Source: Lophium mytilinum
Taxonomy: Eukaryota > Ascomycota > Dothideomycetes > Mytilinidiales > Mytilinidiaceae
Assembly: GCA_010093605.1 (NCBI GenBank)
Contig: MU004186.1
Coordinates: forward strand, 1,530,616-1,594,615
Direction: 5' to 3'
Length of the DNA: 64,000 nucleotides
How positions within the stretch are numbered: position 1 is the stretch's first letter; each line of letters begins with the position of its first letter. Below, one piece after another: positions 1 to 64,000 of the stretch. The notes beneath the pieces are model-generated. The model did no database searches. It was not told where the DNA came from and saw nothing but the letters and a program-made list of their open reading frames with translations. The translations under genes and the position numbers were made by a program.

Positions 1-1748
1 ACATATGCAGCCTCAGGTCCACGCGCCAAGAAGTCGAAACACTTACCTCGCGATATGTCAGAATGAATCCGCGCAATCACCTTGCGCAGGTATTCAAGCG
101 CTGTGAAATGCAGCAAGTTGTAGTGCATGTCGTCGCTGATGGCTGAGTCGCCATCCTCGGGCAGCGGGACCTCGCCTTGAAGATTGCAGAGCCCCGTTTG
201 CGGAAGATCCAGGTCCAGGTGGAACCAACTACGTAAATGGTTCATCGCTATTCTAACATATTCAATGTGGAGAGCTACAGCCCGTACGTACTTTTCAATC
301 AGATGGCACATCCAGTATACTCGTTTGACCGCAACGCCCTTGGAATTATTCCAGTCCACTTCTTCACTATACCACAGGTTAGGAAATTGAGTACAGCACT
401 CGAAACAGCAATACAAACCATCGGATGATAACTTGGCAGGCAGCGGCAGCAGCAACGGTAGAGCGCCAAAAGTCCTAATATCGCAGGTGAGTACCATCCA
501 ATTTGCAACAACATAGGCTGAATACTTACCAAATGCCGGGCGCATGCTTCGTAATAAAGCCTGATTTGCTCACAGTCAGCGGAATGTCATGGACGCAAGC
601 TTCCACTGGGCGACATACGAGGCTAAAAGATGGCACTGGACGTTCTCCACGCTGCACTGTGTCATCAGAAACCCCATTCGCTTCCTCGCTTCATTGAAAA
701 TCTCAAGCCCCGGTGGCTCTGCTGATGTTCCACCCCTGATGCCACTGTTGGGGCGCACAGGGAGTCCGTTCGCCCCCTCGTCTGCGACGACGCCAAGTGA
801 CAGGACCAGTAAGACTAGAATGGAAACCAAGTTGTCTCCAAAACCATTCCGCACTGTAGGCGCGAGAAATCTTTCCTGAAACTCTTTACGGTCCAAGATT
901 GGAAACAGTCTATTGAAGTTTGAAAAATATGACTCAGTGTATTTATTCATCACTTCGATGCTGAGGTCGGGGAAGCGCACGCCTTCTAGCATGCGCACGC
1001 TAGTCAGGGGCGTACGAGTTGGCAGCACGTCGGTGTGCTTGACCAAATCATGGCGCAGAATCCACGGTGTCCCGGAGTGGATGATGCTTTGGAGGTCCAA
1101 GCCAGCGACTCCTCTATCAGTCATGTGCTCAGCAATAGCTGGCCAGAGCAAGATTTTATGAGGAGCCGTCAGGATGTTATTTGCCACCGGATTCTGGGCG
1201 AAGGCCTGCGCGCTCTCGGGAGTGAAAGGAGATGTGACGTCATGCTTGATGGTACCCGACATGGAGAAGGGGCTGCTTGAATGCAGGGTGGACGACTGGG
1301 CGGCCGTGGAGGCTGAGGTCGGACTTCTCGGGACCCTGAATACAGGAGATCCAGGGACGACTTGGCGGCCGAGGATATCGATCTTGCTCTCAATTCGGGC
1401 TTGGCCCTCAAGGACGCGGGTGATGTTGTCACTGATGTTGACCATAGTCTTATCCTTTCTAACGACATTGTCAGTATTGCCTATCCAACGCGGCCTGCTG
1501 CCCGGCATCTGTCACCGCGGAGCGGTGTCAACTCACTTGGTGGGCTGAGGCTCCCGGTACTTGCACTCGACATTTAGGCGATGACATAAACTGCATTTCG
1601 GCCTCCTCTCATCACACTTGGACTTCCGATTCCGGCACGTCTCACACGCCTGAGCAGCAATAGACGCGCGCTCCCGTCGTTGGCCACCATCCCCAGGGCT
1701 CCCCACCGATTCCCGATGCGCTTCAGCGAGTCCAAACCCGCTTTCCAT
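1..1748 (-). CDS. Zn(2)Cys(6) fungal transcription factor, 3' end beyond window
   Basis: Reads right to left; the start is the ATG at 1748. Exon 1 (1748-1537) encodes a Zn2Cys6 binuclear cluster, CETCRNRKSKCDERRPKCSLC followed by a sixth Cys, at about residues 35-62. Introns I infer: 1536-1459, 618-561, 529-475, a GTTTGT-type intron near 417-370 and another near 300-237. They join a linker (KDKTMVNISDNITRVLEGQ, likely short coiled coil), a low-complexity stretch, and a fungal_trans-like middle domain (QCHLLASLYYEACARHL, DFWRSTVAAAAACQVIIR, VYWMCHLIENWFHLDLDLPQ). One exon (560-530) is only 31 nt. The frame runs to about position 47, where a donor (GTAAGT) follows, so the C terminus lies outside the window. 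Role by family: DNA-binding nuclear regulator; target genes cannot be read from the sequence. Confidence 0.88.
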
Positions 1749-4700
1749 GCTGGACGACTCTAAGTTCTAAGCTGCTTGCAACATGCAGTGGACGCTGCAA
1801 GACTTGACGGTGGTGAGAATTTGAGCTTGTTAGAGAGAGCTGGACGCTTCACAGACGGAATGCTGTGGACGAAAGCGAGGAACTGGAAGAGGGACAGTAC
1901 AGACCGAATGCTGCCGGCGGCGCGATGTGTAGTGAATGTGAATGCTAGATGATAGGCGGCGGGGTTGTGTGAGATTGGTCAACGGTGCGAGACAGACGCG
2001 ACAAGAGCTGCGCTTTGAGGATCCTCGTAGGCTTCGGATCGATCATGCGGGTTAGGGGAGTCGGAGCTTTCGCCTTCATCCACTCCACATGGTGCTTCGG
2101 ACACTCTCCGCGGGAGGCACTAGGCTCAAAATTTCCCCCCAGCAGCAAGACGGCAATGCAGGATTCCCGTAGCAGCGGGAAAACGTGGAGATTCAAAGCT
2201 CTGTGCTCACCCTAAATGCGCACGTCTAATCCGAGCCAATGAGCAGAAGGGTAACCAGGGTTGCCACTTAGGCTTGCCACCGTGCTCGGAGCGTTCCGAA
2301 GAGTGAGTGTACCTGGAGAAGCTTCTCTGTGTTAAAAACTGCTCTTTTCGTGGCGATCTGTGCGGCGAGACGATCCGTCACTAGGCAAGGACACGGGAGT
2401 GCATCCAGGCACACTGACCTAGCTTCGACAAGTTCACTTAGCTTGTGGTGGCTAGTCCAACTCTGATATCATCCGCTTTTATATAAAGTGGCTGACGACC
2501 AGCTTGCGACAGCGACAACCTCGTGTCTATCTACTACGAGTTGTAGTCTCCCCCGTGCAGAATGAATGGAGCGTGTGATCCTCCAATTCACGAATTTCAG
2601 GGTCGAGGCACGACTTCTCGATATCGAATGGTAGTTCCGGATTAAGGCTGGTAACCCTCACAGCTGTGCAGTCCCAGTATGAGTATCTCTTACCTGACAG
2701 CAATGCTACGACTCACAAAGACAGCGGGTGTGGCTCCATCAGCAGTGCCTTTCCCACTCTGCATGCGCGGATGATTCTGAAACTTACCATCAAGGAAGCA
2801 TCAAGCAAATCGCATGGACGCCTCGGGGCGGGTTGTTGGGCCGGACGGCGTTGCTTTATGAGCTGCATGCTGGACTGTCATTCTCCCGCCCGGAGGCTTC
2901 TCCGTCTAAGCGACCGATGAGATCTTCAATAGGCCATCACGTGACTGACCCTCGCCCTCAGGCTCATCCTCATGTTGTCTTGCCACCAAACATTTAGAGG
3001 CCCTTTTCCACATCGTCGCATCATACCGGAGACTATGGCTGGAACCCACGCCAAATCGCCGCCATCGCTCGTTTCACCCGCTAGAGCAGATGATGACGGC
3101 TGCCACTCCCGCTGCTCTCCTCCAATGGCCCCCAGCAGAACAACACAATCATCACTTGGAACTTCGCCACCGCCGTTTCGCAGTCACGGCATGGACCCTT
3201 CCACCGTTTCCATCCCACTATTCCATGGACCCCTGGACTCAGCTCCCGGACTTCCATCACCTGCCAGATGAACAGTGCGCCTTCCTCGATCCATACCACT
3301 GTTCGAGACGCATCGTGTCTAGCGCCCCAAATTATCTCGATCGCGGTAGTAGCGTGAGATGCGCAGCGGGCTGCTCTCGTTGCGCCGGGCCATAACTTGC
3401 TGCGGTGCCTGTGGCCGGTCATTATTATCACGCGTCGAGTCCTCTGGGCGATTCTCAACATACGCTGCGTTCTTTCTCCTCCATCCGGGGCCTAGGTGCA
3501 TTATGTGGCATCTCCGAGCACGGGTGGGAGCTCGCGACCTACTTCCGCCTCCCAGTGATTCATATCGAAGAGCGTGTCCGGGACTGTAGTGTGCACGCCG
3601 CGTCAACAACACTCACTGACAAAAACCAGCAATTCTATCCCTCCTACCTCATCGTTCCATGATTACGCTGTTTTGGCCTCGAATACAGGATCTACCACGT
3701 GGACCACATGGCGCGAACAATACATTACGTTGCAATCACAACGGATACGCCGTCCGAGGGGCGTTCACTTGAGAATCAGCCGAGCAATTGCATAAACCAA
3801 TCCTAGACCCGACCCATGCCAAAAAAGCACGAAAACCCGTGGCCAAACTATGCAAGAAATCGCTGCCCAGAATGAAGATACATTCTACCCTACTAAAGCC
3901 GATACGCACTGCCATCACACGAACAGTCTGTGCGAAAAATACCACCTTTTTCCATCACAATCACAACAACGCCCCGTTTAAATTTTCAAACGCCAGCTCG
4001 GGGTAAGAAGCTGCACAATGCGTCAGCTGAGCGTAGAGAACTTCGCAATGCGACAAGCCATCCGGCTCTATGCGTATCCACTCAAGTCTAGCCTCGCGCA
4101 CAGCTCGCCAGACAACCGCGCACGTTGCCACTTCACGACCACGCAAGCCATCTCGGGCTTTCCGCTTCTATACGTGTCTAGTGTCAAGCGCGGCAGGCCG
4201 TATAGACGTATGTCGCCCCAGCGTGTCCGCTTGCCACGACCTTCTCGAATTATCTAGCCATTAGAAAAAGCATGTGCTCTTGCCTCCTATTTCAGCCCGC
4301 ATATCGAGTCATCGAAGACTAGACTGCACCCTATGTCCCCAGGATTACTAACGGCGTTGTCCATTTCTAGGCCTGTCTAGCCTTGCGCGTCGGCCAGCTA
4401 ACCGCCTCCGGGCATGCTACGCATCACTGCTTCGCAATAGAACGAGCTACCGACTTCTGCTCTTCTGTGCCCGTCTAGGGTTGCATCTAGGCCCGAGACC
4501 AGCCAACAAATGCTCAACCTTACCACTTACTAGAACTCCGTATTCGTATCGCTTTCTACGCAACTAGCTAGCTAATCACACCCCGCCTCTGTTGAATATA
4601 AAAAGCCATCAGCGTCGTCTCAATATATGTACATACTCTATTTCCTATTTCGCCCGAATAATTAGGCTTATACTCATACAAATAGAAAGCACACACTAGC

Positions 4701-5533
4701 GTTACTTACCTTTACCAAGCAATTCTCAATCAGCGAATACTTCTGTCCTGCTGTTCATACCAAAGTGATATTGTGTAATCATCACCATCCCCCAATCCTT
4801 CAACCACCTCCTCAACGCACGCGCCCGCTAGCAAATTCAAATCGCGACTAGACGAGCTTCGTTCTGGGGACACGGTCCCCGGGTTGTTCCTTGACTTCGT
4901 TCCCGAGCTTGGCAGCCCTTCGCAAGTGTTCGCTCGCTCGCTCGCTACTAGAATGGTACTCGCGTCATCTCGCGCGCCCTCCTTCTACTAAGGCCTCATA
5001 AAAGTCACCTTACATTTCCGAAAACGTATTACTACATTTCATAACTTGCTCTTGGCCGTCTAGAGGTCTAGCTGGTGTTGGAGTGCTCTTGGACTAGCGT
5101 GCGGTGTAGTAGTATGGATATTTAAGCTCTAATGGAGCGAGGGGGGCTGACAGGGTCATCTTGGGCTCGGGCTTTTGATAGCGGTTCTTTGTTCTACTAT
5201 TTACTTAATACTAAAGAGAGGATTTAGGGGACAGGGAGGGAGCAGCGGTGGTAGATGGGATTGTATACACGCGATCTCTGGAACATGGGTATAGGGAGGG
5301 TACTAGAATATAGCTCTACGTGTACCTCTGATTGTTACAGTCTAAGACCCCTTTATGCGTCTTCAATGATCTAAACAAGATGGGACCGTTTTGTCTCAAG
5401 CCACCCATCCTACAACCATCTCCACAACAAACCCCATTTCTCGTACAGACAGATCCCCGACAGTCGTACAAATCTACACCCACCTCACAATCCCCTCTTC
5501 CACTCCCGTTTCCATTTCCTACTCCCACTCCCC
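1749..5533. other. gene-poor intergenic stretch, about 3.8 kb
   Basis: I see no convincing gene. Open frames here are under 130 codons, lack recognisable motifs and overlap on both strands. A TATA-like box (TATATAAAG) lies near 2500 and AT-rich tracts near 4600-4700. Between about 4260 and 5100 the short word GTCTAG/TCTAGG recurs several times and a CTCG tetramer run occurs near 4930. This looks like old decayed sequence but I could not tie it to a named element. The promoter of the transcription factor that starts at 1748 must lie in the first few hundred bases. Confidence 0.5.
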
Positions 5534-7055
5534 TTACATCCCCGCCCTCCTAATTACCCCCTCAACCTCCCCCTCCCCCACCTCCCCCGGCACAACCCCC
5601 ATCTCCTTCAACCCCTCCAAGAACCGCCTCTTGCCCTCCTGATAACTGGCCTCCCACACCCCAGCCAGCTTCTCCACCTCCTTCACTACAATCTCCTCCG
5701 CCTCCCCCCCCATATACGCCACGTTCTTTCTCACAACAACTGCCGCAATGTTTTCAATCAAGAACAGCTGCCGCTCGAACCTCTTATCCAGAATCGCAAT
5801 CTCCTGTCTCAGATGCGGCGGCGTAGGATTCCTCGGTACTGGGAGGGCGGGGAGGCGGGGGATAGAGGCGGCGGGTGGGGTGGCGGAGGGGGTGGGTAGC
5901 GTGGGTCCGGGCGTGGGTAAAGGGGGTCCGGGCGCGGGGAGATGGTCGGCGAGGTGGTCGGCGAGGTCGGCGGCGGTGTTGATGCAGTGGTAGGTGCCTG
6001 GCTCGCCGGGGACGGGGAGGTGTAGGGGGAAGGTGATGAGAGAGGGGTTTAGAGTAGAGAGGTCGCCGCGGTAGATGTTCAGCGGGGCTCGTTCTTTAGG
6101 CTTTTGGGGCCCGCGTTTACGGGGGGAGCGGCGGTGATGCGGAGGGGGGGTGGAGGGCTTGGGGATTGAGGGAATGGCTGTTAGGCCTGAGGTTTCGGAG
6201 GCGGAGGCGGAGGGGGCCGGCTGGTTTTTGGGCTTCTTGCGTATCGTCAGTGGTTGGTGTGAGGGAGGCTCTTCGGAGTCGGAGGGGCCTGGGATGGAGG
6301 CAGGGGTTTTGGAGACGCGGGAAGGGGCATCCTTCTTAAGCCTTAGAGGTATAGGCGTTAAGAGGGTGTGCTTGTGCGAGTCGAATCCTTCATGTTCGGA
6401 GAGTTCGGAGGCGGATGATTCCTCAGGGACGGGGGCGGCGCGTTTGCTCGACTTCGCCAACGCTGTCTTAGGACGAATACGCTGGTGTGAGCGAAACTCT
6501 TCAGGTTGTTCGGGTTCGGAGGGCTCAGTGGTATCTTCGGAGACGTACGCGGCGCGGTTTCTCTTCGCGGGCACAGTATCAATGCGGTTGCGCTGCTGCG
6601 AACGATTCGCATGACGATGGAAGGTCGGTTTCGAGAGAATTGGAGTCTCGTCAGATGTATCAGAACTGTATCCAGTGCTTGGGTGCATTTCTTGGATTCG
6701 GCGGGAACGCCTAGGCGTCCTAGGGTCCACAGGCACGCGTTTTGTTGCCTTGAGGAGCGGTGGCGCTGTGGTTGCTGCTAATTGCGAGCGCTGGGATGGT
6801 GAAATGGGAGTGGTTTCCGTAGAGCTGCTGGTTGTGGATGACTCGTGCGAGGTGTCTACGGAGTATGCCTGCTCGTAATCGGATTTTGCTACTGGCTCAG
6901 AATCCGTACTTGAAGTCTCAGTAGAATCAAGCGTATCTGGAGGCTTGGAGCTTTGGTCGCGGAAGATGACGTTGGTGCAGAACTTGTACAATCTCTGGAG
7001 AGCGGGTTAGTGAAGACGCTGCAATACGGATATATAGCAAACCTACCGAAAGCAT
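5534..7055 (-). CDS. unknown disordered basic protein with AT-hook-like motifs
   Basis: A 485-codon open frame (6991-5534) that I extend with a 9-nt first exon: ATG at 7055 (Met-Leu-Ser), GTAGGT donor at 7046, CAG acceptor before 6994, giving MLSRLYKFCTNVIFRDQ and 489 residues. The middle is Ser/Thr/Pro-rich and likely disordered, with repeated cores of the kind 'HRRSPRKRGPQKPK' and 'PRTPRRSRR' that resemble AT-hook or nuclear-localisation basic patches. The last 110 residues (from LRQEIAILDKRFERQ to the end) look helical and conserved, with a likely coiled coil. I do not recognise the family. A nuclear or chromatin role is only an inference from the basic patches. The 3-codon first exon is supported by phase alone. 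Confidence 0.62.
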
Positions 7056-8597
7056 TATTACGACGTCGGTAGAGAGTAAGTCAGGGTTTGCCAGCTGTGG
7101 TCTTTGCTTTACTGTATAACAGTTTGAGAATGTTGCAAGCCGTTGCTTTTGCTTTAACTGTAAAATAGCTTGAGGGTGCGGGCATGATACAAACATTTAA
7201 GTGCAATGTGATAGCTGGCTATGGCTTCAAGGATTCACTTAATACCTTTTATGATATTAGATTTGCGAAGCACGCTTATGTGCGGAAGCGTGAGGTCTTC
7301 TGTACGCCGGATGCCGCGTTAGCACCGAGTCTAAGATCTCGAATGAGACACAACACCATTTTCTACTCTCACCAGCGCAAAAAGACAGCCAAAAGCAAAC
7401 TGTCCCTAATTTCACTGTTCCCAACGAGTAATAATGCATGTACTAGTCAGACCTGAGGCAGGGCCGCTGAGCCAGATACCAAAAAGAATACCCAAGGAGC
7501 AAAAGACCACCCTCCCTGAGGAGGGTGTAGAAAATCCCCTCGGGGATCTTACCCTGGACTTACGACTTTCCACGCTGCGCCGTTTCGGACGATTCTTCGG
7601 GAAATAGCCAAGAGTTGGGGCTGGAGTCGAACTCACAACCCCTGGGGGGCTCGTTGGTGGCGCTGAACCAACTGAAACCACGGACCTGCTGTTCGAATTA
7701 GTTGGAGAATGGCGGAATTAGACTAAACATATACCTAGACTCATCAGAAGCGCAGTCAAGCACCATTCTTTCACCTGTGGCGTCACACGTGGTTGGGACC
7801 CGACATGCGTTCCGAGGAGTCTCCGAGGCAGTTGTTTACTCAGCGATTCTACGACAAGGTCCTTGACGTACATGATGATATTAGTGTCCGATGCCTTGAT
7901 TTGACTGTGTCACACGCATCGATGTATCCCTTAATCCGTCGTGGCGCAATGCTCGGAATCAGGATCAGGTTCCGTTGAAAACAAAGTGCAGCCCGACAGC
8001 GTTTGAGGTGGCCCGCAAAGCTATCGGCCTTGTCAATGTTGTCCCTTTTTGATCTTCTGTGGCGTACTACAGGACCTCAAGCGGTACTGGACAAGTGCAC
8101 GAAAAGCCTAGAGCGGGTGTATTGCTTAAGTACTGCAAGATCAGGAATCTCATCCCAAAGATCGCAAGATAAGAAAACACTTACATTCGTGACATCTATA
8201 CCCGCCGGCTAAGCAATCCATCTAGTAACCTCCCCGCCAGAATCCGGACCACGCGATTCCTTCTGACCCATATCACTTTGTTTAATAGTATGATCGCGAG
8301 GTGAAAGCGGCTAGCTCCGTGATGATTGTGTTTGGAAGGGATGAGTAAATGCGTCCAGAATAGGGCCGTATCAAAGCGCCGCCTCGTCACTTTTGCTGAT
8401 CCTGAAATCAAGATTGAAGGAGACGAGATGAATTGTGGACGAAGAAAAGCCCTAGTGAAATAAGCACCAGCAGTGGTGGTCAAATTGCGGAGTTACAGAA
8501 TCACGGAGCTCCTCACCTCTCAAATCAACGAATAACGAGAATCCGCAAGTCTTACTGTGACGATGGAATCATATTTAGGCAACCACCTCCTCTACTC
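7056..8597. other. intergenic stretch with decayed repeat
   Basis: No gene recognised. It contains a tRNA-like B-box (7620-7640, minus strand) that I could not fold into a tRNA, and one degraded copy of a repeat shared with the element at 15.5-15.8 kb (see next entry). Short open frames here do not show family motifs. Confidence 0.5.
8003..8165 (+). repeat. degraded dispersed repeat, copy A
   Basis: About 65-70% similar by eye to the reverse complement of about 15605-15770. The best-kept blocks are CGTTTGAGGTGGCCCG (identical 16-mer) and AGGACCTCA, followed by a weaker match. It shows no inverted ends in this copy. It appears to be a fragment of the sequence carried inside the TIR element at 15516-15838. 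Confidence 0.6.
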
Positions 8598-10163
8598 CTA
8601 AAGTTTCTTGCAAAAGTTTCTCCCATGCCTCACCTGCCAGTTGCACAGCCAAACCTCAAACGCCATCCCCACAAAGCCCGCGATGCAGATACCGCCCGAA
8701 TCACTCACACTAGTAGCACCAAGGCTGAACTCGCGATCCACTTTGGGCACATTGTCTGTTATCTCCGCAAAGGTGCTTACGTATACGAGACCGCCCAGAA
8801 GCCCCTCCCAGAAGATGATGAGGCACACGATGTAAAAATTGGGAATGAAGTCGAATAGGGCGTGCGACGTGAGGAGAATGAGGTTCAATACTTGAAGTAT
8901 TGAAGGGAGGTAGAGGTGGTGGACACGGAAGAATGGAGTTGAGGATCTTGAGAGGAAGACGCCCACCTGGTAGACAGCGTTGTAGGTGGGATAGAAGGAT
9001 CTGAAGTGCTCGAAGGGGCTCGATTTGAGAGGGAAGAGGAGGGTGGGTGCGACGCCTTGATTGATGGTGTATTCGGCAACGTACACAAGAAGTAGAGGCA
9101 GCATACTGGGGAATCGTTAGCGGGGAAATGCTCACATGCGCCTATAAACGTACTATGGGAAGAACAATCCTCGCGAGCGCGCAAGATTTGCTTTGAGACT
9201 ATTCCATGCGTTGCGTGTTCGCGATCTTGACTGGTTGATGGAAGTAAAGCTGCGGCCGGAGGCTGAATGCATGGAGGAGCTGAGTAGATGCTCGCCTTCG
9301 GGAGATGCATTGGGCGAAGTATCAGAATCACTTTCTTCAGCAGAGATAGTGGGTGACTGGTCCTGGTCTAACCTCTCGTACTCTGCTTGTTTTGCGCCTG
9401 CCTTGAGAGGGCCCAGGGGCAAGATGATGAAGAAGCTAATTAGCATGATGACAGGCAAGAAAGAGAATGCCAGGAGACTCGTTCGCACACTCAATCCCAG
9501 AGTGGTTGTAGCAATGACGTAGGCACCGGCGCCGATGAGTCCTGCTCCACCTGTCCCAGAGCCCCATGCAGCGAGACTGAAGTGGCCATAGTGGTGCGTC
9601 AAGCCAAGAAAGCTAAGTTCTCCCCCTCCACTGCTCAAGCTGGCCAGAATAACGCCAGACATCTTGATTGCAACTGTCTTGCCATCGCGTGAGGCGGGCG
9701 TCAGGGCAATGAGAAGCATGCCACATGCTGACAAGGCTACGAAGACGAGGATTCGAATCTGGTAGGGGACCTTGTGGATGAAGTATGGGGCCACCAGCTT
9801 GGTCAGGAAGGAGGGTATCACGTCTGCCAGCAGCACGACGCCCTTGGGGACCGAGGGCCCGACAAGGTCGAGGGCGGAGGAGAGGATGATGACATAGAGG
9901 ACGTTGTTGATCAGGCCTGGGAGGTTAGTTTATGTATGTGCATGTCATAGAGCGGTTGAATATCAATGATATAATATCTCTCAAGTTTGAAGTCACACTA
10001 CAGACGCACTGGACTAATTGGGGAAAGACTTCCAGAGAATGTGCATACCGAAGAGCCAGAAAGCTGCACACACACGCGGATCGGCGCCTTCGAAGGTCGA
10101 CTTGAGCCGCGCGCGGAAACGGGGCCAGGACGCAGCGGGCGAGCCTGGCATGGGCAGCGGCAT
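8598..10163 (-). CDS. BTN1: CLN3/battenin family vacuolar membrane protein
   Basis: Three exons: 10163-10049, 9916-9154 and 9105-8598, introns with GTATGC and GTACGT donors, total 461 residues, the usual size for fungal Btn1. Recognisable CLN3 blocks are [19 protein letters not shown] near the N terminus, [15 protein letters not shown] in the middle, and [19 protein letters not shown] spanning the second splice junction. About ten hydrophobic segments are visible, with a Ser/Asp-rich cytosolic loop (about residues 220-270). In yeast, Btn1 is a vacuolar/late Golgi membrane protein linked to vacuolar pH and arginine transport. The start at 10163 is the upstream-most in-frame ATG that keeps the conserved N terminus; an ATG 4 codons later is also possible. 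It is divergent from RXT3. Confidence 0.93.
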
Positions 10164-10976
10164 GAGAAAGACAAGCTAGACAGCGCAGGCAGCGGGATGA
10201 GGGGCGGAAGGGTGCAGCATTTGGCTGGTGGCTGGGCGGAGTGCGTTATCGTGAGTTGTCCATCTGGTGTTGAGCACGCTGCAAGTGACAGGTCGGCTTC
10301 GGCAGTCTGCCAGTGTGGTCGTGTGAATCGGGCCGGGATTAGCGGCCAAATTTAGCCCCCTGTGCCCACAGCGTTGGCGGATGCAAAACACTCGATGGCT
10401 GCCACATGAGCCTTGGAATGCCAGGCCTGCCGCAGGGCCCATCTCGACTGGCTCGCGCCCGCATCACGCTCGATGCCGCCCCGCGCTCAAGGGGCCCCGG
10501 TAGTTTGGCTGTGCTGGCTGCTTCACCGCCTGAATCTGTGCATACTCAGCACACAGCTTGCCCCCGCGGCCACTGTCTGGGCTGCTGGAGTCGGAGAAAT
10601 AGAGACCTTCAGCGTCGCACTCGAGGCACGACGGCGGTTCCACTGTGGGCCGTGGCCCGAACGAGTAAGGCTGTGATGCATGACGGAGACGTGGAGAGCA
10701 GCACATCCCGGTCGCAATCGACCCTTGAACGGTGGCTGGCTCGACTAGACGCCGCTCGGTCCTAACCTTGGGATCGCTTTCCTCCCCGGCTGCTCTCCCA
10801 ACTAACTCATCAACCGCTTCTCTCATCACCGCCCACACTCAGCACCCACGAGCCCGTCCTCCTCGTCCGCAGTGCTCGAGAGAGCCATGCGAGTGCGCCT
10901 CCCGAGCACGTACTAGCTGCTGGCCACGACCGAGCCCCGTGCCTGACGGTCCGCCGAGCAGAGAAGCGCGCCCACG
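10164..10976. promoter_or_regulatory. divergent promoter region between BTN1 and RXT3
   Basis: An 813-bp GC-rich spacer between two start codons pointing away from each other, so it must contain both promoters and 5' leaders. I see no clear TATA box. The last 150 bases before the RXT3 ATG are rich in CT/CA runs, as is common in fungal leaders. Confidence 0.55.
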
Positions 10977-13900
10977 ATGGATCCACGACACAACCAGCAG
11001 CAGTCGCAGCACCCCTTCACGCGCCCGCCAGACCGCCCTCTCATACACAACCCGAACCACCAGCCGGCGCCCCCGTCCCAGCAGCCGCAGCCCTACTCCT
11101 CCTATCCTCCCGGCTCGCAGCCACAACCCCCCGTCCACGCGCCCTTTTCCGACCCATACACTTCGAGACGGGACCCTTTCCTCCCGACACCCTCGCAGCA
11201 GGGTCGCCGAGAGGGCTATGGCGTCCACGATGGTCTTCGCGATAGAGAGGCTGCGCCCGCAGAGCGCCAGGTTATGAATGGAGGCTGGGCAAATTCAGGT
11301 ACGATACACGTCTATTCATTAGAGTCGATTTCTTAGGCACAGCACACGCGAGCACGCTTCCAAATCGACGCCCGAATGGATCCCGTACCAACTACGCCAT
11401 ATGTGCTATCCTCGTACCCCTGGGGCGTTTGCAACACATTCACTGCCTGTTGGACCAGCGCAGGAGGAATGGGTTTGTCTAGCCGCCGTGTCTTGTCGTT
11501 GCGTCACAGGCCACACCATACATTTGCCATGTGCAGGAAATCCCGCGCGATGGAGCGTCCAACAGTCCTGCACCATCGAGCAGGGCAATCCCCGAAGCAC
11601 AAACTCGCGACTCAGACCTGTACGACCGCAACGACCCGATACGCGTGGCTAAGACAACCACCCACCGAAGAATGCTCGAGGCCAACGCGTGCACTGCTCC
11701 CTCATCTCCTCTCCATGCTCCCATCAGCCTTCTGCCTCTTTTCTGTTGAACCGCCGGCATCCTCGTCTGTACCCACACTTTGGCGCGCTAAGCGAGCTTG
11801 TTCCTGCGCACTAGCTTTTTCTGACTGGCGAGACGTTTGATGGCTGATCGTGTTCTAGCGCCTCACCCCCAGCATCACCACTCCCAATCCGGCCCACCGC
11901 CTCCGCCTTCCATCACGTCCGCCCACAGCTCCTCGAACCAGCCTCCCTATGACTACGGTCCTGCCCGGAGAGGCTCTCTCGGTGGCGCCAGCCCTCCAGC
12001 CCTATACGGAGGTAAGCTCTATTTTTGGCTTTGTTGCAGACACATCGAACACCGCAGCCGAGACCCGGCCAGTATCAAGAGACACAATACATGGTTGTGG
12101 CTGGCACGACATCCGCCTGGCATGATTGACTGGATATTCGTGCCAGTCTGGGCCAGCACCATCTTCTTCCTACAGCTATATGTCCTGCAAGCTATGCATA
12201 ACTTTACTAACATTCTGCAGCTCCCCCTCATGACGCCCCCCCACCGCCGCCGTCCTTTCCTCGCCCGCATATGCCACCCCCCTCGTCCCCCCAGCAGCCG
12301 CAGTCTCACTTGTCCCATGTATCCACTCAGCGTGCACCCTTCCCGTCGTCGTCCTACGGCGGCGGGCGAGAGCTTCCCGGCCTAGCCTCAGGTCACCGAC
12401 AGGGAGGCAGTATGTCTATTTCTTCCCTCATCGGTGGTGATTCTTCAACGTCTAATCATGCAGCTCAAAACCAAGCGTCTTCTCCTAGTACATCCGCCTC
12501 AGCCACCCCCATTGGCAACCACGCAATGCAGCCTCCTTCTCCACGGCGGGTGACGTCCGGATCCAGGTCTGACTTCCCTCAGTTCCGCCGCCACCCTTCT
12601 CCCGATAGGCACGCGATGCCAAACTCAGTAACGAGAATGTCCGAGGGACATGGCTACTCCGCCAGCTCGCCTCCGCGACCTTATTCTAGTAGCCATGGAT
12701 CCCCAGAGCGTGGTCGGCAAAATCTGCCCTCAGCTTCGCAACCTTATAGGCCGATGACGTTCCAAGGCTCGCGACTTTACCAGTCGTCGCCTAATGATGC
12801 GCAATCACGTGACTCGCGGCAATCTGGCATTCCTCCACGTCCAAGCAGTCAGCCCTCTGCTCCCGTCGAGGCGGAGTCCAAGTCAAGTCTTGATGCGTTG
12901 GGGCCGAGACGAGCTGCGTATGGCGCCAACGAAGGTGAACGGAGGCGAACTATGGGAGAGTCTCATCACTCTAGGCCCAATACCTCGGAACTTCTAGGCG
13001 GCGTAACGCAAGAACAGAGAGACCGCGACCGTCCAGTAACGGTTCAACCGGTTTCGCAGTCTGCTTTCAGCCCTCCTCGGGACCAGCGAATGTCGGCGAT
13101 TCCTCAGGAGACTTCACAGCAGTCCCAACGAAACTTATTTTGGCGAAATCAAGCTGGGGCTGGGGAAGAAGGCCATCGCGATCTAAATCCTGGCTCCGCC
13201 CCATTGTTCCGTCTAGGATTTGGCGGCCCTGCAGCTCCGTCTCAGGCACAGTCTCCATTTGCAAACGCAAGCGGTGATGAACAAGCTCGAATCCGGGCGG
13301 CCTCTGAATCCCACCGGCTAATGGAGGTATATCACCCGCCGCCCACCTCCGATCCGAATAGTACAGAGAGGCGAAGGGCTGAGCAGTTCATACACACGCC
13401 TTCGTCTAGTTCTAATTCGTACACGCCTCGTTCTGTGGGGTATGAGCAGCAGCAACGCCGCTTCGGCGAAGAGATGCTACCACAGAAGTCGTTCCTGGGC
13501 AATTTGGGGGGCCCGGAAGCAAATAGACGAACAGGGCGAGCATCGCCACTCCCTCAGGCCGTACAAGGTGCTCAGGCTCAGCCAGCAGGAATCGGCGGCG
13601 ACCCGAATATCAAGAGCGAATTCGGAAGGATGTTTTCTGGTTTAGGGAGTGGACTAGGGACTGGCCCTCCTGGCATTACTACACCATCGAGACAAAGCCC
13701 TCTTCCACAAGGTTCGCAGGAGTCTCTCGGCGGAGACTTCATGTCTCGCGTTAATTCCCAGGGTGGACGTAAACCAAAGAGGGTAAAGGATGAAGACAAT
13801 ACGCTTGATAGTGATGGTGACGGTAGAGGCACGCCAAACCTAATGGGTCCACGAGGGGCCAAGCGCAACAAACACAGTCACGCAGCCCACCATCATCACC

Positions 13901-14954
13901 ACCACGCCCATCCTCACCAGTGAGTGTTTTTCGGGTAGCCGTATGAACAATCAAGCTAACCATTTGCAGTCACCACCATCATCATCACAAAGCAGAGGAT
14001 GAAGCCGCTAGTCTACCTCCTAATGCTGCAGCGGCTCCTTTTAATACTGCTCGATATGGTTCAGCTCAGCCGCAAAGTAGCACCCCAGCGCAGATGGCCC
14101 ATCACCATCACCATTATCACACAGGCCCTCACCACCATCACCACGCACCGAGACCCAGCCAGTCAGCGATCATGCCTCCCCCAAAGCCTGTTATTCCTGA
14201 GCACGATATCTCATCTGTTTTGGCCGATGCCGCCAAGCAACCGCGACGCCATCTGGGAAGTCAGATGTACGAGGCTAAAGTAGAACTCCCCAAAGCGAAC
14301 TCTCAGCTAGACGAGCAATTCGGGTACTCGTCCAAGCCGAAGCCTCTGCCTGATTGGGATTTTAATCCGGTCAACTGCACCTACACGATTCGGGTGCCCC
14401 ATCAGTACCTACGACCCAGAGAACGGTCGCAGATTGTTACGCAGCGGCACCTCTGGGGTGCGGCAGTCTACACGTCCAATTCTGACCCCATCGCGGCTGC
14501 TATGCATTCAGGCTGGCTCCGTGGCGAATGGAACGACTCGGTCAACGTGGAATCGCTCGACCCTCGCCTTTCTGATCCAAACGACCCTTCTGACGCTGAG
14601 GACACGCTCGAGAAGAAACCTAAAGCACCAGTCGTCCCGCCGCCCGAGATGAGTCTCCACATCACATTGCTCATTCTGCCAACACTCAAGGAATACTTCG
14701 CAATGACGGAGTACGGAATCTCGAGCCGCCAGAAGCTAGGTTACGACGGGTGGAGCTTCACGATCCACAAAATGCAGTGGGTGGAAGAGGGGTATGGCGT
14801 GCGTGGGCAAGAGAGGGGTGCTGCGGCGCTGAAGAAAAGGCTGGATGCGAGCAATGCGCTCATGGCTCTCATGAATGGTGAGAGATCATTTGGGAAGATG
14901 AACGGGAGCGGAGTTGCTACCACAGGGAGCGGGATGACGAAGCTGCATGCTTAA
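10977..14954 (+). CDS. RXT3: Rxt3 subunit of histone deacetylase complex
   Basis: The start is MDPRHNQQQSQHPFTRPPDR at 10977. The N-terminal half is Pro/Gln/Ser-rich and disordered. Clear junctions: donor after 12010 (GGTAAG) to an acceptor at about 12220 giving LYGAPPHDAPPPPPSF, and donor inside CAGTGAG at 13920 to an acceptor near 13969 inside a poly-His tract. Exons between 11298 and 11870 are uncertain: several open pieces exist but no single chain is convincing. The C-terminal domain (14250-14800) is the Rxt3 fold: VELPKANSQLDEQFGYSS, WDFNPVNCTYTIRVPHQYL, RHLWGAAVYTSNSDPIAAAMHSGWLRGEWND. In yeast Rxt3 belongs to Rpd3L, a nuclear deacetylase/repressor complex. Two His-rich stretches (about 13880-13995 and 14097-14145) are striking. 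The stop at 14954 may be bypassed by splicing (next entry). Confidence 0.85.
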
Positions 14955-15211
14955 GACAGACTCTGGAAGCTGTGCTGATATGTTGTGTGCGTGCAGAGCC
15001 GAAGGATCTAGGTCTTCCTGGTAGCGCGGGTGATCATGTTCTGTTCATTCAACCAGTAGTAATTAAGGGGGAGAGTCGGCACTACATGACAGAGGATATG
15101 CAGCAAGAGAAGGACGAGGAATCGTGGTCCGAGATGGAAGATGACATGTGGCCAGAGCTAGAAGACGATTTGCAGCTAGGACCCACGTCGCTCTTCGATC
15201 TGAAGGACTGA
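14878..15211 (+). other. possible alternative last intron and acidic exon of RXT3
   Basis: A GTGAGA donor at 14878, a CTGAT branch-like site near 14975 and a GTGCAG acceptor ending at 14996 would remove the standard stop and join Met-Asn to EPKDLGLPGSAGDHVLFIQP, continuing about 72 residues to a stop at 15211. The new tail is very acidic (EEDDM/ELEDD-type). Both endings keep the conserved domain. Whether one or both are used cannot be settled from sequence. Confidence 0.4.
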
Positions 15212-15515
15212 TGCTGGTGGCAGGTACCTTTGGATGGGGCGAGATTCGGTTGAATAGGGAAAAAGTAATCCCGGGCGTGTGTGTGAAACAAAAGGCAACA
15301 AAGCGCAGAAAGGGAGCCGGAGCCGGAGCGGTTCAGTTTCCTGTCTGTTCTAGCATCGCTATATACCCATACCTTTTGACGCATGAGACGGCCGGCAAGA
15401 GCACATTCTAGGTAGCTTGCGCATAACACAATGAGAGCGATTATTCAGGTAGTCTTGTAATGATATTGGAACGTCTGTGAGGTTTGTGGATTATCTTCTG
15501 AGTATTCCTTGAGTC

Positions 15516-15838
15516 TACAGTCTCTTCTCGCATCCTGTGGTTAGCGCATCTCGTGAATGATGCGTAACTAGAGGCTTTATACCCCTGCAAAAGTTATTCT
15601 AGCCAACGGAATGTCTCCTAATTGCTTTCAGTATACCTACTGTTTTAGTATATGGGTACGCCTGTATAGCACCGTCTGAGGTCCTCCAGTATCCTATCAC
15701 TATTTGAGAAAGGGTAAAGTTGGCGAGCCTGTAAGCTCTCCGGGCCACCTCAAACGGTCTTGAACCGCTTGAGGGTGTACCGTAATTTAACCTTGCAGCC
15801 ACCTGCGCGCTGACCACAGGATGCGAGAAGAGGCAGTA
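15516..15838. mobile_element. non-autonomous TIR element, about 323 bp
   Basis: Inverted ends of 32 bases, 15516-15547 and 15807-15838, match at 29 of 32 positions; the best block in the left arm is CTCTTCTCGCATCCTGTGGT. Both ends begin with TA, consistent with TA target duplication of Tc1/mariner-type elements. The interior carries copy B of the dispersed repeat seen at 8003-8165 in the opposite direction, and a 72-codon open frame on the minus strand (15817-15599, FEVARRAYRLANFTLSQ) that I do not recognise and that runs from near one end. No transposase is encoded, so it is a MITE or a deletion derivative. Confidence 0.68.
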
Positions 15839-15842
15839 GGGA

Positions 15843-15920
15843 AGTCACGACATCCTTCTTCAGTAATACCTAACTGGAGAATGAATATGGAGCCCTCGCT
15901 CTACTCATTTGAATAGTGAT
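15843..15920 (+). repeat. direct repeat, left copy (gene-tail fragment)
   Basis: The first 30 bases (15843-15872) are identical to 16920-16949; similarity then weakens but continues for about 50 more bases. The right copy is the 3' end of the exonuclease-like relic, so this left copy looks like the tail of a second, otherwise lost, member lying immediately upstream. Confidence 0.7.
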
Positions 15921-16004
15921 CCTTAGCGCATGCTATAGCTGCCTCCAGGACTTCAAATAAAGCCTGCGTGTCCACCGTCGCGTTATGCAAGTCATCTCGC
16001 CCGA

Positions 16005-16943
16005 TTGAAGAGTGTGGACAAAGTGCTTCATGGACGGTACAGCACATGGACAACGATAGAGCCCACCCAGCCATTTTCGCGGGTGTCTGAGACTAAGTAC
16101 CGCCTTACGGCGCCGGTTGGCGCTCCGCCTTTCGAGATCCGCTCTAATAGACGAGATATATCCGTGGATGGTGAACCAAGCTGCGACCTGTTTGTTGGTT
16201 GCATGGGCAATCCAGTAGCAGGTTCCATGTACTGCGAGGGTCACTTCATCCAATTGATTTGCTCGGGGTCGCTCGAGGCAGGGTCAGTTCCAAATGGCCA
16301 AAGCGTTCGAGAGGAACTGCCCGCGGCATCTCTGTATCCCCTCCAGTGGCTCTCCAAGATGGCACACGAAGCCCCTTCTGATGTCTGGTTACTGGACCTC
16401 GAATTCGTGCCCGTCCGGAAGATGGAGGGCGGCCCCCCACCAATCCCCTTCAGCATCGCGGTTCGAACATTGGATGGCTAATTACTCTTGCATACACGCA
16501 TAGACTATGGCCTATCCCACAATGATATGCTTGGAAAACTATCGCCTTTCCTAGGTCGCAGCAGTAACAACCAGATATCCCCAGGAACAAAAGCACTCTT
16601 GTGCGGTGGATTCTTAAAGGCGTACGGGAATCTTGAACATACCTGTGGTCTTAGTATTGACAGCCTCCGCTGGAAGATACTGGACTGTAGATATAACAAA
16701 GATCGGCACTTTATACTCTCCTGGCACTCAGCGATGGGTATTAAGGTGTGGGTAAGGATCATGGAAGGAGGCAACGATATCCTCGCCCCGGAAGTTGACC
16801 AATACGACTACATGCCAGGTCTCTTGCAACCGATCGCTACTGTGTCTGTCTATACTCTCTGGATTTTTCAAGATGAAGGATCGCGTATCACCTTCTATCT
16901 ACTGCTTGAGCCTATGGGCAGTCACGACATCCTTCTTCAGTAA
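16005..16943 (+). pseudogene. exonuclease-like (DEDD-type) gene relic with one in-frame stop
   Basis: Two open frames lie in the same reading frame, 16005-16481 and 16482-16943, separated only by a TAA at 16479-16481. Text across the stop reads naturally (PFSIAVRTLDG, stop, LLLHTRIDYGLSHNDMLG). The segment VWLLDLEFVP carries an Asp-x-Glu pair like motif Exo I of DEDD exonucleases, followed by a beta-hairpin-like PFSIAVRTLDG; the later DEDD motifs are not clear. CAA to TAA is the simplest origin of the stop. An intron over the stop is possible (GTTCGA...CATAG, 43 nt) but has a poor donor. The 5' end is not defined. The last 30 bases are part of the direct repeat noted above. Confidence 0.55.
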
Positions 16944-18317
16944 TACCTAGGTAGCTGGAGGATGAGGATGAGGACTCACTCTACTTCTACTCACTGGAAT
17001 GCTGATTCGTGACATAAGTCAGACATAAAAACGGCGTAAGCTGGCGCTGCACACGGTGCTCAATCTGATGGATGAGACAGGGTGGCCGTCGGTGCTTTTT
17101 ATGTCGTGTCGCCCTGATAAGCGGCGTGGGCTCCGCTTTCGCAATGGCGGGATGGGATGGCCCCCTGGCAGAGCTTATTGAGATAATCCCCAGCTCATTC
17201 CTCCTTCTTTCGAATTTCTCAAAGGCCCAATACCCCCAGACATGCAGACTTCTTAGTAGCTTTGGTCCCCACTTGCACCTGACTCTGAGCATCCCAGACG
17301 CCGGGTTCAGCCACGAAAAGAGCCCCTCCCTCGCGCCCGCCCGCCCGCCACACCGGGACGCACTGACTGCGTGGCAGACTGAGCGAACGAAGCGCAGATC
17401 GGAGCGGAATTGAGGGGAACGGTGGTAGATAATATGCCGAGGCCACAGACTCGGGTTAGGAACTACTCCATGTCCAGGGTAAGTCGGCTTTTCTTCTCTC
17501 CACTTTGGGAGTTCTATCGTGGTTTCTTCCTGGTCGAATTTTCGTTCGTGGGGCTGTTTTGTGGAGCGGCGCGATGCTAGATGGGATCGAGGGGCTCCAG
17601 CCCCGGCCGCTCGGGCAGATGCCGCCAGAGAGGATAGAATCGGCTTCATTTCCACGCCCACGAGAGACCTGGGAAGGGCGTCACAAGACGAGGAAGACAG
17701 TTGCCAGCAGCGCGACGCGTGTTAAGAGCCGAGTGTATGCTGAAGTCGCGCCCCTCGGTGTGTGATATCTAACGCCACACCATCGTGGAGCGAGATCGTG
17801 GCCGAATTGTGATACGGAGCACAGCGTGACGGCGGCGCCATCAGATGCAGCAGATCTTGCAGGCACGAAGGAGATTCCCAGGGCACTCGAGCAGCCGCGG
17901 CGCAAATACATATCCAGCATTTGCTGAGGACAGGCTACCGGACCCTTCCCCCTTCTTTCCCACGACGTCGACCCCTCCGCGCTTGCAGCTGGCATGCCCC
18001 GCCCTCCAAAAACATCCGAGCTAAACCGCAGTCCGCGAACATCATCACCTGTTCGCCCACCATACAACTCAACGAGGACATCCAACACCACAACCGCTGC
18101 CAATTGCTGCCATTCTTTCACCATATCTCCCAGGACTGTCACCACGACCCACGCGTCCTCTTTCTGTCCGCTGCTAGCGCCACTGCAGCCACTGCCACAC
18201 CGCCAGACACCCATTGTGTTTCTTTTTCTACAACTTTTTCGCGAACCCTCTATTTCTTCCTCTTCTTTCCACTGCGCCTGAGCCACAAGCTCATTCACAC
18301 CTTCCCTTTCCTTCACC
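16944..18317. other. intergenic stretch and long 5' leader of the PFK-2 gene
   Basis: No gene accepted. The first 60 bases continue the direct repeat. A 224-codon minus-strand frame (17661-16987) and a 231-codon one (18376-17681) lack recognisable domains and the second overlaps the next gene's start, so I treat them as chance frames in GC-rich DNA. From 17940 to 18317 the plus strand is CT/CA-rich, typical of a fungal 5' untranslated leader. Confidence 0.5.
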
Positions 18318-19792
18318 ATGGCGGCCAACGGCGTCTTCGCCCCCAACATGCGCTCCGTCCCTACGGGCGAGTTCATTACTCCGAGCAGGAAAACTAACGG
18401 TGCGGGAGTTCAGGCCGAGGACACGCGCATATGCGTTGTGATGGTTGGATTGCCCGCAAGAGGCAAGAGTCTGATTGCGCAGAAAGGTACGCCCACTCTG
18501 ATTTGTACACCAAATGTCGCGTATCTGGGGCTAATCACCTTCTTTGTACAGTCGTTAGATACCTCCACTGGCTATCCATCACCGCTAAGACCTTCAATGT
18601 CGGCCAGTATCGCCGCACCGCCACCCCAAACCCCTCCGCAGAGTTCTTCGATACCACAAACCCTGAAGGCGAGCGGTTACGTCGCGCTGCGGCGGAGGCG
18701 GCCGTCAACGACATGTGCAAGTGGTTCTCTGAAGGTCGAGGCCTCATTGCTATACTGGATGCGACCAATTCCACCAAGGCCCGACGGAGGTGGATTCAAG
18801 AGCGTTGCGCCAAGGAGAACATAGAGACACTCTTCGTGGAGAGCAAGTGCGACGACGAGGACCTCATTATGAGCAACATCCTAGAGGTGAAGACGACATC
18901 CCCAGACTACGTCGGCCAAGATCCTGAAGCTGCGGCGCAAGATTTCAGGGACCGGATACGGAACTACGAGAAGGTCTACCAGACAATCGATGAGGATGAG
19001 TGTGATTTGACCTACGTCAAGTTGATCAACGTGGGAAAGCAAGTAATCATCAATCAGATACAGGACTACTTGCAGAGCCGCGTGGTGTACTACCTTATGA
19101 ACTTGCACATCAAGCCGCGCTCTATCTGGCTTTCAAGGGTGTGTAACCTTCAATCCCAGTAGCTAAACATGCTAATTTTACTCCAGCACGGCGAATCCAA
19201 CTACAATCTCTCGGGCAAAATCGGCGGCGACGCTGACATCTCCGAGCGCGGCGAAGCCTACGCGCGCGCTCTCCCGGGCCTGGTCGCGCAATCCGTCGGC
19301 GACGGCCGCAAACTCACCGTCTGGACCTCCACCCTCAAGCGCACCATCCAAACGGCACGCTTCCTAACCTTTGAGAAGCTCGAATGGAAAGCCCTCGACG
19401 AACTCGATTCGGGCGTCTGTGACGGCCTCACCTATGGCGAAATCGAGCAGAAATACCCCGAAGACTTCAAGCAGCGCGACGAAGACAAGTACAACTACCG
19501 CTACCTGGGCGGGGAATCTTACCGCGACGTGGTCATCCGGCTGGAACCCATCATCATGGAGCTCGAGCGCAGCGAGAACATCCTGATCGTCACGCACCAG
19601 GCGATCCTGCGGTGCATCTACGCGTACTTTATGAACGTGCCGCAGGAGCAGAGCCCGTGGATGAAGGTGCCGCTGCACACGCTGATCAAGCTGACGCCCA
19701 AGGCGTACAGTACGCAGGAGGAGAGGCTGAATGCGGACATCCCGGCTGTTAGTACGTTCCGGGAGAAGGGAAGCAGTGCTAAGCATCAGTGA
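18318..19792 (+). CDS. 6-phosphofructo-2-kinase / fructose-2,6-bisphosphatase
   Basis: Exons 18318-18486, 18552-19138 and 19187-19792 give 453 residues. The N-terminal kinase has the P-loop GLPARGKS (residues 44-51) and the RGLIAILDATNSTKARR segment; the C-terminal phosphatase domain has the phosphoglycerate-mutase-like RHGES motif formed exactly at the second splice junction (Arg252/His253) plus the later THQAILRC motif. It makes and breaks down fructose-2,6-bisphosphate, the cytosolic signal that switches between glycolysis and gluconeogenesis. Because the catalytic His is present, the phosphatase is predicted active, unlike yeast Pfk26 where it is replaced. The C terminus (PAVSTFREKGSSAKHQ) fits the fungal family. 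An alternative ending is described separately. Confidence 0.95.
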
Positions 19793-19886
19793 TTTGTGGC
19801 AGACCAACGAGATTGAGGAGCGCATCCGGAACGATGATAATCCGGCGTTGTGGGATAAATACGTGGGACTGAGTGGGGGGATTTAG
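19752..19886 (+). other. possible alternative intron and C-terminal exon of PFK-2 gene
   Basis: A GTACGT donor at 19752, a GCTAAG branch-like site and a TGGCAG acceptor ending at 19802 make a 51-nt intron. Splicing replaces the last 15 residues with TNEIEERIRNDDNPALWDKY followed by seven residues and a stop at 19884-19886. The alternative reading has protein-like composition, so this may be a true isoform. Confidence 0.45.
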
Positions 19887-21087
19887 GGTGCGGGTGTGGG
19901 GTGGGGGATGGGATGGTTTGATACGGAGTTGTGAAGGCGGAGGGAGATTGGGACGGCGATATACGCGGCCTGAACCACGAGATCCTCGAACCGACGATAC
20001 GATTCTTTCACGATACGACCACCACCCGATTCGATACGAGATTCGGATACTTCCACTACTGGACAGAGACGGAGGCCTCCCAAACTTCCCCCAGATGTCT
20101 ATTACAACCCGACCCTTCTCTCTACTCCACACTTTCTTTTCTTTCATTTTTTCCTTTCTTTCTGGGGCTTGCGACTTGCCCCATTGTAACGATGCCAGCA
20201 TCTCCACGGCGTTTTTCGGGCTTTCAACGATACGTGCATACGACTGGCGTATGCTAGGGCGGCAGAGTTAAGTATCTGGGGTACGGGCGGCGGTCTACTG
20301 GGTGTTTGGCTTTGCGGGCTTGCATTGGAAAAGGGCGGCATTCCAACTGGTCCCGAGGGCGGATGGGGAGTTTTACATAGATGAGGACAATGATGATGAG
20401 GCTTCTCTGCTCTTGATTTGTGTGCTTTTTTGTGGGTATTTAGTGGATGTGGGTGGTGACTTGAGGGAGAGTTTGAGGGCGTGGTTTGAGGGGTGGTTTG
20501 GAATCTCCCTTCTTTCCCCGTTTTGTCCTTTATTTCCATGTGCGATCAGGTGCCATTCACATGACCCCCGAGCTCTTCGAGTGGGGTGGGGGGTATAAAA
20601 CCTCTTCCTCGCCGGTCGCTCGTTCGAATTCTTCAGGAGGAGAGGCGGGTTTTGGAGAGATTAAAACAGCTCGAAGAAGATCTGAATGGCAGTGGATCTG
20701 GGTGTCTGCGCATCAAAAGTCCACATTCTTAGGCCTCATGGCTGGAGGAGGGGTGGCAGTGGATGAAAACCCAGCCATATATCCTATTTGATGGCTGGGG
20801 AAGAGGAGGGGTGATTGCGTGGGCCATGAAAAGCGGTTTGGTGGTGGTTACCATCATTTCAGAGAAGAAGGACTGTGAGATGAAAGGTTGCGATGAGGTT
20901 CCTAGTTTGGCTTGAGGTGATGGTCGTTATCATGATTGCATAAATTCGTTAAGAGGTTGTAAGTATTCGTCTCTATTGCGTGCTTGCATGCGCCGCACGT
21001 TATGTAAACCACAGCTTGAACTCGACGAGGTGGTTCCGATACGCGAGTGTTTGTACATAATTTTACATAATGGAATAGTTGGTGGTT
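19887..21087. other. convergent intergenic stretch
   Basis: This lies between the 3' ends of the PFK-2 gene and MRH4. Strand-biased runs (GGGTGTGGGG near 19890, TTTCTTTTC near 20130, AGGAGGGG near 20740) are present. I see no gene or known RNA. Confidence 0.5.
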
Positions 21088-23007
21088 TTAGATCAGAGCT
21101 TGCCCCTTGAACATCCCCTCTCGCACTTCCTTCACCACGTCCGTCCGGTCCCCACGTCCGACGAGTACGATTCCGCGGCCTCTCCTGCCCATCCGTCCCG
21201 TGCGGCCGAGGCGGTGGATGAAGTCGATGGTTGTATGCGGGACATCGTACAAAATAACGTGCCTCACAGCTAGCGTATCGATACCCCTCGACCCCAAATC
21301 CGTTGTAACAATAACCTTCGTATTCAGCAGCCTCCTCCTCCGCTCCGCCAGCGTCGCCGCCTCAGCTCCCTGCCCCGGAAAGAAATTCGCCGTCTTCACG
21401 GCCGGCGCATCTAGCACCGTAGGCTCAGGGACCACCTCCTCGCCCTTGGCCAGGCCCTTGAACGAGGCGAGGATGCGGCCCGCGCGCTCGCCAGAGGTGT
21501 CGCGGTTAAGGGCGACGGCGTCGATGCCCTTGGTGACGAGGTAGTCAGCAACCTCGACGGCCTTCTCGCGCTCGTTGACGAAGACGATGATGCGCTTGAG
21601 GTCGACGTGCTCGGCAGCGCTGCCGTCGTCGGAGTGCTCGGCGGTGGTGCGGCCGATGGTCCAGATGGTGTCGGCGCAGGCGAGGTCTTTGTTGCCGCGG
21701 TAGGGCTCCTTGTTGACGTCGACCACGCCGAGCTGCACGCGGCGCGGGATAGCGTGCAGGTTGGGGGTGACGAGGCGCTTGATGTCTGGGAAGCGCTTTT
21801 CGAGAAAGGAGTCGAGGCGGCGGGGGATGGTGGCGGAGCAGAGGATTAGCTGGCGGAGGGAGGGGGTGGAGCGGTCGATGATGGCGGAGGTGGTGGGCGA
21901 GAAGGAGCGGTCCAGGAGGGAGTCGGCTTCGTCGATTACGAGATGTGTGACGCGGCTGAGGATGTTGGGGTTGCTTTCGGCGATGCTGCCGAGTAGGTGA
22001 GGCGTGCTGATGACTACGTCGACGCCGCTGGGGGAGAAGAGGCGACTGCGGATGACCGTTGCGGTGTTGGCGGCTGATATAGGGGCAGTTCTGAACTTAG
22101 CGACGTGAGATAAGGCCTTTGCGAGTTGGCCGACTTGCACCACGAGCTCTGCTGTAGGTACGAGGATTATAGCGCGGGGCCTTGCGCTGGTGGGGTGGGG
22201 ATCTGTTGATAGCGGAGGAGACTTCAGGCTAAACATATCGGTTCTCTTATTTGCCTGTGCTTCTGCGGCCTTTTCTGCTGCTGTTGCTTGTGCTTCTTCC
22301 TCTGCTTCGGTGACTTCCGCGCGCTTGATGGCATCAATGACGGGTAACAGATATGCCAACGTCTTTCCAGATCCAGTTTCCGCAGCCAACAAAAACTGTT
22401 CCATGCCCTTCTTTTCCACGGGGTTCCTCTTGCGACGGCGGTCGTCAACTCCTAGCAGTGCCGGGATTGCAACTCGCTGTGCAGGCGTAGGAGAAACATC
22501 TTCCAGACCAGGAAGGGCATCCGCGATGGCCTTCTTAAGAGAGGGGAGAAGCGGAAATTTGTCAAAGGTCTCTAGTTCGCTGATCTGGCTCTTGACGGCG
22601 GCTCGGTCGCCGTATGGCACGGGTGCCAGCGTCCGTTGCATCTTCAAGGCCTTGAAAGTTTCCGGTCTCGACCTCGACGACCCCCGCTCTCTTGCATTGT
22701 AGGCCTGCTTGTGTTCCAACTCGGTTCGTTTGCGCTGTGGAGGAGGCTGCACGCGTGCTTCTTTCTGGTTGAGATTGCCGAACGGGTCCAATGCTTTCTT
22801 CTTCGGTGGTTTGCTGTCTGTTAACGACCTAGGTGGATCTCGAGGGCGGCCGACATTGGGGGATAGTTCCATTCGAGAGGGTTTCCGCCTCTGAAGCTGG
22901 CCATAATGGCGCGATTGCTGCCAAGGGGCTTGTATGGACGACGGCTTGGTGTTGAAGATGGATCGAACTTCGCAAAAGAGACAGAGGCGGGACGTCGGGC
23001 GCAACAT
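21088..23007 (-). CDS. MRH4: mitochondrial DEAD-box RNA helicase Mrh4
   Basis: A single exon of 639 residues. The first 45 residues (MLRPTSRLCLFCEV..., many Arg/Ser, few acids) look like a mitochondrial presequence. Helicase motifs in order: Q-like TPAQRVAIPALL (about 174), motif I AETGSGKT (209-216), Ia PTAELV, Ib STPHLL, motif II DEAD (359-362), motif III SAT (391-393), then TDLGSRGID (motif V) and HRLGRTGRMGRRG (motif VI). A charged insert at about 231-275 separates motifs I and Ia, as in fungal Mrh4. In yeast Mrh4 is a matrix helicase needed for assembly of the large mitoribosomal subunit. Start chosen at 23007 because it opens the presequence and follows the upstream spacer. Confidence 0.93.
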   Translation of the reverse strand: MLRPTSRLCLFCEVRSIFNTKPSSIQAPWQQSRHYGQLQRRKPSRMELSPNVGRPRDPPRSLTDSKPPKKKALDPFGNLNQKEARVQPPPQRKRTELEHKQAYNARERGSSRSRPETFKALKMQRTLAPVPYGDRAAVKSQISELETFDKFPLLPSLKKAIADALPGLEDVSPTPAQRVAIPALLGVDDRRRKRNPVEKKGMEQFLLAAETGSGKTLAYLLPVIDAIKRAEVTEAEEEAQATAAEKAAEAQANKRTDMFSLKSPPLSTDPHPTSARPRAIILVPTAELVVQVGQLAKALSHVAKFRTAPISAANTATVIRSRLFSPSGVDVVISTPHLLGSIAESNPNILSRVTHLVIDEADSLLDRSFSPTTSAIIDRSTPSLRQLILCSATIPRRLDSFLEKRFPDIKRLVTPNLHAIPRRVQLGVVDVNKEPYRGNKDLACADTIWTIGRTTAEHSDDGSAAEHVDLKRIIVFVNEREKAVEVADYLVTKGIDAVALNRDTSGERAGRILASFKGLAKGEEVVPEPTVLDAPAVKTANFFPGQGAEAATLAERRRRLLNTKVIVTTDLGSRGIDTLAVRHVILYDVPHTTIDFIHRLGRTGRMGRRGRGIVLVGRGDRTDVVKEVREGMFKGQALI

Positions 23008-23712
23008 TTGGGTATACTGCAGATCAAGAGGAGATGACTAGTTCATTAAAGACGCGTAGGAGTTTTGAAAGGTAGAGGAAAGAAGAAGAGAGTTTCGTGT
23101 AAATGAAGCAATACTCGTACAGCGTGAGGCGGCATGCTCAGAACTTTTTCGCGACAGGAGCGGTCTTCTACGGTAGACTAGTACCCGGCTGCAAGCGTGG
23201 CATGCCCGTTTGCCGTAGGATTCAGGCCGGGATTCTGCCCTGTTCTGTTCCCGCTGTCACGTGCTTTACCGTTGCTCCTCGCGACAACTAAAAATTCGGG
23301 CCGTGCACAGTATTATGGAACCTCGACTCAGCTAAGAGGTTGGCCCTCCCCTCCACCACAACCTCAGCATCTAGCTCCCACAGTTCACTTCTGCCCGTCG
23401 GCCTCTCCTCAATTTCCATACTCTCGCTTGAGACTTCATTGCATTCACTGCCATCATCATTGTGCAGTCGCATCACGGCGATCACTCCTTGACGGAGCGC
23501 GCGCATTCCAGCCGCATTCCATCCGTCGCCGCGGGCACCTTTGCGTCGCCAATTCCTACTCCAGCAGCTACTGCCCGAGTGAGATGCCTTCTGAAGGGGT
23601 AAGAGCCTACTCACGTCTTCTTCAGCGTATCGCATGTATATTAATTGTCCCCGTGCTCCAGGTCCCGCCTCTCCGTATAAACAAAACAACGCCATCCTCA
23701 TCGCCAGTCAAG
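23008..23712. promoter_or_regulatory. divergent promoter region between MRH4 and BUD4
   Basis: A 705-bp spacer between two opposite start codons. The BUD4 side is CT/CA-rich (23330-23470). No discrete operator was recognised. Confidence 0.5.
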
Positions 23713-26700
23713 ATGTCCAGCAGCGCCTCCCAGCGACCGCTGTCCGAGATCGGCTCGACGGAGCAGAGAAGAAACTCTCCTAGCTTCAATCAATCTACGA
23801 AGGTATTGCCGACCCGCATTCCTCCTCCTAATCCAGTCTAACCCGTCGCCAGAAACTCATGTTCAATCGAGACTCTTCTCCCTTCGACTCTTCGCCGTTC
23901 AACAACTCCCCGCGACTCTTTTGGAAAGAACGCGACCCAGCTTCCCCCGCCCGCTTCGGATCGGAGAACGAGTTTGAGCGCGACCAGTCCCTGTCGCCCA
24001 AGCGCTCCTCCATCGAGAACCTGAAGAAGGCGTCGCGCGTCAAGAACAGCAGCATGTTCGCTCGCGAACAGAAAAACGAATACGACCCCACTTCTACTCC
24101 AGTCGTCGAGCGCCCGCTTGCTGCCGGTCGCCCCCTCAGCGTGCAGGCCCAAGGTATCACATACGGCGGTCGCGGTCCCGAAGGGCTGCGGAAACCGAAC
24201 GAAGAGTTCAAAGGACATCGTAGAGGCGAGAGTTTGAGCAAGATTCCTCTCCTGCTGAGCCCAAACAACAAACCTCCTGCGCGACCTAACGGAGTCTCCC
24301 CATACAACTCAAACAGCGAGCTAGCGTCGCCGACAAAATCGTCCCTAGCCAGCAACGGCAGGTTCAGCGCTGTTGGCCAGACATACGACCCCGAGTCCAG
24401 CATCTGGTCCGACGACGAGGAGCAGCTCAAACACCAAACGCCGCGTCCCTTGCGCCGACATGCTAAAAGCGTAACCTTCGACGCCGCTCCACCAACAATC
24501 AACGAGTACGAGATGGTCACGCCTGATCCATCGTCGGTTGCTTCTGGGTCAGTACGAGAGGGGAGCTTCGACTCTGTTGAGGACTTTGATGATAGCTTCG
24601 ATCGCGGTTCCATGGACCATGATGACAGCTTTGACGCGTCCCTAGAGGATACCGACAAGACGCCAGTTGTGCTGCCGGAAGATTGGCGACACATGAGCCC
24701 TGAGCTCGCAAATACCTCTTTGGCAGACACATTTGATGATCCTTTCGATGGCAGGGAGGCTAGTCCCATGCCGACCGCACGCCCGAATGGTGTTGCAAAG
24801 TCGGAGAACCGCCAGGGTTCAACCAACTCGGAAGGTGAATCCAGGCCTCTGCCTCCTCTACCTGGGCTTCAAGGAGCGAACAGCCACCGTAGGAGAGACT
24901 CCAGCATTGGACTATCCACCGCGGCTGAGCGAGCGAGTGGCGCGCAGCGGTCTTTGCCGACCCCTCCACGCGCGGCTGGGGTGTCCAAGTCCGACATCCT
25001 CAACATGCGTGATACCTCCATGACGCTTGAGGACAGGCTTCGTCTGATGGGTCTCGAAGATCGCAACACTGATACTCCAACTCAAGAAAGCCACAATGAA
25101 TCCCAGCATTCAAAGTCGCCCCAGAAAGACCAGGGCCTGGGAATACAAGTCCATGTGGACGAAGTCGACGAGGTAGATGATTCCGAAATGGAGTCATTCC
25201 ACATCCCACGAATCTCACGGGAGTCCATTTTACGAAAAGTAAAGAGCCGTAACTTCGACGACTACGAGTGTGACTTCTCCATGGCGTCTAGTCCTGAGCG
25301 GAGCTACGGTGATCTTGCGGACCTCGATCCTGACGTTCCAATTCCTTCTCGAGAAGCCTCTTCAAACTTCGAAGTGGATGTTCCAGACGCGCCAGTCAAG
25401 ACCGAAAGCGATGCCGACAGCGTGGTTGACGCCTACTCCATGACTGAGATGTATAACCCCGAGCGGTCGGTTTCTCAAGTAGACGACTACGATCGTGAAG
25501 CTTCTGTCATACACCACAAGATGGAGCAGCAGCCTCAAGATGACGATGACGCTAGCCTGTACTCCCAGCAGCTGACTGAAGAAGGTGAAAAACCAGACAC
25601 AGTCACGGACTCAGATGGGCCTCCGACACCAAAGGCAGAACACCATACTGTGCCGCAAGCTGAAGCTACTACCACCAGTGACTTGCCTGACTTTGGCTCC
25701 TTCATGGGAGAGGACGATTTCAGGTTGAAATTCGACTCTTACATGGCGCCTTCCGTTCCCAAGGCTCCAGAATCAGCTCCTAGGGAGATCGCTCTTGAAG
25801 CCGCCTTAGAAGTCATACCATCATTCGAAGCACAGCCAGAGCTGGCGCCCCGCCCTTCCACGCCCGAAGATAAACTTCAGCTGCCGCAATTTGCAGGAGA
25901 AGACTCTGAGGACGAGCCAGGTACTCCAGATTCAGTTATCCGGCATCCAATGATTGATTCGCAAGAGCGCGATTCTCCTGTAGTCCCAGAGCCAGTTGCA
26001 ACTATCAAGGCACCTGGCGCAAAGCTCAAGACCCGCCCATCCCTTGTGCAATCCGATTTCAAGACTATGGCAGCTCAGCGTCGGCAAGTCAGTGGGGAGC
26101 GTGCACCACCGATTCCAGAGCGCAGTCCGAAGAGACATTCCATGAGTCTGGATCTTACCAATGGTGATGAAGACGATTCGGTTGAGGGGCATAGCGATGG
26201 ATCAAACAAGGAGAATCCACCACGCCGTCGCGAGAGCAACAGACTGAAGCTCGACATACCGTTTAGCGGAGCCTCGGACGATCTGAGTTTCGGCTTAGAC
26301 GAGGAGTTCGACCGCGTTATTGAGGCCCAGAAGGTAGACCTATTTCCCTTACCCTCTTACGCCCGATTCTCCACATCAGCTGCTGCAACATCTTTGGGTG
26401 ATGCAGGAGAGGAATTTATGTGTGGGGAGGGTTTCCTATACCAGTACAGTCCCACTAACGGATATGTACGCACACAGAAAGGGTACTTGATGAGACAAAA
26501 CACGAAGGTGGTGGTTGCGAGCAGCCGGCAGTTCAGCGATGAGCAGCCGCCAATGTCACCAACCGAGGCGTCTGGTCCAGGCGGCAGAGGTACACGATCG
26601 GCTGGAAGCAGTCCTCGCAAACCTAGCGCTGATCGGAAAGCCTGGACGACGGAGCCGTGGAACGGTAAGGTGAGGAGGAAGAGCATTCGTTCGACTTCTG

Positions 26701-28349
26701 GTAATGTACGCAAAGCTCCCAGTGGTCCAGCACCTCCACTGCCAGGTCAAGAGAGCAATGTCACTGGTGGACTGAGAACTCTTGTTGAAGATCAAACGAT
26801 GGTAGACGAGGATTCCGGAGAGGAGAAGGAGCGAGGGAGATTGTTTGTCAAGGTTATCGGAGTTAAAGACCTCGATCTACCCCTCCCAAGGAGTAAGTCT
26901 ATGTAAACCCGTCAGGATGGCTCAATGCTAACTACAATCAGCCGAGAAAACACGCTTCCAGCTCACCCTCGATAATGGATTGCACTGTGTGACCACGGCG
27001 TGGCTTGACCTTGGCCAGAACGCTCCCATAGGCCAGGAATTCGAGCTTACCGTCTACAAGGAGCTGGAATTCCAACTTACTCTCCAAACAAAGCTCGATG
27101 CACCACCGGAGCCTCTAATGCCTACAGTGTCTCCTACGAAGGTCATCAACCACAAGAAGTCTACCTCCGCTTTTAGCCGTCTCCTTTCTTCTCCCAAGAA
27201 GCGCAAAGAGCAAGAGCGCAAGCAGAACGAGGCAAACGAGCGTGCTGCCGATCTCAAACAAAAGGAAATGCAGTCTAAGCGCGGTAGTAAACAAGCTACC
27301 GCCTGGGATTTGCTGCACGACCTTGTGGGCACAGATGGCTCGTTTGCACGTGCATACGTCTGCCTCAACAATCATGAGAGCCAGGCTTTCGGCCGACCTT
27401 TGAATGTCGACATTCCATGCTTCAACGAGTGGGCTGTGGATCCCGGAGCTAGTGTCAAGAGCAAGCGTGGAGGAATGGTTCGACGCCCACCTTATCGCAT
27501 CGGCAAGCTTCAATTGCAACTTCTCTATGTTCCAAAGCCTGAGAATGCCAAGGACGATGATATGCCGAAGAGCATGAATGCTTGCATTCGCGACCTGAAA
27601 GAGGCAGAGGAGCTTAAGGCCACGAGCTGGGAAGGCCCTTTGAGTCAACAAGGTGGTGACTGTCCAGTAAGTGATCCATTGAATTCCTAGGTTTACCTGT
27701 TCTTGGAATTACAGCGTGCTAATGTTTGCTTTAGTACTGGCGCCGACGGTTCTTCCGCCTCTCCGGCACCAAACTAACCGCATACCACGAATCTACGCGA
27801 CAACCTCGTGCGACGATCAACCTTGCAAAAGCCAGCAAACTGATTGATGACCGGAGCTCCCTCACACAATCGTCACCCTCTAAGAGTGGAGGCCGACGCA
27901 AGTCCGCATTTGCTGAGGAAGAGGAAGGCTATATGTTCGTCGAGGAAGGCTTCCGAATCCGCTTTGCTAATGGCGAAGTCATCGACTTCTATGCCGACAG
28001 CGCTGCGCAAAAGGAAGGCTGGATGAAGGTCCTCTGCGAGACTGTTGGGAAGGACCTCGGCAGCTCCAAGGGTTGGACCGATCTCGTTCTCAGCAAGGAA
28101 CGACGCGACAAGAACGCAAAGAACCTCAAAGAGAATGCGCATGCCAGCGCTGGCCAACAGCGCCCTCGATCTCAACCCCAGCCACAAGAGCGAGCCAGCA
28201 GCAAAAGCGCTCCAACAAGTCCGCAAAAGTGGATGCACCGCGACTCTCAGCATCCACCTCCACCAGTCGAAAAGGACGTGCGCCACGCAGTCCCGCGAAT
28301 GAATCCGGTGAATCCGCGGCGCGATCAAGTGCGGTCTATGATGTATTAG
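23713..28349 (+). CDS. BUD4: anillin-related bud-site/septation protein with PH domain
   Basis: Exons 23713-23802, 23853-26892, 26942-27666 and 27735-28349 join in frame to 1489 residues. About 950 N-terminal residues are Ser/Pro/acidic and disordered, with a TPVVLPEDWRHMSPELANTS block that I associate with Bud4 orthologues. An anillin/C2-like region starts at LFVKVIGVKDLDLPLPR and continues TEKTRFQLTLDNGLHCVTT across intron 2. The C-terminal PH domain (about 1286-1387) opens with YWRRRFFRLSGTKLTAYH and ends with EGWMKVLCETVG. Bud4 organises septins at the bud neck in yeast and at septa in filamentous fungi. Its large size and domain order match the family. Confidence 0.93.
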
Positions 28350-29132
28350 AGTCGTGCTTCTAATTTCTCTTCTTGAAAACACCGTCTTGTTTGGTTGCCA
28401 AAATGTCGCTGTGCGGCAAATGTTGGTTAGCTGAATGTATTGATTACCCCGTCTGGTTCTGTAGAGCCCGCACACTTGAAGCTGTACAGCTTTCTTTTCA
28501 TTTTCTCTTCCTCTTCTCTATTCTTTGTTTTGGTATTTGGTTGCTTCTGGCGTTGGAGGGGTGGGTGTAATGCCAGTTCTTTCACGAGGCCTCTGTGTAA
28601 TGACTATACTTGATGCAGAGGAAACCTCGGGTTGCGGAATATACAATACCTTCACAATATTCTTTCGTCCGTGTTCATTGCGTGATACTTTGTAGAATGC
28701 CTAGCCATCTCTAGGAGGTTTCTCTTCAAGTTTGTCTCGTTCACCCCGCTTGATGTGGTTCTGATTCTCATACAGGCTGGTGGAACGTCCGGACTCGAGC
28801 AAACACAAGGCAATCCTCAAGACGCAAACAGAGAGCCCCTTCCCGTCAACATTAGAATCGAGCTGAGTCGGAATTATGGCTTTGGAAAGTTTCCCTATCC
28901 CACTTTCTTTCTTCCTTTTCCCCGGGCAGGCTAAGCTTAAGAGTCTTCAACACAGTATGCTGATTTCATCAGGCAGGCAAGCAGAACTAGAAGCAACGCC
29001 ACTTGTTTTCCTTTGAATGATTGCAGGTTTCGTGTTTATACTTTCCCCTTAACTCATTATTTCTACCTCTCGTTTAATACCCTACATAATCCCCCTTCCC
29101 GACCACTTCCCCAAAGCCAACGCCAAAGCTAA
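28350..29132. other. intergenic stretch
   Basis: BUD4 3' flank followed by the promoter of the next gene; TTTTCTTTTC-type pyrimidine runs near 28490-28530 and 28900. No gene seen. Confidence 0.5.
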
Positions 29133-30560
29133 ATGGGCAACACCCTCTCCAACCGCCCAGAGGTCCAAGTAGCAGGCCACTACCGCCCCGTCCTGACAAA
29201 CTGCCCCTGCTCCCCGCCCTCAAACCCAAGACTCCGCTCCCGCTCTCGCTCGCCCTCTCCTCGCGACTACCGCTCCCCTCGCTACCCCCCCGCCTACCCA
29301 CTACGCGGAGGAGGAGGGCCAATACACTACAGACCTCCCCCCGGCGCCGCCTACCGCAGTCCCCCTCCCACACCAGTCGCCTACCGCTCGAGCCCCCGAG
29401 GCGCCTACCCCATGGCATCACCACACGCCCCAGCGATGGCACCGCGCTACCCTCCTACAAACCCTTATACGCCACAGCCGTACATCCCGCCGCAACCACA
29501 CCCCCAGCGCCAGCCTCCCTATCAGCCTCCCTATCAGGCCCCTTATCAACCTCCCTATCAACCGCAATATCAACCTCCCAGACCCGCCGCTGCCCAACCC
29601 CAACCTCAACCCCAACCCCAGCTACCCCCGGCCCAGCGCGACTACGCCCACTTCCCCGGCGACCCCTTCCTCGACGCGTGCTTCTGCAAGACGGCGTGCC
29701 GGTGCCGCAAGGGGACGCGGGTGCTGTACCGCAGCCGGCGGGCGGACGGGACGATGGGGGAGGGGGAGATACGGTATGAGCTGAAGGAGGAGGTGGAGAG
29801 GGGGGTTGGGTGTGGGGGCAACGAACACGGGGATGGGGACGAGGGGCGGAGGAGGAAGGGGAGGGGGGAGGAGGGGGCGTGTAGGGAGCGGGTGAAGAAG
29901 AGTGAGCGGAAGGTGCTGGGGAGGATGGACGCGATGGAGAGGGGGAGGAGAAAGGATGTGGAGGAGTTGAGGAGGTTGGTAGGGAGGGGGATGGGAGGGG
30001 GTGGGGGGATGAGGGAGGGGTTTGAGAGGATGGGGGGTAGGGGGATGAGGGAGCAAACGTTTGGGATGGGTGGAGGAGGGGGGGATCGGTTTACGGGCGA
30101 GCCGTATGGGGAGATGGGGGGTGGTGGGGGGATCTATCCTGGAATGGCTGAGTACGGGGACCTTAGGTATCCGCCTGGTGAAGAGTCCATTCCGGAGCAT
30201 GAGTTCGGAGGGCAAGCTCAGCCCTTCCCAATGCGCGGTATGCCGCCGAGACACGGGCGTCCTCTACGAGGAGGACCGAGACAGAGCGGCTGGAATCCTG
30301 GGCGGGGAATGGACGATGAGGGCGGCCTCGAAACCGTAGATCCGCGAGGCGATTTTGGCAACAGAGGTCGAGGAGGTCCACGCGGCGGCCGGCCTCTACG
30401 AGGAAGAAGGGGTATGTCTGGGCGGGGCATGCGTCCTGGCCCACCTCTGGATGATAGCGAAGGTCCAGCGGGGAATGCGGGAGGCGAGGGGGAAGAGGCG
30501 TGGGAGGACGAAGATTGTAAGTGTCTTATTTCATATGATTTTCTCCCTGAGTATGTCTGA
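29133..30560 (+). CDS. Pro/Gly-rich protein with myristoylation-type N terminus, unknown
   Basis: The product starts MGNTLSNRP, a good N-myristoylation pattern (Gly2, Ser6), so it may be membrane-anchored. Residues about 25-170 are Pro/Tyr/Arg-rich with PPYQ-type tandem repeats (29515-29580). A short Cys cluster follows (DACFCKTACRCRKGTRVLYR, about 185-204), then a strongly purine-rich half encoding GGG/RGR-type repeats, including RGG-like boxes near the end. A GTAAGT donor at about 30518 suggests a final intron: downstream frames to about 30780 look similar in composition (RPPPQARRSSRMGSGQSG), but no junction gives a clean frame, so the C terminus is unresolved and 30560 is simply where the unspliced frame stops. 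No family recognised. Confidence 0.6.
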   Translation: MGNTLSNRPEVQVAGHYRPVLTNCPCSPPSNPRLRSRSRSPSPRDYRSPRYPPAYPLRGGGGPIHYRPPPGAAYRSPPPTPVAYRSSPRGAYPMASPHAPAMAPRYPPTNPYTPQPYIPPQPHPQRQPPYQPPYQAPYQPPYQPQYQPPRPAAAQPQPQPQPQLPPAQRDYAHFPGDPFLDACFCKTACRCRKGTRVLYRSRRADGTMGEGEIRYELKEEVERGVGCGGNEHGDGDEGRRRKGRGEEGACRERVKKSERKVLGRMDAMERGRRKDVEELRRLVGRGMGGGGGMREGFERMGGRGMREQTFGMGGGGGDRFTGEPYGEMGGGGGIYPGMAEYGDLRYPPGEESIPEHEFGGQAQPFPMRGMPPRHGRPLRGGPRQSGWNPGRGMDDEGGLETVDPRGDFGNRGRGGPRGGRPLRGRRGMSGRGMRPGPPLDDSEGPAGNAGGEGEEAWEDEDCKCLISYDFLPEYV

Positions 30561-30780
30561 CCGTAGAGTCCGTAGAGAGCATTATGATGTACGCGAGAGG
30601 CCTATGGCCAGGCCAGCGGAACCACAGCACCAAGAACAGCAACATAGACCCCCGCCCCAAGCTCGACGATCCAGCCGGATGGGTTCGGGGCAGAGCGGGG
30701 CTCAAAGAGGAGCGAGAGGTGCTAGGATGGACTCGGTACAGGATGAGGAGTACGGCGGTGGCCCGGATCGGACGGTGTAG

Positions 30781-31361
30781 GAGTGATAGTAGAAATGTAA
30801 CAAGTTTGTAGACCTATGGATATGTTCTGGCCATAGGGCGAAATCTTGAATGACTTAAAACGATGCATGCACTCATTCAAAACAACATTCGTCTCCTTAC
30901 CTTATCAAGTATATCTCCAGGCCTGTGTAAGGGTAATGGTGATAAGCAGAACTCAAGCAATGAGAGCTTAGCACGCTTACGTAGGAGGTATTAGACATCC
31001 AACTAGTTATACTGTATTTTACGCTTTACTTAAAATGCGATACTCTTTGAGAATCATCTGTAAACGGTCACGTGCTGGCTGTCTTTAGCAGATGGGCATG
31101 CGCGTTCATTGTTACAATCTTTTCAACGTGAAGAGGCGAGTCCTGCCGATGCTGCTTCAGAGCCTGTCACTGTTCACGCATATTCCTTTTCATTGGATAC
31201 GAATGTTCGTGTCACAATGAGGTCGGCACTTATGAGGTGAGCTGGAGGGAGCAATCTCATCATAGGTTACACAGCATCGCTACCATGCATCAGCGCTGTA
31301 TGAGTGACGTGGACGCACCGCCTCCCAAATAAACCTGATATGTCCGTGAGACCTTTGCAAA
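30781..31361. other. intergenic stretch
   Basis: No gene seen; moderately AT-rich spacer before the zinc-finger gene. Confidence 0.5.
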
Positions 31362-32195
31362 TTGAAGCGTGCTGGCCACATTACCGACAATATGAGCTCC
31401 TGTTGCGTACTCTGCGATCGAGATTTCAACAGCCACGAAGCTCTGCAGCAGCACAAACGAGACTCATCTGCACACAAGTTCGACTGTATAACATGCGATC
31501 GCCGTTTCAGAAGCGACACGGCTCTGGCACAGCACAAACGAGATGCCCCCGTTCATACTCAGTCCTTGGAACATCCAACCACTCTCGCGATGCCTCCTAG
31601 AAACCGGAAACCGACCAAGAAACAGAAGCTCAGCACAAAACCAGAGCCCAGAACAAACCCAGAGCCCAGAACAAACCCAGAGCCCAGCACAAAACCAGAG
31701 CCAAGCACAAAACCGAAGCCGATCACAAAACCGAAGCCGACCACAAAACCGAAGCCGACCAAGAATTGGTCGATATACCCCTCACTCCACAATGACGTCT
31801 CCAACCTCCTCGACGAAGACAACCTCTTCTTTAGCTTCTACGAGAAGGACGACGAGTACAGCTGTCTAGACTACTACGACACGAATATCATGGGTCAGTT
31901 TACTTGCAGCAATCCGGCATGCCCGGCTATCTGGACAAGCAAGCAAATAGCCATCACTATACGAGAATATTCCGACTCGCGATACAACGCAAGAGTGTAC
32001 TATCAATCGTGTAAGCGCTGTCAGACGACGAGTGAACCGCAACTGGATCATTCATACGCGGAAAGAGTGGCGTATCGGCTCAAAAAGTGGGCTGGGGTCC
32101 AGGTGGAACGCCCTCCCTACTCACAGCAGAGCAATGGCCCACATAGGAAGGATCTGTGTGAAGGGTGCAAGGAGGGTCATTGCAGCAACATGTAA
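31362..32195 (+). CDS. double C2H2 plus 3CxxC zinc-finger protein
   Basis: Single exon; ATG at 31362 gives 277 residues, and an ATG at 31392 (MSSCCVLCDRDF) is equally plausible. Two C2H2 fingers come first: Cys15/Cys18/His31/His38 and Cys42/Cys45/His58/His65, both with an HKRD-x3-H ending. A Lys/Pro linker made of six-residue repeats (TKPEP/NPEP/TKPKP) follows. The C-terminal half matches the 3CxxC zinc domain: GQFTCSNPACPAIWTSKQIA, YYQSCKRC, then CEGCKEGHC near the end. The 3CxxC fold occurs in many fungal proteins of unknown role and in animal receptor-transporting proteins. Joining it to C2H2 fingers suggests nucleic-acid binding, which is inference. Confidence 0.8.
   Translation: MKRAGHITDNMSSCCVLCDRDFNSHEALQQHKRDSSAHKFDCITCDRRFRSDTALAQHKRDAPVHTQSLEHPTTLAMPPRNRKPTKKQKLSTKPEPRTNPEPRTNPEPSTKPEPSTKPKPITKPKPTTKPKPTKNWSIYPSLHNDVSNLLDEDNLFFSFYEKDDEYSCLDYYDTNIMGQFTCSNPACPAIWTSKQIAITIREYSDSRYNARVYYQSCKRCQTTSEPQLDHSYAERVAYRLKKWAGVQVERPPYSQQSNGPHRKDLCEGCKEGHCSNM
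31628..31760 (+). repeat. 18-bp in-frame tandem repeat in zinc-finger linker
   Basis: About seven units of 18 bases encode six-residue units of the type S/T-K/N-P-x-P. They drift from EP to KP units along the array, consistent with stepwise duplication. This stretch is likely length-variable between strains. Confidence 0.8.
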
Positions 32196-32368
32196 CTAAT
32201 GTCCTTTGTAGCACCGATGTTAAGCTGAATGTGATACTAAGATTTAAGAGGCAACGGAAAGAGGACGTGATCAACGGCAGCTTCTTATTATGCCTCTTTA
32301 TAGTACACTGACTTCTTGACCTCTTATTTCCTGAATGCATCTTGCGTAAATGGTAAAGGGGGCTCCTC

Positions 32369-32463
32369 CCAGCTAAGCTCCTCCTCTCCGCGGTGTCAAG
32401 TTCACACCACCGAAGCTGAACAGTGCTGAGCCCGTATGCCTAGACTTATAGCCCAGTACTGTC
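32369..32463 (+). mobile_element. MITE fragment, copy 3 (right half only)
   Basis: It matches the right half of the elements at 58058-58288 and 61066-61294, including the right inverted end (GTATGCCTAGACTTATAGCC at 32434-32453). The left half and left end are absent, so it is a truncated, immobile relic. It lies between the stops of two convergent genes. Confidence 0.7.
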
Positions 32464-32495
32464 CCTCAACACTAAACACCCATACATCCACAAAC

Positions 32496-34163
32496 CTAAT
32501 ACGACAACATTCTCTTCGACCCCACCCTCTTCAACGTCGCATTCGACCTCACCCTCTTCAATGCCGCATTCGACTTCACCTTCTTCAACACCACCGTCCC
32601 CCCAATCCCCAAGCTCCTCAACAAATCCCTAGCCCACTTCCCATCCTCGTCCACCTCCCCAACCGTCTCCCCCAGCAACGGCGACCGCGGAAGCGGTATC
32701 TCTGCGAGCACCGTGGCAGAGAGTGCTGGGCTCACGTTGGCGAGGTCGTGCGGCTCGCTGACATGCCGATGCCAGTCCGCTTCGGAGACCTCGTCGCCGC
32801 GCTCGAGGGCGGGGCGGATGGAGATGGGGGAGGGCTCGTTGGTGGGATGGTGAGCTGGTGTGAGATGGGTGGTGGAGTGTGTCGGGCGGACGTCTGAGAG
32901 GTCGGTTGGGGGGTGGATGCGCTGACGCCATTCTCGCATGGAGTCTTCTTCGTTGTGGTCAGGAGTGTTGTGGATGGAGAGGGGGTTTGAGGCTGTGAGG
33001 GCGTTTGGGTGGGGTACTGCGGCGGGAGGGAAGCGCGTCCACCAGGCTTCAGGAATAGGCGCAGGTTTGGGAGAGAGTTCTGGTAGGGTCGGGCGAGGGG
33101 GTGTGTGCGTCGAGGGCTGTGGAAGGGCGGAGTCTGGGGAGCAGTCTGGGTGTTCTTCTTTGATATACTGCTGCTGCTCCTGTGGCCGGCCGCAGTCAAT
33201 GGCCCCACGTCTATGGGAAGGACGGGTTTCGGTAGCATCGGTGTTGCGATCTGGTGCATGCGACTTCGAAGCCTTCGCTTTCATTTTCTTCACTCCCCCA
33301 CGAGACCCGTAGATCGCTGAGTTAGGATGCAGCATAAGTAGAGCCTTCTTCAGTACGGGGAACGCATCCTTTTGCTCTTCTTCGACCCTAGCGGGAACGG
33401 AAAAGCTGTCCAATTCTTCCTGGACAGTTGGAAGGTAGCTAAGAGGAGTGTCTGGACGCTCCATCAAGGTATGAGTAGGAGCCGCGGCCGATATTTCGTC
33501 ATCGGGACCCGGACTGAATCTTCCACTTGGAATGGTGATTGATAGACCTGGGCGGGCTCGAGCCCTCACAGAGTCGACTTGAGATCCTTGCCTAGACTCA
33601 ACAGTCTTCCGCGAGGGAGAGAGGCTGGTCACGGGTTCGTTGACGGCGGCGCCGGTTTCCCAGTGCGGGTCGTGGATGTCTGTTCTGCCTGATCGCCATA
33701 TCTTCTTCTTGTGAACTGATTTGTTCTTCTCTGCTGGCAATTTTACAGGTCTGGCTGGCGCATCCGTGCCGTCGCTGTCTTCAGTAGGTTTGGCACACGA
33801 GAATCGGTCAAGCCGTGAAGCTTTGGCGAGGATCCGCCTAACAATACTCGTCTCGTCCTCGGAGTAGGCTTGGGGATCAGCGTGGGCTTGCGGATCAGAG
33901 TGGGTTTGTGGACTCCTGTCTATGCTGCTGTACCGGTTGCCTTTGGGGATGTTGTTACGCAGAGCATAGGAAGGCTGTGTCCGTTCCAGCTTGGCGATGT
34001 GGGCAGCAGCCTCTTTGCTAGGCCTTGGGATGTTGGGCAGAGATAGCTGCTCTCTGGCCTGGTCTGCTTTCTGAGGACTAGAGGCTCTGTACAGGCCTCC
34101 AACGGCTGCGCTAGATGGCATCTTCTTCGAACTCGAATGAGGGATGGGCATATTGAATGACAC
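32496..34163 (-). CDS. hypothetical disordered protein with short C-terminal repeats
   Basis: A single open frame of 555 codons, start MSFNMPIPHSSSKKMPSSAA at 34163. Rich in Ser, Pro, Arg and His; no globular domain recognised. A short run DPQAHADPQAY (near 33880) and an 11-residue C-terminal repeat (LKKVKSNAALKRVRSNATL, then LKRVGSK) are internal duplications. The segment WARDLLRSLGIGGTVVLKK just before the repeats is the only likely folded piece. The long uninterrupted frame and codon-like composition support a real gene; function unknown. Confidence 0.6.
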   Translation of the reverse strand: MSFNMPIPHSSSKKMPSSAAVGGLYRASSPQKADQAREQLSLPNIPRPSKEAAAHIAKLERTQPSYALRNNIPKGNRYSSIDRSPQTHSDPQAHADPQAYSEDETSIVRRILAKASRLDRFSCAKPTEDSDGTDAPARPVKLPAEKNKSVHKKKIWRSGRTDIHDPHWETGAAVNEPVTSLSPSRKTVESRQGSQVDSVRARARPGLSITIPSGRFSPGPDDEISAAAPTHTLMERPDTPLSYLPTVQEELDSFSVPARVEEEQKDAFPVLKKALLMLHPNSAIYGSRGGVKKMKAKASKSHAPDRNTDATETRPSHRRGAIDCGRPQEQQQYIKEEHPDCSPDSALPQPSTHTPPRPTLPELSPKPAPIPEAWWTRFPPAAVPHPNALTASNPLSIHNTPDHNEEDSMREWRQRIHPPTDLSDVRPTHSTTHLTPAHHPTNEPSPISIRPALERGDEVSEADWHRHVSEPHDLANVSPALSATVLAEIPLPRSPLLGETVGEVDEDGKWARDLLRSLGIGGTVVLKKVKSNAALKRVRSNATLKRVGSKRMLSY

Positions 34164-35179
34164 AGGATAGATATGAAATGTTGAAAATTATGGCAGCGTG
34201 GATATGTAGCTGTTTGAGAAGAAAAAAGGACAGGTAGGGCTCGAGAACTGGCTTCTTCCACCTTGAAAATGCGAGTGCGTGTCCTAGATGCCATGAGTTT
34301 CGTGGTTGAGATGTTGTGAACCATGTTTTGCGGCTCATGTACCTAATCATAGTTTAAGGTCTATGAAGCCTCTCAGTATATGGCTGAGTCGAGAACAGGA
34401 TCAAAATTGCGGCCGAGATTACTAGCGGAGTACCGTGGGGTCTTGTGGATCGAGGCCCCGACGCCTAGCATCCTAGCTAATATATTTCATCTCGTGGCGG
34501 TAGAACCGTGGTTCGGTTCGTGTAGACTATGTGTAGGACCCCAGTTATGGGAGGAATACAGTCAACCTCAGGTCATAGGAGGCCAGCTCCATGCCGCATA
34601 GTAAGATATTAAAGAAAGACACGCGAGTGTTCGACTTCGCGAATGAGTAACTTCTTTGGCGAGCATTCGCGAATGGTAATTGGAGTTGGTCGTGGAATAT
34701 GAACCATGGAAATGAACCTGAGTGGGCCCTTCAGTGGCCCGAGCACAGATGTAGGAGCTCGGCGTAGTAAATAGACTGCGCAAATCTCCACGGATTAATA
34801 CCACGTGCGCGGAGACAGATTTCAAACTTTAAGCAGCTGGACTGCAAACTAGGAGTTCTTTTATCTTGAATTATTTACCATAATTCGCAGTCGGAATTCA
34901 AAGCCCAACACCCGAACGCCGTATTCAGTGCGAGAGAATCGTAATCCAAAACACATGCCCGCTTCATAAGCCTTCACCAGTCGTCGTTCTCGGCAGCCCG
35001 ACGCTGGTGTATAGATCCGAAAAATAGCGAAATAGTTCGCAACCGGAGAGCAATCGGCTCGAATCGCTCATGCACTATTATTGCCTGTTATTCTCTGCCA
35101 TCGTAATCAGCCTGCGATTGGCTGGTAAAGGGAAGAACGCAGGTTGGGAGGGTCGCAACCAAAAAAACATATCGGGTAC
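34164..35179. other. intergenic stretch
   Basis: No gene accepted. It contains a perfect 12-bp palindrome, CATTCGCGAATG, at about 34663-34674 with a nearby half-like match near 34640, and a CACGTG core near 34802. Confidence 0.5.
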
Positions 35180-35668
35180 TCACAATAACGACAACGTGAG
35201 ATCACCTCGAATACTGGCCTTGAGCTCAATCTCAATCTCGAGATTCGCCTCGAGTTTGAGCTTTAGCCCGTCCTGCTCATCCAAGCCGCCTGACGGCTTC
35301 GCTTTTTCCTCCATGCGATAGGGCTGGTTCGGGTCCGCCCCACGCATTGGTATCTCGCCTCTCATTGCTCGCGCTTTTGTGACGGGGCCGTCCATAGATG
35401 TGCTGTCTGGGCCAATACGTTCGAAGGCCTGCATACTGTTGAGCTCCCCGTTGGCATCGGCTTCCTCAAGGGCTTCTAGCGAGTTCGTTTTCATGTATTT
35501 GCCCTCTTCGATGCCCTTTTGAATGCGGCGGCGACGGTCTCGGCGCGAAGAGGATCGCGAGCGCGCGCTCTGGAGGCCAGCTTCACGTTTTTGTAGCTTC
35601 TTAGCCTCGGTCTCCTTGTTCTGCTGCATCGTAGTGCGGGCATGAGGCTCAGAATCGGAGTCGGACAT
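35180..35668 (-). CDS. small charged protein with C-terminal alternating-hydrophobic module, paralogue 1
   Basis: 162 residues from MSDSDSEPHARTT. The N-terminal half is Arg/Glu/Ser-rich and likely disordered (RSRSSSRRDRRRRIQKG). The C terminus, LKLKLEANLEIEIELKASI then RGDLTLSLL, alternates hydrophobic and charged residues as in beta strands or a lipid/partner-binding hairpin. The same module ends the neighbouring gene at 36433-37201. The stop TGA sits inside a GTGAGT donor (35183-35178), so a last intron that adds only one or a few residues is likely. No named family recognised; similar tails occur in other fungal hypothetical proteins to my knowledge. Confidence 0.7.
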   Translation of the reverse strand: MSDSDSEPHARTTMQQNKETEAKKLQKREAGLQSARSRSSSRRDRRRRIQKGIEEGKYMKTNSLEALEEADANGELNSMQAFERIGPDSTSMDGPVTKARAMRGEIPMRGADPNQPYRMEEKAKPSGGLDEQDGLKLKLEANLEIEIELKASIRGDLTLSLL

Positions 35669-36432
35669 CTTGAATATGCGATTGAGGGAAGTGAGGCTAG
35701 GGAAAGTTTCCAGAAGTTAAGGATAGATGTAGAGTTGTGGAGATCTCAAAACGGTGTGTATAGACTGTAGTAGCAATGCGATGAAGGATGAGAGAGGGAA
35801 CTGGAGAGGTGATAGTAAGAAAGACGGACGGGCCACTACCAAGACTAAGCTACGCTCGCGGGCCAGGAGGAAAACAAGATTGAGCGATGCACCGCGTGCA
35901 TGCGTTGATGCTTGTGCATGGGTGCTCCATCGGGACACGAGAATGTCCCCGCGCGGCTCCATCGGCGATGCGTTGACGTCACACACTCCACCCGCCCCAG
36001 CTTGTCATCGTTTAGGCCCGAAACGAGGGACGGCGGAGGTTTCTGAATCGGTGGATGAGGGTGGGTGGAACTTGCGTCAGCGGCAAAGAACGCACGGGGA
36101 TGTTGCAGGGGGACGCGTGGAGAAAAGTTGGCTGCGAATTCGAGGGCTGGGAAGCTTGAGCACGGACAATTATAGTGCATGCGGCGGAGAGCCTCCAGGA
36201 GCTTCAATTCGAGGTTGCTGGCAACATGCAGTTCAATTCACGTTGAGTAACAGTCCAAATGGGAGGTACATGGCTTTTCTATCTCGCGATGCTGCGACTA
36301 ATAATTACATCAAAGGAAATCAACGCCGTCCCAAACTCAGCGCATTGTGATTAGCCCAATATTCATGACCACATAGAATTCTCTGCGCGAACAAATAGCA
36401 CTCGATGCAAAGCGGAGGAGTTGTTTAAGAGT
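35669..36432. other. spacer between paralogues
   Basis: It contains the promoter of paralogue 1 and the 3' flank of paralogue 2. Plus-strand frames here lack motifs. Confidence 0.5.
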
Positions 36433-37201
36433 TTAGTTGCTGGAACGTGGTTAGCGCATAGCTTCAATTCAAAAATTCAGGGTCCACTTACAGCAAGCCC
36501 AGCGTAAGATCACCGTGAATCTTCGCCTTGAGCTGGATCTCAATGTCGAGGTTCAGTTCAAGCCGCAGTCGTAGCTGCTCGCCCTTGCTGTCTTCTTCGC
36601 CCTCTCCCTGGCCCTGGCCCTGCTTCCCACCGCCTGTCAGGCCTCCTAGTGCTTGGCCTGCAGTGTCGCCGACCTGGTTGACAGCATCTCCAGCCGTATT
36701 CTGCACCATCTCGCCGGCACCATTGACGAGCTCTCCACCAGGCGCATTCTCGGTGATGCCATCCAGAGGGCCGCCTCCTTGCTTCTTCTGGCGCTGGCGG
36801 TTTCGTCGTCCACCAGTGGCAGACTGATCAGAGCGGTAGTCGCTTTCGCTCACTTCAGCCGCTGCGCCGCCTCGTCGGCCACGACCGCGAGATTGGCGGC
36901 GTCTTGACTGTGATTTCTGGGGTTGCGGTTCGGGCTCTGATTCCTCGGCACCGCCGTTGGTAGCTTGTTCTGCGTCGCCATTCGCTTCAGCGTCTTCTTC
37001 CTCACTCTCAGGCGCGGGAGTAGGCTCGGGAGTAGGTTGTTGTTGAGGTTTCTTGCCGCCTAGCTTCTTCGGGGTCTTCTTCTCGGTGGTCTTCTTACTC
37101 GAACTTGAAGCGTCGGCCTTGCCGCCAACGGATGCGCCGCCTTGGGCCTGTCCCTCAGCTCCAACGGAGGACTGCTGCTCTTCGGTGGTCTTGTCGGCCA
37201 T
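36433..37201 (-). CDS. acidic/Arg-rich protein with C-terminal alternating-hydrophobic module, paralogue 2
   Basis: Starts MADKTTEEQQSSVGAEGQ at 37201. It has Lys-rich (KKTTEKKTPKKLGGKK), Pro/Glu-rich and Arg/Gly-rich (RRRQSRGRGRRGG) tracts, then an amphipathic, LEA-like stretch (GAGEMVQNTAGDAVNQVGD), and finally EQLRLRLELNLDIEIQLKAK with IHGDLTLGLL. The unspliced frame stops at 36488, but that TAA lies in a GTAAGT donor (36491-36486). A 52-nt intron (36491-36440) with CTAAC branch and TTCCAG acceptor replaces it by Asn and a new stop at 36435-36433, giving GLLN. An upstream in-frame extension to 37465 is 5' leader. The role is unknown. Confidence 0.75.
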
Positions 37202-38124
37202 GTTGCGCTTTGTGTAGTTTTGGTATGGATTATAAAGTTGAGAAGGCGTGGAAGATTTGTGGACGACAGAGTATGAATTGATGCGAAAGTACAGAAGAAA
37301 GTGGAATTGGACTGGACAAAAGAAACAGCGCACAGCAACCGGTTTGAAAGTGAGTGCACTCGACCCCCCTGCAAACACAGGCCATCCCTCGCTGCACTCT
37401 GACGCAACGCGTGCCCCACGAGACGCGATCCGCGGGGGATCCCAGAACTCGGCTGTGGAAAACAAGTCCCAATCCTCGCCGCCGTCTGTTCTGGAAAAAC
37501 GTCCATGCGGATCCAGTCGCTGCCCCTGCTGCCAACCTCGCCGCTGTGCGTGCTGCCGTGGCGTCGGGACCGCTTTTTAGCGGTCAGCTTGCCCCATCCA
37601 GAGTGCGCGGAGCGTGCATCACCATGTTACTGGTGAAACTCCAGCCGTTCTTGCGACCTGCCGCGTCCACCTGCTGTTCTGTAGCGTAGTGATGTAAGCT
37701 GCGATGGTTTGCTTGGTGCTGGCCAACTTTCTGGCCTTTCCGCGACCTCCCATCGATGATTCCTGCAGGTCCTGCGAACTGGTCGTTCGGCTCCGGACGA
37801 CGATCGCGCCGGCGTGGCGCCCCTCGGTGAGTTTCCGAGTTGAAATGCTCGATTGGGTCGTACAGCATTACACAACTCTGAGATATCGATCATGCGGGAG
37901 AGCAGAGCGGTGATGCGACATCGTCGTGGTTTCTCAAATCAAAGACTTGACAGAGCCAAGAGACTGGGACGCTAGACCGGCTTCGGCTCATATCGAGCTA
38001 AGAACCGAGGTAGCACAGCTCCCGGTCTATTCTTGGGGCGACGACGCCAACCTCAACACCACGTTTTCCATCTCGAGAATCGCCCCCACAAATCGCCAGC
38101 TCTAGGCAATTAGCCTTCGTCGGA
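37202..38124. other. divergent intergenic stretch
   Basis: GC-rich spacer between divergent genes, holding both promoters. Short frames on both strands carry no motifs. No gene seen. Confidence 0.5.
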
Positions 38125-38995
38125 ATGGCATCCGCAGTAGATCCTCAGGCGGCCCAAGCTCAGGTGGCCAAAGGGCGCATCATTCCCCACATGAACAGCG
38201 AACATGGTGACTCAGTAGGGCTCCCAGTCTCAACTCTTCATCTTCAACTGGTTGGCATTGATTGTATTAAATGATTTGTCGGAAGCCATTATGAGGCCAT
38301 TTCGATGAAAACACAGTCTATGGATGATTGGGGCTTACCACCTCCCAGATAAGCCGCTACCTAGAGCACTACCTCCACGTATCCTCCTTCGCAGCTCGCA
38401 ATGCCAAGCTCGAAGATGTATCGTTCTCTAGCCTCACCATTCGATCTTCCGGCGGCCGCTACACCGTCCCGCTCACTCCGCCCCTCGCCTCCTGGAGCGA
38501 AGCCCGCGAGCGCCTCATCGCCATGGACCAGGATGCCGTGAAAGGCCTTGACCGGAGTCCAATCACCGTGACCACGTACACACCTCCACGGGGTTGGCAC
38601 CTCGGCGTGTTCGTCGCCTGCCTCTTGGGCTACTTCGGCTTTTCGCGCCCGGCGAATTTCCAACCGGGGAGCTACATGTATGAAATCCTCCTGAAGCACG
38701 TGCCGAGTTTCGCCGAGTACATGGCCCCGAAGGCGTACATCGCGCTGGCTGTGATGGTTGCAATTCATGGGACGGAGACGTATCTCATGGCGACAACGAA
38801 GCTGCGGAAGCATTCGGTCCCTGTGGGGAGCTCGTTGTGGTGGACGTGGGTGTCCTCGACTTTCATTGAGGGCTTTTGTGCTTTTCAGAGGTAGAGAGAT
38901 CTAAGTGTGTTTCTTATGACTTTGGTACTGACGTGTCTAGGATTGATGCGATCGTGAGGAAGAGGACCAAGGAGGTTGAAGGCAAAAAGCATTGA
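38125..38995 (+). CDS. DUF2470-type domain protein with membrane segments
   Basis: Exons 38125-38214, 38349-38890 and 38941-38995 give 228 residues. Joining exons 1 and 2 restores HMNSEHGDSISRYLEHYL, the His-Met-Asn-x-[DE]-His-x-Asp-Ser signature of the DUF2470 fold also found in haem-oxygenase-like/pyridoxamine-oxidase-like proteins. After the domain come two or three hydrophobic segments (LGVFVACLLGYFGFSR, APKAYIALAVMVAIHGTETY, SLWWTWVSSTFIEGFCAF), so the C-terminal half is probably membrane-embedded. The last exon adds a short basic tail. Its biochemical role is unknown. Confidence 0.85.
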
Positions 38996-39500
38996 TCGTG
39001 TTGCATTAGTAGCGAAGTTGCGTCTTGAAAAGTATGAAGACGATATCATTCACGGTATGAGAGGGCTATGACGAGCCTAGGACTGTGGTATGCTTTCTGA
39101 ATAGGTCTGTGTACACTTTCTTGCCTTTATCATTGCTTCTAGGTCCTTAAAGTGTCTCGTATGGCGTTGTCTGATAATCTTTTCGTGTTGCGCGGCCGCC
39201 CTGTGGGAACACGGAAAGGCTTCATTATAGATCTGTGCACAACTGGCTGCCTCAATAGCCTTTGACAAAAGTGAATGAGATGGAAAACCGTCATTTTGAA
39301 CAGTCAGTAAGCTCGTTGGGCCGCCTCAGCTGCTGGTGCCCACGAACGTCACCTGACCCTCGCTCACTTCACCGCCAGCCATTGCTCTTTCCTTCTTAGC
39401 CTCTTATTACCTCTATCACTCTCTCACCACCACCTCTACACCTCACAACGGCCTATTCTGCCGTCACGGCCTATTCTGCCGTCACGACGAGCTGTACAAG
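38996..39500. other. spacer with small tandem repeat
   Basis: The plus strand before the next start is CT/CA-rich. Two copies of CGGCCTATTCTGCCGTCA lie in tandem at about 39449-39484, just ahead of the start codon at 39501. Confidence 0.55.
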
Positions 39501-40846
39501 ATGAGCGCCCTCGGTCCCCTCTATAGTTCCGAAACAGCCACCGGAATCACCTGGGGCATGCCAGTCTCAGTCGTCGCACTTGGTGCTAGCCTAGACAGGT
39601 TCACCAAGCTTCTTCCTCAACTTCAGACCCTTCGCCTGTGCCACCGATACGGCAAAGGCGACGACGTGCACCTCACTAAGCTTCCGAACGAGCTACTGGA
39701 AATGGTCATCAACGAGCTTTACCACATTGAGCCCCGCACCACGTGGCCGGAATGGGAACGGGAGCTGAAGTGTTTTGAAGGTAATTGCACGCCTATCTCT
39801 CACTTCGAGGGCCACGACGGGTTGGACCCACATGACCTACTTCTCCAATACTTCGAGCACGAAGACCCTTACTCTCTGCCGGAAAACGAAATTAAAGATC
39901 GGCTGCATGAGGCCCTACTGGCGTACCAGTGGCATCCGCCCACTTCTGTGCGAGAGTCTCACCCTCACTACCAGCGCAAGATGCAGTGGAAGTGTCGGCT
40001 TACGCAGGACCCTCCGGGACCATGCGGTTTCGCAAAGTACGACCATGTGAGTACCCTCGTTCACCGCCGTCAGGAGTACACCCACAGGCTCAAAACAATC
40101 AAGAGCTATTCTCTTGCTGGTCGCTATTAGCCTTTTGGGCCACCTCTTACGGCGTCAACACATTATCACACCAAGAGCTCTACTGACGTAAACTAGATCC
40201 TCAAGGCCCACTTCGGGCTCGAAGCTTTCATTGCTCACAGGAAGGTGCCAGACAAATTGCGATCAACTTTCCCATGCCCAGGCTGGGACAGTCGTTGCAA
40301 CACCACAGTTTGCTACCTTACACTGCCAGAGGGAACAATTAAGCAAGAAGCAGATGACGAAGGGGGTCTGACCGAAGAGCCCGTCTCTAGGCCCAATGGG
40401 TGGAAGAAGTACGGCAACTCGTCATTCATGACATGCTACGTGGACCCAGAGCTGTTGAACATCACGAAGAACCAGAAGTTGCGCTTCAAAAAAGTACAGA
40501 CCGTCCTCGGTATTGGCCCTCAGCTTCACCTAACCGGGCTCACACGCAGCCAAGCGGGTAAAACTACTGCAAAGACCGACGATTGCGCCCTCGAAACTAC
40601 CAAGACCAAGCTGAACAACGCGATCGACCGTCTAGCAGCGAGCAGAGTGCGTCGCGAACACCACGGTGGAGATGCCATCTTAGAAGAAATTGAGACTGGT
40701 GAGTGACCACTCTTCACCCTATTTACTGAATGATGCAATGCTAAAGTCTCACAGTCCTACTCCCCGAACTCTCTGCGCTCATGGAGTGGCCAAAGCTTCT
40801 CAATGTTGCCAAGACCACATTCGGTCTGCAGGTCCGTCGTGACTGA
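39501..40846 (+). CDS. F-box-like tandem family, member 1
   Basis: Exons 39501-40046, 40197-40698 and 40755-40846; 379 residues; intron phases 0 and 1. The N-terminal module has TGITWGMPVSVVALGA, then LRLCHRYGKGDDVHLTKLPN followed by ELLEMVINELY; the LPNELLEMVINEL part resembles an F-box helix pair. Cys-containing segments follow (LKCFEGNC, WKCRLTQDP). Exon 2 opens ILKAHFGLEAFIAHRK and has a paired-Cys NTTVCYLTLPE core, and exon 3 encodes LMEWPKLLNVAKTTFGL. Members 2 and 3 repeat the layout. F-box function (SCF ubiquitin ligase adaptor) is only a suggestion. I know this type only as unnamed lineage-specific fungal proteins. Confidence 0.75.
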
Positions 40847-41120
40847 CAGTCCCTTGCCAATGTTTGAGGGCCTCTAGTAGAGCCATCAATAGCTGGGCAG
40901 GATGCAAGGTTTCGGGACGGGGGATTGTGGGCGGATTTCTGAGGGCTTTGGATCGATCAGTTTGCTGACTCAGGCCACCTCAGGCGCTGCCAGACCATGA
41001 TGCCCCTTCCTAATCTTGCGCTAAAATTCTCTTTCCATCTTACAGGCGTTTCGATATCCACCTCATGACATGCAGGTAGATTCATATCAATTTTACATTC
41101 ATTTCTTTATCAAACATGCC

Positions 41121-41359
41121 TCTGCGCGTTCTCCCGAGGTGGGTTACCACTGTTTGAGGTGCGTCAATATATTTTCGAAAACTGAGATTCGATGTAAGGT
41201 TTGTGGCCCTCGGATCTATACGAACTACGCGATGCCTTTGATGCGCATTCTCCCGTGGGGTGTTACCACTGTTTGAGGTGCTCCAACTTACTTTCGATAA
41301 CATAGATCCGATGTAAGGTTTGTGACCCTCGAATCTGGACGAATCATGCGATGCGTTTG
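41121..41359 (+). repeat. 119-bp tandem duplication between array members
   Basis: Two direct copies, about 41121-41239 and 41240-41359, with an offset of 119 bases. Shared blocks include GTTACCACTGTTTGAGGTGC and GATGTAAGGTTTGTG. Each copy includes GCGNTTCTCCCG at its start and CGATGC near its end. No inverted ends and no coding signal. Confidence 0.8.
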
Positions 41360-41479
41360 CTCGTTCGGCCACCCCTTGAGCCAACTCACACGTATCGCCC
41401 ATCGAGTAGCTCAAACCCACCAACGTCAGCATCCATCATCCTACACACGCTAATTTCTCCAAAGCATCAATGGAGGTCA

Positions 41480-41879
41480 ATGATCCATTGATAATGTGAG
41501 TCAATCGGCATCGTGGAGGTTGTGTGGATCACATGACACCAGGGGCTCTAAATCGACCTCACTTCTACTTCCATCCTCCTCCATCACCACAACCTGTCAC
41601 CTCCACAGCATCCCATCGCCGTATCGGATCTCCGGTGAGTTCAAGTCCTCCTGTATGCTGATTGTATCGCTGACATCGCTTCTCTTTGATAGCAGTCTCC
41701 CAGGTGACGACCTAGTCGGGCATTCATTGCACGGCTTGGACATCTCTGATCGGGCTGCATCGCATCTCAGGTGAGCTAAAAAGCTCTTTCAGGCTCATCC
41801 TATCACTAACAACATCCTGCTTAGCTAGCAGGTTCATGGGTGACACGTAGTCAGCTGCTCATCGATCTCGTTAGACACG
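41480..41879 (+). promoter_or_regulatory. upstream region of array member 2 with duplicated leader-intron units
   Basis: It carries GATCACATGACAC (41527-41539), which recurs as GATCCCATGACAC (44069-44081) upstream of member 3. Two consecutive units with intron-like ends follow: GTGAGT (41634) to TTGATAG (about 41693) and GTGAGC (41772) to TAGCTAG (about 41829). Each is followed by a CAG-GT-GAC-like exon piece, so the 5' leader seems to have been duplicated together with an intron. Confidence 0.45.
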
Positions 41880-43201
41880 ATGTGTCGTCCCATCACCGAG
41901 GCGGACTCGTCAGCCCAGACAGTCTCCGGCATCATTTGGGCTATGCCAGTCAACATTGCACAGCTCGGAGCTCACCTTCAAGCCTACGATGAAACCAACG
42001 TCGTCACTATACGTTCTTGTCATAGCTTCGGACAAGGAGATGATGTTCACATCAATAAGTTGCCGCTGGAGATTCTCGAGAGGATTATCGAAGAAGTGCA
42101 ATTCTCCGCTCGTGTTACAGCCTTTGAGAGCTGGAACCACCACTTTCTATGCTTCCAGAAACGATGCTGCTCAGAGGATCATCTAAGGAACTTAGATCCA
42201 GAAGAATTCAAAGCGACCAAGTGGCAATATCGTCAATTTCCAGACCTCGATAGCTGTGATCCAGCAGGCTACAAGAGCCTCCGCCTTGCTTGGTATCCAT
42301 CTTCAAGAGAAGAAGCTGGTCCTCGATGCATTGCTCAGAGAGACCAATGGGCATCATTCATTTGTCAGTGTCCCGTCACGCACGAAAGCACCAAAGCTGG
42401 TGCTTTTGTGAAATACGACGAGGTACGTTCCCCATTGTAGGGTATAGCGGCACCGTGACGACGAGCTTACAGCGGTGCTGACCAGATTTTAAAATCCGAA
42501 TTTGGCCTTGAGGCACTTATCTTCTCCCACGAAATCGACAGAAAGCTGAACATGGGCGGCCACGTTGCATCGTCAACTAGATACCATACCACCACATGTT
42601 ATCTCATCCTACCGGCCCGCTTGTCCCGAGATATCATCCGCCACAGGGAACACACTCCTGAGTCCCCAGAATGCGCTCAGGGACTATTCAATCAACGCTG
42701 GGGAGACACGATTAGCAACACTCTGAGTAGCTCAGTCATTGACCCATCATCTCTGAGCATTACGGCGGAACAGAGGTCACGATTCGGGAAAGTGAGGCGA
42801 CTACTCGGTCTCAAACCATACGTACCCTCCGCGCAACTTAATGACGCTCTGTCCGCGTACTGTCCGGCGGAGTCAAACAGTGGAATAGGCTTCAGACCAA
42901 AGCTTGATATTGAACCGTACCTTGGATGGAAGATGAACGAATGGGCGGAGAAATTGGCTGCGCGTCGGGAAGCCATTGAGGCACACAACAAGAGTATGTA
43001 CTTCGTTGTTCTTTTGGGTTTCGATACTGACTAGGCTCGGTAGTGATCGAGAATCTGACCTGGCCGCAGCTAATCAGCTTTGCGAAGTCGGACTTCTATT
43101 CGCGTGGCAGCTGGCATGGTGCCTCCTCGCTAGGATCTCCTCGTTTTCCGGATTCTGAGCCTTCCTGCGGAGACCGCCCTGAAGGTCACTCGATCGAATA
43201 G
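41880..43201 (+). CDS. F-box-like tandem family, member 2
   Basis: Exons 41880-42422, 42486-42993 and 43035-43201; 405 residues; the same intron positions and phases (0, 1) as member 1. The start MCRPITEADSS is followed by SGIIWAMPVNIAQLGAHLQA, then SFGQGDDVHINKLPLEILER (F-box-like), FLCFQKRCC, and a Cys pair in FICQCPVTHE. Exon 2 begins ILKSEFGLEALIFSHEID and has the TTTCYLILPA core; exon 3 has LTWPQLISFAKSDFYS. Intron 2 is only 41 nt but has GTATGT and ACTGAC signals. Product function unknown. Divergence from member 1 is large, so the duplication is old. Confidence 0.75.
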
Positions 43202-44230
43202 TTACAGCTAGTGATTCGTGTATCGGCTTCCCACACCCTTTCTTGATTGCAGTTCGACAATACTTAGCGGCCGGGCACATTCTTTCGGACCCGTGTCTGA
43301 TGACCATGCTCGAAGCTTGCTTTTCTAGATGCTCAGATCAAGAAACTGGCACATGAGGATTCGGATGCAAATGCTGTCTTTAATTTATGGCGGAAGCGTC
43401 GCACCTATGGTATCTTATGTTGCGGTCTTCACAACTTCATTGATCCACAAAACTTCTGGGTCGAACGAAGTAGTAGGTACGACTTGCGAAATAAGGCTTC
43501 AATCTCTTTCCAATTCATCTCGATAGTCATTCATATTTCTTACAAACACGGAGATTACGTGACTTTCTTATGAAACAGTCGACGCTCTTTGCAATGTTTC
43601 CATTGTGCAGAGTAGACCGACTCGTCCCCATGCGTGGTTGTAAGAGGAGCCCTCATGAGTAAAACAACAGTAACTAAATATGCTTTACTTTACTTTCCAC
43701 ACTCGAGATGCTTGTAGTGACTATCCCCTATTGGTCCACGGAGATGATGACGATACCATCCTTAGGGTGATTCCCTCGCGCAGCGACTGAATTCCATAGA
43801 CTCGAAAGCTGATTGAGCTCCGGCCAGTAAGGTTTCCCCAAATCGACTAAGTTTCTGGAATTGAGCTGGTCCATCCTAAGTTGGTGATAAAGATGTGTCG
43901 AGCTCTCTGAATTTACAGTAGGATCGCGCAGACTCAAGAGTCAACTTATGTCGCACTGGTGAGGTCTAGCAAGCATCTCATGTGTATTTTAAGACTTATA
44001 AATTGAACTGAAGGAAACTACCCTTAAAAGTGGCATTTTCGGGCCTAGCAATTGCAAGTTCGTGGTGTGATCCCATGACACGCTGGAGCTCCCAGCCATG
44101 GTTCACCTGCATGGAGTCGTACGGTCCATGGTTTACCTCGCTTTCTCCTCTTCTTGCTCCACAGTCGGAGCTGTTGCATTACCTTCTGCCTTCACCAAAC
44201 TCCAAAATCATTACCAAGCAAGGAAACACA
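43202..44230. other. spacer between array members 2 and 3
   Basis: Apart from the possible exon at 43328-43573 and the shared upstream motif at 44069-44081, I see no feature. Confidence 0.45.
43328..43573 (+). other. possible orphan exon or gene remnant
   Basis: An 82-codon open frame follows a TTTTCTAG acceptor-like site and reads protein-like (KKLAHEDSDANAVFNLWRKR then TYGILCCGLHNFIDPQ). Upstream the frame is closed and no start is evident. It could be the last exon of a lost gene or a relic left by duplication. I do not recognise it. Confidence 0.3.
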
Positions 44231-44797
44231 ATGTGTCGTCCACCAGGCCAGTCAGACAGCCCATTTCAAACTATCTTGGGACTGGTCTGGGCCATGCCGG
44301 TCGACATCGCTCGTTTCGGAGCCCACCTTGAAGCTTACGTGGCGTCTAGTCCTGGGATTCAAGCCCTGAGGCTTTGCTGTCGATTCGGAGAAGGCGTCAA
44401 TGTTTACATCAACAAGCTGCCGGAAGAACTCATCGCAAGCGTCATTGTAGAGCTGCAGCGACCAGCGCGCGCGATTGCATTCGCTGAATGGAGCACAGGA
44501 TTTAAGTGCTTTCGAAAAGATTGCTCCATGCAGAACCACATGAATGGAGACTTTCTGAGAGAGGTTCAAGCGGAGTACCGCCTGGAACACATCAGCCCTG
44601 GACAGCTACAGGAACCTACCCAGACAGAACTTCTAGAATTCATGGCGAAGAAGAGGAGTTCGTCGGAACTCAATTTCTGTTGCTTGAGGCGGATTCTGCG
44701 AAATGCCAGGATCAAAAATCAGCATGGATTCAGAAAGTCTGTCAATGCCAAGGTATGGCATCGTCTGCGGAAGGGATTCTTTCTGAAATTTGACAGG
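44231..44797 (+). CDS. F-box-like tandem family, member 3, 3' truncated
   Basis: Only the first exon is recognisable: 189 codons from MCRPPGQSDSPFQ to KGFFLKFDR, ending in phase 0 at a GTATGT donor exactly where members 1 and 2 end exon 1. It has the family blocks LGLVWAMPVDIARFGAHLEA, CCRFGEGVNVYINKLPEELI and FKCFRKDC. The expected second exon (ILK-x-x-FGLEA and paired Cys) is not found within 1 kb. Reading through stops at 44806; possible acceptors before 44841 or 44923 lead only to short unrelated tails. It is either a degenerate copy or one with a new short end. The start is chosen by match to member 2; an in-frame ATG at 44030 gives an unrelated extension. Confidence 0.6.
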
Positions 44798-45691
44798 GTA
44801 TGTTGAAGCCTTCTGCTTCGAAATTGCATCGAGCTGATTCAAGATTTCTTCAAACTTGTCCTGTGCCCCACTTCGACGTAAAATGGATATCCTCCATGAG
44901 CCTATTCTGATTCACTTTCAGGCTCGCAAGATCCTTCTCGTTTGTTTCTTTCGTATGCAATTGCCATCGTGAAGAGCTTGAGAGTACCCTGCATCCAATT
45001 GGTCCCGAGAGAGTGCCCAAAGCTCCGAGGCGTGACCTCGAATAGCTCCGTCGTGCAAGGCGAAAAGCTGTTGCAGACAGCTTCATCCCTGGTACTGCCA
45101 TGTTGTGCAAGTTCATTGGAGTTTAGGTTCCATGGGGGGTGCAGTTGATATAACAAGCGAGCGGTTGCTGTGGACCTCTGGTGACATAATGTAGTTCTAG
45201 CGGGGATCTCCTATATCCGATAAGGTTGTTTTTAGCATAACCCCTCACGCCCCTGTAACTCTCCTGATATTACGAGAATTGAGGCCTCTTTTGCTGGCCA
45301 GACATACATATAACGCTTTATCTAAAGCCTTGCTTCCAAAGTCTTTTTTCTCTCTCGATCATTGCACCACCTCAAAAGCGTCTCATCAGGATCAAACTCT
45401 AACTTGCTTTTTAAATGTCTTAGACGCTATGGAAGCTCTTTAGTTGAGTGAGCTGCAATTGTAAAATGATGCTATTCAGGAGAGCAGCTTGACAAGCAAA
45501 GTGTGGGCTAAAGGAGCGGATTTCTCCGCTGTTGCACGGGAATGTCCAATTTCCTTTAGAAAATGTAGAAAGTTGAACAGGCAATGCATTAGACCCCTGA
45601 CCAGATACTTCGTAATAAGGGTATTGCACTAGCAACCTTTGACGTCGTGAAATCCTAGGACCGTGAACTTCCCTTACGCCTTACAGCCCAT
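44798..45691. other. spacer after tandem array
   Basis: No gene recognised. Minus-strand frames of 70-90 codons have no motif. Confidence 0.45.
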
Positions 45692-46570
45692 CTAAAGCCA
45701 CTTCGAGAACCACTTAATCGCTTGCTCCTTCGCATCATCAGCGCCTTGCACATCCGCAGTTCCAGGTCTCGCCCTTGCTGCAAAGCCATGGGCGCAGCCC
45801 TTGTAAGTGATGAACTCGTAGTTGTATCCGTTCTCTCCATTTCCTGTCGCGTTGTACTTCTGCTTGAGCTCAGCCTCAGCAGTATCCATCTTCGCCGTCG
45901 ACCAGTTGAAGTCGTTCTCCGCGTGCGCCAGCGAGTATGGCACCTTGTATGTGGTGATGGCAGCCACGACCTGTTCCGGGCCCTTCAGGGCAGATGGATG
46001 TGCGCAGAATTGCGCATCAATCAATTGCTCCGAGCCTCCTTCCACCGCCGGCTCGACGCACAGATTTGTGCTGCCATATCCACCCCAGCAGAATCCACAG
46101 ACGCCGAGCTTGCCGCCCGGTGGTATATCTGCCTTCAATTTGCGGGCATATTCGAGTTCGCTCTTGAAGATGTGGGCTTTGTCGGGAGACGCTTTGAGCA
46201 TGAACGGGACGAAGTGCCTCGCTGCATTGGCGACTGACCAGATCCGGGACAGCTGTCCGAGGATGTCCCACCATTTCACGGGCTTCATCACATTGTCCAT
46301 ATGGGCGATGACGGCAGGCTCCACGCCATGGCCTGGGATGATGTCTGGGATGACGACGCGATGGCCAGTGCGGAGGGCGTAGTCGTCGGCGAGAAGCTTG
46401 TTGTTGACAAGTTTGAGGCCGAAGGCGTCGGTGATGAAGAGGATGGTAGATTTAGAGGTTGTGGAGGAGGGAGGAAGTGCGACATAGGTGGTGACGCCGT
46501 AGAGGGTGGTGAGTGCACCTTTGGGCTCGCCTTTGGCTTGTCCGCCTCGGAAACAGTCAGGACAGGACAT
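45692..46570 (-). CDS. dienelactone hydrolase family protein
   Basis: Single exon, 292 residues from MSCPDCFRGGQAKGEP. It is an alpha/beta-hydrolase with the family nucleophile elbow GVCGFCWGGYG (catalytic Cys), a QFCAHPSAL segment, an acid-bearing YSLAHAENDFNW and the catalytic His in GCAHGFAAR near the C terminus. The N-terminal ALTTLYGVTTYVALPPSS and ILFITDAFGLKLVNNKLLAD fit fungal DLH paralogues. Family members hydrolyse lactone or ester bonds in the cytosol; the substrate here is unknown. It is close to the normal length of about 250-290 residues. Confidence 0.93.
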   Translation of the reverse strand: MSCPDCFRGGQAKGEPKGALTTLYGVTTYVALPPSSTTSKSTILFITDAFGLKLVNNKLLADDYALRTGHRVVIPDIIPGHGVEPAVIAHMDNVMKPVKWWDILGQLSRIWSVANAARHFVPFMLKASPDKAHIFKSELEYARKLKADIPPGGKLGVCGFCWGGYGSTNLCVEPAVEGGSEQLIDAQFCAHPSALKGPEQVVAAITTYKVPYSLAHAENDFNWSTAKMDTAEAELKQKYNATGNGENGYNYEFITYKGCAHGFAARARPGTADVQGADDAKEQAIKWFSKWL

Positions 46571-46931
46571 TGTGAGTTAATTGAAAGGTGAATTGGGCGA
46601 ATGCGAAATATTTATAGCAAGGTTGGAGTTTGTAGAGGTTGAGTGCGTCTTCATGGTGATGTATACCTAGCTTCGCGTCGATCCCCGCCTCTATGCCGGT
46701 GATAACGGTAATAAAGCAACGCGAGGACGACGGTAGTACAGAAGAGGCTAGTGTCGCGCTTTCACTCCCTCAAAACTCCACTCAGGCCATGCTCCAATAT
46801 GGAAATCGCTGTCCTGATTCGCAGGAGCGGCGTAAAGTCTTTCCGTCAGATACCTGGACAGCCTCACAATTTGGAGCCTTATCGCAATAGACGAACGAGT
46901 ACATAAGCGCTATAGAAGCTAGCGTCATCCT
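46571..46931. other. spacer upstream of the dienelactone hydrolase gene
   Basis: Promoter side of the hydrolase. No gene seen. Confidence 0.4.
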
Positions 46932-47443
46932 TCACCTACCTATACAAAGGTACAGCTGATAGAATTCCCAGATCTGTTTTACTTTGGTGTGGCGGTCTTC
47001 GGTATCAGTGTGGCTCCGAAAACTCTCGCGGAAGTGCTGATCCCCGAGTCGCACTCCAGGAACGTTCATGCAGCATGCAGTTGCTTCATCATTCTCGCCT
47101 CCACGATTGGTCGTCGAGTTGCTTGTGAAACCGGTTTGTCCTGCATTAAATTCGAAGTGTGAGGTAGAGGTACGTGCCGAGGGATGATATACTGGTAGGT
47201 TTTGAATAGGAAGAACGAGATAACCTCCATTTAGTGTCTCGTTTTCGGCTATACCCATCAACTGGAGGTCCAAACAAGGTTGCTGAAGCATACAGCTATG
47301 TCGGCACCTACAGTCTTTAGATCACATCGTGGAGTACATTCCGAAGAGACTGCGTTATGTACAAAGCTTGATTCATAGCCTACGCAGATCGCGACCAGGG
47401 ACTTCTCCAGACTTGCAGGGTTCGCCTCCACTTCCAGCTCCAT
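46932..47443 (-). CDS. possible small two-exon hypothetical gene
   Basis: Start MELEVEANPASLEKSLVAIC at 47443. A GTAGGT donor near 47309 and a CTCCAG acceptor near 47263 remove about 48 nt in phase 0 and join to LMGIAENETLNGGYLVLPIQ, ending ...FYQLYLCIGR at 46932; about 152 residues. Composition is protein-like but no domain is recognised and the branch point is weak. Confidence 0.3.
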
Positions 47444-49417
47444 GTCACTCTTACTCCTCTGATCGACGTCGACTCAGCTGCATATCAGACGCCTCTTAAT
47501 GGAGAGGCTGTGAGCAGAATCTGACAGCAGTTTCGTCGAGCATCACCGCCAGCCATCTGTTACTCTAATCGTACTCGTAAATCGACCCGAGGAAACGCAA
47601 AGTCACGCTTCTCGAGGCTAAACATTAGCCTTCCAAACTCCACTAGCCGACCTTCAAACCTGCTTGTTCAACAGGTACCCGAAGCCGCTTGCAAAAATTA
47701 AACTTCTGTCTGGTAGAAAGTTAGAGTTGGTATTACGACTGTATATGACGACGTGGAGCAGCCCAACTCAGGGGACAGTCACCCTTCCATTACTTCCCGT
47801 TCTCTGTTCTCTGCAGGCGGGACGTGATTACGTTGCAGAATGTTTCAGGATCATCAGCACGTGAGAAGCGACCCCTCATGACAGTTCGCTTCTGAAGCGA
47901 CTTGGTGGGCGGTCGAGGTCCAAAAGATGCCTCTTTGGCTTTTCATGACTCGCGCTATACGAATTACAAGCGCATCTGCCAGCTCTGAACCCTTTCACTC
48001 TGAAGAGCGGGAGGCACGTGGAAGGGTCTGGAACAGGAGTACAAGTCCCGTAGGTCGCCGGTCATAGTTCTAGGCGTTATAATTCTGCGACCATTGACCT
48101 CGCCCTACGGCACAGGGACCGAAAGTAACAGCCACATGGCGACGAGCGACGAAAGTCTAGCGGCAAATCATCGTGGCGAAAATGGTCTGTGAGAGCAAGG
48201 AGAACTTAGCAAGCATCTCCTGCCGGAGCGCGCGGACGCCTTTTCATTTGACAGCCAGCCATGCCGATGAATCCCCATAACCGAACCGTTGACGCAAGCA
48301 AAAAGAGACGCCACAAGTCTACCGGATGCTGCTAAAGGGAAAAGCTCGCTCCGGGCCTAAGCTGATATCGTACCAGAATCCCGGAGCCCGACGATCCGCA
48401 CAGGGTCACATCGCGATTCTCCTCGCCCTTTAGCCCGAGATGCCACCGGCCTGTGCGTGTGGAGAAGGGTGCCTGCCGAGGGTTCCGTATGCTACCTAGC
48501 GACCTCCAGTCAGTGTTAGGGAATCTCATACGTACTTTCTTTCAGCCTAAATGATCGCAATGGATGCTAATGATTCTGCGGCACGTAGCGTTGCAAATAC
48601 AAACCTTAACACTGTCTCCACCAGGAAAACAGCTCATCGAAAGTTTTGAGAGAAGATTAAGGTTCGATAGTGTGCGTGTCTGCGAGAACAACGCGCCTTT
48701 CAACGCCACAGAAGACGCATCGCCAGGGTGAGTCCATGCAGAGAATCCCTCCGCCCCTGGCGACGCGGCCAAGGAGACGCCTAGGGCTCCAGAACATGCA
48801 TATAGTGTTTTCAGTCTTCGCCATTCAGCCAGACCGGGCACACCTCCGCTCCCGCCGGCGTCGTTCTCAACCACTTCCAACGCTCCTAGGCGACGCGAAG
48901 TTCCTCCGATCCTGTACGAAAAGGGTCCAGCAACGGCGTATGACAGACTGACCTATGACGGACAGACACTCCGCAGCATCGACGCCATCACCACATCACT
49001 TCCACATGGTTGCAACGCCAAGGGGTCCAGATGCTGAACTTTCTGACAGGAACACCTTGCGGCCTTCAGATCCACTTCCCAAACGGATCGGACAGGGCTT
49101 CCTCGACTTGCATTCATGTGGAGGCGGTCCGAGCTGCACTGGCCGCCCTACCACATGGCAGGTACCCGGCTACTGGTATGCGGCGTTCACGGGGGGCCTA
49201 CATAATCTGTACCAATGCCCTGCTGTTGTTCGAAAAATCATTTTGACATTTTTCAGCCTTGTTGCCCCGGTCCTGCTTGTGAGACCTTGAGAATAGCGGC
49301 ATTGCTCCAAGTTCATACAAGCGGCATTGTTCCAACTTCATACACCTTGAAAACCCTTCTCTCCCTTTCATAGTCTACCCCTCTCTCTCTTTCATAGTTC
49401 CTCCTCTTTCTTCTATC
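47444..49417. other. gene-poor stretch and promoter of the Pth11-like gene
   Basis: No gene accepted; frames of about 60-110 codons overlap without motifs. A 25-bp tandem pair (GCGGCATTGCTCCAAGTTC type) lies at 49296 and 49321, and CT-rich runs (CTCTCTCTCTTTC) directly precede the next start codon, which is typical of a leader. Confidence 0.5.
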
Positions 49418-50618
49418 ATGGCTGTTCCAGAAGGGGCACCGGGCCCCGATGTCTCCATCGCCCACAAGTTCCTCGGTCCTACTGCTGCATTTCTTGCGCT
49501 GGATATCATCCTCTATATCGCCCGCATGTACACTCGCCTCTGGCCCAACCGGCGACTAGGAATGGACGACCTAACAGCCACAATGTCAATGGTAAGTTGC
49601 ACCCCTGAGAATATCCTCAGCCCAATGAACCAGCCACTCACCTCTCCCGCTGCAGTTCCTCATGATAATCGTCTGGGCCCTCACCGCGCGCGCCGTCGAC
49701 TTCGGCATGGGCCGCCACAACTTCTACGTCTCGGCCGAAGACCAAACCCGCGCCGCGCACCTCCTGTTCGCCGTGCAGCCGCTCTGGGCGTGGAGCGTCG
49801 GGCTAGGCAAGATCAGCATGGCGTGCATGCTGCTGCGCATCATGCGCTCCAAAGCCTGGCGCGTCTTCCTCTATATCATCATCGGCATCCAGCTCGTGTC
49901 CACGACGGCCTTCATGTTCGTCGTGCTGCTGCAGTGCCGCCCGCTCTCCGGCATGTGGGCCCCCAGGGCCTCTGACAACTGCTGGGGCCCGCTGCCAACC
50001 CAGATCGCGCTGTATGTCAACGGCGCGGTGTCGATCATCACGGACTTCATCTTCACGTTCCTGCCCTTGACCTTTATTAGCAAGATGAATCTGCCGCTGC
50101 GGCAGAAGGTCGTGCTGGGGGCGCTCATGGGCATGGGGCTGTTTGCGACGGCTGCCGGCATTGTCAAGTTGACGCTTGTGAAGACGTACACGAACGGGGG
50201 CGATACGCTGTACAAGATGGTCGACCTTTACATGTGGGGCTATCTGGAGCAGGAGATGAGCATCATTGCGCTGTGTGTGCCGTGTCTGAAGGCGCTATTC
50301 GAGAAGATCCTACGAAGGCTGAGGCTGGTGTCGAGCAGCGGGGGTCGGTCCAGCGAGCAGAAGAGCCGGAGTGGGTATATCAATTTTGGCAACAGCCAGA
50401 AAAGCAACCCGTATGCCACACAGAAGAGCGGTACGTTTGGCGTTACCAGTCAGGCTGCGCACGAGCTGGACGTGGTCAAGCAGAAGAAGAGAGGCGATGT
50501 GGAAACGCAGAGCCAGGAGACGATTTTGCAGAAAGATGGGCATATTATGAAGACGACGGAGGTGACATTTGAAACGGAGACGGTGAAGGATTTTGACGCT
50601 AGTAGTTCGGAGAGGTGA
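49418..50618 (+). CDS. Pth11-like/SAT4-type rhodopsin-domain membrane protein
   Basis: Exons 49418-49591 and 49656-50618 give 378 residues. Seven hydrophobic segments are visible, beginning FLGPTAAFLALDIILYIARM and ending in the helix near MWGYLEQEMSIIALCVPCLK; the RLGMDDL motif after helix 1 and the C-x-P/L-x-x-x-W block (CRPLSGMWAP) are standard for this fungal rhodopsin-fold family. The cytosolic C-terminal tail of about 110 residues is Ser/Lys/Gln-rich. Members include the rice-blast Pth11 receptor, but most are uncharacterised and this one lacks an N-terminal CFEM domain, so the ligand is unknown. Confidence 0.92.
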
Positions 50619-50890
50619 TTGTTTTTTACATTTTTGTGCATAGCGATGGCGTTTGGGAAGGTCAGGCATGTTAATTCGCGATGACTTTGAAAGTAACATG
50701 AGATTAAATACCCACACGCAACTTGATAACGGCGCGTAATAATAGACAATCCAAGCTACAAAGAGAATTGCGGCGGAACGTTACCAGTGAACGTGCTAGC
50801 CGTAACGACGAGAAAGGGGTACGAGCTTCTTGGATATCTGGCCCGTCGGTGATAAATTGCAGTATCAAATCGCTGGTATGACAAATACCT

Positions 50891-52375
50891 CTAGAAGATC
50901 TTCGATAAAAGAACAGATCCAATCTTGAAGGACACGTATGTCCCCACTCCACAAAAGCCAGCGAAGATAAGAAGAGCCCTCAGATTTCTAGCCTCAGCAC
51001 CAACGTGTCGGCCATTTGCTCCGAAGTCCCCCATTTCCGTAATCGTTGTGAACTGTGGGATGTACTTGAAATCGAACACAGTTTCGATACCGGCAAGACC
51101 ATACTTGCTCTCCACAATGATCGCGTAGAAGAGCTTCTTGAGCCTCTTAACGTTCTTCCGATCGAGATACGGAGTTGATCTGTAGATATTGCACATGAAA
51201 ATGAAAAATATGCACTGGCCAGCCATCAGACCCCAGTAGTATATTGAGACTCGCGGTAGCCCCAGTCGGTCGGCTAGGGCATTGCCGTTGAGCCAGCGAG
51301 CGCTTGCGATCAGCATTTCTGCCGAAACATATGTGGGGGGCGAGTTCTCGAGACTTGTGATGATGTTTTGCGCTAGAATTCTGGACATATCCGATGGGTT
51401 GACTTCGTTGTATAATAGCGTCTCCATTATGGCTTTAGCCTTAGTGGGCGTCTCGAAATATTTTGTAGGACATCCGAGAATGTAGCCAATGTAACGCCAT
51501 AAAGCGATGTAGTCGACGATTTCTTGTTGCGATAGGAAGAGTCCCTGACGGGGGAAGCTCAGCCAGATCAGGGTTGCGCTGAAAGTACCGATAGTGGCCA
51601 TTTGATCAAGATCATTCACAGGAATACCCCATTCTTTGACGTTGTAGTATTCGGGTCGCTGTTCGGCAAGTTTCATAATGCGTTGCCGGACGGCACAGTG
51701 TAATAGCCTGACGCGAATAGAGGACGCCCAGCCTTCACCTCCCGGCTGCATCGACTCGAGTGACCTAGTGCACTGCAAGATATGTTGTGTCGTTTCGAAC
51801 AGTCGTCCCCGAGCCACCTTTGGTGAGAAACCACCAGTTCTGGCAAGAGTCTCTACAACTCTCGCGGCTCCCATGCCGCCAAGCAGACTCTGGTATGTAA
51901 GACCAGTGAGTGCAGGACCACCATAACGGTAGAAAACATCTTGGCCTCGTTCGATTTGAGCCCAGTCCACCCAGTCTGGGACAGTGTTCACTTCGGTCCA
52001 GAGCTGGTCTAATTTTGGGTCCTCGCCATGGTGGTCCCTCAGGAGGGCATAAAGGTCTCTACGGGGAACATCAGGCTTGTCCGACTTCTCCCCTTCCTTC
52101 TCTTTGGGCGCTTCGAGACTGTTGCTGCGTGGCAAAGCGGCGCTCTCTGGAGGGTACAGTACATTCAAGCGGTTGAGGCACTCCTCTGCCAAAACGTCGT
52201 AGGAGTGCTTGAGAGGCTCAGCCTGCTCGGACGTTAGATGATCATCTGTCCACTCGAACGTATAGCCCCAACAGCTAAGGGTGGGTTAGCTTTTGTTTGA
52301 TGCTGAATCAGATGTAGAGATAACGTACTTTCGTGTATTCTCTGTTGTGCGTCGGAATGGATTTGGAATGGCCAT
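50891..52375 (-). CDS. MpaB-like/DUF2236 ER-bound oxygenase
   Basis: A 47-nt first exon (52375-52329: MAIPNPFRRTTENTR) joins across a 54-nt intron to 52274-50891, giving 476 residues; the joined text NCWGYTFEWTDDHLTSEQAE fits the family. Core blocks are WAQIERGQDVFYRYGGPALT, GLTYQSLLGGMGAARVVETL, GGFSPKVARGRLFETTQHIL and VRLLHCAVRQRIM, the region holding the presumed haem-ligand His residues of the DUF2236/latex-clearing-protein family. A hydrophobic segment (YYWGLMAGQCIFFIFMC) and a C-terminal one (ALLIFAGFCGVGTYVSF) suggest ER membrane attachment. MpaB of mycophenolic acid synthesis cleaves a prenyl chain; here no biosynthetic cluster is nearby, so the substrate is open. Confidence 0.9.
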
Positions 52376-52813
52376 GTTATGCTTGAGAAATGCAAGAAAA
52401 AAGAAGCGAAGAGGCGGAAAGGTCAATGCAAGAAGAAAAAATGAAAGTAGGAATGATTAGTTCATAGATAGTCGTCTATAGCGTCATGTGGTGCCGAGGG
52501 CCCTTTCGGGGACAAGTGGGAGGCCCCTGGAGATATGGCACATGCCCGGCCTGCAGGGCATGGATCGACGTGGGCCGTCGGATCCATGCTGAGGTGTTAG
52601 GTCAAGATTCATTACTGTAAAGTACAAGAGGTCAATATACTTTGGCTATGGTGGTGCGTGTTGTTGAGCTCCCATCCACGGCGGGCGGTGGCAAAACACC
52701 TCTTGGCATTGCGCTCGAGCCACTTTATCATCCGTTCATACAACTTTTTGTGAGCTTCTCCTGTAAGCTCTCTGTATTAGCCCTTCCTTACTTCACCACA
52801 TCCGCGTCCTGAT
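52376..52813. promoter_or_regulatory. divergent promoter region, MpaB-like gene and RRG9
   Basis: A 438-bp spacer between opposite start codons. The MpaB-like side is A-rich on the plus strand (AAGAAAAAAG near 52390). No specific site recognised. Confidence 0.5.
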
Positions 52814-53725
52814 ATGGCGTGCTCCAACTGCTCCAAGCGGACTCTGGAGTTGTTCCTTCGGGGAGCAGCTGGCATCGACACCAGCGCAACTCTCCGTCCG
52901 TCCTTACATCGAAACTTTGCGACCGCTCGATATTTCAGCGCTGGCGCTCAATGGACCCGTCGAGACGACGCAACTCCTAATCTCTCTATACATCTTGGTC
53001 CATCGCCTTCTACTATGACGGCTCCTGCAAAACCAACAAGCACCGAATACTCGGATGCTTTTACACTTCAGAATGCTGATTCCGCCGAGCCAAACCCTTC
53101 CTTCCAAATTCCTCCTTCGGGTTTATCACGGCCCAGTAAATTCACCCCTGAACAGAAAGAGCGCAAGAGGGCCAAGGCGAGGGCAGCTAGAGAGACGTTA
53201 TCATCAGGCAGACCTGCGAAGGCGGAAGAGCCCGTAGTCAAAGAGCCGTGGATGATCAACAAGGCCGCTTTACAGAAGAAGTTTGGAGGTGAAAAGTGGA
53301 ATCCGCGCAAGAAGCTATCTCCTGACACTATGGACGGTATTCGACATCTGCACAAGCAATCCCCGGACAAGTTCACAACGCCGGTGCTGGCCGAGCATTT
53401 CAAAATCTCCCCAGAAGCTATTCGACGGATACTGAAGAGCAATTGGAAGCCTTCAGACGAGGAGTACGAAGACAGGATGCGAAGGTGGGAGAAACGCGGT
53501 GAGACCATTTGGAGCAATCTGGTGGATCTCGGAGTCAGGCCTCCGAAGAAATGGCGAGATATGGGTGTTGGCAAGGCAGAACGGGGCAATGTGCCCAAGT
53601 GGAAGACAAGATGGAGAAACCAGGTCGCTGTGAGCGACAACATAGATGATATTCCGCTAGTGGATGAGGGACCTGGTCATGCGGCGTGGGAGGAGCCGCG
53701 ACCAATTGCTGAGCGAATCATGTAG
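52814..53725 (+). CDS. RRG9: required for respiratory growth protein 9
   Basis: Single exon, 303 residues. The N terminus (MACSNCSKRTLELFLRGAAG... with Arg/Ser and few acids) fits a mitochondrial presequence. The conserved neugrin/Rrg9 domain lies at about 145-235: NPRKKLSPDTMDGIRHLHKQ, PVLAEHFKISPEAIRRILKS, NWKPSDEEYEDRMRRWEKRG, a helix-turn-helix-like unit ending with the typical W-KP pattern. In yeast Rrg9 is needed to keep mitochondrial DNA and respiration; neugrin in animals is linked to the mitoribosome. Length is close to fungal orthologues. Confidence 0.92.
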   Translation: MACSNCSKRTLELFLRGAAGIDTSATLRPSLHRNFATARYFSAGAQWTRRDDATPNLSIHLGPSPSTMTAPAKPTSTEYSDAFTLQNADSAEPNPSFQIPPSGLSRPSKFTPEQKERKRAKARAARETLSSGRPAKAEEPVVKEPWMINKAALQKKFGGEKWNPRKKLSPDTMDGIRHLHKQSPDKFTTPVLAEHFKISPEAIRRILKSNWKPSDEEYEDRMRRWEKRGETIWSNLVDLGVRPPKKWRDMGVGKAERGNVPKWKTRWRNQVAVSDNIDDIPLVDEGPGHAAWEEPRPIAERIM

Positions 53726-54076
53726 TAATATAGCGTCGAGGAAAAGGACGTTAGAAACTGTATAAACACCGAATGTAAAGCTTGTACCATCATTTGCAAC
53801 TAATATGCCTACATACTGCTTGTTGTAGACCTCACATGTGGACCTGAGCGGCTTTTACCGAGCCATCGCGCAAGCCCAAACCGCGAACTTCAACCTCACC
53901 TCACCTGCTCGACCTGCCCTTTGTATCCCCGTATGCGACTACCGAATCCCTACCGCCTCTGTCCCAATGAACGTTGATAGGTGCCATGTCGAACAGTAGA
54001 GCCGCGCGGACCGGGCCCCACCCATGAGTTGCCAGCTCCGCAAAGGAGTCTGGGACGTCAACCACATATCCCTACC
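53726..54076. promoter_or_regulatory. spacer and leader of RGP1
   Basis: About 350 bp between RRG9 and RGP1. The open frame continues upstream of the RGP1 start to 53981, but those codons do not match the family, so I treat them as leader. Confidence 0.45.
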
Positions 54077-56680
54077 ATGTCCACGAACATCCGCGTCTTC
54101 GTACAATGGAAGGAGTCCACTGTGTTTGCCGGCGAGGACATCGAATGCACCATCACTTTCAAGAACGTCGCCCTTCCGCCCGGCGGTGACAGATCCCCAG
54201 TGCGACCCTCGAAGAATGGCTTTGCATCTGGCGGAGAGCGCCAGCGCAAGGTGCTCCCGCTACCGGCTCCTACAACGAGGCCCTCTGCTTCGAGGAACTC
54301 ATCGTACAGCTCCCAGATGCCACCACCACACCTTCGAGGGCACAAACCGACCTTGTCGCTGAGCACGCCCGGCTCTTTGACCGGTCGACGATCACCTGTA
54401 CCGCTGAGCGGAGGGCGCAATGGAGGCAATTCGGCAGCACATAAACATGGAAGGTCGTTGTCGATAATGTCTATGGGAACAGATGCTGCTGCGGATGTGA
54501 ATCATGAACGAGGCGCATCTGGACCTCCTACCAGGCGACCAGGTCGTGCTCATGGGAGGTCAGCAAGCTTGCAGGTTATGCCGGGCAGTGGGAATTCTTT
54601 TTCAGGTCTGAGGCCCTCCTATACACTATCTGGAGGCTCGACATGCTTAACAAGATCACCAGGGTCACCACCGTTTCGCTCTTCCGCACAACACCATTCT
54701 CCTCTTATAGGATCGTCCACACCACCCGCAATATACGAGACTGGCAAGGAGTTTCCATTACCTGCTCGGCCGTCGGCCAGACGAAGACCTGGTATTTTTA
54801 CGGCGCCCAGCACACCCGCGCTGCCTACTACGACGCGAAAGCCTTCGGGCTCATTCTCCCAAGCCTTCAAATTCCCCCCTGCTCCCCCTCCTCAGAACAA
54901 TGTACCAGGAATATCTCCCTCAACACCTCCAGAGTCTGCTATTAGCCCTCGGGCACGAACGCCGCAGCTTCGCGGAAATTCTCCCCGGCCGCCTGAAGAG
55001 CCTCCGCCTGGAATAGAAGTATTGTCACCAATTCCGCGTATATTGTCTGGATCCAGCATAAATGGCACCCCGCGGAGTAGCGGCGAGTTCTACTCTATGA
55101 GCAATAATTCGTCGGAGACTCTGGCATCGGAATACATACCTCCGACGACCGCTAGATTACTCCCGAAACCGATACATAATAGACAAGGATCACGCTATAA
55201 CGGCCAAATCCAGATGAAAGCTCCAGAAACTCTGATGATGGGATATGCACAGATCATGGGTTCTTTCACTTTGGACGGTTCTCTGATAAATCAAGCGCCA
55301 TTTGAGGAAGTCAAGAGAAAGGGTGTTGTCGGCGGCCAGGGCGGCGGTGGCGTGGTCGGGGTAGAACGAACCAAGAGAGACAGCGGACTGTTTGGTGCTC
55401 TGGGCTGGGGAAATATTGGGGAGTCTCTAGGCGGTCTTATTGGAAACTCTGAGCCTTCCAGCATCAGAGAGATGAGGGGTATCGCCAGTTTGAAGACCGT
55501 CCCGTTGATCACGACGCCTCAGTCAATCCTTTTCGTGGATCTTCGACTTGCTCCAGGAGAAAGTAAAAGCTACCAGTACACTTTCACGCTACCAAGTGGA
55601 CTACCGCCCACCCATAAGGGGAAGTCTATGAAGGTAGAATATCACATTACCATTGGAACCCAGAGACCGGGGTCTGCCAAAGATCAGCAAATAAAGCATG
55701 TGGATGTCCCTTTTCGGGTTTTCGGAAGTGTCAACAGTAAGACTCTAGTTTTCTTCACTCGCAATTGGATGTTAATCTATTTCACAGGCCGTGGTGAAAT
55801 TCTAGGACATGATCTGATGTCTCCGTATATCCTCCTGAAAGATCTCGCCAGGACATCAAACTTGGACCATAATGCGCTTGTATCGAACGGAACCTCAAAA
55901 CCGCCTGTGAAACAGGCTGAAACCGAGGACCCGCTATCTGACTTCCTGAGCTACGTAGACAACCTCTTAGAGAAACCTCGCCAAAACTCGAGCATGGGTT
56001 TGTTATCGCCCACCGAAACTATCCCCGGCAGGCTTTCGGTAGCCGAAGAGCCGCAAACGATGAAACAAGCCATCGATCTTGCCATCCTCCGCAGTAACGT
56101 CACTAGCGCATCTAATCAAAGCGCTAACAGGTTCGAAATCGCCCGCAGCGGACGCCGCGTAGCTGTCATCATGCTCGCCCGTCCAGCGTACCGACTCGGC
56201 GAGACTATCTCGGCGGTCATCGATTTCAAGAACGCCAACATCCCGTGCTACTCCGTGCACGTGTCTCTAGAGACGTCCGAGAAGGTCGACCCAGCTATCG
56301 CGCTCCGGTCGAACGCTAGCATCTATCGCGTAACGAGGAAAGTCCACGCATCATTCGCGGAAAACACGCTTTTCGCTCAGCGCTTGTCCTTTTGCCCTAC
56401 GATCCCAACGAATAGTACGCCAGAGTTCATCACCAGCGGCGTAAGTCTTGAGTGGAAGCTGCGGATCGAGTTTGTCACGCCCCGCCTGACGCACGAAGAC
56501 GGAGACGAGGCGATTTGGAATGAGCTGCTTGAGGAAATGTCAAGTGATGACCGCGGTGTCATCCTTGGAGCTGTAGAGAGGCTACCATGTGATAGCTTCG
56601 AAGTCGCTGTACCTGTGAGGGTCTATGGTGCGGTGGCTGGTCCCGGGGAGCCTGTGGACGCGGAGGGCCTTGTCGTCTAA
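54077..56680 (+). CDS. RGP1: Rgp1 subunit of the Ric1-Rgp1 exchange factor
   Basis: Start MSTNIRVFVQWKESTVFAGE at 54077 opens an arrestin-like Rgp1 domain; the frame runs open to 56680 (867 codons). I infer a 51-nt intron (55737-55787, GTAAGA to TTCACAG) lying in frame with no stop; removing it restores FGSVNSRGEILGHDLMSPYI and gives 850 residues. Between the two conserved halves is a long Ser/Pro-rich insert (about 40-330). The C-terminal half includes YRLGETISAVIDFKNANIPC and SLEWKLRIEFVT, again arrestin-like beta strands. In yeast Rgp1 with Ric1 is the Golgi exchange factor for Ypt6, needed for endosome-to-Golgi return. Confidence 0.9.
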   Translation: MSTNIRVFVQWKESTVFAGEDIECTITFKNVALPPGGDRSPVRPSKNGFASGGERQRKVLPLPAPTTRPSASRNSSYSSQMPPPHLRGHKPTLSLSTPGSLTGRRSPVPLSGGRNGGNSAAHKHGRSLSIMSMGTDAAADVNHERGASGPPTRRPGRAHGRSASLQVMPGSGNSFSGLRPSYTLSGGSTCLTRSPGSPPFRSSAQHHSPLIGSSTPPAIYETGKEFPLPARPSARRRPGIFTAPSTPALPTTTRKPSGSFSQAFKFPPAPPPQNNVPGISPSTPPESAISPRARTPQLRGNSPRPPEEPPPGIEVLSPIPRILSGSSINGTPRSSGEFYSMSNNSSETLASEYIPPTTARLLPKPIHNRQGSRYNGQIQMKAPETLMMGYAQIMGSFTLDGSLINQAPFEEVKRKGVVGGQGGGGVVGVERTKRDSGLFGALGWGNIGESLGGLIGNSEPSSIREMRGIASLKTVPLITTPQSILFVDLRLAPGESKSYQYTFTLPSGLPPTHKGKSMKVEYHITIGTQRPGSAKDQQIKHVDVPFRVFGSVNSKTLVFFTRNWMLIYFTGRGEILGHDLMSPYILLKDLARTSNLDHNALVSNGTSKPPVKQAETEDPLSDFLSYVDNLLEKPRQNSSMGLLSPTETIPGRLSVAEEPQTMKQAIDLAILRSNVTSASNQSANRFEIARSGRRVAVIMLARPAYRLGETISAVIDFKNANIPCYSVHVSLETSEKVDPAIALRSNASIYRVTRKVHASFAENTLFAQRLSFCPTIPTNSTPEFITSGVSLEWKLRIEFVTPRLTHEDGDEAIWNELLEEMSSDDRGVILGAVERLPCDSFEVAVPVRVYGAVAGPGEPVDAEGLVV
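55737..55787 (+). other. in-frame stopless 51-nt intron in RGP1
   Basis: Has GTAAGA, a GTTAAT branch-like site and TTCACAG. Retention would insert 17 mostly hydrophobic residues (KTLVFFTRNWMLIYFTG-like) in the middle of a conserved strand, so I regard it as an intron that simple gene finders may read through. Confidence 0.8.
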
Positions 56681-56996
56681 CAACTTCGTGGGGCGTTATA
56701 AGATGACGCCGGCTTAGAAATCTCGAGAGTGAGGGCGGTGGGGGGTGTAGGTAGGGCCGCTGTTCCTCATTTGTATATTATGAGCCGCAAAAGCCAATGT
56801 AATTTTTGGCCATGCTAAAAACGAAGGAGGGCCCAGATAGGTGTTTTCAATTCGAGTATATTCTTTCTCATGGTCTTGGTAAGTTTGTCATCGTGCCATG
56901 TGTGATGAAGGTGAAGATAAACGTTGAAGCTTGTGGAATTAGGTGACCGAAACCTGGTATTACTATGCCCTTTGGCCCTTCCGCGTGTACCCTCAT

Positions 56997-57090
56997 TTAC
57001 TCCCATTACTCTCATTACTCCCATTACTCCCATTACTCCCATTACTCCTATTACTCCCATTACTCCCATTACTCCCATTACTCCCATTAA
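56997..57090 (+). repeat. 9-bp tandem repeat (ATTACTCCC)n
   Basis: About ten copies of ATTACTCCC with two single-base variants (TCTC, CCTA). It lies downstream of RGP1 and outside genes; likely polymorphic in copy number. Confidence 0.95.
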
Positions 57091-58057
57091 CGCCCTAACG
57101 CCTCCTTTCCCTAATCTAAATATACTTATTCACTCTCCTTTGAATAGCTACATCACCCACACCTCAACCTACCCCGAAGTCGGGGTTTCAACACCACCAT
57201 TCCTCGCAAACCAACAGGGTTTTGCTGGCGCAATTCGTACCCTGCGGAAAAGCTGAAGGTCGCTCGCAGACACGGGCCCTTCTATCATCAACTGGGCTAT
57301 CTATTAATGGTCCATTGAGATGACGTCTAGGGCCAAAGACGTCGTATTGAAAATGTGAAGCACGTGTACCGCGCTAGATGGAAGGTGGGTGTTACGAGGG
57401 AGATTAAAGTAGCCACCACGTCTACGGACGTTGCTTGGCTGGACGCGATGTGGCAATGGCTTTTGGTGTGAATGCAATGTTAATGATACGGGAACGGAGT
57501 GGGACGTTGTTGGAGCGGAGGTGGAGGTGGGGATGATTTGGCTAATCAGAGTGTTAGATACAAATGAGGTATATAGCGTGGAAATTGAACCATGTAGACG
57601 TAGAGGGGAATACACGTGCAGCGAGGAGGGGTGAATGCAGAGTGAATGAGCCTGTAAGTTACCAGGCCACGTAGATTCAAGCGTTTATCGCATACCCAGA
57701 TGAGCGTTCAGAATATTTCAATGTTGGATCGGAAGTCTCTGCATACCTGTATTGTCTTGCCATAGGTATCCGCACACTTTTGAACCAACATCTTTGGGGC
57801 TCCAACGTATCTACAAAACATGAAGGGAGCAGATACGCTTCCAATCTGTGTGCACCCTGCTAACGATGTCTAGGACATCCTCGCAAGTATACTAGTTTTC
57901 CTAAAAGTCAAACTCTTCTCTTATTTAGAACGCTAAAAATACTATGAATCTCCTTGCGCAGCGGTAAACGAGTGTACAGGTTTATATGAAGAGACCTGGT
58001 ATCAACGTCCGGTGCCCAAGGCTCATTATCGGTCTAAGGAAATTAATGAACAGCTCT

Positions 58058-58288
58058 TACAGTTACAGGCCAAAAGTCTGGGCACACTACTTTGCCACTG
58101 CTTGGGGTACCCCGATAAGGTTACAAACCTCTGGCCATGAAGTTAAGTTCTGGGTAGTGCAAACCAGACTACCTCTTGACTGCCTAGCTATCGAGCAGCC
58201 AAGCTACCCCTCACAGTGGTGTCAAGTGAGCAAAGTGGAGCTGAAGGGTGTTTGTTTCGTGTGCCTAGACTTATGGCCTAGTACTGTA
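58058..58288. mobile_element. Tc1/mariner-like MITE, copy 1 (231 bp)
   Basis: Inverted ends of 30 bases, 58058-58087 and 58259-58288, agree at 25 positions and both start TACAGT, that is TA plus CAGT, the usual start of Tc1/mariner elements. Internal sequence is non-coding. It sits 100 bp past the stop codon of the receptor gene that reads leftward, so it may lie in its 3' untranslated region. Confidence 0.82.
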
Positions 58289-58387
58289 GGCCCTCAGGGG
58301 CTCAGCTTCCCGCGCCGTGGTGGAGGAGTAGCTCTACAATCTCTTGATTTTTTTGCTTTGTTGCTAGTGATAAAGCCGTATTGCCTT

Positions 58388-61300
58388 CTAGTCCTCTGAG
58401 TTTGAGTCGACGTCGTCCCGCTCAAGCAGCAATCTCACCACTTCCGTCTGCATCCAATGTATCGCCTCCATGAGCGGTGTTTTGCCATTGAATTTCTTCA
58501 CGTCTGCCTTAATCTCATTCCGTTGAAGTAGTACGTTCGTCACTGGCGCATGTCCTTCCGTCGCTGCGTGATGTAATGCCGTGTTGCCATCTCCATCTTG
58601 CAAATTGATGTCTACGTCCTCCCGCTGTAGTAGAAGCTTTGTCACTAGCTCATATCCTCGCTTTGCTGCGTGATGTAATGCCGTGTTGCCGTCTCTATCT
58701 TGCAAGTTGATGTCTACGTCGTCCCGCTTGAGGAGCAGTCTCGCCGATAACTCATAGCCATACTTTGCTGTCCCAAGAAGTGGCGTGCCGCCCCTATTGT
58801 TACGTATATTGACTTTGGTCTCGGTCCGCTGAAGTAGCAGCTTCATCGTTGGTTCGAGTCCTCGATACGCTGCCAAATGTAATGCAGTGTCACCGCGTTG
58901 ATCTTGATGATTGATGTCTACGTCATCCCGCTCGAGAAGTAGCCTTGCTATCCCCTCATGACCATTATCGACTGCGATCGAAAGTGCTGACGGGCGCATG
59001 CCAGCTTCTACGTTAACGTCAATGTCGTCCCGCGCAAGGAGAAGCTCTAGTATTCCATCATGCCCGTTTTGTGCTGCTAAGAATAGCGGCGTGTTTGCGT
59101 TCCTATTTGGGTTATTAACTTCAATGCCACTTCTCTTGAGTAGCAGCTTCACGACTGGCTCATGCCCGTTATCTACAGCTAGACAAAGTGGAATTGCTAG
59201 ACAAAGTGGAATTCGCCATAGTGTTCCCGACCACAGCGGACCCTTATCGCCTCTGTATCCCGAGTTGAGGTCGACATCGTCTCGCTCTAGTAAGAGATTG
59301 ACTATCGCCTCATGTCCTGATTGTGCAGCTCGCGACAGTGGAGAATAGCCCCAATCGTCTCGAATATCGGCGAAGCTTTCGTCATCAGTGTCTGATATTT
59401 GCAGCAGTAGCCTTGTCAGATGAAGTAGTCCCAGCCGTGCTGTGAGATGCAGGCCAACAGACCCGGCCGGGTATTCTGGCCCCGAATCACCAATTTGGTA
59501 TTCTTCCGGATCGTGGTAAAGGACCTGAAGGAGACATGCGATCAAATTGGCGTCCCGAAGTACGGTTAACGCTAGCTCGGACACCTCTTCTTGCATTGTG
59601 GATGCGTGATTGCCCCAGTAGCGAGCAGCGTAATGAAGGAGCGGATTTATCCGAAGTCTTGTACGGAAGTCAATATACCCTGCACAATCCCCGCTCTTGA
59701 AAGTGTCGAAGCAAAGATAGGTCAGGCAGATAGAGGTGATGTCCTCTTGCGCTTTAGGAATCCAACGTTGCCGTATGCGCTCGAAGTATTCTTGCGTAGT
59801 GTAATGCACCAGGCGCACGTTATCACTGTCGTAATCGAAAGTAACGAGGCCAGCACAGACTGAGACCAGGTCTTCGATATCCGGGATGTTGTCCGGATCG
59901 AGTTCTTTATCACCTGGCTCCACCGCTAATGCATGGCATAGCTCACGCGCTGTGAGCTGTCTCTCCGCATAGATGATCCAGGAGAGTACAGCCCTTGCCG
60001 ACTCGCGATCCCCGGATTGCTGTCGTTCGATTCTGTCAATCGCTGCGTCGTACGCCTCGTTTAGTGCGGAAAATCCTTTTTGGAAGGTGTTAAGCGCAGT
60101 CTGTAATTTCTTCTTGGTGTTTTTATCCAATAGAGAGTCGAAATGGAGACGAGCGAGAAGGAACCTGGGACACTCGTAAGCTAAAGTCAAGATAACAATT
60201 CGAATACTAACATCCCATCTACAGCTTCAGCAATCTTCTCCTGCACTAATACCTGCAACCCACTGTCTCGCTGGACGTATCCGGGAAGCTCATCCATACG
60301 GCCTTTGACAAATCGCTTCACGTCTGCTGCGCTCGCTCGCACTTCCAGCGTCGGCGTCGACTCAAATTCCTTTACAATTTCTGGGATGAAGCGCGAGGTA
60401 CCCATCAGATGGAGATTTGATTTCGACTGTAAATCACGAAGCGTACTTATAAGCTTGCGTGTCGTGCCCTCTTTGTCCGAGCACTCATCAAGCGCATCAA
60501 CGACCAAGTATACTGTCGAGAAGTCATTGAGCACGATTTGCAGGGTATCAGTAATCTCATTCAACGATGGTCTAGTCTTTTCGTGGCGATGGATTTCGTA
60601 TAAACTTGCTATAGCCTGAGGCGTGGACGACTGAGCTTGACCTAGCTGCTTGAGGATGGCAGCAAGGAAGTAACTGACTGACTGTTCTGTCTGCGCCTTA
60701 TAGTTGCAAAACAGATAAGCCACAGCAACGTTTTGGGTTTGAGAAGCTCGCAAGTACTCGATTGTGATTGCGGACATCATCGTCTTTCCGGCCCCAGGTA
60801 TGCCGGGGCAGAATAGGGTTTTGTTCGAGCCGTGAACCCATTCAGAGAATTCATTCGCTGCAAGGAACCATAGACCCGTGTCCTCTTGCTTCCTAGCGAT
60901 GAAGTCGGACTGCTGCAGTGGAAAGTTGGTTGGAGATAGCCAATCCAGTATTTCGTCGTGCCGTTGACGATGCTGATCTTGCTCAAGCGCTGCCACGCCC
61001 TTGTGGGTAGCTTTCGAGAGTTCACTGTAAGCGTTAGTATGTAGACCTATGAATTCAGGCCGTCATATAGTGACAAGCCACAAGTCTGGGCACACTGGTA
61101 CGCCACTGCTTGGGGCCCCCGCATGGTTTCGAGGACTCAAGAGCGATGTCAAGCTTCAAACAGTGCAGATTAGACTGCCTCTTGACTAATTGCCTGCTCA
61201 GCAGCTAGGCTACCCCCAACAGTGGTATAGAGTGAGCAAACTGGAGATTAACTGGATTCAGTCCGTATGCCCAGACTTATGGCCTAGTACTGTATATTGA

Positions 61301-61736
61301 CGACCTGTCATCAGACAACTTACAAATGGTCCAGCTGTAGCGCATTCTGCACTAGCGTTTTCAAGCGCTCTATCCTCATCATGGTCTCTTTGACCTCTTT
61401 TTTGACAAACTTCCACTGGAGAGAGTGAAGAACGTCCTTCAAACCTTTCCCCTTCTGCACCTTGGCCTGTAAATCCTCGAGAGCGAGCTTGTACTGATCG
61501 AGCGGGCCATTGTGGACGCCAAGTTCCCGAACGGAGGCATACCAAGGCTCGTTAGAACTAGTCTCTGTACATCGATACCTTAACTGAGTGAGGAGGGAAG
61601 AAAGATTCGATGCTTCGATAGCCCATTGATCGCGGTCTTTTGGAGCGTCTTTCACGTCGTCTAGATAGCTGATCAGCTTACTAGTGAGCTGCAGCACGGC
61701 GATGATGCTGGCGGCCACACTGAGGGGATCTGCCAT
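58388..61736 (-). CDS. HeLo-like / NACHT / ankyrin STAND receptor (NLR-like)
   Basis: Exons 61736-61324, 61024-60212 and 60164-58388 join to exactly 1000 residues. Residues 1 to about 137 (MADPLSVAASIIAVLQLTSK...) form a HeLo-like N-terminal domain as in fungal STAND proteins. The NACHT domain follows with Walker A GIPGAGKT (212-219) and Walker B-like VYLVVDALDEC; the second splice restores DGMFLLARLHFDSLL. About ten ankyrin repeats fill 620-1000, several nearly identical (RDGNTALHHAAKRGYELVTK and DGDGNTALHHAATEGHAPVT). Such proteins act in fungal non-self recognition and regulated cell death; the HeLo-like part is the likely effector, the repeats the sensor. That role is inferred from the family. 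Intron 1 contains a MITE. Confidence 0.92.
59178..59213 (-). repeat. 18-bp tandem duplication inside an ankyrin repeat
   Basis: Two perfect adjacent copies of GCTAGACAAAGTGGAATT (59178-59195, 59196-59213). It inserts six residues, giving IPLCLAIPLCLAVDNGHEP, in an otherwise regular ankyrin repeat. The frame is kept. Confidence 0.9.
61066..61294. mobile_element. Tc1/mariner-like MITE, copy 2, inside receptor intron 1 (229 bp)
   Basis: Same family and orientation as copy 1, with TA at both ends; inverted ends agree at about 23 of 30 positions. The host intron is 61025-61323 (299 nt). Without the element it would be about 70 nt, normal for this genome. The CTAAC branch point and TTACAG acceptor lie outside the element, so splicing is predicted to be intact. 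Confidence 0.82.
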
Positions 61737-62504
61737 AGCATAACAAGCTCAGAGGGACCAAGTTGGAGTTAGTTGTACGTGTCCTCTTCGACGTTGTCTT
61801 GTAGGTAGGCTGCAGGAAGGTTGAAAAAGCAACTGGACCACGTGATGCTTCATCCTCATCTGCCAAGACCTTAGATGTATCCATGCATGAACGCATGATT
61901 TTACAACCTCGTGGAAAGCCTTTACGCGGGACTTGTGTAACTTCCGCAACACTCGGAGGAAGTTCTGTAGTTGACGGACTGAGAGTGGAATTCCACTAGG
62001 CCTCTTGTAAGTGTTTCTTCAACTCTGACCAATGGTTGTTGTTCTAGTGTGTGTTACGGCCGAAATACCGACAGTCGGCGATTGCTGCGTACTTTTTGCC
62101 CGGGCGTGTGTTCATCGTTCGACCCGATCCTCATTACTCCACCCGATCTTCATATGTAGCACTTCGGAAATACGCCAACTTGATCAATGGCTAGGGTGAG
62201 AATACATATATAGGTAGGAAGACATATCCTCAGCTGGTTTCTAGCATCACTCGATTGTCCAACCACCAAACTCCCTAACCATCACTGACAAAGAGCTACT
62301 ACGCTTCAATTAAGCAATTTTAAGTACTTACTACATTTCTACATCTTCCTCCCTATCACACCTATACTTATAGCGTCATCAACCACCCCGACACTAGGGA
62401 CTCGAGGAACCAACCCCAGTACCTCTCAACTGCATCCACCTAATCCTCCACGCAACCGCGCCGTCGCCCACAACTTGCACCTTCGTCCCCAACCTCCCCC
62501 AAAA
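61737..62504. other. divergent spacer, receptor gene and small membrane protein gene
   Basis: Contains promoters for both. CT/CA-rich leader from about 62230 to 62500. No further gene seen. Confidence 0.5.
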
Positions 62505-63020
62505 ATGACCTCCCTCTTCCCCCACCCCGCCTACGCCGAAGAACAACCCCACGCCCGCACAATCCTCTACCTCCACGTCATCCGCGCGGGCACGCAAGCC
62601 GCCGCGCTCGTCGCAACCGTCACCGCAACCGCCTCCTCCCTCTACTACCGCCCGCGGTCCCTCGCCGCCTTCGTCCCAAGACTCATAATCCACTCCGCGC
62701 GTGCCGTGCCCATCGGCATCGTCTTCTCTGGTCTCGCGACGGCGGGGCGGATGTACGGGCGCGAGCAGATCGAGTGGCAGGACCGCACGTGGCGGTTGTT
62801 GGAGAACAAGCCGCAGGAGCGGGCGGATTGGTGGGCGATTGGGGGCGGGGTTGGTGGTGCGGTTGCGGGGGTTTGGGGGGTGAGGAGGGGTGTGCTGCCG
62901 GGTGTTGTTAGGGGGAGATATCTTGGGAGGACTGCGAAGTTGGTGCTGGGAGGGGCGGGAGTGGGGATGGGACCGGTTGGGGTGGGGTTGGGACAGGTTT
63001 ATACTGGTTTGAAGGGGTGA
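62505..63020 (+). CDS. small membrane protein, possibly DUF1757-type
   Basis: Start MTSLFPHPAYAEEQPHARTI at 62505 (context CCAAAAATG); an in-frame ATG 10 codons upstream is possible. 171 residues. Hydrophobic segments: AGTQAAALVATVTATASSLY, VPIGIVFSGLATAG, a Gly-rich WWAIGGGVGGAVAGVWGV and LVLGGAGVGMGPVGVGLGQV. The charged EQIEWQDRTWRLLENKPQER lies between them. It resembles small fungal membrane proteins that I tentatively place near DUF1757; a mitochondrial inner membrane location is a guess. Confidence 0.7.
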   Translation: MTSLFPHPAYAEEQPHARTILYLHVIRAGTQAAALVATVTATASSLYYRPRSLAAFVPRLIIHSARAVPIGIVFSGLATAGRMYGREQIEWQDRTWRLLENKPQERADWWAIGGGVGGAVAGVWGVRRGVLPGVVRGRYLGRTAKLVLGGAGVGMGPVGVGLGQVYTGLKG

Positions 63021-64000
63021 CTGCTTTAAGAAGAAGTCGGTTCAAACATGAAGACGGGTGGAGGATTGAAGAGATATGGATGTAATATGAGCTAGTGTAT
63101 ATATGAGACGATGTTTTGAGATATAATGTACAATATTTGTTGGGCCTAGGGACTCTATCCACACAATTTAGATGGATGAATTGCTTCCTTGTCTCCTATA
63201 TCTCAATCCATATATGAGTGATGATGTAGCTTCTTCCACCATATTAAGGCTGAACGGGCTGCATTCCTCCCTACATGGACTACATAGATCACCAATGGGT
63301 TCTGGTCCAGGATCCTTTTTGTAACTACTACTACTTGGTCAAGTGTGTCGGATCTTCAAATCCCCTAACGTCTCAGTACTCTCCTACTGAACCGCAAGAG
63401 CTTCATCAGCTGCCTACAAGGCTAGTACAAGGGCAGAATGAGGGGTTTGACGCTAATAGGCTGCTCGGCATCTCCACTCCGGCGGCAACTCAAACAAGCT
63501 TTGCTGGGCGGGCTCCGAGGACAAGGCACGGCACCACATCCGCACCGGGTTGGCGGCCTGGGCTCCACTCAATTGAACGCCGCAAATTTGTCGTCAGCAC
63601 TTCGACCATGGATGGCAGCCAGAGATGGCCGCAATGCTCGCTATGAACGGCCGGCCTGAGGCTGATAGTCATACAGTCGGGTCTGACAGGCGACGTGAAA
63701 CCGGCCCCCAGGAGGATGTTGCAGCAGGGAGTCTGTCCAACGACGGCGTCCGGTGCGTACGCAATCGGATTTAGGGCCCTAGCCGCGCTCAGATAATGCG
63801 TCGTCATGACTTCCACACACCTCATCTCTTTCTCTGCACCTAACTTTCTAGTCTCTGCTTCGTGTTGCACTGCATCTGTCTCTTCCACTCTCTCGGCTTT
63901 CTCTTTACACGCTCTCTCTGCTTCCTAGCGTTCCTTTGGCGCCTCATACGTAACCAGTTTTCGACCCGTGAACGTGTATACTACTACTACATAATTCCAG
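63021..64000. other. right-end stretch without a clear gene
   Basis: A 123-codon frame (63275-63646, MDYIDHQWVLVQDPF) has no recognised motif and shares its DNA with an opposing frame. The last 150 bases are CT-rich (CTCTCTCTGCTTCC type), as in a leader for a gene beyond the window. Confidence 0.4.

Follow-up and report, generated by a model that had tools for sequence, protein, structure and literature searches.

Three genes of no recognised family stand one behind the other in a 64,000-nucleotide stretch of contig MU004186.1 of Lophium mytilinum (hereafter the window), and they raise the question of what they encode and of how the third came to be so short. Filamentous ascomycetes have lineage-restricted multigene families with tandem copies and relics, and filamentous fungi often carry families that lack a domain model. 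To our knowledge, most such families have never been followed up. The initial annotation had described the locus as an array of three paralogues of an F-box-like family, an old and still decaying local expansion.

We modelled the genes (M1, M2 and M3, Table 1) and, from conserved frames and sites, predict a three-exon structure for M1 and M2, with spliced products of 379 aa (39501-40846) and 402 aa (41880-43201). The introns are of the GT...AG type and 50–150 bp long (n = 6). Divided by 3, the lengths of exons 1 and 2 leave remainders of 0 and 1 in both genes and also in M4, an independent member described below, so the common splicing of members 1 and 2 claimed earlier (phases 0 and 1) extends to a third gene. 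M3 consists of exon 1 alone, directly followed by a GTATGT donor. The bounds first given for the array, from the M1 start at 39501 to the end of M3 exon 1 at 44797, were exact.

Table 1. Features of the array and its downstream flank (window positions).
Feature	Position	Strand	Remarks
M1 exon 1	39501..40046	+	182 codons, end phase 0
M1 F-box-helix-1-like stretch (LP-x-E-L)	39681..39719	+	codons 61-73
M1 C-x4-C-x4-H	39771..39803	+	
M1 exon 2	40197..40698	+	end phase 1
M1 exon 3	40755..40846	+	includes stop; WPKL within
M2 exon 1	41880..42422	+	end phase 0
M2 F-box-helix-1-like stretch	42060..42098	+	codons 61-73
M2 C-x4-C-x4-H	42150..42182	+	
M2 exon 2	42486..42993	+	end phase 1
M2 exon 3	43044..43201	+	includes stop; WPQL within
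M3 exon 1, no other exon	44231..44797	+	frame stop 44806, 3 codons beyond homologous donor
M3 F-box-helix-1-like stretch	44417..44455	+	codons 63-75
M3 C-x4-C-x4-H	44507..44539	+	
Piece of M20-peptidase-like gene (5' end and upstream region)	44851..45449	-	80% identical to C6:321037-321612

We compared the members exon by exon. In all 12 exon pairs the observed score was reached by none of 500 shuffles, confirming three paralogues in one direction. Scores were 198–261 for the six pairs of exon 1 (largest shuffle 65), 125–137 for the three pairs of exon 2 (largest shuffle 66) and 38–41 for the three pairs of exon 3 (largest shuffle 36). Divergence between the copies is as high as first described: identity to M2 is 30% (M1), 36% (M3) and 33% (M4) in exon 1 and 29% (M1) and 32% (M4) in exon 2. 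Differences were fewer at second than at third codon positions in 9/9 comparisons, with Fisher p values from 0.012 to 1.1e-5 for the exon-1 core (102 ungapped columns, six pairs) and from 0.0026 to 1.5e-6 for exon 2 (144 columns, three pairs). In several pairs this contrast was small over the ragged C-terminal portion of exon 1 (68 columns). Judged by these comparisons, M1, M2 and M3 are genuine, old copies of one uncharacterised protein family.

Seven protein searches of the genome yielded four genes and two relics. M4 is an intact fourth member, 445 kb from the array on the same contig. An exon-1 relic lies close to the end of contig C15, where the exon-1 proteins of M1, M2 and M3 missed it as queries, and an exon-2/3 relic lies on C6, 1.25 Mb from the array, where M1 exon 2 missed it. 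M1 exon 1 also gave a match on contig C2, which at E 0.25 we put down to chance. The family is thus small: four genes with exon 1, of which three (M1, M2 and M4) are complete, and two relics. The picture of a local expansion fits the three-gene array but not M4 or the relics, which lie 445 kb off, 1.25 Mb off and on another contig; that of continuing decay fits M3 and the two relics but not the complete genes, which are under codon-level constraint.

The regions upstream of the genes were also compared. TTACCACTGTTTGAGG occurs twice upstream of M2, in 119-bp tandem copies (41123-41240 and 41242-41359), and a similar form occurs upstream of M4. We rejected it as a family promoter element: the M4 stretch lies within dispersed repeats, with at least 40 matches (40 of 381 candidates scored), and the M2 stretch was found once. 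In the four of six possible gene pairs compared, similarity over the 200 bp upstream was not above that of shuffles.

The claim that the family has no name was upheld by Pfam and the PDB. No Pfam family passed for spliced M1 and M2, for M3, or for any of the exon-1 and exon-2 proteins; sub-threshold matches to DNA_pol3_tau_4 (E 0.042-0.049), LPD28 (E 0.067) and Glyco_transf_10 (E 0.11), each in one member, were taken as chance. A profile search of the PDB matched no solved structure (best E 0.23). Relatives were confirmed in 0/4 scans of prokaryote genomes and viral contigs, as expected because the family is fungal. In the parts of the literature that we consulted, we found no description of such a family. 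A possible lead is a set of uncharacterised Dothideomycetes proteins with a KLPxEL stretch and then a CFxxxCxxxxH stretch, apparently the order seen here.

We wondered what had become of the rest of M3. Its stop-to-stop frame spans 264 codons, versus a maximum of 197 in 500 mononucleotide shuffles of the region, and our search for exon 2 downstream was negative (best score 30, versus a mean of 36 and a maximum of 48 in 200 shuffles), confirming that this member keeps exon 1 up to the homologous donor. A candidate exon 3 was rejected (score 39, reached by 11 of 500 shuffles; the aligned stretch lies outside the conserved WPxL part). In place of exons 2 and 3, starting 53 bp beyond the donor, we found 599 bp of an M20-peptidase-like gene, a segment met at two places in the genome, the window and C6. 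The window copy carries a minus-strand open frame (44850-45122). On C6, the segment covers a minus-strand open frame directly upstream of Peptidase_M20 (E 3.3e-16) and M20_dimer frames, and its opposite side runs straight into the exon-2/3 relic. The N-terminal frames of the M20 gene have no Pfam match of their own, and we presume that they belong to it from their adjacency and a motif. Among the members, M3 exon 1 is closest to M2 (46% over 104 residues), and so is the C6 relic (38% over 52 residues).

These observations suggest that a rearrangement joined the first intron of M3 to a piece of the M20-peptidase-like gene and thereby cut M3, which would make M3 a truncated gene or pseudogene. 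The M20-peptidase-like gene would have sat inside a family copy, or have moved beside one. The C6 relic is probably the second half of M3, or of a near twin of M3, and the two loci may hold complementary halves of one rearranged gene. It is also quite possible, if somewhat short of an even chance, that the relic is a separate family copy that came by chance to neighbour the M20 gene, and that a later copying event placed only the 5' end of that gene and a few bases behind M3. Consistent with this, the window piece ends about where the recognisable exon 2 of the relic starts, and the two loci have no further sequence in common: the 53 bp between the M3 donor and the segment match the C6 locus within the range of shuffles (20 versus a shuffle maximum of 27), and the relic sequence is not recognisable in the window beyond 45449. 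However, such a history needs two events that left, by chance, complementary gene halves at both ends of the same 599 bp.

That M3 is instead a working short gene, read through to the stop at 44806 or spliced to an acceptor-like site before 44923, we regard as unlikely. The long open frame would fit, as would the conservation of second positions in the exon-1 core relative to M2 (p 1.1e-5) and a TTTCAG spotted by eye at 44917-44922. However, constraint on the shared branch says nothing of constraint after truncation, the acceptor-like site sits in the M20-gene piece and occurs at the C6 copy too, and over the C-terminal portion of exon 1 the differences from M2 are nearly equal by codon position (46, 41 and 51 of 68).

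Are the proteins F-box proteins, as the initial annotation had hinted? The LPxEL helix 1 is present, its LP and E invariant in all four exon-1 proteins. Our reference was 28 F-boxes from the same genome (28 of 30 slices, two with a stop being dropped). The family aligned to these over 16–18 columns only (LP-x-E-L-x-x-I, helix 1), with scores of 22.1 (A1) and 20.3 (A5). In profile comparison, the 22.1 over 16 columns exceeded all 60 column-shuffled controls (at most 14.4), but true F-boxes in sets of four scored 50–77 over at least 38 columns (40/40). Against an F-box profile the members reached 1.7–6.3 bits, versus 21–51 for the 28 true F-boxes in a leave-one-out comparison. With the Pfam F-box model, neither M1, M2 and M3 nor the four exon-1 proteins had a match up to E 10, and none of the four genes was among the at least 78 Pfam F-box matches of the genome (E ≤ 0.001; 150 of 186 candidates scored). 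The family's LP-x-E-L/I-L-x-x-I segment thus aligns to helix 1 of the F-box domain (PF00646), whereas helices 2-3 do not, and the F-box label is not supported. That the members are real, extremely divergent F-box proteins, with an LPxEL helix that binds SKP1 and a remainder that recruits substrates, is improbable: F-box paralogues are common in this genome and helix 1 does align above the shuffled controls, but the alignment stops short of what true sets give, the bit scores are far too low and Pfam is silent.

Residues invariant in all four exon-1 proteins include C47, L61, P62, E64, C91, C96 and H101 (M2 numbering), and the C-x4-C-x4-H motif is found in exon 1 of all four genes and also in the C15 relic. 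The N-terminus is not strongly hydrophobic (best 15-residue Kyte-Doolittle mean over the first 60 residues, 1.35–1.49 in 4/4). AlphaFold models built on shallow alignments were both poor (mean pLDDT 35.2 and 46.5). We infer that the products of the complete genes are intracellular, mostly helical and about 380–406 residues long. Exon 1 would supply an N-terminal helical module, in which an invariant Cys precedes one F-box-helix-1-like segment and then the invariant C-x4-C-x4-H; this module is possibly metal-stabilised and protein-binding, which is a guess. Exon 2 would supply a second conserved module. Our best guess at their use is an intracellular adaptor for a partner protein, both adaptor role and metal binding being guesses.

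Taken together, we consider it probable, though well short of certain, that this is a family of adaptor-like helical proteins, one member of which, M3, was cut by a rearrangement that joined it to an M20-gene piece. A bolder version is a long shot: an undescribed family in which the F-box-helix-1-like segment and a C-x4-C-x4-H metal site form a new adaptor module, SKP1-binding or otherwise, beyond Pfam, with one member split so that its halves lie 1.25 Mb apart and the M20-gene piece stands at both breaks. M4, the two relics and the M20-gene segment shared by the M3 and C6 loci are new to the description of this locus. The family resembles other lineage-restricted ascomycete multigene families in its few copies, strong divergence, decay products and nearby dispersed repeats, and differs in that a specific second locus can be named from which the truncation is traceable. 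The fixed intron phases, the C-x4-C-x4-H motif and the WPxL tail are marks by which the family can be recognised elsewhere. If the adaptor guess is true, the family would add a ligand-binding module invisible to Pfam. The truncated M3 with its traceable second locus would exemplify the death of a tandem copy by rearrangement, not by point mutation.

The array lies on contig C6 (the window being C6 1530616-1594615) within an assembly of 43.2 Mb and 24 contigs. Its introns, genes and repeats point to a filamentous ascomycete, perhaps one of the Dothideomycetes. Its three genes, M1 to M3, are as the initial annotation had described them: coordinates, paralogy and the exon phases of M1 and M2 (0, then 1) were all accurate. 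In a shuffle test, exons 1 and 2 were alike far above chance in all pairs; the likeness of exon 3 was modest, yet exceeded 500 of 500 shuffles. Codon position 3 diverged more than position 2 in nine of nine comparisons, so the genes code, or long coded, for protein. The leader of M1 carries a perfect 18-bp tandem duplication (39448-39483, ACGGCCTATTCTGCCGTC). Between M1 and M2 lies a tandem pair of 118-nt copies (41123-41240 and 41242-41359, 82% identical), of which a DNA search of the genome found no further copy.

Protein-level searches of the genome, seven in all and with the products of exon 1 or exon 2 as queries, consistently gave a single additional complete gene, M4, 445 kb from the array; two relics were each recovered by part of the queries only. 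The searches scored the best candidates only, so that these counts mean at least that many. In the same searches, the exon-1 relic on contig C15 was matched by M4 exon 1 (E 2.7e-4) and not by exon 1 of M1, M2 or M3, while the exon-2 relic on C6 was matched by M2 exon 2 (E 2.3e-4), weakly by M4 exon 2 (E 0.036) and not by M1 exon 2. Behind the latter, an exon-3-like stretch (EKWPQLFNFMKSSV) was read by eye; its acceptor is in the family's phase and the nearest donor-like site is out of it.

Features of the array, its relatives and nearby repeats (bare coordinates, window; L063, slice around M4)
Feature	Position	Strand	Remarks
DUF2470-bearing gene	about 38.0-39.0 kb	+	flanks array on one side
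M1	39501-40846	+	379 aa; read and translated from sequence
M2	41880-43201	+	402 aa; read and translated from sequence
M3 exon 1	44231-44797	+	read and translated from sequence
Dienelactone-hydrolase-family gene	45692-46576	-	flanks array on other side
M4	C6:2020034 onward		modelled length 406 aa; same phases (0, then 1)
Exon-1 relic	C15:1720496-1720720		one in-frame TAG; about 14 kb from contig end
Exon-2 relic	C6:321548-321772		one in-frame TAA
MITE-like copies, window	61064-61294 and 58058-58289
MITE-like copies, M4	L063 5105-5327 and 8101-8332		one upstream, one downstream of M4

M4 and the window share a dispersed MITE-like repeat, about 216-230 bp long and bounded by terminal inverted repeats, whose 29-nt arms are 90% complementary in the copy that lies upstream of M4; this kind made up most matches among the best 40 of 381 candidates in a genome DNA search. 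The window copies are close to a minus-strand stretch (58388-61062) in which a frame with winged-helix and ankyrin repeats comes after an NPHP3_N/NACHT-like one, the same arrangement as in fungal NLR-like proteins. Directly upstream of M4 is another repeat, some 360-440 bp long (slice L003 854-1215; C6 about 2019387-2019748), with at least six more copies at 76-84% identity on C9, C6, C2, C3, C4 and C14 among 40 scored matches.

Why does M3 stop? It had been described as exon 1 only, and indeed no exon 2 is detectable downstream. Instead, 53 bp past its donor begins a segment (44851-45449) that is 80% identical to C6:321037-321612 over 608 alignment columns; a DNA search of the genome, skipping very common words, found no third copy. 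At C6:321k, 1.25 Mb from the array, the segment spans a minus-strand open frame (4428-4730 of slice L061) adjoining others on that strand that match Peptidase_M20 (E 3.3e-16) and M20_dimer. The N-terminal frames had no Pfam match; adjacency, and a motif of N-carbamoyl-amino-acid hydrolases, suggest that they are part of this M20-like gene. Identity per 100 columns is 95, 89 and 89 in the coding part and 59-78 beyond; of the window copy, 90 residues can be aligned, with identity throughout the last 30, and 12 of 22 differences fall at third positions. The opposite end of the C6:321k segment leads into the exon-2/3 relic.

The window thus has exon 1 plus part of the 5' end of the M20-like gene, and at C6:321k the start of that gene is joined to exons 2b-3, so the two loci would hold complementary halves around one shared junction. 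In the simplest reading of both, the M20-like gene would have landed within or next to a copy of the family, either M3 or its twin, before a rearrangement that involved duplication parted the halves. It counts against this reading that neither the 53 bp ahead of the window segment nor the DNA past 45449 matches the C6:321k locus further, so an independent copy event is a possible alternative.

Pfam scans assigned the family proteins to no family, and no relative was found among solved structures. An F-box-like nature had been hinted at, and we compared exon 1 with genome F-boxes (30 top loci of 78 matches, giving 28 stop-free slices). A profile of the four exon-1 proteins matched them in the LPxEL helix, across 16 columns, and its score of 22.1 was above 60 of 60 column-shuffled controls (maximum 14.4); a shorter three-sequence core alignment scored 20.3 over 18 columns. 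True F-box sets of four scored 50-77 over at least 38 columns in 40 of 40 cases, and single members reached 1.7-6.3 bits, versus 21-51 for true F-boxes, each left out in turn. With so short a match and scores so far below true F-boxes, helix 1 looks F-box-like and the full domain does not. A second strong mark, C-x4-C-x4-H, directly follows helix 1 in all four genes and the C15 relic, with one further invariant Cys upstream. Two AlphaFold models were too poor for use (mean pLDDT 35.2 and 46.5).

The N-termini have no strongly hydrophobic stretch, so we take the proteins to be intracellular. Our committed guess is an intracellular adaptor with a helical, perhaps metal-stabilised exon-1 domain that would bind a partner. 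The probability that we give to an adaptor of any kind is low, and that of SKP1 as the partner lower still. Judged against Pfam and solved structures, this is a genuine small orphan family of lineage type, in which one tandem member has decayed and its truncation can be traced; family and truncated copy are sound biology, of an ordinary kind.
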